From Streptomyces sp. LS1784 (lineage in GTDB: Bacteria > Actinomycetota > Actinomycetes > Streptomycetales > Streptomycetaceae): a DNA stretch of 36,845 bases. A model generated the notes under the pieces. That model searched no databases, was not told where the DNA came from, and saw nothing but the letters and a program-made list of their open reading frames with translations. The translations under genes and the position numbers were made by a program. Positions 1 to 36,845 of this stretch are shown one piece after another (position 1 is the first letter of the stretch; every line of letters starts with the position of its first letter). The stretch lies in NCBI RefSeq assembly GCF_020103755.1, contig NZ_JAHSQD010000024.1, positions 1 through 36,845 of the forward strand, given 5' to 3'.

Positions 1-1205
1 AAAGTGGCGGCATGCCACCGATCAGTCTTGAGGAGCCGTCAGGGCGCTACTTGTCGTTCGCCGAGCGCGAGGAGATCGCGTTGCTGCGCGCCCGGGAATG
101 CGGGGTACGGGAGATCGCCCGCCATCTGGGGCGGGCGCCCTCGACGGTCTCGCGTGAGTTGCGGCGCAACGCGGCCACCCGGGGCGGGCGCCTGGATTAT
201 CGGGCCTCGGTCGCGCAGTGGCACTGCGACCGGCAGGCCGGCCGTCCCAAACCGTGCAAGCTCGTCGAGCAGGACGAGTTGCGGCAGTATGTGCAGGATC
301 GGCTGTCCGGCAAGGTCACCGGCCCGGACGGCATGCCGGTGCCCGGTCCGCAGACGAGCTGGAAGGGGCGGAACAAGCCCCGGCGCCAGGACCGACGCTG
401 GGCGACGGCGTGGGGCCCGGAGCAGATCGCCCGACGCCTCCCGCTCGACTTCCCCGAGGACGAGACCATGCGTATCTCCCCCGAAGCGATCTACCAGGCC
501 CTGTATGTCCAGGGCCGTGGCGGGCTCAAGCGGGAGCTCACGGCCTGCCTGCGCACCGGCCGGGCGCTGCGGGTCCCCCGAGCCCGGACTCAGGGCCGCG
601 GCAAGCAGTTCGTCACCGAGGACGTGCTGATCAGCCAGCGGCCCGCCGAGGCCCAGGACCGGGCTGTGCCCGGGCACTGGGAGGGTGACCTCATCATCGG
701 CCTGAACAGGTCCGCGATCGGCACGCTGGTCGAGCGCACCACCCGCTTCACGATGCTGCTGCACCTTCCACCGATGGAAGGCCACGGCGGTCCACGCTCC
801 AAGAACGGCCCAGCCCTGGCCGGTCACGGCGCCGAGGCCGTCCGCGATGCCATCGCCGCCACGATCACGACCCTCCCCGAGCAACTGCGCAGGTCACTGA
901 CCTGGGACCAGGGCTCGGAGATGGCCCAGCACGTCCAACTGCGCATCGACGCCGGCCTGCAGATCTACTTCGCCGACCCACACTCACCCTGGCAGCGCGG
1001 CACCAACGAGAACACGAATGGCCTGCTGCGGCAGTACTTCCCCAAAGGCACCGACCTCAGCAGGCACAGCCGTGGCAACCTTGACGCTGTCGCCGCGGCG
1101 CTCAACAGTCGCCCTCGCAAGACCCTGGGGTGGAGGACGCCCGCCGAAGTCCTCAACGAGAAGCTACTGTTGATCCAAGAGGGCGGTGTTGCAACGACTG
1201 GTTGA
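1..1205 (+). CDS. IS30-family transposase, 5' end outside window
   Basis: DDE transposase that cuts and joins IS30 ends. The first Met in the window (12) is internal: the frame is open to the left edge, and the second copy at 12.7-13.1 kb has 66 more residues before the equivalent Met. Counted from that Met, residues about 15-55 form the helix-turn-helix (AEREEIALLRA...VREIARHLGRAPSTVSREL). The catalytic triad is visible as D226 (HWEGDLIIG), D299 (TWDQGSE) and E333 (GTNENTNG), with the D-33-E spacing of the IS30 family. The C terminus ends in GVATTG as usual for actinobacterial members. The element's right terminal repeat lies at about 1185-1208 and it sits inside an IS3 transposase gene. The part in view looks intact. 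Confidence 0.93.
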   Translation, partial: SGGMPPISLEEPSGRYLSFAEREEIALLRARECGVREIARHLGRAPSTVSRELRRNAATRGGRLDYRASVAQWHCDRQAGRPKPCKLVEQDELRQYVQDRLSGKVTGPDGMPVPGPQTSWKGRNKPRRQDRRWATAWGPEQIARRLPLDFPEDETMRISPEAIYQALYVQGRGGLKRELTACLRTGRALRVPRARTQGRGKQFVTEDVLISQRPAEAQDRAVPGHWEGDLIIGLNRSAIGTLVERTTRFTMLLHLPPMEGHGGPRSKNGPALAGHGAEAVRDAIAATITTLPEQLRRSLTWDQGSEMAQHVQLRIDAGLQIYFADPHSPWQRGTNENTNGLLRQYFPKGTDLSRHSRGNLDAVAAALNSRPRKTLGWRTPAEVLNEKLLLIQEGGVATTG

Positions 1206-1520
1206 ACCTGGGGAATATACGTCCGCGGCCTACAACGAGCTCTGTGGCCGGCTGGGCGTGGTGCAGTCCAGGGGGCGGGTGGGGTCGGCGCTGGACAACG
1301 CCGCCGCCGAGTCGTTCAACTCGCTGGTCAAGGTGGAGTACATCCACGCCACCGGTTCGCCACCCGCGCCGAGGCCCGGTTGAAGATCGCGACCTGGATT
1401 GCCGACTTCTACAACACGCGCCGCAGGCACAGCGCGGCCGGCGGACTGCCTCCGGTGGAGTTCGAACGGATCATCAGCGAAGCACGCGCCAGCCGCCATC
1501 AGGAGGACCTGGCCGCATAA
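1206..1520 (+). pseudogene. IS3-family OrfB C-terminal remnant, frameshifted
   Basis: Remainder of an IS3-type integrase. It starts abruptly at GEYTSAAYNELCGRLGVVQS, right behind the IS30 end, and continues through the catalytic-Glu region DNAAAESFNSLVKVEYIH. Near 1355 one base is missing, and the protein continues in another frame as RFATRAEARLKIATWIADFYN followed by the typical RRRHSAAGGLPPVEFE tail, stopping at TAA 1518-1520. Everything N-terminal of the DRGG-E motif is absent from the window because the IS30 copy was inserted there. Not functional. Confidence 0.85.
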
Positions 1521-1591
1521 GGAAGGCCTCTACGAAACCAGGGGATTGACACTTTCATCCGGTCGTAACGAGGCGTTCGCCTGGCGGCAGC

Positions 1592-1948
1592 TCAGCGTGT
1601 CGGGCAGGACCTGACTAGGGGCGAGGACTCGAAGTGCCCCGACCAGACGAACTGCGGGCTGGGCAGGGCGTTGATCGAGTACCAGAGGTGCCCGGAGGGC
1701 CCCTTGAGCGCGCAGATGACACCGACGCGCTGGCCCGCCGGGATGGAGCCGATCCGCTCGGACGAGGAGCTGGGCTTGCGGTAGACGGGCGCCTTCTCGA
1801 ACGCCTGCAGCTGCACGATCGCCGTCTCGGCGGCCGAGTCGCGCACGTCGGTTTGGGCCACGGGCGCCGAGTGGGCCGCCGGAGCGACCACGGCCGCCAG
1901 CGTGACACCGGCCCCCGCCGCCAGTACCTTCCGCATGAACCTGTTCAT
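1592..1948 (-). CDS. Small secreted SH3-like protein
   Basis: Predicted exported protein of 118 residues. The start at 1948 is chosen because GAGGAG lies 7 bases upstream and the protein then opens with a Sec signal peptide (MNRFMRKVLAAGAGVTLAAVVAPAAHSAP, cleavage probably after AHS). An alternative Met 20 codons upstream would spoil the signal. The mature part (EKAPVYRKPSSSSERIGSIPAGQRVGVICALKG...LWYSI) resembles bacterial SH3-type domains that bind cell wall or peptides. It has two Cys that could form a disulfide. The promoter region carries at 2011-2028 the same 18-bp sequence found in front of the TetR gene, so it is probably in that regulon. Exact ligand unknown. Confidence 0.75.
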   Translation of the reverse strand: MNRFMRKVLAAGAGVTLAAVVAPAAHSAPVAQTDVRDSAAETAIVQLQAFEKAPVYRKPSSSSERIGSIPAGQRVGVICALKGPSGHLWYSINALPSPQFVWSGHFESSPLVRSCPTR

Positions 1949-2010
1949 GAACGCACTCCTCGAAAATGACGAACCTTCGGATGCGCAACAGCAGCGCACG
2001 CGCATCATAT

Positions 2011-2028
2011 TAGCGACACTTCTCTAAT
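2011..2028. promoter_or_regulatory. Putative TetR operator, copy 1
   Basis: TAGCGACACTTCTCTAAT matches 16 of 18 bases of the site at 2565-2582 upstream of the TetR gene. It is AT-rich in a very GC-rich region, lies about 65 bp upstream of the secreted SH3-like gene, and is part of a wider dyad (CATATTAG, 10-base spacer, CTAATATG). That it binds the nearby TetR protein is an inference. Confidence 0.55.
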
Positions 2029-2077
2029 ATGTGGAGCGCGCCCCGCGACATCGCCCGCAGCAACGTCCGCCGCGCGG

Positions 2078-2298
2078 CTACCGCACCACCGGGCGGTTCG
2101 CGGACGTGTACTCGTCCGCGACATTGAAGACGCTGCCACAGCCCGGGCATTCCGCTCTGCCGAACAGGTGGGCGCTGCCGCGCGCGAGCACCTCCTGTCG
2201 CGGTCGGCGATCCGACGCATCCACCGGCCGGTCCCGGCGAGGTCCTCGGCGGCTGCCGACCGCAGGTCCCGGCGGAGCTCCGCACCCCCGTCTCGCAC
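2078..2298 (-). pseudogene. Small CPGCG zinc-knuckle-like ORF, frameshifted
   Basis: A coherent N-terminal half (GTG at 2298, just after the stop of the upstream gene; RDGGAELRRDLRSAAAEDLAGTGRWMRRIADRD) and a coherent C-terminal half (EVLARGSAHLFGRAECPGCG then SVFNVADEYTSANRPVVR, stop 2078) lie in frames one base apart around 2190. Joined they give a protein of about 73 residues with a single CPGC pair that could hold a metal in a dimer. No family recognised. Either a decayed gene or a sequencing indel. It probably forms a unit with the gene at 2299-2511. Confidence 0.45.
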
Positions 2299-2511
2299 CT
2301 ACGAGTAGCACCCGAACTCGCCGATGACGATCGTCACGGCCACACCGGAGTAGGGGCAGTCGACGTGATGGACGTCGTCCGAGAAGCCCTCCAGGGCGTT
2401 CACCCAGTGGTACTCCCCTCGACCGCGAGCAGGACCCGGAAGCAGACGGCGGCGTGTGGCTGGGGCGGCGTCCCCGGCGCGGGGCCGGGGGGCACCGTTA
2501 GGGCGTGACAT
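2299..2511 (-). CDS. Hypothetical 70-residue protein
   Basis: Start at 2511 is supported by GGGGAG five bases upstream (an in-frame Met seven codons earlier has none). The N terminus is basic and low-complexity (MSRPNGAPRPRAGDAAPATRR). The C-terminal half (YHWVNALEGFSDDVHHVDCP...VTIVIGEFGCYS) has two Cys and looks folded. Family not recognised. It is divergent from the TetR gene, with the operator-like site 2565-2582 between them, and its stop TAG is followed directly by the GTG of the next small ORF. Confidence 0.5.
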   Translation of the reverse strand: MSRPNGAPRPRAGDAAPATRRRLLPGPARGRGEYHWVNALEGFSDDVHHVDCPYSGVAVTIVIGEFGCYS

Positions 2512-2564
2512 GGAACTCCCCTGTCCTGTCAACGGCTTGAGAAGGAATGTCGGATCGCCGGTTT

Positions 2565-2592
2565 TAGCAACCCTTCTCTAATTTATTAGAGA
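2565..2592. promoter_or_regulatory. Putative TetR operator, copy 2, with perfect dyad
   Basis: TAGCAACCCTTCTCTAAT (2565-2582) repeats the site at 2011-2028 with two mismatches. It runs into a perfect inverted repeat TCTCTAA-TTTA-TTAGAGA at 2575-2592, 15 bases before the TetR start codon. An AT-rich palindrome between a TetR gene and a divergent gene is the usual layout of an autoregulatory operator. Confidence 0.65.
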
Positions 2593-2606
2593 GTATCCTC
2601 CAGAGC

Positions 2607-3257
2607 ATGGCAAGACCCTCCCGCTTCGACCACGACCAGTTCCTCGACGCCGCCGTGCGCCTCACCTCCGTCGGCGGTCCGCAGGCGGTCACCATGACCG
2701 CCTGCGCCCAGGAGGTCGGCGCCCCTAGCGGCTCCATCTACCACCGCTTCCGCTCCCGGCCCGTCCTGCTGGCCGAGGTGTGGCTGCGCACCGTCGAGCG
2801 CTTCCAGGGCGGTTATTTCGACTGCTTCGCCGCGCCCACCACCATCCGGCGCACCTGCAGGGCGGCCGCCCGGCACGTCGTCGCCTGGAGCCGGGAAAAC
2901 CCGCAGGAGGCGGCCCTGCTGCTCTACGGCGCGGCGGATTTTGGACGCGCCGACTGGCCCGAGGAGTACGTGCGGCGCGCCAACGACGGCGACCAGCGCG
3001 TCCGGACGGCCGTGGTCGCCGTCGCCGACCTCATCGCCCCCGGCAGCGCGCCGGCCGTGGACCGCACCAGGCTCGCGCTGATCGATCTTCCGCTCGCCGT
3101 GGTCCGGCGCCACCTGCGCTCCGGCGAGCCGCTGCCCGACCACGCCGAGGCGCTTGCCGAGGACGGCGCGGAGGCGCTGCTCGGGCCGTTCGACCCCGAC
3201 CGCCGGCTCCTGCCGCTCGACTTCCGGACGGACGGCGACGCCGGGGTGGGCGCCTGA
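2607..3257 (+). CDS. TetR/AcrR-family transcriptional regulator
   Basis: One-component repressor of 216 residues, normal length for the family. Residues about 8-55 are the DNA-binding domain with the usual helix-turn-helix signature (AVRLTSVGGPQAVTMTACAQ, then EVGAPSGSIYHRFRSRPVLLAEVW). The rest is the variable helical ligand domain (WSRENPQEAALLLYGAADF...). The region before the gene contains a perfect dyad, and an almost identical site lies before the secreted SH3-like gene, so autoregulation and control of the neighbouring minus-strand genes is likely. Ligand unknown. No obvious efflux gene sits beside it. Confidence 0.9.
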   Translation: MARPSRFDHDQFLDAAVRLTSVGGPQAVTMTACAQEVGAPSGSIYHRFRSRPVLLAEVWLRTVERFQGGYFDCFAAPTTIRRTCRAAARHVVAWSRENPQEAALLLYGAADFGRADWPEEYVRRANDGDQRVRTAVVAVADLIAPGSAPAVDRTRLALIDLPLAVVRRHLRSGEPLPDHAEALAEDGAEALLGPFDPDRRLLPLDFRTDGDAGVGA

Positions 3258-3260
3258 CCA

Positions 3261-3587
3261 TTACCGCGCACCTTCGAACGGGGCCGGCCGGGTCAGAAGA
3301 GCGCCGCCTGGGTGAAACGTCAAGCGGGCGTGTGAACTGCTCAAGGTCTCCCGAGCCGCCAGTTCCTCGGCGCTGCTGCCGATCTCCTCGCCCAGGGCGT
3401 GCAGGATCTCCTCGGCGTCGCGATCAGCGACGTAGCCGGGCGCCACCCGAAGGGCGAGCAGCCCGAGCTCACGCTGGATACGCAGGTCCTCCTGGTACAG
3501 CTCGCGCCCTCGGGCTGCCAGGGCCCGCCATGCCTCGATCGGGTATCCGTCCGGGCCCGGCCTGCTCTCCAGCTCAGCGGTTGGCAC
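3261..3587 (-). CDS. Hypothetical protein, helical, 108 residues
   Basis: GTG at 3587 chosen because the coherent reading begins there (VPTAELESRPGPDGYPIEAW) and the start overlaps the stop of the upstream small ORF by 14 bases. Mostly helical and charged: ARGRELYQEDLRIQRELG, VADRDAEEILHALGEEIG, SAEELAARE. The last 20 residues lose this character and the true end may have been altered. No family recognised. It is the last of four adjacent minus-strand small genes (3261-4508), probably one transcript. Confidence 0.5.
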   Translation of the reverse strand: MPTAELESRPGPDGYPIEAWRALAARGRELYQEDLRIQRELGLLALRVAPGYVADRDAEEILHALGEEIGSSAEELAARETLSSSHARLTFHPGGALLTRPAPFEGAR

Positions 3588-3757
3588 GTGGCCGCTCGCG
3601 CAGCTCGGCGACTGCCGCCGCGACTGCCACACGGATCCGGTTCGGCTCCAGCCGGGCGCTGCCGGCCTCGGCGCGGGCCTGCGCCAGGTGCTCGGCGACC
3701 AGGTCCGTGAGCTCGACCCGGCGCCCGCGTGGGGGTGGGGGGTGCAGTGTCGGCCAC
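3574..3757 (-). pseudogene. Small helical ORF with a one-base frameshift
   Basis: GTG at 3757 begins a proline-rich start (VADTAPPTPTRA). The coherent continuation RVELTDLVAEHLAQARAEAG then SARLEPNRIRVAVAAAVAELRERPRANR lies in another frame and stops at TGA 3574-3576. The switch is near 3720 in a G/C-rich run. Total length 184 bases, not a multiple of three. No family recognised. The overlap with the downstream GTG at 3587 indicates translational coupling in the ancestor. Confidence 0.4.
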
Positions 3758-3762
3758 TGGCG

Positions 3763-3918
3763 TTACGCGGGGACGCGCTTGATCCGGCGTACGTTCTCCC
3801 GTCCGCAGGCAACGCAGACGATCCACTCGCACAGCCAGCCGTCCCGGACGAACGCCCCGCTCGCCCGGTTGCACTCCTCCCCGCCACAGAAGAAGCAGTC
3901 CCCGTCTTCGCCGGTCAG
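3763..3918 (-). CDS. Cys-rich zinc-ribbon-like small protein
   Basis: Reads LTGEDGDCFFCGGEECNRAS, GAFVRDGWLCEWIVCVACGR, ENVRRIKRVPA and stops at TAA 3763-3765. Six Cys with CFFC and CVAC pairs strongly suggest a zinc ribbon. The frame is open upstream to a stop near 3950 but contains no ATG, GTG or TTG. The only candidate is CTG at 3918, overlapping the TGA of the upstream MORN gene as CTGA. Either CTG is used or this is the displaced C terminus of the upstream protein, which itself ends in zinc-ribbon motifs. The Cys pattern makes the protein itself convincing; the start is uncertain. Confidence 0.5.
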   Translation of the reverse strand: MTGEDGDCFFCGGEECNRASGAFVRDGWLCEWIVCVACGRENVRRIKRVPA

Positions 3919-4508
3919 ATGCCGGAACGGGTGAAGGATCGGGCGGCCCCCAGATCAGGACGCCCCAGGAACCCGCAGCCGGGGCACTTCCACCATTCGT
4001 TGGTGCTTTCGTAGGCCCCGGACCGGGTGATCTCCTGCACCAGGTCCAGCGCGCACTGCGGACAGGACCTGGGCAGTGCGCCGGGACGCGCCTGGCCGAA
4101 GTCTTCGCGGACTTCGGCCAGGTCGCCCGTCTCGTCGAAGACCTGCTCCTTGGCCAAGGTGCCATCGTGGTTCCAGTACCGGAACACACCGTGGCAATGG
4201 CCGTGGACCATTTGGCCCTCCATCTTCAACGGCCCGTCAGCCCAGAACTCGCGGGCTGGTCCGTGCTGGTAGCCGTCGACGTAGAAGTCCTGCCAGAGCA
4301 GCTGATCACCGATGGCCTCCACCACCTCGCCGGTGAACGGCACGCCCTTGTAGGTCAGGGGCGGCCCGTCGATTCCGCCGTCATCGATGTCCCTTCGATC
4401 CAGCCTCCAGTCGATCCGCACCTTCGGCGCAGTACCGTCCGATGCCGGCGTCTCGCAAGCCTGCCGGCCTTCGCCCTCCACGTCCTGGTCGTGCTCTCGC
4501 CCCGTCAT
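3915..4508 (-). CDS. YwqK/MORN-type protein with C-terminal zinc ribbon
   Basis: About 197 residues. The middle contains MORN-2-like repeats (LTYKGVPFTGEVVEAIGDQL, DFYVDGYQHGPAREFWADGP, LKMEGQMVHGHCHGVFRYWN), as in proteins annotated as YwqK-family antitoxins or immunity factors. The C terminus adds CPQC...CPGC pairs typical of a zinc ribbon. ATG at 4508 begins MTGREHDQ; an upstream Met at 4535 has a GAGGG closer to it and is an alternative. The following Cys-rich reading frame overlaps the stop. No toxin partner is recognisable nearby, so the antitoxin label is family custom only. Confidence 0.7.
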   Translation of the reverse strand: MTGREHDQDVEGEGRQACETPASDGTAPKVRIDWRLDRRDIDDGGIDGPPLTYKGVPFTGEVVEAIGDQLLWQDFYVDGYQHGPAREFWADGPLKMEGQMVHGHCHGVFRYWNHDGTLAKEQVFDETGDLAEVREDFGQARPGALPRSCPQCALDLVQEITRSGAYESTNEWWKCPGCGFLGRPDLGAARSFTRSGI

Positions 4509-4679
4509 GCCGATCACCGTACGCCTACCGCGCATGGCCCTCGCCCGAGGCCCTGCCGACTCCGGGCCCGGCGGGGCACCCCGGCCCGCCCCGGCTTCGC
4601 CTGCGTCCGCACCGCAGCGGCCGCCTGTCGAGGTTCCCGTCCCGGCTGACCCGATGCACCGCCGCCTGCCCCGAGCGAC

Positions 4680-4943
4680 GTGCGCATCGCTCTCGATGCG
4701 GGCCGGTTCGGGGACTGGTGGGTGCTGGCCGGTTGGACGGTCAACCCCGATGTCTACCTGGTGACGGGTGAGGGCCATCAGGTCGGCTGGGTCGAGCGGG
4801 GCCTGGCCGGCATCGGCGACCGCTGGGTGGCTGTGTACGAGGGCTACTTCATCGGCGACGTCCACACCCAGGAAGCGATGCTCCACGACACCCCGGAACA
4901 GGCCGCCTACACCGTCCACACCGCCTACCTGCAGAACCTCTAA
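4680..4943 (+). CDS. Hypothetical 87-residue protein
   Basis: GTG start at 4680. The sequence is coherent throughout with good third-position GC (RIALDAGRFGDWWVLAGWTV...VTGEGHQVGWVERGLAGIG...), rich in Trp and Gly with alternating beta-like segments, ending in a helical HDTPEQAAYTVHTAYLQNL. No signal peptide or membrane segment. No family recognised. Divergent from the MORN gene and isolated between it and the IS701 element. Confidence 0.55.
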   Translation: MRIALDAGRFGDWWVLAGWTVNPDVYLVTGEGHQVGWVERGLAGIGDRWVAVYEGYFIGDVHTQEAMLHDTPEQAAYTVHTAYLQNL

Positions 4944-5101
4944 CAGCCGGGCGATCAGTTGTTGCGGCCGATGTGTCTCGTGCGACGGTCCGAGGTCTGC
5001 TGGGGCGATGCGTGGGATTTGCCCGCGTGCCGACCGGCGCGGTGCCATACTCCGTGAGGTCATGAGCTCTCGACTTTTGACGTTCTGGCGGGTCTGGGTG
5101 A

Positions 5102-6628
5102 TCAGGCTGCGCTGGCTGCGGCCCATGCCTGCTGGACGGCGCGGATTTCCTCATCTGTGGGTCTGCCTGGGCTGTTGGGCGTAAATCGGGCGGCGATGAT
5201 GACCCGGCGGAGCTTGGCGACCATGTCGGACAGGGACGGGTCAGCCTTGGTGGTGTACCAGGGGGCGCGTTCGCGGTGCTCGGCGGCGTCGGCGGGATGG
5301 TGGCCGTGCAGCGCGTACCAGACCACGGTGATCGTGTAGCAGTACAGGCTGAACGGGACAGTGCGTTCGACCGCGTGGCGGGTGCGGCTTTGGGCCTGGC
5401 CGGCACCGAAGAGGTCGCGGGCCTCGGCGAAGGTGACCTCGATCGGCCAGCACCACGCGTACCGGGTGACCAAATCCGGCAGTGGCGTGTCCAGGTCGGT
5501 GGTGACCAGGGCCAGGTCGTAGCCGCTGACGGTGTCCTCGTCGCGCAGGAGCACGATCTGGACGGTGCGGGTGTGGAACGAGCCGTACCACAGGCAGGTC
5601 GTCGCGGTCAGGTGGACGGTCTCGGTGCGCTGGTAGCGCGTGACCGTGGCGGTGGTGAAGTCAGCGGTGTCGGCCAGGTCCTTGGCGGTGCCCAGCCGCT
5701 GGCCCTTCAGGGCGGGTCGGCCGCGGCGCCCGGTGGGTGGTGGGGCCAGGTCGTACAGCACCGCCGAGGCGGGAAGCCGAGTGGTGAACGTGCAGGTCGA
5801 GGGCAGAGCGCGGAGCGCCTTGCCGTGGTAGGCGGCGTCCGCGACGACGTGGATGTGCCGTCCGTCGTGGCAGGCGGCCAGCAGGCGGATCATGGACGCG
5901 GCGAGGCCGGCCTTGGACTGCTCCTGTTTCGGGCGCCACAGCCGGGCCATCACCGGCAGGCACACCGGCCGTGCCAGGAACGGCAGTTGAACCACGATGC
6001 CGACCACCACGAAGCAGGTTCCGCGCCCGACCGGTCTGGAACCCCTGGCCGCGCCGTCGTGCTGCCAGGCCGCGCCGAACACCTTCTTCCCGCCAGGGCC
6101 GTTGCAAAGTCCGGCTCGGTCGAGCCGGGCTGACTGCCCGCACGCCGGCCCGAGTGGCTGCGCGGGCAGGTCAGAACGTCTCTCGCAGTCGAGAGAGAAC
6201 TGATGCCATGTCAGATCTTCCCGGAAGTGCAGTCTGGGTAAGCCGCCGTGAGCTGCGGCGATGCCGCAGCTCAATGACTTTGCAACAACCCTGTTCTTCC
6301 CGCGCCGCTTGAACAGCGTGTCGTCCACCGTCACGGTCAGCACCGCGCCCTCGGACAGCAGGCGGCGAACGACCAGATGGGACAGGGCAATGCCCAGGAG
6401 GTCCGGCTTCCAGGTTACGCGGGAGAAGAAGGCGTGGGCGCGGTCGTGGGACCAGGTGCGCGTCAACCCCGCGCCGAGGAGTATCCCGGTCACCGTGCAC
6501 CGTCCCGTCTGCGCGATCAGCCCCGTGACCAGCGCAGCGAAGGTTTGGAAGGTCGGCGCGGTGAAGCAACCACGCACCAACTCCAACACGGCGAGCAGCG
6601 AAGCGGGTACGGTCGGATCCGGAAGCAT
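5102..6628 (-). CDS. IS701-family transposase with 70-codon in-frame insertion
   Basis: Start at 6628 fits family members (MLPDPTVPASLLAVLELVRG) and has GGGA upstream. The DDE domain begins with LTVTVDDTLFKRRGK; later parts include IHVVADAAYHGKAL and WCWPIEVTFAEARDLFG. The protein should read FKRRGKKVFGAAWQHDG, but after RRGK come 70 foreign residues encoded by the MITE and duplicated target, then GKKVFGAAW resumes. The insertion adds exactly 210 bases and no stop codon, so the frame stays open at 508 residues. It separates the first catalytic Asp from the rest of the core and probably abolishes activity. Confidence 0.85.
   Translation of the reverse strand: MLPDPTVPASLLAVLELVRGCFTAPTFQTFAALVTGLIAQTGRCTVTGILLGAGLTRTWSHDRAHAFFSRVTWKPDLLGIALSHLVVRRLLSEGAVLTVTVDDTLFKRRGKNRVVAKSLSCGIAAAHGGLPRLHFREDLTWHQFSLDCERRSDLPAQPLGPACGQSARLDRAGLCNGPGGKKVFGAAWQHDGAARGSRPVGRGTCFVVVGIVVQLPFLARPVCLPVMARLWRPKQEQSKAGLAASMIRLLAACHDGRHIHVVADAAYHGKALRALPSTCTFTTRLPASAVLYDLAPPPTGRRGRPALKGQRLGTAKDLADTADFTTATVTRYQRTETVHLTATTCLWYGSFHTRTVQIVLLRDEDTVSGYDLALVTTDLDTPLPDLVTRYAWCWPIEVTFAEARDLFGAGQAQSRTRHAVERTVPFSLYCYTITVVWYALHGHHPADAAEHRERAPWYTTKADPSLSDMVAKLRRVIIAARFTPNSPGRPTDEEIRAVQQAWAAASAA
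6094..6293. mobile_element. 200-bp MITE, ISAs1-like ends
   Basis: Terminal inverted repeats of 18 bp with 16 matches: CAGGGCCGTTGCAAAGTC at 6094-6111 and the complement of CAGGGTTGTTGCAAAGTC at 6276-6293. It is flanked on both sides by the 10-bp direct repeat TTCTTCCCGC (6084-6093, 6294-6303), the target duplication. Too short to encode a transposase. CAGGG ends with 8-10 bp duplications are characteristic of the ISAs1 family, so an ISAs1 element probably mobilises it. A 9-bp-arm hairpin (GAGCTGCGG-CGATG-CCGCAGCTC) lies near the right end. Confidence 0.9.
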
Positions 6629-6850
6629 CGGCGGGTCCCTCACAGCAGACGACGCAAGCACCGCCGATGCTTCTCCGCTGTCGCCAGCCAAAGCGGCCAG
6701 ATGACGCCACATCACCCACCCGAGCGACCCACACGACGATCAACAAAAACGTCAAAAGTCGAGTTCATTATCGTCCGGCCGGAACCATGGCGAACACCGA
6801 CTCCGGGACCTTCGAAGCATCAACGCTGGATCGCCATACGGAGGTTCACC

Positions 6851-7051
6851 ATGCATCCCACGTTCACCGTGCTGTTCACCGTCGCGTTGGTCGTGGTGGC
6901 CGCGCTGATGGCGGCCGCCGCTGCCGGCAAGCTCGCCCGTCTCGACGGAGCCACCTACCCGGCCGCCTTGGCCCGCGCCGCCACCGCTTTCGCCGCCGTC
7001 CCCACTCTCGCCGCCGCTACCGCCGCTGTGCTCGCTCCTTACCTCACCTGA
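6851..7051 (+). CDS. Small two-helix membrane protein, Spd-like
   Basis: 66 residues with GGAGG eight bases before the ATG. Two predicted transmembrane helices (residues about 5-27 and 42-62) separated by a short polar loop KLARLDGATYPAALARA, which contains the only charged residues. Such small proteins occur in actinomycete plasmids and integrative elements, near transfer and spread (Spd) genes; that role is inference by resemblance. A 13-bp-arm hairpin follows the stop. Confidence 0.6.
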   Translation: MHPTFTVLFTVALVVVAALMAAAAAGKLARLDGATYPAALARAATAFAAVPTLAAATAAVLAPYLT

Positions 7052-7059
7052 CCCCCACG

Positions 7060-7092
7060 GGTGCGGGCGGGGCAACCAACCCCGCCCGCACC
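7060..7092 (+). terminator. Hairpin terminator after small membrane protein
   Basis: Perfect 13-bp stem GGTGCGGGCGGGG / CCCCGCCCGCACC with a 7-base loop, nine bases after the stop codon at 7051. No T-run follows, as is common in high-GC actinomycetes. Confidence 0.7.
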
Positions 7093-7295
7093 GGCCGAGC
7101 GGCCGATGCGAAGGCCGAGGTAGCCGTCGTCGTACGGGTCGGTGGCGCATTCGTCGGGATCGGAACACGGGCCCTTCTCGATGCATGGGGCGCGACGCAC
7201 AGCTCGTCGCCGGGTCGCGTCCCACGGCTCCGGCAGCCGGCGCCTGCGGCCGACGCACCCACAGCACACGCCAACCGGGTCATCGCCGAGGCTGC

Positions 7296-7430
7296 TCACG
7301 CCCACTCGACGCCGTGCTCGGCGAGCTGCTCGAGCTGGCCGGGGTCAGCTTGGCCCGGCGGGCCTTCTGGTTGTTGAGCCAGGTGCCCAGAGCGAAGTGC
7401 GACACCACCACCTGCTCCTCACCTCCGAGG
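7296..7430 (-). pseudogene. Helicase-associated (HA) domain C-terminal stump
   Basis: VVVSHFALGTWLNNQKARRAKLTPA matches the repeat motif of helicase-associated domains (LGxWLxxQRxxRRxGxL). One base further out of frame it continues QLEQLAEHGVEW and stops at TGA 7296-7298, the expected end of such a repeat; the frameshift is near 7325. The helicase and earlier repeats are absent. HA-domain proteins are frequent on streptomycete linear plasmids and chromosome ends. Between this stump and the hairpin at 7092 only a short Cys-containing minus-strand frame (GPCSDPDECATDPYDDGYLG) is seen, too weak to call. Confidence 0.55.
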
Positions 7431-7785
7431 CTCGGCGCTGCTGGCCTTCCACCGGCCGGGCCTCGCGGAACTCCTCCCTGTTTCCCCGGACCCGGCTGCC
7501 TGCGCTCCGTTCCGGAAGCTCTGGCACAAGGCGCGGGCCGTACGGGGCGGTGCGCCTGCGGTGGCGGGCTCGGGCGGCCTGCTGGATCCCGGACTCGGCC
7601 AGGTGCCGGCGGCCGGCGGCGAGGCCTTGGCGGACCTGTTCCTCGACAGCGGTGAACACGCGGTGGTAGGTGCGGTCGTACGCCTCGATCAGCTGGTAGG
7701 TCCACATGCCCGGGACGACGTCCCGGCCCAGGAGCTCCCGCTCGACCAGGTTGGCTGCGTAGGTGAGTTCTGAGAGGACGTTAAG
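7345..7785 (-). pseudogene. Hypothetical protein fragment, 5' end lost
   Basis: Coherent from its abrupt start next to the IS5 accessory gene: NVLSELTYAANLVERELLGR, DVVPGMWTYQLIEAYDRTYH, RVFTAVEEQVRQGLAAGRRH. Predicted all-helical. No start codon is present, so the gene was probably cut at about 7785. After about 7520 the codon use deteriorates and the frame overlaps the HA stump. Family not recognised. Confidence 0.4.
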
Positions 7786-8180
7786 TCCGTTTCTGGTAGA
7801 TGCCTCGTCCGGGTTGGGTGAGGAAGCCCTGGCGGGTGAGGCGTCCGAGGCGGGAGCGGGTGACATTCAGGGAGGGGTCGTCGGTGGGCCAGCTGAGGAG
7901 TTCGTGTAGTTCGCGGACGCGGAACGGCTGGTCGGGGTGGTGGTCGTAGGTGTCCAGGACCTGCTGGTAGGCGGTAGCCGGTTCGTCGGGCTGGGGGTCG
8001 GTGCCGTCCGGTGTGATCTCCTGGACGATTTTTTGGGCCGTGGCCAGCTCGGCCAGGCACCCCTCGGTCTCGGCCAGGGTGGTTGTGAGGTGCTCGATCT
8101 GCCGCCGCAGGTCGTCGGCCCGGGCCATGGCCTGTTCATGTCGGACCTGGACGTCCTTCAGGAGGTCGGCGACGTTCACG
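7781..8180 (-). CDS. IS5-associated coiled-coil / winged-helix accessory protein
   Basis: 133 residues; GTG at 8180 overlaps the transposase stop by four bases (GTGA), implying translational coupling. Residues about 8-55 form a heptad-like coiled coil (VRHEQAMARADDLRRQIEHL, TTTLAETEGCLAELATAQKI). Residues about 70-133 look like a winged helix (AYQQVLDTYDHHPDQPFRVR ELHELLSW...SRLGRLTRQGFLTQPGRGIY). Two similar ORFs occur at 17.7 and 23.3 kb. Function not established; a DNA-binding helper for the adjacent transposase is an inference. Confidence 0.65.
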
Positions 8181-8518
8181 CGGCCACCTCGTAGGCGTCG
8201 CGCCAGGCTGGGGCGGGGGCGGTGAGGCGGCGGGTCATGTTCGCGGTGGACGCCCAGTAGACGCGGGAGGCGGCGTTGTCGGGCCGGTGGTCGTACTCGC
8301 GGGCCAGGCGCCGGTGGAGCATCAACGTGCCGTTGACCTGCTCGACCACCCACCGCTTCGGCTGCGGGATGAAGCCTTTGGCGTTGTCGTCGGGGTTGCG
8401 GCGGACGGTCTCGACGGTGATGCCGAGCAGGGTGCCGTGGATGACGGTCTCGTCCTTGAAGCCCTGGTCGACCAGGGCCTTCTCCAGGCGGTTGCCGCTG
8501 AAACGCCCCTGCCATGGG
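8177..8518 (-). pseudogene. IS5-family transposase C-terminal fragment
   Basis: Begins inside the DDE domain (WQGRFSGNRLEKALVDQGFK DETVIHGTLLGITVETV) and includes the catalytic-Glu helix in RWVVEQVNGTLMLHRRLARE, then YDHRPDNAASRVYWASTANM and a short tail ending at TGA 8177-8179. Both N-terminal Asp residues and the first two thirds of the protein are missing; the sequence changes character at about 8520. The intact accessory gene follows with a GTGA overlap. Confidence 0.8.
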
Positions 8519-8547
8519 GGTAGCTCACGAGCCCGCCTGCAGGACGG

Positions 8548-8877
8548 TCAGGCAGGCGTACCGGGAAAGTGAGGATGTTGGTGTTCATGGTAGTTGCCTA
8601 TTTCCAGCTCTACCACTGTTCCTATGTCCACCGTCGTTCCTGCAGCGGGGTTTTGGCCGACTACTTCCCCTTCAAGGACAAGACTGCCTTGTGTGATAGG
8701 CGATGGGGCCGAGTCTCTGAAAAATAGGCCACGCGAGCCAGCCCCGCCCGGACCGATCGCCGGCGGTGTGACGTTGCCTACTGCCCCCAGAGCCATCGGG
8801 CTGCCCGTCGCCATCGCGACACCGATTCCGATGTCGAATCCGTCGCGCATTGGTACCTCTTCTTGTTTCAAAACCAT
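8548..8877 (-). CDS. Mini-protein with one PASTA-like domain
   Basis: 108 residues; ATG at 8877 has AGGAGG five bases upstream. N-terminal half is Gly/Ala-rich (MRDGFDIGIGVAMATGSPMA...GPGGAGSRGLF). Residues about 66-95 (LVLEGEVVGQNPAAGTTVDI GTVVELEIGN) match the end of a PASTA repeat, the module that in other proteins senses peptidoglycan. There is no signal peptide or kinase domain. It ends with a His-rich tail (HEHQHPHFPGTPA). It lies downstream of the M64 peptidase on the same strand and may be co-transcribed. Confidence 0.65.
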   Translation of the reverse strand: MVLKQEEVPMRDGFDIGIGVAMATGSPMALGAVGNVTPPAIGPGGAGSRGLFFRDSAPSPITQGSLVLEGEVVGQNPAAGTTVDIGTVVELEIGNYHEHQHPHFPGTPA

Positions 8878-9205
8878 GCTGTCCTCCTGTCTACATTCCG
8901 CAACGAGTAGGAGCGGCACTCATGCCCAGGGGTAGCAACTGCTCGCCGGTCAAGAGTGCGGGCCGGCAGGAGGGTCTGGTTGCCGGTGCTCCAGGCGTGG
9001 CTGGAGAGTTCGGCCATCTGCCTAGACCTCGATGGTCCTGCGTGCCGCGGCGGAAATCACGGGGAATCCTGCACTGCGGAGGGTTTCGAGGAGGGAGGCC
9101 ATGGTGGCTCCGGGATGCGACGACGGGTTCGTGGACCGTCGCCTGACGGTCGTCCACCTGGCCAGACGCTCGCAGTTGCTGCGATGTCCCCTGCCGGAAG
9201 GTGCG
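8878..9205 (-). other. Gap between PASTA gene and peptidase; two micro-ORFs
   Basis: Two small minus-strand frames are the only candidates. 9022-9102 encodes 26 residues (MASLLETLRSAGFPVISAAA...). 8868-9016 starts five bases after that stop and encodes 49 residues (MAELSSHAWSTGNQTLLPAR...), overlapping the PASTA start. Both begin with GC-rich codon use and spacing typical of coupled genes, but neither has a recognised family. Nothing is evident on the plus strand. Confidence 0.3.
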
Positions 9206-10078
9206 TCACGGGGGGAGGAAGGGATTCAGGACGAGAGAGATCTGCCTGTTGCAGTTCAGACAGAAGTCCGTGCCCAGCGTGCGCATACGGCAGTCGAACT
9301 CCCCGCGGAAGACCCCGCAGTGGAAGAAATGGGCGCCTTCGAACGCGCCGAGAGTACCGGCTGCGACCGGTGAGGGATTCGGGTCGCAACTGGTGCAGTC
9401 GCCGTTGCTGGTGGTCGGGACCGGGGTCGCCGGATCGATGAGGAAGCCCCACTTGATCGTCGCAGGCGTGGTGCCGACGGTGATGTTCGGTTCGAGGGGC
9501 TCCGTCGCGGGGTGGTTGTTGAAGGCGGTGTCGGCCAGGCAGTACTCGTCGGCCAGGTTGAAAGCACCGTGGCCCAGTTCGTGCAGGCCGATTTCCATCG
9601 CAGCGGAGCCAAGCGAGAAGACGGCCGCCCGTCCACCGGATCCCCCGAACTCGGTGCTGTTCACGATGACCACGATGGCACGGGTGTTCGGCACCTGGGC
9701 TGTGGCGACGCTCTGGGCGGTGGTCTGATCGATGGTGAGCAGGCGGCGGGTCTGGCCGTCACCGCAGTACGTCGCGTCGAAGAAGGTACTGACGGTCGTG
9801 CCGGGTCCGGTTGTGACACCACCACAGGTAGCCGGGCTGTCGGCTCCCGAATCGGTGGAGGCGACGTCGACGCGGTGGACGTTGATGGCGTCGGCGAGGC
9901 TGTCGAACGGCGCCGCCTTCAGCAGTGCCGTGGTGAACTCGAGCGCGTGGAGGTGGAAGTTCGCCAGCTCCGCCGACTGGTAGCCCTCGGAGAGGATGAC
10001 CAGGTTCCACCGGTCGGTGTCGGGGCCGTGATCGAGGATCTTGGTGACACCGATGACGGTGCCGTCGCTGGTGGTCAC
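9206..10078 (-). CDS. M64-family metallopeptidase
   Basis: Zinc peptidase of 290 residues. The active-site motif is clear: H166-E167-L-G-H170 followed by NLADEY (174-179), the arrangement of M64 (IgA-peptidase-like) enzymes. The substrate-side region ILDHGPDTDRWNLVILSEGY near residue 15 is also family-typical. A Cys-rich C terminus (GDCTSCDPNPS, FDCRMRTLGTDFCLNCNRQ) looks like disulfides or a metal site. GTG at 10078 is chosen for its GTGA overlap with the upstream gene. No signal peptide is seen from this start, which is odd for a Cys-rich M64 enzyme. Substrate unknown. Confidence 0.85.
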   Translation of the reverse strand: MTTSDGTVIGVTKILDHGPDTDRWNLVILSEGYQSAELANFHLHALEFTTALLKAAPFDSLADAINVHRVDVASTDSGADSPATCGGVTTGPGTTVSTFFDATYCGDGQTRRLLTIDQTTAQSVATAQVPNTRAIVVIVNSTEFGGSGGRAAVFSLGSAAMEIGLHELGHGAFNLADEYCLADTAFNNHPATEPLEPNITVGTTPATIKWGFLIDPATPVPTTSNGDCTSCDPNPSPVAAGTLGAFEGAHFFHCGVFRGEFDCRMRTLGTDFCLNCNRQISLVLNPFLPP

Positions 10079-10470
10079 GGTTGACTCTCCAGGTCGAAGC
10101 GGGCCAGTTCGACCGCCGGATCCCATCTCGTCTCTCGGTCGATCGGGCTGCTGTGCAGAACCAACTGGCGCGCCTGCGCGTCGTCGGGAGCAAAGAGCCA
10201 GAAGGATCCGGCGACCTGTTCCACGGGGACCGGAGACGGGACACCGCTCTCCGAGTCGAAGACCTCGTCGTCGAGTGCGATCGGGTTGTACATCATCTTG
10301 CTGTAGAGCACCCGATCCTCGGCGTCGCGCAGTTCATACCAGAAGCCCATGTGGGGTTCGTCACCGATCTCGTCAGAGGGCGGCACGACCGTCGTGAGCC
10401 TCTCCGCGGAGACCAGCCGCACCTCTGAGCCCTCGTATTCGAGGCTGAAGCGCACTGCGGCTTCGGACAT
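10075..10470 (-). CDS. Conserved-looking hypothetical protein upstream of M64 peptidase
   Basis: 131 residues from ATG 10470 (MSEAAVRFSLEYEGSEVRLV), with AAGAGAA just upstream. Predicted beta-rich with a repeated sandwich-like pattern (GFWYELRDAEDRVLYSKMMY, SFWLFAPDDAQARQLVLHSS). No Cys, signal or membrane segment. Its stop overlaps the peptidase GTG by four bases, so the two are translated together. It could be a chaperone, inhibitor or propeptide-like partner of the peptidase, but this is inference from position only. Confidence 0.65.
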   Translation of the reverse strand: MSEAAVRFSLEYEGSEVRLVSAERLTTVVPPSDEIGDEPHMGFWYELRDAEDRVLYSKMMYNPIALDDEVFDSESGVPSPVPVEQVAGSFWLFAPDDAQARQLVLHSSPIDRETRWDPAVELARFDLESQP

Positions 10471-10641
10471 TTCTCTTGCCCTCCGGGTCTGCAGGCCACG
10501 CCGGCACCTCGCGCGGACCGGGTCCCGGATACGGCGCACATGGTTCGGTCCGGCCTTCGGTCGTCCCCATGTAATCCTGTGCGTGTTCGCGCGCGGGCAG
10601 GCGAGGTCGTGGCTGCGGGATCGTCGGGTTGTTCCATGGTC

Positions 10642-10997
10642 ACGGCGCGCCTGGTGGGCCGCGACCTCCACGTACTGGCCGCTGACGGGCCTGTGTCGGG
10701 TCCAACCGTCAGGGCAGTCGTCTCTTCGATCATTCGACCACTCGGGTGACCTATCGGCAAGTCGACCGGCAGCGTCCAGGCATTGGTCCGGTCGACGGGC
10801 GGCTCCGCCAGTGGAGCGAGCTCCACCCGGCCGGGGTCGGCGAGGAACGCCGCGTGCGCGACCAGGGCCTCGTACTCGACGTCCTCATCGATGCGCAGCC
10901 ATTCGACCCGGCCTCGCAGAAGCTTCTCCGCCGGGGAGGCCGGGACGGTCAGGCGGTCGCCCGGGCGCGACCCGTGGACCGCGAACAGGTTATGCAA
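10642..10997 (-). pseudogene. Hypothetical gene with doubtful C terminus
   Basis: The N-terminal 110 residues from the Met at 10997 are coherent (MHNLFAVHGSRPGDRLTVPA, WLRIDEDVEYEALVAHAAFL, AEPPVDRTNAWTLPVDLPIG). After about 10690 codon quality falls; a better continuation exists one frame away (VSGQYVEVAAHQARRD), suggesting a frameshift. Without it the frame runs 178 bases into the next gene, which is unlikely. No ribosome-binding site precedes the Met, so the true start may lie upstream. Family not recognised. Same strand and direction as the peptidase operon. Confidence 0.4.
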
Positions 10998-11127
10998 TCA
11001 CCGGTTGGGGGTGGTGGGGTGTTCGACGCCGGATCCGGCGACCGGGCTGGTGTTGGAGGTGCAGGCGGTGCACCGGCGGCGCGCTCCCGCATCACCGCAG
11101 GTCACCGGCCCGGCCGACGATCCGCCG

Positions 11128-11655
11128 CTATGCTCCTCCGTCGTTGGCACAGATGGCGTAGGCCGTGACGTTCACGTTGGGGTCAGTGCCGTTGTTGGTG
11201 GCATAGACACCCCACGCATCCGCACGGTTGTCCGCATTCGTGTCACCGGGGCCGGAGAAGGTGACGGTGACGTTCTCGCTGTGCTCGTTGATGTCGTAGC
11301 CGCCGCCGGTGGCGATCTTTCCCGTCGGGCAGTACGCGGAGGCAAACGCGGTGGTTCCGGGGGGCACAGACACCGGGTTGCTGTGCACGATCTGTGCCCC
11401 GGTGACCCCGTTGCCAGCGGGGGTTGAGGGGGCGGGGTTCGACTGCGCCGCGCTCTGGCTGCAGCTGATGTTCTGTGTGCCGGTGAACGTGTTGCCCTGT
11501 CCGACCTGGCCGGCCGGGAAGCATGCGAGCGTGATCGACGGGCCGTCGAGCAGCGACAGCAGCCCCTCGCCCTGAGCTTGCGCGCCGCCGGCGCTGAGGA
11601 ACAGGACCGCTGTGACGGCAGCGCCGAGCACGGCGGAACTCCGAGTAAGCCTCAC
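11128..11655 (-). CDS. Secreted hypothetical protein
   Basis: 175 residues from GTG 11655, chosen because a Sec signal peptide follows directly (VRLTRSSAVLGAAVTAVLFL, cleavage about AQA-QG). The mature protein contains the segment CPTGKIATGGGYDINEHSEN and ends with WGVYATNNGTDPNVNVTAYA ICANDGGA, a pattern found in many actinobacterial exported proteins of unknown function, probably a beta-sandwich. Four mature-region Cys could form disulfides. No partner gene is apparent; the 284 bases upstream hold no recognisable gene. Confidence 0.7.
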   Translation of the reverse strand: MRLTRSSAVLGAAVTAVLFLSAGGAQAQGEGLLSLLDGPSITLACFPAGQVGQGNTFTGTQNISCSQSAAQSNPAPSTPAGNGVTGAQIVHSNPVSVPPGTTAFASAYCPTGKIATGGGYDINEHSENVTVTFSGPGDTNADNRADAWGVYATNNGTDPNVNVTAYAICANDGGA

Positions 11656-11939
11656 GTGGGATCCCTGACGTAGCTGGGGGCGGGACCGGCTTCTGCCGGG
11701 CGTCTCCCGTCCTACAACCCCTGCTCGTTGGAGCAGGCGCGGCTCACGGCGCGCCATCCAGATGGATCATTCCGATCACTCGGGTGCCGCTGACACCTAC
11801 CGCCATGGCTGGCTGCCCGGAGGCCGCCGCCACGGCTCGGGACTGTCTCGTGGATCACCGCTGCGGAGACGAGAAGGGGCCAGAGGGTTGCGGCGCTGTC
11901 GGCCTGCACCTGTAGCGGCGCCAACGCGAGCGCCGACGC

Positions 11940-12406
11940 TCAGCCATTCGCGGCGGCGCTTGGGCTCGGGCCCAGCAGCACGACGGGCCGGTTCGGGCGG
12001 TCGTCGTGGGCGGAGACCCGCTCTCGGGCGAACTGCCGCCCCATCTCCTGCATGGCGTGCTCGTCTTCGTCGGTGTCGGCGGGTTCGGGCAGGCGGCCAG
12101 CAGCTGCCAGGCCCACTGGCCCAGCGCCTGCTCGGCCGCCTGCGGGGTGGCGCAGGCCTTCCCCCAGTAGGTGTGGGTGTCGATGTCGGTGAGCAGCAGA
12201 TCGGAGGTGATCAGCACCTGGGCGGCGTCGCGCAGCGCCTGGGCGGCCTCGCGGACCGTCAGCTCATAGTGCTCGGCCTGTTGGTGGGGCGCGGCCGCCC
12301 AGCCGGCCTTGTCCTCGTGGTCCTCGCCACGGACCGTGGCGGTTTCCGCGCAGCCCTTGCGCTCGCACGTCCACCGCGACCAGGCCCCGCGGCCCTTGAC
12401 CCGGCG
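11940..12406 (-). pseudogene. Hypothetical gene, 5'-truncated and frameshifted
   Basis: Reads WSRWTCERKGCAETATVRGE, AEHYELTVREAAQALRDAAQ, VLITSDLLLTDIDTHTYWGK, ATPQAAEQALGQWAWQLLAA, then changes frame near 12100 and continues LPEPADTDEDEHAMQEMGRQ, VLLGPSPSAAANG to TGA 11940-11942. One base has been lost. The start is missing: the frame opens behind a stop at 12407 close to the IS3 remnant. CERKGC is a possible metal pair. Family not recognised. Confidence 0.5.
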
Positions 12407-12475
12407 TCACCGCGCCCGGTGAGTTCCGCCCCGCAAGGGCGGTGAAGTTCCACCCTGCGCTCGGACACTGTCTGT

Positions 12476-12660
12476 TTACGCCGCGAGGGTGTGACCTTGC
12501 TGGTGCCGCTGGCGGATCTCGATGGGCGTGAGGTAGCCCCACTCGGGTGCCTGCGTAGACGCCTACGGTTATAGAAGGTCTCGATGAACACGAAGGCCTC
12601 CGCGCGGGCGGTGGCGCGGTCGGGCCAGATCCGGGTGCCGATCTCCTCCTTCAGTACGGC
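12476..12660 (-). pseudogene. IS3-family OrfB C-terminal fragment, frameshifted
   Basis: AVLKEEIGTRIWPDRATARA, AFVFIETFYNRRRLRRHP, then one base missing and WGYLTPIEIRQRHQQGHTLA A, stop at 12476-12478. This is the characteristic C terminus of the same IS3 subtype whose OrfA and OrfB N-terminal part lie at 13.2-14.1 kb. A deletion joins it directly to the truncated IS30 gene. Confidence 0.8.
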
Positions 12661-13148
12661 TCCTGGACGTACTGCCGCAGCTGCTCGTGCTCGACGAGCT
12701 TGCACGGCTTCGGGCGGCGGGCTTGCCGGTCGGCGTGCCACTGTGCGACCGACGCCCGATAGTCCAGGCGCCCGCCCCGGGTGGCAGCGTTGCGCCGCAG
12801 CTCGCGCGAGATCGTCGACGGTGCGCGCCCGAGCCGGCGGGCGATCTCTCTCACGCCGCATTCCCGGGCCCGCAACAGGGCGATCTCCTCGCGCTCTGCG
12901 AACGACAGGTAGCATCCTGACGGTTCCTCAAGGTTGATCGGTGGCATGCCGCCACCTTCACGGAACCATCGCGGTCCAAGCGGCATTGACACCCCGGCCG
13001 CGACAGCGGCCTCCTCGCTGGACAGCCCCTTTGCGATCAACCGCCAGAACTTCTGACGCTCAGCCCGCCGGTTCACCGGGGGACGACCCGGCGACCGCAA
13101 GGGCGGGCGACCCGCCTTCAGCGCTGCACGCGCCCTTCCCTGAGCCAC
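12661..13148 (-). pseudogene. IS30-family transposase, N-terminal part only
   Basis: GTG at 13148 with GGAGGA upstream. The first 66 residues (AQGRARAALKAGRPPLRSPG, AERQKFWRLIAKGLSSEEAA VAAGV) include an extra helix-turn-helix missing from the window's first copy. From MPPINLEEPSG onward it is nearly identical to that copy up to LRQYVQ, where it stops at a deletion junction near 12661 and enters IS3 sequence. The whole DDE core is lost. The left terminal repeat is at about 13167-13191. Confidence 0.88.
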
Positions 13149-13179
13149 AACATCCTCCTCGATCGAGGTGTTGCGACGA

Positions 13180-13784
13180 TCAGTTGAAACCGCCTTCGCT
13201 GCCGCGGTCCGAGTGAGAGATGCAGCCGCGTTCCAGGCCGCCGCGGCCGGCGGCCATCCGTAGCGCGGCCACCGGCAGCTCGGCGCGGTGGTGGTCGGCC
13301 ATCGCGTAGCCGACGACTTCGCGGGTGGCCAGGTCGATGCAGGTGGCCAGGTAGAGCCAGCCCTCCTCGGTCGGCAGGAACGTCATGTCGCCGACCAGCC
13401 GCATCCCGGGGCGGGGTGCGGTGAAGTCGCGCCCGATCAGGTCCGGGGCGAACACGGGCTTGCGGGCCTGGCGGGTCAGGCAGCGGCGCCGGCGGCGGGT
13501 GATGCCCGTGATCCCGCGCTCGCGCATGATCCGCTCCACCTTCTTCCGGTTGACCGCCCGGCCCTGGTGCCGCAGTTCCGCGTGCACGCGCGGGACGCCG
13601 TATGCGCCACGGGACGCCAGATGGATCACCGCGATCTCGGCGGCGAGCAGGTCCTCGTTCTACGACGGGCGGCCTCGCCGGCCCGCCAGTCGTAGAACGA
13701 GGACCGGGCGATGCCCAGGACACGGCAGATCCGCTTGACGCCCCAGGCGCCGTGGTGATCCTCAACGAAACGGAAGCGGATCAT
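13180..13784 (-). pseudogene. IS3-family OrfB, interrupted
   Basis: Starts at ATG 13784 overlapping the OrfA stop (TGATG): MIRFRFVEDHHGAWGVKRIC RVLGIARSSFYDWRAGEAAR. Then an inverted-repeat rearrangement at 13650-13705 shifts the frame. It resumes as IAVIHLASRGAYGVPRVHAE and the integrase core follows, with the first catalytic Asp in RLVGDMTFLPTEEGWLYLAT and the second in CISHSDRGSE. At that point the IS30 copy is inserted; the C terminus is at 12476-12660. Confidence 0.85.
13650..13705. repeat. Quasipalindrome inside IS3 OrfB
   Basis: Perfect 17-bp inverted arms, GGTCCTCGTTCTACGAC at 13650-13666 and its complement at 13689-13705, with a 22-base spacer. The right arm is the native codons for SSFYDW; the left arm is an inverted copy standing where unrelated codons should be, and it causes the frame loss. 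Confidence 0.85.
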
Positions 13785-14068
13785 CACCGTGTCGTCTCGG
13801 CCGCGAAACAGGCGGCTGCCTTGCGCAGGATCTCGATCGTCTTCTGCTGCTCGACCGTCTGCCGCCGCAGCCGGGTGAGCTCCTCGCGCTCCGCACTGGT
13901 CAGCTCGCCCGGCCTGCCCTCGCCACGGTCCGTGCGGTCCTGCTTGACCCAGCCCCGCAGCCCGTCCGGACTGACCCCCAGCTCCCTGGCGATCTCGGTG
14001 ACGTTCCGGTGCGGCGACGAGCGCACCAGCGCGACCGCATCCCGCTTGAACTCCGCCGTATACCGCTG
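13784..14068 (-). CDS. IS3-family OrfA, 5' end displaced
   Basis: HTH protein of the IS3 element: QRYTAEFKRDAVALVRSSPH, RNVTEIARELGVSPDGLRGW, VKQDRTD, then a leucine-zipper-like segment (ELTRLRRQTVEQQKTIEILR) and KAAACFAAETTR. The family normally starts a few residues before RYTAEF. Here the preceding sequence belongs to the end of the NF041680-type element, which supplies a new upstream reading frame to 14122 (MWVNKSATG...). OrfA itself is otherwise complete. Confidence 0.8.
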   Translation of the reverse strand, partial: QRYTAEFKRDAVALVRSSPHRNVTEIARELGVSPDGLRGWVKQDRTDRGEGRPGELTSAEREELTRLRRQTVEQQKTIEILRKAAACFAAETTR

Positions 14069-14201
14069 AGCTTGACTTTTAACCTTCCGTGATCGCCCGG
14101 TGGCTGATTTGTTCACCCACATGGGGATTCGCCGGAAATGGTGACGACCTCCGGTTCACGCTGTGTGATGTCGAGTCTCACAACGGGCCGGGAGGTCGTC
14201 G

Positions 14202-15623
14202 GTGTCCAGTGTGGTCCATGCAGCCGCTCATCGGTCGGCATTGGCTGAACTGTCCTCCTTTCGGATGGAGTTGTATGAGGCGATGCCCAGCCGCGCGGAT
14301 GCATTGTTCGAGCTGGTGGATGCGGTGCTGTGTGCCGCGGGGCCTGTGGTGTCGCTCCCGGAGTTGAGTTTGGAGGCGGTGCACCGGCGCGGGCGCGGGG
14401 CCATGTACGACGCCCTGGCGAACGGCCGGATCGATATCGGACGACTGCAACTTGCGTTGGCCGGGCTGGAGTTGCCGCGCGGAGCGGACCGGCAGCTGTC
14501 GATCGCGGTGGATGTGACGCCCTGGCCGCGACCCGACGCTGAATGCTCACCACAGCGACTGCACTGCTACCGGCCATGCCGCTGCGACGGCGTCCGGCAG
14601 ACGATCCCGGGCTGGCCGTACCAGGTCGCCGCCGCGCTGGGCGGTGGCCGCTCCTCGTGGACCGGGGTCCTCGATGCGGTCCGTATAGGCCCCGATGACG
14701 ATCCGACCGAGGTCACCGCCGCCCAGATCCACGACCTGCTGGAACGACTTCGCAAGGCCGGGCAGTGGCGCGAGGGCGACCCCAAGGTGTTGTTCGTCCT
14801 GGACTCCGGCTACGACGTCGTGCGCCTGACCTGGCTCCTGCGCGATGAGCCGGTGCGACTGCTGGGGCGGATCCGCGCGGACCGGGTCATGCGCCACCCG
14901 GCCGGCCGCCGCAAAGGACCCACGCCCGGCCGGCAACCCCGCCATGGCGAGGAATTCCGGCTGGCCGATGCGGCCACGCATCCGTCACCAGTCCAGGAGT
15001 CGGCCACCCGCCATGACCGGTTCGGCACCGTGACCGCCCGCTGCTGGGGACGTCTCCACCCGAAACTGGAACGCCGCCAGGGCGGCTGGGCCAACCACGA
15101 TGGTGAACTCCCCATCGTTGAAGGAACATTGGTCCATCTGGCGGTCGAGCACCTACCCGGGAACCGGGACCCCAAGCCGTTGTGGCTGTGGCATTCGGTC
15201 CCCGACGCCGCCGCCCATGACGTCGACCGTCTCTGGCGGATCTTCCTGCGTCGTTTCGACCTCGAGCACACGTTCCGCTTCCTCAAGCAGACCCTCGGCC
15301 TGACCCGGCCCCGCCTGCGGCACCCGGAGCAGGCCGACCGCTGGGTCTGGCTGGTCCTGACCGCCTACACCCAGCTCCGCCTCGCCCGGCCCCTCTCCGC
15401 CGACCTCCGCCGTCCCTGGGAGAAACCCCTCACCCCCGACCTGCTCACCCCGGGCCGGGTCCGCCGCGGCTATCACCGGATCCGGCGGCTCATCGGCACT
15501 CCGGCCAGGACGCCGAAAGCCGCCCGTCCCGGACCCGGCCGCCCCCAGGGCCGCACCTCCACCCCCGCACCCCGCCATCCCGTCGGCAAGAACCAGCAGA
15601 AAAAGGACAACCCCTCGGCCTGA
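14202..15623 (+). CDS. NF041680-family putative transposase (IS701-like DDE)
   Basis: 473 residues, full-length and uninterrupted. GTG at 14202 has GGGAGG upstream. DDE-type landmarks: SIAVDVTPWPRPDAEC (first Asp), KVLFVLDSGYDVVRLTWLL (second Asp) and RRFDLEHTFRFLKQTLGLTR (Glu helix), the latter typical of the IS701/IS4-like fold. The C-terminal 60 residues are basic and Pro-rich. A hairpin overlaps the stop codon. It is the only transposase gene seen complete and undamaged in the window, so this element may still move. Confidence 0.88.
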   Translation: MSSVVHAAAHRSALAELSSFRMELYEAMPSRADALFELVDAVLCAAGPVVSLPELSLEAVHRRGRGAMYDALANGRIDIGRLQLALAGLELPRGADRQLSIAVDVTPWPRPDAECSPQRLHCYRPCRCDGVRQTIPGWPYQVAAALGGGRSSWTGVLDAVRIGPDDDPTEVTAAQIHDLLERLRKAGQWREGDPKVLFVLDSGYDVVRLTWLLRDEPVRLLGRIRADRVMRHPAGRRKGPTPGRQPRHGEEFRLADAATHPSPVQESATRHDRFGTVTARCWGRLHPKLERRQGGWANHDGELPIVEGTLVHLAVEHLPGNRDPKPLWLWHSVPDAAAHDVDRLWRIFLRRFDLEHTFRFLKQTLGLTRPRLRHPEQADRWVWLVLTAYTQLRLARPLSADLRRPWEKPLTPDLLTPGRVRRGYHRIRRLIGTPARTPKAARPGPGRPQGRTSTPAPRHPVGKNQQKKDNPSA

Positions 15624-15634
15624 ATGCCGAGGGG
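15611..15634 (+). terminator. Hairpin at transposase stop codon
   Basis: CCCCTCGGC-CTGAAT-GCCGAGGGG: 9-bp perfect stem, 6-base loop containing the TGA stop, followed by CAACCTTTAAATT. Likely terminates the NF041680-type transposase transcript. Confidence 0.7.
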
Positions 15635-15650
15635 CAACCTTTAAATTCAA

Positions 15651-15759
15651 GCTTAGAGCCCGCACAGATAGGCGGGGCGGGGAACCCAATAGCAAGGCGG
15701 GCACAGGTTCCGGTGATCATGGAGTTGCGGCGTTCTGTGATCACTTGGGGGACCTGTGC
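15651..15759 (+). repeat. IS5-type terminal region, left copy
   Basis: Outer 26 bases begin GCTTAGAGCCCGCACAGATA and match the right copy (17509-17615, inverted) at 24 of 26. An inner block next to the transposase start matches 21 of 24. Together the two regions form an inverted pair of about 107 bp enclosing the IS5 transposase pseudogene and the methyltransferase gene. Confidence 0.75.
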
Positions 15760-16598
15760 CCGTGCTGCCATCGTGGCTGACCGACCCGCTCTGGGATTAA
15801 TTCGCGGCGCTGCTGCCCGAACGCCCGACGGTCAATCCGCGCCATCCGCTGGGCTGCCACCGCCGCCGCATCAGCGACCGGATCGTGTTCGACAAGCTGC
15901 TGCAACTGCTTCGGTTCGGCTGCTCCTACCAGGCCATCGCCGACACGACCTGCTCGGCGACCACCATCCGCAACCGCCGTGACGAGTGGATCGCCCTCGG
16001 CGTCTTCGCCCAGCTCAAGCAGATCGCGGTCCAGTCCTACGACCGGATCGTCGGGCTCGTGCTCGACCAGATCGCCATCGACGGTTCCATCACCAAGGCT
16101 CCCGGCGGCGGCGAGGCCGCCGGACGCTCACCGGTCGACCGCGGCAAACAAGGCCTGAAAAGCTCAGGCATGACCGATGGTTACGGCATCCCACTCGGTC
16201 GGGTCCTGGCCGGAGCGAACCGCAACGACTCCCCGCTGCTCGCCCCGACCCTGGACCTGCTGGACGACCTCGGGCCGCTGCCCGACGACATCACTGTCCA
16301 CCTCGACGCCGGCTACGACTCGGACAAGACCCGCACCGAACTCGCCGCCCGAAACCTGCACGGCTGCATCGCGCACAAGGGCAAGAAGGCGCCGATCCAG
16401 GCGAGCCAGCGGTGGCACGTCGAACGCACCCACGCCTGGCAGAACGCCTTCCACCGCCTCGCCCGCTGCTACGAACGCCGCACCACCGTCATGAACGCCT
16501 TCTTCGATCTTGCCGACACGATCATCACCATCCGCAGCCTGATCCGCCGAGCGTGGACCACTCACCGCTGGGACACCCGCCCCCGGCGCCAACCATAA
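15756..16598 (+). pseudogene. IS5-family transposase with early nonsense codon
   Basis: GTG at 15756 with GGGGGA upstream begins VPVLPSWLTDPLWD, then TAA at 15798-15800 where family members would have Gln (CAA to TAA, one transition), then FAALLPERPTVNPRHPLGCH and an otherwise intact 280-residue protein. The DDE core is complete: VLDQIAIDGSITKAPGGGEA, ITVHLDAGYDSDKTRTELAA, and the Glu helix RWHVERTHAWQNAFHRLARC. Restart at the in-frame GTG 15885 would give a protein of 237 residues lacking the N-terminal domain. Confidence 0.88.
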
Positions 16599-16612
16599 GC
16601 TGCCGCCTATTC

Positions 16613-17395
16613 CTACCTTCGCCGGTGTGCCTCGATGAGGAGGCGCTGCGAGTGAGCCACGAACGGACCATGGCGCTCGATGAAGGAGTGAAGTTCCGCC
16701 AGGCGGTCGCGGTAGGCGTCCACCGTGAAACCGGGGACGATCCAGATCACCTTGCGTAGGAAGTGGACCACCGCCGCGATGTCGTGGAACTCCATCCGGA
16801 GAGCTTCCTGGCGTACGTCGACGACGTCCAAGCCCGCCGCCTCCGCGGCGGCCACCGACGCGATCGGACTCGTTCCCGCGTAAGTGGTGGCCACTGGCGT
16901 CGGGTGCGACCTAGCCGGCTGAGGCCCCATCATGAACTCGGTCAGTTCCCGCACCGAGCCGGACGCGACGTGTTGGGCCAGGTACACGCCGTTCGGGTGT
17001 AGTACCCGTCGCACCTCGTCCCAGCGGGTCACCACGGGGTGCCGGCTGACCACCAGGTCGAACGACTGCTTCGCGAACGGCAGGTCGGATGCGTCATCGG
17101 CCTCAACGACGGTCGCGTCGAACTTCGCCAGACTACGGCGGGCGATCGCGATATTCGGGGGCCAGGACTCCGTCGCCGCTAGCACCGACGGGGCGACAGG
17201 GATCGAGGCCAGCACCTCGCCACCGCCCGTCTGGATATCGAGTCCGGCAGCAGCCTTTGCCATCCGCTCGGCGAGCAGCTTCGCATAGCCCCAGGACGGT
17301 CGTTGCTCGCTGGCGCGACCTGTGAACCAGGAGAAGTCCCAGCCCGCCGTGGGGACGGCCTCGCCTTCCTCTACGAGCTCTTCGAACGTACGCAT
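16613..17395 (-). CDS. Class I SAM-dependent methyltransferase
   Basis: 260 residues from ATG 17395 (MRTFEELVEEGEAVPTAGWD), the usual start of this actinobacterial family; an upstream Met at 17431 is less likely. The SAM-binding glycine motif reads LDIQTGGGEVLASIP, the acidic motif follows in VVEADDASDLPF, and motif IV is FDLVVSRHPVVTRWDEV. The C-terminal half (HDIAAVVHFLRKVIWIVPGF ...GPFVAHSQRLLIEA) is family-typical. Substrate unknown. It converges on the IS5 pseudogene with only 14 bases between stops and lies inside the inverted IS-end pair, so it may be a passenger gene. Confidence 0.85.
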   Translation of the reverse strand: MRTFEELVEEGEAVPTAGWDFSWFTGRASEQRPSWGYAKLLAERMAKAAAGLDIQTGGGEVLASIPVAPSVLAATESWPPNIAIARRSLAKFDATVVEADDASDLPFAKQSFDLVVSRHPVVTRWDEVRRVLHPNGVYLAQHVASGSVRELTEFMMGPQPARSHPTPVATTYAGTSPIASVAAAEAAGLDVVDVRQEALRMEFHDIAAVVHFLRKVIWIVPGFTVDAYRDRLAELHSFIERHGPFVAHSQRLLIEAHRRR

Positions 17396-17508
17396 GGCGC
17401 CGAGAATGGCAGGCCGGAGCGGCGCACGCATCCGAGTTTCGACGGTTCACCGTCCGGCGCGAATCGCCTCGCGATTCCCGCACGCCCCTCGGGCCACGAC
17501 ACCGCAAA

Positions 17509-17615
17509 CACAGGTCTCTCGGTGATTACAGAGCGTCGCAACTCCGCGATCAGGGAGCTTGCCTGCCCTACCTGCCAGCCGAGCTGCATCCCGCCTATCT
17601 GCGCGGCCTCTAAGC
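17509..17615 (-). repeat. IS5-type terminal region, right inverted copy
   Basis: Inverted counterpart of 15651-15759. It ends outward with CCCGCCTATCTGCGCGGCCT CTAAGC. It includes a position equivalent to the transposase GTG (17507-17509), after which similarity stops, so no transposase is attached. The outer end lies inside another IS5-type transposase fragment (17616-17675). Confidence 0.75.
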
Positions 17616-17675
17616 ACCGCGATCACCAGGCCCAGGACGTCGACGGCAAGGCCCCGCTTGCGGCCCGGGACCTTC
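17616..17675 (-). pseudogene. IS5-family transposase scrap
   Basis: About 20 codons, KVPGRKRGLAVDVLGLVIAV, matching the middle of IS5-type transposases (GRKRHxxVDxLGLxxAV). It is cut on one side by the inverted IS end and on the other by the accessory-ORF fragment. Confidence 0.6.
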
Positions 17676-17765
17676 GCCGAACGCGTGGTGCAGCAGATCA
17701 GCGAGCAGGGCTTCGGGGAGTACCTGTCCCTCGCGCCGCCGCCCGAGGAGGCGCAGGTGGGTGTG
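17676..17765 (+). pseudogene. IS accessory coiled-coil ORF fragment
   Basis: AERVVQQISEQGFGEYLSLA PPPEEAQVG is nearly identical to AERVVQRIREQGLGEYLSLA PAPPEAQVG in the ORF at 23267. Only this middle segment is present, with no start codon. It shares a junction at about 17675 with the IS5 scrap on the opposite strand. Confidence 0.6.
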
Positions 17766-17821
17766 CTGGCGCATCCGGAACGCGGCGAACTCGTGGTCTC
17801 GATCGTTCTTCTCATCCTGCC

Positions 17822-18505
17822 CTACCGTCTACGCGGCACGAGTCCGGCCTCGAAGGCGATGATCGCGAGGTGGACGCGGTCCCGAGCTTCGAGCTTGGCG
17901 AACAGACGCGCGACATGCGTCTTCGCCGTCGCCGCGCTGATCACCAACCGCTCGGCTATCTCACCGTTCGACAGTCCCTGTCCGACCAGTGCCAGCACCT
18001 CGCGCTCCCGGTCGGTGATCCCCGCGATGAGACTTGAGTCCGCGGCGGGCTCGGCGTCCGGTTCGGGGGCCGCGGGGCCGGACGTTCCGGCGAAGTCCGC
18101 GATCAGCCGTCGGGTCACGCTCGGCGCGATCAACGCGTCGCCGGCCGCTACCACGCGGATCGCGTCCAGGATCGCGTCCAGGGCCATGCTCTTGAGCAGG
18201 AATCCGCTGGCCCCGGCGCGCAGTGCGCCGTAGACGTACTCGTCGTCGTCGAAGGTCGTCAGCACCAGCACCTTGGGCGGGTCCGGCTCGGCGGTCGCCT
18301 GCCGGGTCGCCTCGATCCCGTCCATGCCCGGCATCCGGATGTCCATCACCACGACGTCCGGCCGCAGCTCACGCACCAGGCGCACCGCCTCGCGGCCGTC
18401 GCCGGCCTCACCGACCACCTCCAGGTCGTCGGTGTCGCCGATCAGGATCGCGAGCCCGACCAGCATCAGTGGCTGGTCATCGACCAGCAGCACCCGCACA
18501 CTCAT
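17822..18505 (-). CDS. NarL/LuxR-type response regulator
   Basis: 227 residues. Receiver domain 1-120 with acidic pair D9-D10 and phosphoacceptor D55 (DVVVMDIRMPGMDG). C-terminal HTH (ITDREREVLALVGQGLSNGE IAERLVISAATAKTHVARLF) of the LuxR type that binds promoter dyads. The start overlaps the kinase stop as ATGA, so kinase and regulator are co-translated. The divergent ABC transporter is the likely target, as usual for such modules. The linker (AGTSGPAAPEPDAEPAADSS) is longer than normal. Confidence 0.93.
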   Translation of the reverse strand: MSVRVLLVDDQPLMLVGLAILIGDTDDLEVVGEAGDGREAVRLVRELRPDVVVMDIRMPGMDGIEATRQATAEPDPPKVLVLTTFDDDEYVYGALRAGASGFLLKSMALDAILDAIRVVAAGDALIAPSVTRRLIADFAGTSGPAAPEPDAEPAADSSLIAGITDREREVLALVGQGLSNGEIAERLVISAATAKTHVARLFAKLEARDRVHLAIIAFEAGLVPRRR

Positions 18506-19722
18506 ACCGGGAGCCTCGCAGCCACCCGGAATCCGCCCTCCGGACGCCGGCCCGCGCTGAACTGGCCGGACAGCAACGTCACCCGCTCGCGCATGCCGAG
18601 CAGGCCGAAGCCGCTCCCGCCGGCCGCCGCCGAGAGCCTCGGACGGCCGGGCCCGCCGAGACCGTCGTCCCCGTCGTCCACCACCTCGATCGTCACTCCT
18701 GTCGGCTCGTAACCGACCGCGACCCGGCACGTCCGCGCACCGGAATGCCGCACCACGTTCGTCACCGACTCCTGGACGATCCGGAACGCCGACAGCTCGA
18801 TCTCCGGCGGCAGCGGACGCTGCTCGCCCCGCCAGGTCACGTGGACCCGCACCCCGGCGTCGGCCGTGCGTTCGGCGAGCTGCGGGACGTCCGCCAGGCT
18901 GCCGGACGGCGCCAGCGGAGCGGCCCGCGGCATGGCGTCGTCGGGCTCGGCGCGGCGAAGCGCTCCGAGCATGCGCTGCAGCCCGAGCAGCGTCTCCCGG
19001 CTGGTGGTCTCGATGCCGGTCAGCGCCTGCCGCGTCTGCTCAGGCTTGGTCTCCACGACCCGCGCCGCCGCTCCCGACAGCACCGTGATGATCCCGATGC
19101 TGTGCGCGACGCTGTCGTGCAGTTCGCGGGCGATCCGCAGCCGCTCGGCCATGACGGCGCGGGCCGCGGTCTGCTCGTGCAGGGCTCCGAGGTATTCACG
19201 GCGTTTGCGGTACACCCCGCCGAAGACCCACGCGACCGCGAACACGAACGCGAGCTGCCCGGCCCCCCGGGCCGCGTCGCCGACGGATTCCCCGTGGGGG
19301 ACGAGGGTGCGCTCGGCGAACACGGTCGCGACGGCCGCGACGCAGCCGACGGCGGCAGCCGTCGGCCGCCGGGCAGCGAGGTACCCGGCCAAGACCAGGA
19401 GCAGGAGGAGCACGATCCAGGGCCGCGCGCCGAAGAGGTTGCCGAGGGCTGCTTCTTCGACCAGGACCGCCGCGAAGACCGTCGCGGGCAGACGGCGCAC
19501 CAGCAGGATCGGCAAGGCGAGCACGAGGCAGAGACCGATCATCTGGTCGGGCCCGAGGTCGGGGAACCGCAACGGGCCGCCGTCGTAGCGCCGGAGCTGA
19601 TGGACCGGCATCGTCCAGCAGAGCATCAGCGCGTAGAAGCAGGCGGTGGCCAGTACCACGGCCTGTGCCGTCAGCCAGGTCACGGGTGCCGATGTCGAGA
19701 AACGCCGGAGCAGCTCTTCCAT
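18502..19722 (-). CDS. HisKA_3-type sensor histidine kinase
   Basis: 406 residues from ATG 19722. Residues about 13-150 contain four to five membrane helices (WLTAQAVVLATACFYALMLC, MIGLCLVLALPILLV, WIVLLLLLVLAGYLAA, LAFVFAVAWVFGGVY) with almost no extracellular domain, suggesting intramembrane sensing. Dimerisation/phosphoacceptor: RIARELHDSVAHSIGIITVL (His in ELHDSVAH). ATPase domain: N-box ESVTNVVRHSGA, G-boxes VVDDGDDGLGG and GSGFGLLGMRERV. Overlaps the response regulator by four bases. Divergent from the ABC transporter across a 144-bp promoter region. Signal unknown; envelope-active peptide antibiotics are a common stimulus for this layout. Confidence 0.93.
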   Translation of the reverse strand: MEELLRRFSTSAPVTWLTAQAVVLATACFYALMLCWTMPVHQLRRYDGGPLRFPDLGPDQMIGLCLVLALPILLVRRLPATVFAAVLVEEAALGNLFGARPWIVLLLLLVLAGYLAARRPTAAAVGCVAAVATVFAERTLVPHGESVGDAARGAGQLAFVFAVAWVFGGVYRKRREYLGALHEQTAARAVMAERLRIARELHDSVAHSIGIITVLSGAAARVVETKPEQTRQALTGIETTSRETLLGLQRMLGALRRAEPDDAMPRAAPLAPSGSLADVPQLAERTADAGVRVHVTWRGEQRPLPPEIELSAFRIVQESVTNVVRHSGARTCRVAVGYEPTGVTIEVVDDGDDGLGGPGRPRLSAAAGGSGFGLLGMRERVTLLSGQFSAGRRPEGGFRVAARLPV

Positions 19723-19866
19723 GCGGAGATCGTATGGATGGGCGTCGACTCTGCGCGTCGTCCCGGGGGTGTACACGGAGTACGCCGCCGGGCCGATGGC
19801 CTGGGGGGAGAGGTGACATCCGCCGGCCGACGCGGTGGATCACGGTCCGTTCCTAGGTTCGTGGCC

Positions 19867-20595
19867 ATGACGAATGAGCCGATGATCGATCTCCAGGACG
19901 CGACAAAGAAATATGATGACGGCCCGCCCGCGCTGGCCGGGGTGACCTTGTCCGTGGCGGCCGGTGAGTGCGTGGCGATCCTCGGCCATTCCGGCAGTGG
20001 CAAGTCGACGCTGCTGAACCTGGTCGCGGGTCTGGACAAGCCTTCCAGCGGCACCGTGACCGTCAACGGAACCCGGGTCGACCAACTCGGCGAGGCCGGT
20101 TCGGCGAAGTACCGGCGGGCTTCCATCGGCATGATCTTCCAGTTCTTCAACCTGCTCGACGACCTGACGGTGCTGGACAACGTGATGGTTCCGGCGCAGT
20201 TGGCCGGGATGGGCAAGGGCGAGGCGAAGCGGCGGGCGACCGAGTTGCTCACCTCGCTGGGCATCGACCGGCACGCCAAGGCCTACCCGCAGCGGCTGTC
20301 CGGCGGTCAGCGGCAGCGGGTGGCGGTGGCCAGGGCCCTGATGAACCGGCCGGCGTTGCTGCTGGCCGACGAGCCGACCGGCGCGCTGGACTCGCGCTCG
20401 GCCGAGGACGTGCGCCGGCTGCTGCTGGATCTGAACGCCGAGGGTCAGACCATCCTGCTGGTCACCCACGACGTGCAGTTGGCCGCGAACACCGCGCGAC
20501 GCACGATCGAGCTGGTGGACGGTGCCGTGGCACGGGACGTGGTCAACCCGGTCAGCGGTGCCACCTCCAACAGCTCGGCGGGAGCGGTCCGATGA
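19867..20595 (+). CDS. ABC transporter ATP-binding protein (MacB/LolD type)
   Basis: 242 residues, complete. Walker A GHSGSGKST (40-48), Q-loop IFQFFNLLDDLTV, signature LSGGQRQRVAVARALMNRP, Walker B LLLADEPTGALD, H-loop LLVTHDVQ. The Q-loop and signature are those of exporters paired with FtsX/MacB permeases. It powers the permease encoded downstream. The C-terminal tail NSSAGAVR is partly repeated at the end of the short ORF that follows. Divergent from the two-component system. Confidence 0.95.
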   Translation: MTNEPMIDLQDATKKYDDGPPALAGVTLSVAAGECVAILGHSGSGKSTLLNLVAGLDKPSSGTVTVNGTRVDQLGEAGSAKYRRASIGMIFQFFNLLDDLTVLDNVMVPAQLAGMGKGEAKRRATELLTSLGIDRHAKAYPQRLSGGQRQRVAVARALMNRPALLLADEPTGALDSRSAEDVRRLLLDLNAEGQTILLVTHDVQLAANTARRTIELVDGAVARDVVNPVSGATSNSSAGAVR

Positions 20596-20684
20596 CGCGG
20601 CTCCCAGCGCTGCCGTCCCAGCGCCTGTACGAGGTTTCCTTCCGGGCCGTGGCCCGTCTGCTGCCGGCGGGAGCGGTCCGATGA
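20592..20684 (+). CDS. Micro-ORF bridging ATPase and permease
   Basis: 30 codons (MTRLPALPSQRLYEVSFRAV ARLLPAGAVR) overlapping the ATPase stop as ATGA and the permease start as ATGA. The last bases CGGCGGGAGCGGTCCGATGA duplicate the end of the ATPase gene exactly. It may be a coupling ORF that carries ribosomes to the permease start, or an accident of a duplication. No similarity recognised. Confidence 0.45.
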   Translation: MTRLPALPSQRLYEVSFRAVARLLPAGAVR

Positions 20685-23083
20685 GCGCCCTGGGCAAGGT
20701 CGTGCGCTCCGGCGTCGGCCGACGTCGTGTGCAGTCCCTCGTGATGGCCCTGACGACGTTCGCGGCCGTCACCTCCTCGGTGCTCTCGCTCGGTCTGCTG
20801 GCCGCCGTGCAGGCCCCGTTCGACCACGCCTTCAAGGCCCGCAACGGCGCGCATCTGTCGGTCCAGTTCGACGGCTCGAAGGCCACTGCCGCGCAGGCCG
20901 CCGCCACGGCGCACGCCGCCGGCGTCACCGAGGCGTCCGGGCCGTACCCGGTCACCTCCGCCCTGAACACGAGTTTCGGCACGGACTGCACCGCGAACAT
21001 CGCCCCGGGCATGCCGATGGCCGGTCGCGCCGACCAGCCGGTCATCGCCACCACCCGGCCCGACCTGGCCGCCACCTCCGGCCTGGACCATCTGGCCCTG
21101 GTCGATGGCAGGTGGCCGACCAGCGCGAACGAGATCGTCCTGGCTTCATGGGACCATCACTGCGCAGACGGTTCCGTGGTGTTCGACTCGCTGCCGGGCA
21201 AGCCCTCGTTCAAGGTCGTCGGCCTGGCGAACTCGCTGACCAACACCGCCACCGGCTTCCTCACCGCCGACGGCTTCGCGCGGATGACCGCCGCCGGCGC
21301 CAAGACCGACGAGCAGATGCTCTACCGGTTCGCCAAATCCGGGACCGACGCCGACCTCACCACGGACAAGCAGGCGATCGCCGCCGCCGCGCCGGCCGGC
21401 TCGGTCGAGAGCGGACAGTCCTACCTGGCCGCGGAGAAGCAGGCCGTCGGCAGCGCGAAGTCCTTCGTGCCGTTCCTGATCGTCTTCGGCGTCCTCGGCC
21501 TGTTCCTGTCGGTGCTGATCATCGCGATCGTGGTCAGCGGCGCGGTGGTCTCGGGAATCCGGCGCATCGGGATCCTGAAGTCGCTCGGCTTCACCCCCTG
21601 GCAGGTGGCCCGCGCCTACGCCGCACAAGCCCTGATCCCGGCGACGATCGGCGTGGTGGGCGGCACGCTGATGGGCAACGTGCTGGCCGTTCCGGTCCTG
21701 GGCAAAGCCAGCAAGGATCTCGGTGCCGCCGACGCCAGCCTGCCGGTGTGGGTCAGCCTCGTCGTGCCGATCGGCACCTTGGTCATCGTCGGTGTCACCG
21801 CGCTCATCCCGGCACTTCGGGCCGGCCGCATGCCGGCGGTGCAGACCCTGGTCGTCGGCCGTGCCCCGAAGGCCAAGCGCGGCCAAGGCGCGCAGCGCCT
21901 GGCAAGCAGGCTGCCGCTGCCCCGGCCGATGTCGCTGGGACTGGCCCAACCGTTCGCCAAGCCGGCCCGGGCCGCGCTGGTCGGCGCCGCAGTGCTGTTC
22001 GGCGCGGTCAGCGTCACGTTCGCAATGGGGCTGGAGACCGCGTTCACCAAGTACACGGACACGAATACCGCCGGCTTCAACGCCGCGTCGATGATCGTGG
22101 TGCCCGCCGGCACGCCCGCCGGCTTCCACGCCCCCGGCGGCGGCCCTGCCAATCCCCACCTGGACTCCACCGAGGTGGCCGCCGCGATCGCTTCGGTCCC
22201 GGGCACGAAGGCCGCGTTCGGCTGGGGCAACAGCGGCGCGACCCTGATCGGCGCGCCGACGGGGGACCATGCGATTGTGGACACCACCACCGGCGACCTG
22301 TCCTGGACCAACATGGTGCTGCTGCACGGCCGCTGGTACCAGAACCCCGGCGAAGCCGTGATCAACGACTCCCTGGCCTCGACGGCCGGGGTGCACGTCG
22401 GCGACACCGTCACCGTGGCGCAGGACAACAAGCGACTGCCGCTGCGGATCGTCGGCATCGACTTCGATGCCACCAGCAACGCGGTCCTGATGACCGACAA
22501 CGCCTCGTTCACCGCCGCAGGTCTGACGCCGTACATCACCCAGTTCAACGTCAAGCTGGCCGACAACGTCAGCGGCTCCACCTGGTCCGCCTCGGCCACC
22601 GCCGCGCTGACCCCGCTGCACGCCGCGGCCACCCCGAACATCACGTACGCGAACCCCACGGTGCTCACCATGGTCGCCCTGGTGGCCACCCTCACGCTGA
22701 TGATGATCGCGGTCGCCGCGCTCGGCGTGCTGAACACCGTGGTGCAGGACACCCGGGAACGGATCCACGACCTGGGGATCTTCAAGGCCCTCGGGATGAC
22801 GCCCAAGCAGACCATCGCGATGGTGCTGACCTCGGTGAGCCTCACCGGTCTGGTCGCCGGGCTGATCGGGGTCCCGATCGGGATAGCGGTGGAGAAGGCG
22901 ACGATGACCCAGATGGCGAGCGCGATCGGCAGGAACCTGCCGTCGAGCGTGACCGACGTCTACACCGCCGGGATACTGCTCCCGCTGCTGGCCGGCGGGA
23001 TCGCAATCGCCCTGCTCGGCGCCCTGCTGCCGGCCGGCTGGGCGGCCCGCTCCCGGACCGCCACCGCGCTGCGGACCGAGTAG
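20681..23083 (+). CDS. FtsX-family ABC transporter permease
   Basis: 800 residues. Layout: TM1 (about 17-40, LVMALTTFAAVTSSVLSLGL), a large extracellular region, then three helices (VPFLIVFGVLGLFLSVLIIA, ALIPATIGVVGGTLMGNVLA, VWVSLVVPIGTLVIVGVTAL). A second TM (about 427-450), second extracellular region and three final helices (TMVALVATLTLMMIAVAALG ... ILLPLLAGGIAIALLGALLP) repeat the pattern, giving two FtsX units in tandem. This is the streptomycete single-chain form of a MacB/BceB-like permease. It probably exports or removes an envelope-active compound with the adjacent ATPase. Confidence 0.92.
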   Translation: MSALGKVVRSGVGRRRVQSLVMALTTFAAVTSSVLSLGLLAAVQAPFDHAFKARNGAHLSVQFDGSKATAAQAAATAHAAGVTEASGPYPVTSALNTSFGTDCTANIAPGMPMAGRADQPVIATTRPDLAATSGLDHLALVDGRWPTSANEIVLASWDHHCADGSVVFDSLPGKPSFKVVGLANSLTNTATGFLTADGFARMTAAGAKTDEQMLYRFAKSGTDADLTTDKQAIAAAAPAGSVESGQSYLAAEKQAVGSAKSFVPFLIVFGVLGLFLSVLIIAIVVSGAVVSGIRRIGILKSLGFTPWQVARAYAAQALIPATIGVVGGTLMGNVLAVPVLGKASKDLGAADASLPVWVSLVVPIGTLVIVGVTALIPALRAGRMPAVQTLVVGRAPKAKRGQGAQRLASRLPLPRPMSLGLAQPFAKPARAALVGAAVLFGAVSVTFAMGLETAFTKYTDTNTAGFNAASMIVVPAGTPAGFHAPGGGPANPHLDSTEVAAAIASVPGTKAAFGWGNSGATLIGAPTGDHAIVDTTTGDLSWTNMVLLHGRWYQNPGEAVINDSLASTAGVHVGDTVTVAQDNKRLPLRIVGIDFDATSNAVLMTDNASFTAAGLTPYITQFNVKLADNVSGSTWSASATAALTPLHAAATPNITYANPTVLTMVALVATLTLMMIAVAALGVLNTVVQDTRERIHDLGIFKALGMTPKQTIAMVLTSVSLTGLVAGLIGVPIGIAVEKATMTQMASAIGRNLPSSVTDVYTAGILLPLLAGGIAIALLGALLPAGWAARSRTATALRTE

Positions 23084-23108
23084 AACCGGTCGCTCGTAGC
23101 ACTGAGGA

Positions 23109-23160
23109 CCTACCATCTTGAAGCTGTTGGTCAGGGTGATGGCATGGCTGGGATGGTAGG
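23109..23160 (+). terminator. Stem-loop downstream of permease
   Basis: CCTACCATC at 23109-23117 pairs perfectly with GATGGTAGG at 23152-23160, 25 bases after the permease stop. The 34-base loop is long, so this may be an IS remnant end instead. Confidence 0.4.
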
Positions 23161-23266
23161 TGCTCGTGCTCGTGCTGGTCGTGGGCGGCTGTCTGCGGTC
23201 TCGATCGTTTGACGTTTCCCGGTTTCGGCGTCGCAGAGCGCGGTGGGGTTCCTGCGCTCTGGATCC

Positions 23267-23618
23267 ATGACGGATTCGGTGATGCTGGAACGGATCGCCG
23301 CTCGGCGTGCCGAGCTGGACCTTCTGGAGGAGGAACTGGTCAAGCGGCTGGCCGACGTGCGGGTCGAGCGTGATGAACTGGTGGTGGCCGAACGCGTCGT
23401 GCAGCGGATCAGGGAGCAGGGCCTTGGTGAGTACTTGTCGCTTGCGCCCGCGCCACCGGAAGCCCAGGTGGGCGGCCGGTCGGTGTGACTGATCCCGACT
23501 CGTGCCGTCGGCGTCTGTCCCGATACGCTCCCGCCGGACTATCAGCGCATCTTGACCATCGTGCGGGACGCGGCTGGGCCGGTCACGGTCAAGGAGGTCG
23601 GCGGGGTGCTCGGCCTTC
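23267..23618 (+). pseudogene. IS accessory coiled-coil / winged-helix ORF, frameshifted
   Basis: ATG 23267: MTDSVMLERIAARRAELDLL, EEELVKRLADVRVERDELVV, AERVVQRIREQGLGEYLSLA, then stop at 23486-23488. The expected C-terminal wing appears in another frame: LPPDYQRILTIVRDAAGPVT VKEVGGVLGLPVE, ending at the hairpin at 23619. Same design as the accessory gene at 7781-8180: N-terminal coiled coil, C-terminal winged helix. Here no transposase remains beside it. Confidence 0.65.
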
Positions 23619-23647
23619 CGGTGGAACTTCAACGTGAAGTTCCACCG
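23619..23647. terminator. Perfect 13-bp stem-loop, bidirectional terminator
   Basis: CGGTGGAACTTCA-ACG-TGAAGTTCCACCG, four bases after the stop of the TIGR04222 gene on the minus strand and at the end of the accessory ORF remnant on the plus strand. Position and perfection suggest a terminator serving both convergent units. Confidence 0.7.
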
Positions 23648-23650
23648 CGG

Positions 23651-24559
23651 TCAGGAGCCGTTGCCGCAGCTCGAACCACAACTTGTCCCGCAGCCCAACG
23701 CACAACCGGTCCCGCAGCTCGCGCCGCTGTAGCTGCCACCGCCGATGCCGCGGGTGGTGCCGGCGCGCTTGCGGGCCCGAGCCCGGGAGGCTTCGAGGCA
23801 GATCCGCAGGGCATGGTCCACCGGCAGAGCCGACAGCCCGGCCAGGGCCACGGCCATCGGCCCGTGCTCGCGACGGTCGACCGTGGGCCCGTGCTCGCGA
23901 CGGTCGGCCGCCCGGGCTTCGGAGAGTACGCGGGAGCCGAGCGAGGTGTACCGGTCCCGGGCTTCCCAGGGCGGCTCCACGAGATAGTTGACCAACAGGG
24001 CCACCGCGAACAGCACGGGGAAAGCCACCAGTGGGAAAAGCCAGTTGTCGTGCCGCACGAGCGTGAACACGAATGCGGCCACACCCGCCACGGCCACCGC
24101 GCCGGACGCCACGGGCGTCCAACCGTAGGCCAGCCACATCCGGTCGACCAACTCACGGTCGTTGAGTAGGCCCGCGACCGCCAGTCGGCTGCGCAGGGCC
24201 TGCGCCGGCGGGTCGTAGTCCACCCATGTGATCAGCTTCCCCATGTCACCGGTGCGGGTGGGGCCGAGGCGGCGCACGACCTCCGCCTCGAAGCCGTCCT
24301 CCGGGCAGGCGAGGGCCGTGGTCGCGGTGACGTCCCCCGTACGGGAGACGACGATCCGGCCCGCCTCGTACATTTCCAAGAGCTTCAACTCCGCCAGGTG
24401 GTGTGCCAGACAGGCGAGTTCCTCTAGTCCGAGGTCGAACTCCCGTCCCGCCGCCAGCCGTTCGGCCCGGTTCAGCCCACGCGCCTTGGCCCGGAAATTG
24501 AGCCAGGCCGCGGCCAGTCCCATACCCGTCCCTGCCAGCAGGACCAGTACCACCCACAT
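23651..24559 (-). CDS. TIGR04222-domain membrane protein
   Basis: 302 residues; ATG 24559 with AGGGGG upstream. N-terminal helix (MWVVLVLLAGTGMGLAAAWL) followed by the family core (DLGLEELACLAHHLAELKLL ...GRIVVSRTGDVTATT). Two further helices at about 148-190 (SGAVAVAGVAAFVFTLVR, LFPLVAFPVLFAVALLVNYL). The tail is typical: Gly-Cys-rich GASCGTGCALGCGTSCGSSC. A 27-bp tandem duplication gives DRREHGPTV DRREHGPMA. Function unknown for the family. Confidence 0.85.
   Translation of the reverse strand: MWVVLVLLAGTGMGLAAAWLNFRAKARGLNRAERLAAGREFDLGLEELACLAHHLAELKLLEMYEAGRIVVSRTGDVTATTALACPEDGFEAEVVRRLGPTRTGDMGKLITWVDYDPPAQALRSRLAVAGLLNDRELVDRMWLAYGWTPVASGAVAVAGVAAFVFTLVRHDNWLFPLVAFPVLFAVALLVNYLVEPPWEARDRYTSLGSRVLSEARAADRREHGPTVDRREHGPMAVALAGLSALPVDHALRICLEASRARARKRAGTTRGIGGGSYSGASCGTGCALGCGTSCGSSCGNGS
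23859..23906. repeat. 27-bp tandem duplication in TIGR04222 gene
   Basis: GGCCCGTGCTCGCGACGGTC occurs at 23859 and again at 23886, an in-frame duplication of nine codons in the cytoplasmic loop region. Confidence 0.8.
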
Positions 24560-24848
24560 GACGCCCCCTACGAGTCACTCCAGTGTGGGTACGCCCCGGG
24601 CCACCCGGCAAGTCCCCCACCTGCCCCGCGGCTACGCTCTGCTGTCCGGCCGCGCGGACCTGGCTGCCGTCGCCTGAAGCGGCGGGCCCGGCCCGTGAGC
24701 GTGGGAGCGCTGCAGGGCCGGGCCTTCGTTTTCGGCGACGGAGCCCGCTGGACGAGGCCACCGGCCCGGGGCAGGCTCGTGTACGGGCACCTCTCCCCGG
24801 CCGGAAGGGAGCTCTCATATCCCCCCGGCACGGCACACTCACTGAGAA

Positions 24849-25010
24849 CACCGGCGCCACCGCACCGCTGCTACGGATCACCACTACGACAATCCCTGGG
24901 GCCGCCCAGGTCCTCCACCTGAACGGCGAAGTCGACCACGACCAGCGCCAGCGGCTGGAGAGCGCGCCTACGACAGGATCAACCCGACCACGGGGCCGGT
25001 CGAGCGTCGC
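24849..25010 (+). pseudogene. STAS-domain (anti-sigma factor antagonist) remnant
   Basis: Reads TENTGATAPLLRITTTTIPG AAQVLHLNGEVDHDQRQRLE SA, the N-terminal strands of an anti-anti-sigma factor (V-L-x-L-x-G-E-x-D). The phosphorylatable Ser region and the remaining helices are not recognisable downstream, apart from a distorted FCD-like stretch near 25015. No start codon. The rest of the 24560-25189 interval holds nothing I can call. Confidence 0.55.
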
Positions 25011-25189
25011 CAGGGCTCTTCTGCGACCGCCGGTCGGTCGCGAAGGTCGGACCGAGCTTCATCGGGATGTACGGCGGGCGCATACGGGAGCCGCTGTCCA
25101 ACGCCTCGCCACCATACGAACGGTCGCCTGCGTGCCCGTGGTCGGCCTGCGCTCCGCGCGGCCGACCACGGGCCGGACCGGCCACGTGG

Positions 25190-26116
25190 TCAGTGCAGGA
25201 CGGTCCGCGGGGTGGCGGGGACGGGCGCGAGCCGGTAGGCGTTCTCGTGGGTAACCACGAGGCCGGCGGTGGGCGGTGCGAAGTGCGTGCCGAGGACCAG
25301 GGTGTCCGTGTCGGCGAGGGAGCCGAGCAGCTTGCGGCGCGAGGCCTCGGACTGCGCCGGGTCGATGTCGACGCAGGCGCCGATGGCGGGGTGGGCGAAC
25401 TGGACCGGGTGGTGGATGCAGTCGCCGGTGATCAGCGCCGTCTCCCCCTGGCTGGTCAGCTCGACGGCGATGTGGCCGGGGGTGTGACCGGGCGTGGGCA
25501 GCAGGCGCAGGCCCGGGGCGATCTCGACACCCTCGGCTGGGACGTCGACGAGGTCGAGCAGCCGTGCCTCCTCGACCGGGACCACGGAGTCGCGGAACAT
25601 GTGCCTGCGTGCCTCCTCCATGTCGTACGTGGCCCAGAACTCCCGCTCGGCGCGGGATGTGACGTAGCGGGCGTTGGGGAAGGTGGGGACCCACTCGCCA
25701 TTCACCTCCTGCGTGTTCCAGCCGACGTGGTCGGCGTGCAGGTGGGTGAGGATCACCAGATCGACGGAGTCCGGGTGGAAGCCGGCAGCGGTGAGGCGCT
25801 CGAGAAAGTCGGTCCGCAGGTTGTGCCACGCCGGGTTGGCCCGCTCCTTGCCGTTGCCGATGCCGGTGTCGACGAGGATGCGCAGCCCGCCGACGGTGAA
25901 GGCGAAGCTGTGGCTGTCGATGTGCAGGATGCCCTCGTGGTCGGCGAAGTCAGGTTGCAGCCAGTCCTGGTGCTTGACCACGTCCGTGGTGGCGTTCGGC
26001 AGCAGCCAGGGGCCGGTCGCGGGCGGCAGGAGGACCTCGTCGATGCGGTGGACGGTGACAGCGCCCACGGCCCAGGAGGGGATGGCGGTGGTCTGGCCGG
26101 TCGGTGAAGCGTTCAT
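25190..26116 (-). CDS. MBL-fold metallo-hydrolase (lactonase-like)
   Basis: 308 residues. Zinc motif H125-L-H127-A-D129-H130 (VILTHLHADHVGW), then the later ligands in LLPTPGHTPGHIAVE and ALITGDCIHHP. The N-terminal layout (VHRIDEVLLPPATGPWLLPN, HSFAFTVGGLRILVDTGIGN) matches the quorum-quenching lactonase/AttM-like branch and related hydrolases. It acts in the cytoplasm (no signal). Thirty bases downstream of the MFS gene on the same strand, so one operon, divergent from the amidase genes. Likely opens a lactone or other ester in a substrate handled by this cluster; the actual substrate is not visible. Confidence 0.88.
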   Translation of the reverse strand: MNASPTGQTTAIPSWAVGAVTVHRIDEVLLPPATGPWLLPNATTDVVKHQDWLQPDFADHEGILHIDSHSFAFTVGGLRILVDTGIGNGKERANPAWHNLRTDFLERLTAAGFHPDSVDLVILTHLHADHVGWNTQEVNGEWVPTFPNARYVTSRAEREFWATYDMEEARRHMFRDSVVPVEEARLLDLVDVPAEGVEIAPGLRLLPTPGHTPGHIAVELTSQGETALITGDCIHHPVQFAHPAIGACVDIDPAQSEASRRKLLGSLADTDTLVLGTHFAPPTAGLVVTHENAYRLAPVPATPRTVLH

Positions 26117-26146
26117 GGTCCGTCGTTCCTTTGTTGTTCGGTGGTT

Positions 26147-27397
26147 TCAGCGGAGGTGGCCGTCTGTGATGCGGAGTGCCTTGCGTCCGGAGGCGGTGAG
26201 TGCTGCCGCCGCCGCGACGGCGAGGAGTGCGGCGGCCACGGCGTAGGCGAGGGAAGCAGTCCGCAGTCCGAAGTGTTGGGCGGCGGCGCCCGTGGCGATG
26301 GCGGGCAGGCTCATGGACAGGTAGCTGAGGACGTAATAGGCGGCCAGGGTCGCGGCGCGGTCCCCTTCGTCGAACGAGGCGAGCATCATGCGGAGCGCGC
26401 CTTGGGAGACAGCGCCGAAGGCGATGCCGGCCAGGGCCGCGCCGCCGTAGACGGCGGTCAGGCTGGCGTTGTGCAGACCGAGCAGGCTCAGGGCCGTGGA
26501 GGGGATGACCACCAGGGTTCCGCCGGTGGCGGCGGCGAGCGGTGCGGTCCTGCGCAGCCTCCACACGGTGAGCGCGGCCCCGGCACTGACAACGAAGAAG
26601 ACCATCCCGGCAAACACGTGCGGGGCGCCGGGGGCGACCAGGCGTACGAGCGCCGGTCCGAGGGAGGAGTAGAAGCCGCCCAGCGCCCAGACGGCGGCGA
26701 CTCCGGTGCCGGCTGCCAGCAGGGCGCGGCGCGCCGAGGGCGGCACGGCGAGCCGCGGACGCAGGGAGCGCAGCGCGCCAGGGTGTGGGTGGGCCGTCTC
26801 CGGCGTCAGGATGACCGCGATCGTCTGGGCGGCGAAGAGTGCCGCCAGGACTACGTACACGGTGGCCGTGGGAGCCGGAACGAAGCGCACGAGCAGGGTG
26901 GAGACCAGTACGCCGGCCGACATGCCGACGATTGGGGCGATGCTGTTGGCCAGGGCGGACCGGCCGGGACGCCGGGGGTCCTCAAGGTCGAGGAGGGCGG
27001 CGCCCGCGGCGCTGGTGGCGGCGCCCGTGGCCGCCCCTTGCAGGATGCGGGCGGCGATGAGCGGTCCGGCGCCGTCCGCCGAGGCCAGCAGCAGCATGGA
27101 GGCTGCCTCCAGGACCAGGGCACCCATCAGGACGGGCCGCCGCCCCAGGTGGTCGGAGAGCCCTCCGACGATGAGCAGGGCCACCAGCAGCGTCAGGGAG
27201 TAGGCGCTGAAGACCACCGTGATCGTCAGGGCGGTCAGGCCCCATTGGTCCTGGTACAGGGGGTACAGCGGCGTCGGCGCACTGGAGGCGGCCAGGAGGA
27301 GGGCGACGATCGACACGTCGAGGGCGAAGGAGGCCGCGCGGGTGCGGGCTGCGGGGCACAGGCATTGCGCTGCCGCGTCTGACGTGGCGTTGGACAT
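26147..27397 (-). CDS. MFS transporter
   Basis: 416 residues with about 12 membrane helices. The signature between TM2 and TM3 is GGLSDHLGRRPVLMGALVLE. Other helices include FALDVSIVALLLAASSAPTP, VFSAYSLTLLVALLIVGGLS, AGMVFFVVSAGAALTVWRL. No long loops. ATG 27397 lies 30 bases from an AT-rich region holding TTTGCTTTAA-type sites, so it is probably repressed by the TetR gene at 29206. It could import the substrate of the hydrolases or expel a toxic form. Confidence 0.9.
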   Translation of the reverse strand: MSNATSDAAAQCLCPAARTRAASFALDVSIVALLLAASSAPTPLYPLYQDQWGLTALTITVVFSAYSLTLLVALLIVGGLSDHLGRRPVLMGALVLEAASMLLLASADGAGPLIAARILQGAATGAATSAAGAALLDLEDPRRPGRSALANSIAPIVGMSAGVLVSTLLVRFVPAPTATVYVVLAALFAAQTIAVILTPETAHPHPGALRSLRPRLAVPPSARRALLAAGTGVAAVWALGGFYSSLGPALVRLVAPGAPHVFAGMVFFVVSAGAALTVWRLRRTAPLAAATGGTLVVIPSTALSLLGLHNASLTAVYGGAALAGIAFGAVSQGALRMMLASFDEGDRAATLAAYYVLSYLSMSLPAIATGAAAQHFGLRTASLAYAVAAALLAVAAAAALTASGRKALRITDGHLR

Positions 27398-27424
27398 GGA
27401 AACCCTCCCGCTAAACGCAATTGG

Positions 27425-27467
27425 TTTGCTTTAATCCACGGTAGGCCCTAGTGTCAGCTAAAGCAAA
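27425..27467. promoter_or_regulatory. Divergent promoter with inverted TTTGCTTT motif
   Basis: GTTTGCTTTAA (motif at 27425-27434) and its complement-type CTAAAGCAAAC (27458-27468) form 9-bp inverted arms about 25 bases apart between the MFS and AtzG-like genes. TTTGCTTTAA recurs at 29187-29196 directly before the TetR gene. This is the likely operator region for both divergent operons. Confidence 0.65.
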
Positions 27468-27538
27468 CTGTTAGCTTTTGGCGCGGAGAGTTGCCCGAGG
27501 CTGCTTCGTTGCTCCAGTCCGATCAGGAGAGAACGTTC

Positions 27539-27748
27539 ATGTCCGCTGCCGAACTCACGCCATCGGAGGCGGCCCGCTGGGCCGACCGCGCCGGGCTCCC
27601 ACTGCCGGCCGACCGGCTCGCCGCGGTGGCCGCCACCGCCAACCACATCCAGTCCGTCGTCGCGATCCTGCGGGAACTGGACTTCGGAGACACCCCGCCT
27701 GCCGCCGCCTACCGCGCCGGAGAGGAGAAGAACGATGCAGCCGTATGA
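27539..27748 (+). CDS. AtzG-like small amidase subunit (DUF4089)
   Basis: 69 residues; ATG 27539 preceded by AGGAGA. SAAELTPSEAARWADRAGLP, AATANHIQSVVAILRELDFG, DTPPAAAYRAG: two helices and an extended tail as in AtzG, the GatC-like partner of the carboxybiuret hydrolase AtzE. It overlaps the amidase start by 14 bases, fitting a stable two-subunit enzyme. The small partner probably stabilises the amidase and lies along its surface. Confidence 0.8.
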   Translation: MSAAELTPSEAARWADRAGLPLPADRLAAVAATANHIQSVVAILRELDFGDTPPAAAYRAGEEKNDAAV

Positions 27749-29123
27749 ACTGTCCATCGCCGCAGCCGCTGACGCGATCCGGGCGCGAAAGCTGTCCCCC
27801 GTCGAGCTGGTGGACTCCGTCCTCGACCGCCTCGAGCAGGTGGAGCGGCACCTTCAGGCATACGTCACCGTCGCGGCGGAGGAGGCCCGCCGGGCGGCGC
27901 GCGAGGCTGAGCAGGATGTCGCAGCCGGCCGTCTGCACGGCCCGTTGCACGGCATCCCCATGGGGCTGAAAGACCTGATCGACGTCGCCGGCGCGGCCAC
28001 CACGGCCAGCTCCCGGGTCCGGGCGGACCACCGCGCCGAGGCCGACAGCACGGTCGCCGCCCGCCTGGCCGCGGCCGGTGCGGTCCTGCTCGGCAAGACG
28101 CACACCCATGAGTTCGCCTACGGTCTGACCACCCCGCAGACCCACAACGCCTGGGATCGGGGCCGGGTCGCCGGCGGCTCCAGCGGCGGTTCCGCCGTCG
28201 CCGTCGCCGCGGGCGCCGCGACCTTCGCTCTGGGCACCGACACCGGCGGATCGATCCGGGTGCCCTCCGCGCTCAACGGAGTCGTCGGCCTCAAGCCGAC
28301 CTACGGCCTCGTCCCCCGCCACGGTGTGACGTCCCTGTCCTGGTCGCTGGACCACGTGGGCCCGATCACCCGCACCGTGGAGGACGCCGCCCTGGTCCTG
28401 TCCGTCCTGGCCGGCCACGATCCCCGCGACCCCGCCTCCCTGGTCACCGCCGGCCCGGACTACCGGCCCGGCGGCGCCACGGAACTGACGGGCCTGCGCA
28501 TCGGCGTGCCGCGCAACTACTACTTCGACCACGTCGACCCTGAGGTGGAGGCCGCCGTCCGGCTCGCCACAGCCGAGCTCGAGAGCCTCGGAGCGCAGCT
28601 CGTCGAGGTCGAGATCCCGATGACGCGCTACATCCAGGCCACCCAGTGGGGCCTGATGGTGCCGGAGGCCACCGCCTACCACGAGCGCACCGTGCGCGCC
28701 GTCCCCGAGCTGTACCAGGCTGACGTGCGGATCCTTCTCGAAGTCGGCGAGCTGATGCCGGCCGGGGACTACCTGCGCGCCCAGCGCTCGCGCACCCTCA
28801 TGCAGCAGGCCTGGGCCCGCCTGCTGGAGGAGGTCGACGTGATCGCCGCCCCGACGGTCCCGGCCACTGCGGTGAAGGCGGACGACGAGTCGATCACCTG
28901 GCCGGACGGCACCGTCGAGGGGGTCTCCGACGCCTACGTACGCCTCTCCGCCCCCGCCAACATCACCGGGGTGCCCTCGCTGTCCGTCCCGGTCGGCCAC
29001 GACACGACAGGCCTGCCCATCGGCATGCAGCTGCTCGGCCGCCCCCTCGGGGAGCCGGTGCTGCTGCGGGTCGGTCACGCCTACGAGCAGACCCGGCCCG
29101 CACGCCGGCTGGCAGCGGTGTGA
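27735..29123 (+). CDS. Amidase-signature hydrolase, AtzE-like
   Basis: 462 residues, full-length. Catalytic triad of the amidase signature family visible: K79 (MGLKDLID), cis-Ser 149 (AGGSSGGSAVAVAAG) and nucleophile S173 (GTDTGGSIRVPS). N-terminal ELSIAAAADAIRARKLSPVE and the C-terminal end PSLSVPVGHDTTGLPIGMQL are family-typical. With the AtzG-like gene in front it belongs to the AtzE/GatA type, hydrolysing a small amide or carboxyurea. No cyanuric-acid hydrolase is nearby, so the substrate need not be carboxybiuret. Same operon as AtzG-like; TetR gene follows. Confidence 0.9.
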   Translation: MQPYELSIAAAADAIRARKLSPVELVDSVLDRLEQVERHLQAYVTVAAEEARRAAREAEQDVAAGRLHGPLHGIPMGLKDLIDVAGAATTASSRVRADHRAEADSTVAARLAAAGAVLLGKTHTHEFAYGLTTPQTHNAWDRGRVAGGSSGGSAVAVAAGAATFALGTDTGGSIRVPSALNGVVGLKPTYGLVPRHGVTSLSWSLDHVGPITRTVEDAALVLSVLAGHDPRDPASLVTAGPDYRPGGATELTGLRIGVPRNYYFDHVDPEVEAAVRLATAELESLGAQLVEVEIPMTRYIQATQWGLMVPEATAYHERTVRAVPELYQADVRILLEVGELMPAGDYLRAQRSRTLMQQAWARLLEEVDVIAAPTVPATAVKADDESITWPDGTVEGVSDAYVRLSAPANITGVPSLSVPVGHDTTGLPIGMQLLGRPLGEPVLLRVGHAYEQTRPARRLAAV

Positions 29124-29173
29124 CGAACCGACGGAGTGGCTCCGGCCGCACCGGCCGGGGCCAGGACGAGCGC

Positions 29174-29196
29174 TTGAAGCAGCATATTTGCTTTAA
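29174..29196. promoter_or_regulatory. Putative operator before TetR gene
   Basis: TTGAAGCA-7 bases-TGCTTTAA is a dyad with 7 of 8 matches, nine bases before the ATG. The right half belongs to TTTGCTTTAA, which also stands at 27425-27434. Autoregulation by the TetR protein is the simplest reading. Confidence 0.65.
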
Positions 29197-29205
29197 GGTG
29201 GTTCC

Positions 29206-29772
29206 ATGAGCCGAAAGACCATGGTGCGTCCCGGTGGGCGCAGCGCCAGGGTGCAGGCGTCGGTGCACGCCGCCGTGCGCGAACTCGAGGCGGAGGTGGG
29301 CCGCGAAGCCCTCACGGTACCCCTGGTGGCCACCCGCGCCGGAGTCACCCCGTCCACGATCTACCGTCGCTGGGGCGACCTGCAGGAGCTGCTGTCGGAC
29401 GTGGCGGTCGAGCGTCTGCGGCCCGAGACGGCGCCGGAGGACAAGGGAAGCCTCAGGTCCGACCTTGAGGCCTGGGCCGAGCAGTTCCTGGAGGAGATGT
29501 CCGTCCCCACGGGCCGCGCCTACATCCGCGACGCCCTGCTCGGCGACCCGGACGGCACCAACGCCGGCCAGTGCTCGGCCTACGCGGCCGAGCAGATCGA
29601 CGTCATCCTCGACCGCGCGGTCGGCCGCGAGGAGAACGCACCCGACGTCGAGACAGTCCTCGACCGCGTCGTCGCCCCCATGATGTACCGCATCCTCTTT
29701 CGTCCGGAGGGGCTCGACACCGCGTACGCGCGTCGGTTGGTGGTCGGGCTCGTCGGGTCGAACGATCGCTGA
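29206..29772 (+). CDS. TetR-family regulator of the amidase cluster
   Basis: 188 residues. DNA-binding domain at about 15-62 (VHAAVRELEAEVGREALTVP LVATRAGVTPSTIYRRWGDL), then a helical ligand domain (SDLEAWAEQFLEEMSVPTGR, LDRVVAPMMYRILFRPEGLD) of the common TetR_C_16-like type. Motif TTTGCTTTAA lies before this gene and before the AtzG/MFS promoters, so it probably represses all three units and is released by a substrate of the pathway. Confidence 0.9.
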   Translation: MSRKTMVRPGGRSARVQASVHAAVRELEAEVGREALTVPLVATRAGVTPSTIYRRWGDLQELLSDVAVERLRPETAPEDKGSLRSDLEAWAEQFLEEMSVPTGRAYIRDALLGDPDGTNAGQCSAYAAEQIDVILDRAVGREENAPDVETVLDRVVAPMMYRILFRPEGLDTAYARRLVVGLVGSNDR

Positions 29773-30217
29773 TCGAACGCCCCTGCGGCCGGCTCCTCCG
29801 CTCCCGAGCCGGACTGTTGCACCCTGCCAGCCGTGGCCACAACACCGCCGCCAGGGGTGGGACGGCTGGAATGTCGTCTTCGCTCACCAGGGCCGTTTCG
29901 CGGTCCCGGTTCACAGTCGCGTCGGTGCCGCCTCGTCATTCGTTCCGACGGTGGCGGCCCCTGCGGGCTCGGCTCAGCCGGGCCGTGTGGGGCGGCGGCG
30001 CGGGTGAGTCGGCGGTTGACGGCGAGGGCGAGGGCCCAGGCGTGACCGTCACCCCTGACACCCACACCCCCTGGGCTGGGCGACCCGGCCAATCCCGTTC
30101 CCACGAGGGGCTGACCCCCAAGACCCCGCCGCTCCCGGTCCCCCAGACCTCTCGTCAGTGGGCTGAGCCCCCCGCCCCGACGACCGCTCGGAAGACCGGC
30201 GGAGCGGGGCCTCCGGC
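29773..30217. other. Non-coding stretch after TetR gene
   Basis: No reading frame with convincing codon use or recognisable product. The segment is rich in C/G runs on both strands and contains short inverted stretches around 30000, but nothing I can name. It probably separates the amidase cluster from IS remains. Confidence 0.4.
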
Positions 30218-30530
30218 TCATGTGACGAGCGCGTAGCTGGCGAGCCGTTCGCGTTTCCGCTGGCCAGGACCGAGGTGGAAGCCTGTGCATTTACCCCAGG
30301 CGAGGTAGTAGGCGATCTCGTCGGGCTTGGTGATGCTGCGGCGGGCCAGCATCCAGCGCCGGCGGGTGGGCTGGTCGCCGTCGAACTCCCCGATGGCGGG
30401 CAGGCGGGCGGCGGCCCAGTCGCAGAAGCGGTCGCCCTTGGCGCCGTGTCCGGCGGACAGCCTCTGCCAGGCCTGGGGCGGGGCCTGGCCGATGAGGTAC
30501 TCGATGCGCGGGCCGTGGACCTGCTGGGGC
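30218..30530 (-). pseudogene. IS701-family transposase internal fragment
   Basis: The part PPQAWQRLSAGHGAKGDRFC DWAAARLPAIGEFDGDQPTR then RRWMLARRSITKPDEIAYYL matches the middle of IS701-type transposases (RLSxGxGAKGxRxYDWA...RWLLxRRSxxxPxEIAYY). Catalytic residues at both ends are missing. It differs from the IS701 element at 5-6.8 kb, so it is another subgroup. Confidence 0.7.
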
Positions 30531-30532
30531 GG

Positions 30533-30572
30533 GTCTGACAATTCGCGTCGGACCCGGCGGGAATTGTCAGAC
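30533..30572 (-). terminator. Terminator of tail-like operon
   Basis: 12-bp perfect arms GTCTGACAATTC / GAATTGTCAGAC with a 16-base loop, five bases past the DUF6519 stop (30578). Likely terminates the long minus-strand operon. Confidence 0.75.
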
Positions 30573-30577
30573 ACGCC

Positions 30578-31993
30578 CTACTGCGGGGTGGGGGCGGTCA
30601 GCGGGGCGAAGGTCTGCCGGAGGTCGACGACCGTGGTCGGGCCCTTCACCCAGGCGAGCGGGGCATGGTGCACCCGGACCCCGGCCGGTTCCCGGAGCAG
30701 CGCTTCGCCGGCCGCGTTCTGCGGCCATTCCACTGAGCCGGTGGCGGTCCGCGCGGGGATGAGCCAGTAGTCGCCCCGGGTGTATTCGCCGCCCGGTCGG
30801 AAGTACACCTGGACGCCGTCCTCCAGGTCGAGCCAGGCGCCCTCCTGGAGCTGCAGGGCGCCGCCGGCCAGCGGCAGGGCGTCCCGGCCGCGGGGCGCCC
30901 GGTGGTCCCAGCGGCGCAGGAACGGGTGGCGCTCGGCCAGCCGCCCGACCTCCGGCACCGGTTCGGCGGACAGCCGCACCCGGCGCCCCGGCAGGTCGGT
31001 CTCCTCCACCTGGAGCAGGTTCGCCGCCTCGCCCCGGCTGACGTACGCGCTGTCCGCGACCTCGACCCAGTCGCCGACCGAGAGGCTGAGCTTGTCGTCG
31101 TCGCCCAGCGTGGTGAGGTCGACCCAGACGCCCTCGATCGAGGCGATCGGCAGGACGACCGAGCCGTTCTCCCGGGACCACTTGAACGTGGCGCAGCCCT
31201 CCGCCGAGCCGCCGTGGTGGACCTCCACCCGGTACAGCTGGTTCTCCGGACCCCGGTAGCCGGCCTCGGGGTGGGCCAGGCACGGTTCCTCGCTCGCCCG
31301 CTCCGGCCGCCGGGCGCGCGCGGCCAGCAGCCCGCCCGGCCGCTCGTGCGGCTCGGCCCACGCGTCGAAGGCCTCCCTCACCCGGGACGCCCCGCCGTCC
31401 GGAACACTCAACTCCGAGGCGGGCAGGGCGAGTACCTGCCAGACGAGCTTGGCCCGGGCCGCCGTGTCGGGCATCGCCGTACCGAGCGCGACCTCGCGGA
31501 TCTCCGGGTCCTCGACGGCGATGACGCTGCGCTCCCAGACCTTCAGGTAGACCAGGAACGGGAATTCGCCGGGCAGCCGGTCGCCGTCGCGCTCCTGGTC
31601 CCGGTAGGCGTCCGGCTGGTCCCAGTACGTCCAGCCGGCGGGCGCCTCCCGGGCGTCGCTGCCGTTGCCCTGGCCGCCGTCGTCGGGCACGGCGATGCCG
31701 GGCTCGGGCCGGTCGGCCTCGCACAGGATGCCGTCCACGTAGTAGCGGCCGCCGCCGATGGTGAGGTCGTCCACGTCGTGGTTGCCCGGCACGTAGCCGA
31801 TGGCGAATCCGGCCGCCGCGGCCGGTCCGCCGCGGCGGCCGATCAGGTCGGCGGCGAGCGCGCGCAGCTGGTACCGCTCGATCGCGGCCTGCTCGTTGGC
31901 GTCGGCGTCGAGCTGGACCCGGCCCTGCTGGGTCAGCACCGCGGAGTAGTGCTTGCCGGGCCGGAAGGTCAGGCGCGAGAAGTCTGCGTGCAC
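30578..31993 (-). CDS. DUF6519 phage-tail-like protein
   Basis: 471 residues from GTG 31993 with AAAGGGAAA upstream. The N terminus HADFSRLTFRPGKHYSAVLT QQGRVQLDADANEQ is the hallmark of DUF6519. It is followed by a beta-rich middle (FKWSRENGSVVLPIASIEGV, WVDLTTLGDDDKLSLSVGDW) and the region GEYTRGDYWLIPARTATGSV EWP. Such proteins accompany baseplate and tail proteins in contractile injection and tail-like loci of actinobacteria and may form part of the baseplate or fibre. Last gene of the operon, followed by a hairpin. Confidence 0.85.
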   Translation of the reverse strand: MHADFSRLTFRPGKHYSAVLTQQGRVQLDADANEQAAIERYQLRALAADLIGRRGGPAAAAGFAIGYVPGNHDVDDLTIGGGRYYVDGILCEADRPEPGIAVPDDGGQGNGSDAREAPAGWTYWDQPDAYRDQERDGDRLPGEFPFLVYLKVWERSVIAVEDPEIREVALGTAMPDTAARAKLVWQVLALPASELSVPDGGASRVREAFDAWAEPHERPGGLLAARARRPERASEEPCLAHPEAGYRGPENQLYRVEVHHGGSAEGCATFKWSRENGSVVLPIASIEGVWVDLTTLGDDDKLSLSVGDWVEVADSAYVSRGEAANLLQVEETDLPGRRVRLSAEPVPEVGRLAERHPFLRRWDHRAPRGRDALPLAGGALQLQEGAWLDLEDGVQVYFRPGGEYTRGDYWLIPARTATGSVEWPQNAAGEALLREPAGVRVHHAPLAWVKGPTTVVDLRQTFAPLTAPTPQ

Positions 31994-32023
31994 GGTTTCC
32001 CTTTCGGATTCACTCGGAGCGGG

Positions 32024-34243
32024 TCAGGAGGCGTGGAAGATCCCGGCGTCGGTGCCGGCCGGGGTGTACTCGGCCAGCCGCGCCCGCAGGTTGTCCTCGC
32101 GCTGGGGCTGGAACAGGTTGTGGAAGGCGCCGAGTTCGCAGCGGTCCTCGGCGCCGCGGGTGATCTCCGGCGCGCACCCGGCGGCCAACTGGCCGTAGCC
32201 GGGCGTGCCGTACCGCAGGCTGGTGAACAGCGGGCGGACCCGCTCGGCCTCCAGCTCGCGCAGTCGGGCGGCCTGCGCTGGGTCCAGCTCGCCGCGCTCG
32301 ACCAGCTCGGTCACCGCCGAGCGCACCAGGTCCGGCTGGCACTCGTACCGGCGCGGGGTGCGCGAGCACGGCGGGACGTAGCAGAACCGCAGGCAGCCGA
32401 GCGAGCGGCGGGCCACCCGCAGCCGCCCGGTGAACACGCAGTCCTCGGCGATCGGCACCGCGTGGGTGTGCACCTCGCCGACCACGGTGGATCGGTGGGC
32501 GTGCAGCAGCGCGTAGGCGTGCTCGCAGTCGGGCCCGGAGAGCGCCGGGCGCTCGGGACCGGTGGCGTCCAGGATGCTGTCGGCGAGGTGGATCTCCAGC
32601 GGGTCGGTGTCGACCTCGTCGCCGACGACCTGGATCGTGCCCAGGATGCTGCGCTCGATCTTCACGCAGGCGGTGGTGTGGTCCAGCACGAGGCTGGGCT
32701 CCTGCGGCGAGTGCGGTTCGCAGTGCGGCTCCAGCGACCAGCCCGGCACCAGGGTGCAGTGCCGCAGGGTGACGGAGGCCAGCGGTCCGGTGACGTTGAC
32801 CCCGCGACCGGTGATCAGCAGCCCGTCCAGGACCAGCCGCCCGCCCGGGCAGACGCCCCGGACGTTGAGTGCGTCCGGCCGGTTGCTGTACCAGTCGAGC
32901 AGCCGGATCACCGGCCGGGTGCCCTCGGCGGCGCGCAGTTCGAGGCGGTCGTCGGCCGCCAGGTCGAAGTCCACCTGTTCCTGGTAGGCGCCGCTGTGGG
33001 TGATCTCGATGACGGCGGCGCCGCCCGCGCTGCCGGACTCCTGGTCGGCGCGCCACTTCTGGTAGGCGTCGTTGATCCGCTCGTACGGCCCGCCGGGGCC
33101 GACCCGGTAGACCGTCCGGTGCCGGGCCTCCGGGCGGTCGCGCGGGTACTCCCCGCCGCCGGTGTCGTCGCCGGACGCGTAGTGGTAGTCGACCCAGACG
33201 CCGCGGCGCGGGGCGGAGCGGGCGCCGAAGGCGATCCGGCCGAGCAGCGGGTCGACGGCGACCTGCCCGCGCTTGGGCCGGTACGTCCAGTCGCTCAGGT
33301 CGGCCACCGTGATCTCGGCGGGCGGGACCGGCTCCTGGGCGCCGTCGCGCCAGATGGCGAAGCTCTTGCCCGGCCCGTAGTAGTCGGCCAGGCGCTCGGC
33401 GAGCTGACGGCGCCGGATCGGGGCCGGCACGTTGTCGATCGTCGCGAGGTGGGTGGTCGACGGCTCCGGCTCGGGTTTGGTGACCAGCTGGGCGTCGTTG
33501 CCGAGGACCGAGAAGGTGAAGAGGTTCCTGGCCCGGTCGATGCAGTACGCGGGTGCCCGGGTGACCGGGTACGGCTTCAGCCGCCAGACGTACAGGGCGA
33601 CACCGGCCGGCGTGTAGCCGCCCTGGCAGCGGGTGGAGGCGGCCCGGCGGACGTCGGCGGTGTGCGCCTGCCCGTCGAAGGGCCCGCCGAGCAGGTCCAG
33701 CTCGGCGCCGCGCCGCACGTCGACCAGCCGGCCCCGGCTCAGCCGCTGACGGTCGGCCGGCTCCTCGTCCGGGCGCAGCAGCCGCACCGGCTGGGTGCCG
33801 CCGAGCAGCCGGGAGAGCTCCACCGCCCGGGCCGGCCAGTCGGCGACCGAGGCGGACAGCTCCTCCAGCAGGGCGAGCGTGCCCTTGCGCCGGCGGTTGG
33901 CGACGGTGTTCGCGATGTCGTGCCGCGGCGCCAGCCGGGCGGCGAGCCGGTCGCGGGCCGCGGCCCGCTCCGGGGCGGCCCCGCCGGTCAGGCCGGTGGC
34001 GCGCACCGCCGCGGAGCCGGGCCGGATCCGGTAGCCGACCAGGTCGCCGAGGTAGGCGACGGCCCAGTCGGCGGCGGTCTCCACGAACCAGTCCTGGTAG
34101 CCCTGTTCGACGCCGCTGCGGACGACGTCGACCTGCTCGGCGATGACGGCCAACAGGGCGCGCAGCGGCTCGCCCGCCTCGGCGTCCCGCAGCCGGTGCC
34201 ACTGCGGCAGCAGCTCCACCAGTCCGTCCGGATCACGAGTCAT
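32024..34243 (-). CDS. Tail protein I-like protein with beta-helix region
   Basis: 739 residues; ATG 34243 with GGAGGTG upstream and ATGA overlap with the baseplate gene. The N terminus (LVELLPQWHRLRDAEAGEPL RALLAVIAEQVDVVRSGVEQ ...DWAVAYLGDLVGYR) resembles phage tail protein I. Residues about 370-560 look like a right-handed beta-helix or fibre repeat (VNVTGPLASVTLRHCTLVPG, VKIERSILGTIQVVGDEVDT, STVVGEVHTHAVPIAEDCVF). The C-terminal part has Cys and REDNLRARLAEYTPAGTDAG. It would link baseplate to fibre-like parts of the injection device. Confidence 0.85.
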   Translation of the reverse strand: MTRDPDGLVELLPQWHRLRDAEAGEPLRALLAVIAEQVDVVRSGVEQGYQDWFVETAADWAVAYLGDLVGYRIRPGSAAVRATGLTGGAAPERAAARDRLAARLAPRHDIANTVANRRRKGTLALLEELSASVADWPARAVELSRLLGGTQPVRLLRPDEEPADRQRLSRGRLVDVRRGAELDLLGGPFDGQAHTADVRRAASTRCQGGYTPAGVALYVWRLKPYPVTRAPAYCIDRARNLFTFSVLGNDAQLVTKPEPEPSTTHLATIDNVPAPIRRRQLAERLADYYGPGKSFAIWRDGAQEPVPPAEITVADLSDWTYRPKRGQVAVDPLLGRIAFGARSAPRRGVWVDYHYASGDDTGGGEYPRDRPEARHRTVYRVGPGGPYERINDAYQKWRADQESGSAGGAAVIEITHSGAYQEQVDFDLAADDRLELRAAEGTRPVIRLLDWYSNRPDALNVRGVCPGGRLVLDGLLITGRGVNVTGPLASVTLRHCTLVPGWSLEPHCEPHSPQEPSLVLDHTTACVKIERSILGTIQVVGDEVDTDPLEIHLADSILDATGPERPALSGPDCEHAYALLHAHRSTVVGEVHTHAVPIAEDCVFTGRLRVARRSLGCLRFCYVPPCSRTPRRYECQPDLVRSAVTELVERGELDPAQAARLRELEAERVRPLFTSLRYGTPGYGQLAAGCAPEITRGAEDRCELGAFHNLFQPQREDNLRARLAEYTPAGTDAGIFHAS

Positions 34244-36845
34244 CGGAGCACCTCCTTGAGGATCAACGTGTCGGGCAGGTTCGGTGACAGCAGGGCGAGT
34301 TGGGCCGGGCGGATGCCGCGGAACACCGTCACCACGCGGCCGGGCGGCAGCGGCTGGGTGTCGGTGACGGACGGGTTGAGACGCAGCAGCTCGGCGACCG
34401 AGATGCCGTTGCGGGCGGCGACCTCGGTAAGGGCCTCCCCTTCGGGGCCCCGCACCCGGTACCGCTGTTCGTCGAAGCGGGCGAGTCGGGCCGGGACGGT
34501 CGGCTGCGGCTGGGCGAGCCGCTCGGACAGGTGCTCCAGGCCCTCCGGGGTGAGGCTGCCGGGCACGCCCGTGAAGGCGTCGACCTCGACCCAGTCCACG
34601 CCGGGGACGGCCTGGGCGGCGGTGAGCACCTCGGACAGGTGGGCGCTCTGGCCGAGTTGGCGCCCGGCGTAGCCGAGCCGGTCGAGCAGGGCGCGGCGCA
34701 GCGCCGGTTCGACCAGGTCCCAGGAGTGGTCCGGGTCGACCTTGACGCTCAGGGCGACGACCAGCAGGACGAGTTCGCGCAGCGCGACCTCGACCGGCAG
34801 CTTCGGGTCGCCGTAGGTGGTGAGCGAGGACCGCAGGGTGCGGATCAGGTCGGAGTCGGCGGTGAGCGGGATGTCGTCCACCCCGGCCACCGTGACGTGG
34901 ATGAGCTCCCGCCTGCCGTCCGAGAGCCGGGTGGCGCTCGCGCGCCCGATGCCGGCCCGGGAGCGGGTGAAGTTCTCGTAGTCGGGCACCGAGACCAGCC
35001 GGTCCAGGGCGGTGACGGCGAGCGGGATGTTGCGCCTGGCCAGGCCCGGGCCGTCCGGTCCGGCGCCGCCGGTGGCGGGCAACGGGTTGACGACGGCGGA
35101 GACGCCGAGCGGGCGGGTGGTGAGCTGGGTGATCCGTCCGGCGCCGACGTTGCCGCTCTCGCCGATGCCGATCCGGTAGCGGGCGCGGACGTTCTCCCGG
35201 CCGGTGGGCAGGCGTGAACCGTGCACGCCGTCGCCGAAGGTGACGGTGGTGCGGCCGTCGGTCGTGGTCGCGGTGACGTAGACCTGTTCGTCCGGGCCGC
35301 GCCCGGCGAGGCTGTCGACCTCGTGCCAGCGCACCCCGTCGACCCGGACCTCCAGGGTGCTGCGCGCGCCCCTGGGGGTGTCGGCGGCGAGCCAGGTGAG
35401 CGGCGACTGCCACAGCGTGAAGCGCTGGCCGGGTAGGCCGGCGTCGCCGCTGCCGATGGCCTCGTCGCGGGTGGCGCCCTGGGTGGCGCGGACCACGTTA
35501 CCGAGGACCTGGACGGTGTCGCGCCGGTAGCGGAAGGCGAGGCGGGCGCTGAGCGTGATGGTGGTGCGGACGGTGTCCCCGGGCAGGCACGGGTCGACGC
35601 TCTGCTCGATGCCGGCGATCATGGCGAGTTCGGTGCCCCGGACCCCGGCGGTGTTCGGGATGTCGGTCCGCTCGCCGCTGACCGCGATCCACCGGCCGGG
35701 GGTCAGCCCGTCGTAGAGCCGGGCGAGTTCGATCCGGTCGCCGTGGACCTCCTCGGTGACGGGCTCGTCGGCGAGCCGCAGCGACTCGCCGCGGGCGTAG
35801 ACGGTGGCGTCCCGGATGTCCGAGAGCTGGGTGTCCTTCTCGTCCAACCACGGCTGCTGCAGGGACAGTTCGGTTACCTTGCCGGTGATGCCGAAGTCGG
35901 CGCGGGAGATCACGCGTACGTCGGTCACCCGGGTGATGACCTCGGCGAGGTCGCGGCTGCCCGGGATGCCGCCGTCGATTCCCTTGCGCGGGCGCTGGAT
36001 GACCACCCAGCTGCCGGGCGCGATCTGGTCGTACACGGCGTCGAGGGTGAGGACCGTGCCGGAGACCGGCTGCAGCTTCGTGGTGAACACCACCTCGACC
36101 GCGGGCGGCGACTCGTCGGTGGCGCTGTAGCGGTGGACCCGGACGTTCAGCTCGCCGGACTCGCCGGTCTTCTCCTGGCCCGGGTCGAGCTGGTAGTCGA
36201 GCGCGGCGCCGGGCCCGCCGTCGACCTTCACGTGGATGCGGCCGTCGGCCTGCGGGCGGGACACGAAGACGGTGCGCTCGGGCAGCTCGGCCAGGAACTT
36301 GGCGCTGACCCCGGCCTCCTGGTCGGGAGCGGGCACGGCGGCGCGCACGGCGGCGGCGTGCGGATTCGGCTGCGGCGCCGGCGGCTCGGTGGTGACCACC
36401 TTGACCTGTCCGGGCCCGAAGGGGAAGGTGTGGTCCCACGGCAGCGAGAAGCCGTTGTGCGTCAGGCTGCCGGCCTCGACGTACGTGAAGTCGGCGGTCT
36501 TCGGGACGGTGCCGGCGGTGTCGAAGCCGACCCGGACGCCGATCAGCGTGCTGCCGGAGAGCGGCCAGTCCACGTAGCGGTCGATCCGGCCGTCGTTGCC
36601 GTAGACAGGCTTGAGTGGCGCGGTGGCGCCGAACGGGGTGGCGACCACCCGCATCGCCTGGATCTCGTGCACGGCGAGCGGCGCCGTCAGGTCGACCCGC
36701 CGCCAGGCGGGGTAGAGGCCGTCGCGCAGCCGGGGGTCGAGTGCGGACAGCAGCTGCACGCCGAGGTCCGAGCCGGGCGCGAACAGGCGCCGCGGGTCGC
36801 GGGCGAGGTCCCGGGCGCTCAGCGGGGGCCGGGTGGGGGCGGTGC
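34240..36845 (-). CDS. Putative baseplate assembly protein J with C-terminal LysM, partial
   Basis: The frame is open to the right window edge, so the 5' end is outside; at least 868 codons are seen. Core motifs are those of putative baseplate assembly (gpJ/TIGR02243-like) proteins: VRVDGVRWHEVDSLAGRGPD, TVTFGDGVHGSRLPTGRENV RARYRIG, VSVPDYENFTRSRAGIGRAS, LVVALSVKVDPDH, SEVLTAAQAVPGVDWVEVDA. The end adds a LysM-like segment (LTEVAARNGISVAELLRLNP ...PLPPGRVVTVF), which could anchor the complex to cell wall polymer. Stop overlaps the next start as ATGA. The operon presumably continues upstream with further contractile-injection genes. Confidence 0.88.
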   Translation of the reverse strand, partial: TAPTRPPLSARDLARDPRRLFAPGSDLGVQLLSALDPRLRDGLYPAWRRVDLTAPLAVHEIQAMRVVATPFGATAPLKPVYGNDGRIDRYVDWPLSGSTLIGVRVGFDTAGTVPKTADFTYVEAGSLTHNGFSLPWDHTFPFGPGQVKVVTTEPPAPQPNPHAAAVRAAVPAPDQEAGVSAKFLAELPERTVFVSRPQADGRIHVKVDGGPGAALDYQLDPGQEKTGESGELNVRVHRYSATDESPPAVEVVFTTKLQPVSGTVLTLDAVYDQIAPGSWVVIQRPRKGIDGGIPGSRDLAEVITRVTDVRVISRADFGITGKVTELSLQQPWLDEKDTQLSDIRDATVYARGESLRLADEPVTEEVHGDRIELARLYDGLTPGRWIAVSGERTDIPNTAGVRGTELAMIAGIEQSVDPCLPGDTVRTTITLSARLAFRYRRDTVQVLGNVVRATQGATRDEAIGSGDAGLPGQRFTLWQSPLTWLAADTPRGARSTLEVRVDGVRWHEVDSLAGRGPDEQVYVTATTTDGRTTVTFGDGVHGSRLPTGRENVRARYRIGIGESGNVGAGRITQLTTRPLGVSAVVNPLPATGGAGPDGPGLARRNIPLAVTALDRLVSVPDYENFTRSRAGIGRASATRLSDGRRELIHVTVAGVDDIPLTADSDLIRTLRSSLTTYGDPKLPVEVALRELVLLVVALSVKVDPDHSWDLVEPALRRALLDRLGYAGRQLGQSAHLSEVLTAAQAVPGVDWVEVDAFTGVPGSLTPEGLEHLSERLAQPQPTVPARLARFDEQRYRVRGPEGEALTEVAARNGISVAELLRLNPSVTDTQPLPPGRVVTVFRGIRPAQLALLSPNLPDTLILKEVLR

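Follow-up and report, generated by a model that had tools for sequence, protein, structure and literature searches.

A conserved, TetR-linked gene module of actinobacteria encoding a predicted lactonase-like hydrolase and an amidase pair

The window (the whole 36,845-nucleotide stretch of Streptomyces sp. LS1784 DNA that was analysed) holds genes for an MBL-fold hydrolase, an MFS transporter, an AtzG/AtzE-like pair and a TetR-family regulator, and the question it raises is whether these neighbours form one unit, what may switch that unit on and which molecule it may act upon. The answer we favour, to which we give a probability of roughly 0.6, is a TetR-repressed, inducible two-hydrolase module directed against one small xenobiotic, with optional export.

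Gene layout and conservation

The minus strand carries the MBL-fold hydrolase gene (25190..26116; 308 aa; Lactamase_B, 4.5e-22) and the gene of a drug-antiporter-like MFS transporter (26147..27397; 416 aa; MFS_1, 3.2e-22), an optional member. On the plus strand lie the genes of an AtzG/GatC-like small subunit (27539..27748; 69 aa), whose ATG has AGGAG before it, an amidase-signature (AS) enzyme (27735..29123; 462 aa; Amidase, 5.9e-121) and the TetR-family regulator (29206..29772; 188 aa; Pfam TetR_N and TetR_C_11). All five open reading frames were found where the preliminary description had placed them, as was the 14-base overlap it reported between the AtzG-like gene and the amidase gene (27735-27748 by the ORF coordinates). 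It had also remarked on the missing cyanuric acid hydrolase and allophanate hydrolase, which holds for the 16 window reading frames scanned with Pfam, some of ten of which may be wrong frames: neither enzyme was named among them, and with allophanate-hydrolase models the amidase was the sole match among six proteins scanned, below the cut-off.

Conservation was assessed at 81 loci, 80 of which rank highest in amidase similarity among at least 546 relatives, and in 70 genomes of the genus. Near the amidase, the AtzG-like gene was present at 81, MBL at 78 and TetR at 75 of the 81 loci, while no flanking gene family was common to more than 10 of them; the gene caller used for flanks and split loci was crude, with some ORFs merged or missed. 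A full-length MFS was found at 32 of the 81 loci; of the other 49, three have a partial match and contig ends truncate some. Freely varying neighbours, which the preliminary description had named as a refutation, are thus not seen for the core; the five genes are not a fixed set.

In the genus survey, TetR was the most constant partner. The AtzE-like gene has a patchy distribution, being carried by 25 of 70 genomes, and its 26 copies have TetR within 6 kb in 22 cases and MBL in 18; likewise, 25 of 32 MBL copies have TetR nearby, and the presence and absence of the three genes are associated at Fisher p values of 1e-7 to 5e-12, uncorrected for phylogeny. MBL occurred without a nearby AtzE-like gene in 14 of 32 copies and the AtzE-like gene without a nearby MBL in 8 of 26, some of these being contig breaks. 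The module is thus modular, in that MBL, the AtzG-AtzE-like pair and MFS can be missing or separate, and since MBL and the amidase pair are each found without the other, a shared substrate molecule is not required. Amidase relatives also occur outside the module in two genomes (62% identical in one, 84% on a contig of the other), with TetR, MBL and the operator described below not nearby. An alphaproteobacterial plasmid, of Roseibium, carries TetR (53% identical), MFS (41%), the amidase (53%) and a small GatC-like gene, with the operator between tetR and MFS. No description of a TetR-MBL-AtzGE module was found in the open-access papers searched, and the module is conserved, widespread in actinobacteria and apparently undescribed.

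Two architectures, divergent and colinear, have the same members. For MBL and TetR, the distance of the colinear lineage to the divergent one is 2.2 times the divergent lineage's own spread, versus only 0.95 times for the AtzE-like amidase (based on the 71 of 81 loci at which each of the three proteins was of sufficient length; the trees were midpoint-rooted, any reading as nested depends on that root, and the MBL bootstrap is not settled). This pattern makes it probable that two TetR-MBL lineages, after diverging, exchanged the AtzG-AtzE-like pair, and such movement between cassettes supports the coupling of the amidase with the module.

Candidate operators and a probable TetR regulon

A shared motif, TTTGCTTTAA, had been noted in the divergent promoter and before tetR, and both occurrences were borne out (27425-27434 and 29187-29196), these being the only two in the window against 0.00 expected from 100 dinucleotide shuffles. 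What the preliminary description did not contain is that both copies are half-sites of one 22-bp palindromic candidate operator, with a further copy at 27458-27480. Three copies (unstranded) were delineated. O1 (27412..27434), conserved in relatives, precedes the start codon of the MFS gene by 14 bp, and O2 (27458..27480), upstream of the AtzG-like gene, is 46 bp away from it, both falling between the divergent operons; O3 (29173..29197), upstream of tetR, is a probable autoregulation site.

Searched as WAAMGC-N9-GCTTTW with at most one mismatch, the palindrome matched three places (six strand matches) in the window against 0.06 expected. The three copies in the module are also the operator's only matches in the 9.56-Mb assembly to which the window belongs, where a reversed-pattern control gave 0. 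Across the 1.016 Mb spanned by the 81 loci, selected by amidase similarity as above, module promoters held 163 of the 165 core matches. Wherever two sites of the O1-O2 type were detected (44 of 44 loci), their spacing was 46-48 bp, and for 29 of the 33 sites detected close to tetR the distance to the start of the TetR alignment was 30-31 bp; a site preceded 29 of 58 downstream tetR genes at 9/10 core bases and 56 of 58 at a looser 8/10, a threshold used without a control. In the 70 genus genomes, for which counts were summed from a per-genome table, 161 operator strand matches were obtained versus 4 for the control, and the operator was present in 33 of 33 genomes with TetR versus 5 of 37 without, at one match each (Fisher 5e-15, phylogeny uncorrected). 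Split modules in three genomes (G034, G039 and G060) retain operators on both parts. In G039 and G049 the MBL operators have another TetR-type gene (TetR_C_1) close by, and a second regulator may therefore act in these two. In one further genome a P450 gene has a perfect operator match, a single case and perhaps chance.

Palindromic sites thus stand before tetR itself and before its predicted target genes, as for a local repressor. Because the operator falls almost wholly in module promoters and tracks TetR across genomes, a dedicated TetR regulon is indicated; the shared motif behaves as a TetR operator, with binding predicted from conservation. In the mechanism we propose, TetR would bind the three 22-bp operators and keep its own gene, the MFS/MBL operon and the AtzG-AtzE-like operon silent; entry of an inducer into the cell would lift this repression. 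Derepression would yield two hydrolases to break down one small xenobiotic, plus an exporter in some strains to expel it; MBL might then open its lactone (or ester), and the GatC-like/AS-amidase pair might cut an amide in that molecule or in what it is broken down to. With candidate operators mapped and operons conserved, the inducer, and hence the substrate, becomes directly screenable by reporter.

The two hydrolases and their possible substrate

MBL has a predicted di-metal lactonase-type site, H125xH127xD129H130~H211~D232~H278, plus H235, and these ligands and H235 are conserved in 71 of 71 aligned rows. H235 occupies the D+3 position, which is a His in AidC, MomL and LrsL as well, and the HxHxDH~H~D~H spacing is close to that of LrsL, so that both the metal site and the histidine typical of AidC/LrsL-type lactonases are present. 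The closest folds were MPH, LrsL, PoOPH and AidC (Z 30-32), with AiiA and GcL at 21-23. MBL accordingly resembles the methyl-parathion-hydrolase/AidC/LrsL group in fold and metal ligands, at only 22-27% identity in fold alignments, and is predicted to be lactonase-like. Assignment to the AHL-lactonase equivalogs was rejected by NCBIfam cut-offs (AidB, 94 of 360 bits; YtnP, 68 of 425; AttM, 47 of 390; AiiA, 43 of 375). Distant MBL relatives, 40-43% identical, on four plasmids had varied neighbours and gave no shared substrate clue.

The amidase has a predicted catalytic triad, K79-S149-S173, conserved in 71 of 71 rows. The label AtzEG-like, used in the preliminary description, stands for the layout but not for AtzE family membership, for which the curated scores fall short (320 of 425.75 bits for TIGR02715; 333 of 461 bits for NF006631). 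The small protein had no Pfam match at 1e-3, to neither the GatC nor the AtzG family, phmmer gave nothing convincing, and Foldseek found nothing with its 69-aa model (pLDDT 77). Its family profile aligned to actinobacterial GatC in hhalign at 88% probability (E 3.1e-6, 53 columns) when full N-termini were used, versus 2.9% with truncated GatC rows, and GatC chains were its best matches, albeit weak (E 0.029), in a PDB profile search. A GatC-like subunit is therefore encoded beside an AS amidase, and this suggests a role for such subunits with AS amidases far removed from triazine metabolism.

Among specific substrates the leading candidate, though one of low probability, is the group of N-acyl homoserine lactones (AHLs): each carries a single lactone and a single amide, and enzymes attacking either bond are known. 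QsdB, an AS-family enzyme with a K-S-S triad, hydrolyses AHLs, while its relatives LibA and NylA do not inactivate them (PMC3676327), and Rhodococcus has an AHL lactonase operon under TetR control (PMC6262395). The fuller version, a quorum-quenching regulon that cleaves AHLs or similar lactone-amide signals at both bonds, with TetR as sensor and an optional pump, assembled by transfer of the amidase pair between lactonase cassettes, is unlikely. If what the module removes is a signal or a plant toxin, then it would count as an accessory trait common among soil actinomycetes.

The transporter bears on a different reading, in which an antibiotic that contains an amide along with an ester or lactone is exported by MFS and inactivated by the hydrolases; we consider such a resistance role possible, if rather improbable. 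The best NCBIfam models for MFS are the drug antiporters MdtL and Bcr/CflA, far below cut-off, amidase-free cassettes comprise TetR and MFS at one locus and TetR, MFS and MBL at two, the distribution is patchy, and on a Kitasatospora plasmid TetR (83%), MFS and MBL have as neighbours an ABC-type gene and nucleoside-antibiotic genes of the bls type. The 49 loci without a full-length MFS and the lack of a recurrent flanking family speak against it. Since the MFS is drug-antiporter-like, detoxification is at least as likely as catabolism, and of the "catabolic unit" first proposed we keep the conserved unit beside one regulator but not catabolism as the preferred reading.

It also appears unlikely that a primary amide or a compound derived from a nitrile is scavenged for nitrogen or carbon, MBL acting on an ester or lactone of that compound. 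Amidase relatives (51-56% identical) adjoin nitrile hydratase genes in three of four Rhodococcus plasmids examined, namely two of R. pyridinivorans and one of R. opacus, the latter with a nitrile-hydratase-beta-type gene, while R. koreensis has a permease in that place; this points to primary amides rather than acyl-homoserines. Yet no flanking family, taken unnamed, recurs widely beside the actinobacterial module, and uptake would be unusual for a drug-antiporter-like MFS. Less probable still is that the module detoxifies benzoxazolinones made by plants, or cyclic carbamates like them, in the manner of fungal FDB1 and bacterial BxdA: 2-benzoxazolinone co-induces MBL1 and AMD1 of FDB1, although AMD1 is dispensable there (PMC4726666), and MBOA is converted by BxdA, annotated as an AHL-lactonase-family protein, but the likeness to MBL1 and BxdA is by description, not by sequence, and "amidase" is absent from the main text of the BxdA paper. 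Chance neighbours, with motif and synteny from shared ancestry alone, can be set aside as very improbable, for although descent keeps gene order in close relatives and the loci were picked by amidase similarity, the two architectures, the operators kept at split sites, the variable flanks, the amidase tree pattern and the joint presence of operator and TetR in Roseibium all argue otherwise.

Comparison with known systems

For the two-hydrolase module that we favour, partial counterparts can be named. With AtzG-AtzE of atzDGEHF it shares a small GatC-like subunit gene adjoining an AS amidase gene, whereas AtzH, AtzD and AtzF are not among the scanned frames and an MBL hydrolase and TetR are linked here; AtzE is insoluble without AtzG (PMC6219798). 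The Fusarium FDB1 cluster (AMD1-DLH1-MBL1) is alike in that one xenobiotic co-induces an MBL hydrolase and an AS amidase, and differs in being fungal and in including a dienelactone hydrolase; the likeness is by description. QsdB resembles the module amidase as an AS amidase with that triad, but belongs to the NylA/LibA/OctHD sub-cluster, and a small subunit is not mentioned in the available part of its report. QsdR (4ZA6) was not one of the 12 PDB sequences listed for TetR with E values no higher than 0.01.

The qsd system of R. erythropolis (QsdR-QsdA-QsdC) offers the regulatory parallel, and QsdA is a phosphotriesterase-like lactonase. There a TetR repressor controls a lactonase, and it has been proposed that the inducer is set free by an AHL amidase (PMC6262395). 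In qsd, however, the amidase lies outside the operon and there is a CoA ligase, whereas the module brings together MBL, an AS amidase, a GatC-like subunit and MFS; with a lactonase-like gene of the MBL fold and five genes that include no CoA ligase, it stands beside the qsd system rather than within it.

Gene content and candidate operator of the module

The window carries the module on two opposed strands, with the MBL-fold hydrolase (MBL; 25190-26116, Lactamase_B family) and the MFS transporter (26147-27397, MFS_1 family) on the reverse strand and the AtzG-like small gene (27539-27748), the amidase (27735-29123, Amidase family) and tetR (29206-29772, TetR_N with TetR_C_11) on the forward strand. 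The preliminary description, in which the small amidase gene and the large one share a 14-base overlap and face the MFS/MBL genes divergently, agrees with these reading frames. The motif it had singled out, TTTGCTTTAA, is likewise present at 27425-27434 and 29187-29196 (0.00 expected from shuffles), and each copy is one half of a palindrome with the core AAAGC-N9-GCTTT. This predicted operator occupies three places, 27412-27434, 27458-27480 and 29173-29197 (six strand hits vs 0.06 expected). At one mismatch or fewer, only these three match the 22-base pattern across the whole assembly (9,558,242 bases, 1294 contigs), in which the reversed-pattern control gave no matches.

Conservation was examined in 81 loci, comprising 80 relatives and the window (1,016,351 bases; at least 9 of 10 core bases), where module promoters hold 163 of the 165 core matches. 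The divergent promoter has at least one site in 61 of 63 loci and two sites, 46-48 bp apart, in 44 of them. The site before tetR is conserved less, being found in 29 of 58 downstream tetR genes at 9/10 core bases and in 56 of 58 at 8/10, a looser cut without a control. Across 70 genomes of one genus, the pattern gave 161 strand hits and its control 4, one palindrome often being counted on both strands; all 33 TetR-bearing genomes were hit, and so were 5 of the 37 TetR-less ones, these five with a single hit each. Judged by this distribution, the motif looks like the operator of the module's TetR. Away from the module in genome G027, a perfect match (L141:4815-4836) lies across the start called for a cytochrome P450 gene, a possible extra regulon member or a chance occurrence.

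Around the module, the window holds a TIGR04222-domain membrane protein adjoining it (23651-24559, reverse), whose reading frame was grouped into no gene family among related loci, and a DUF6519 protein (30578-31993, reverse; Pfam 4.8e-77) followed by two long same-strand frames without a Pfam match. Transposase-like frames at 12-1202 (forward; HTH_38 with a weak rve match), 5105-6715 (reverse) and 14202-15620 (forward; DDE_5 in both) are consistent with a mobile region.

Linkage of the module genes

The neighbourhood survey revealed a core that does not vary freely: the AtzG-like gene occurs in 81/81 loci (one partial at a contig end), MBL in 78/81 (of the three loci without it, L022 and L047 are contigs that start at the AtzG gene), and TetR, upstream or directly downstream, in 75/81. 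The flanks vary, no outside gene family being common to more than 10 of the 81 loci. Of the proposed five genes, MFS is optional, being full length in only 32/81 loci, and variants with fewer genes exist. Two layouts were found, with MBL divergent (n = 63) or colinear with the amidase pair (n = 15); in the colinear module of Streptomyces hiroshimensis, the MFS gene (L017:3492-4610) reads with one internal stop.

Because these loci were picked by amidase similarity, counts were redone from each gene in the 70-genome genus survey, with linkage taken within 6 kb. AtzE copies (26 in 25 genomes) have TetR nearby in 22 and MBL in 18; MBL copies (32 in 32 genomes) have TetR nearby in 25 and AtzE in 18; and 7 of the 37 TetR copies (in 33 genomes) have neither, a nearby contig end explaining at least two. 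TetR is the partner kept most constantly in the module. Genome G018 has two equal-scoring TetR copies with identical operator sequences towards the two ends of its 749.8-kb contig C2 (around 13.3 kb and 746.7 kb), perhaps within the terminal repeats that a linear replicon would have.

Variant cassettes comprise TetR with MBL only, TetR with MFS, and TetR with the amidase pair, and in genome G001 only 148 amidase residues (L133:6036-6539) are retained between MBL and tetR, with three operator sites there. Split modules retain operators at each part, whether MBL and amidase are about 7 kb apart (G060), the parts sit on two contigs (G034), or MBL reads in two frames with tetR and MFS on another contig (G039). 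Since a different TetR-type gene (TetR_C_1) adjoins the MBL operators in G049 (L139:3870-4781) and G039 (L140:5188-5961), the wiring may differ in these two genomes.

History of the amidase pair and plasmid relatives

In trees of the 71 loci holding MBL, TetR and amidase, the colinear loci (n = 14) form one group each time, with long stems for MBL (0.43) and TetR (0.58) and one of 0.085 for the amidase. Colinear MBL and TetR lie 2.2 times as far from divergent loci as divergent loci lie from one another, the corresponding amidase ratio being 0.95. The colinear amidases cluster with 11 divergent loci (support 99/92) and are nested in divergent loci under midpoint rooting. Most simply read, the amidase pair probably passed between two TetR-MBL cassettes, both old, and this speaks for functions that belong together. 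Selecting the loci by how similar their amidases are could inflate the pattern, although amidases of colinear modules (77-83% identity) turned up in the looser genus survey too.

Beyond actinobacteria, a Roseibium plasmid carries TetR (53% identical), amidase (53%), MFS (41%) and a small GatC-like gene without MBL; the interval from tetR to MFS contains a match to the operator core. A Kitasatospora sp. NBC_00039 plasmid (L087) has TetR (83%), MFS and MBL but lacks the amidase; a core match precedes tetR, and bls-type nucleoside-antibiotic genes lie a few genes away. In the plasmid collection, three Rhodococcus plasmids (L082, L083, L118) bear amidase relatives (51-56% identical) that adjoin genes of the nitrile hydratase or nitrile-hydratase-beta type, with a small gene just upstream in L083 (29% in alignment with the AtzG-like family). 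The nitrile hydratase genes are those of two R. pyridinivorans plasmids and the beta-type gene that of R. opacus; the R. koreensis relative has no adjoining nitrile hydratase gene.

Enzymes, proposed chemistry and known parallels

The predicted MBL model (pLDDT 90.7) is closest in fold to methyl parathion hydrolase, LrsL, PoOPH, AbOPH and AidC (Z 30-32, 22-27% identity) and more distant from AiiA, GcL and pyridoxolactonase (Z 21-23). All seven metal ligands are kept in 71/71 rows, as is a His three residues past the second Asp, which LrsL shares with AidC and MomL according to PMC9441902. K79-S149-S173 of the amidase are also kept in 71/71 rows, and its 69-residue partner has a profile match to GatC. 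The AtzE-like label holds for the layout, an amidase-signature (AS) amidase gene with a GatC-like partner gene beside it, but AtzE family membership was rejected, the scores falling under the cut-offs of the AtzE models.

Gene content, linkage, the tree pattern and the conservation of operators and active sites are established directly. Beyond these, a mechanism can be proposed in which TetR would repress all three transcripts until an incoming compound released it; MBL would then act on a lactone or ester by opening it, an amide would be cleaved by the amidase pair, and the MFS protein, if present, would serve export. N-acyl homoserine lactones (AHLs) would fit this chemistry by analogy, because QsdB is described as an AS-family AHL amidase (PMC3676327) and a TetR regulator controls the rhodococcal qsd lactonase operon, with a separate amidase proposed to free the inducer (PMC6262395). 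Against AHLs count the low lactonase-model scores, the nitrile-hydratase link and the separability of MBL and amidase.

In full-module records, the annotation goes no further than amidase, MBL fold metallo-hydrolase, TetR and hypothetical protein, and no description of the gene set was found in the open-access literature searched. While the single parts all have known kin, their combination and the operator-defined regulon look undescribed in that literature. Parallels to the module are offered by benzoxazolinone detoxification, as presented for Fusarium FDB1 in PMC4726666 and for BxdA in PMC11297187.
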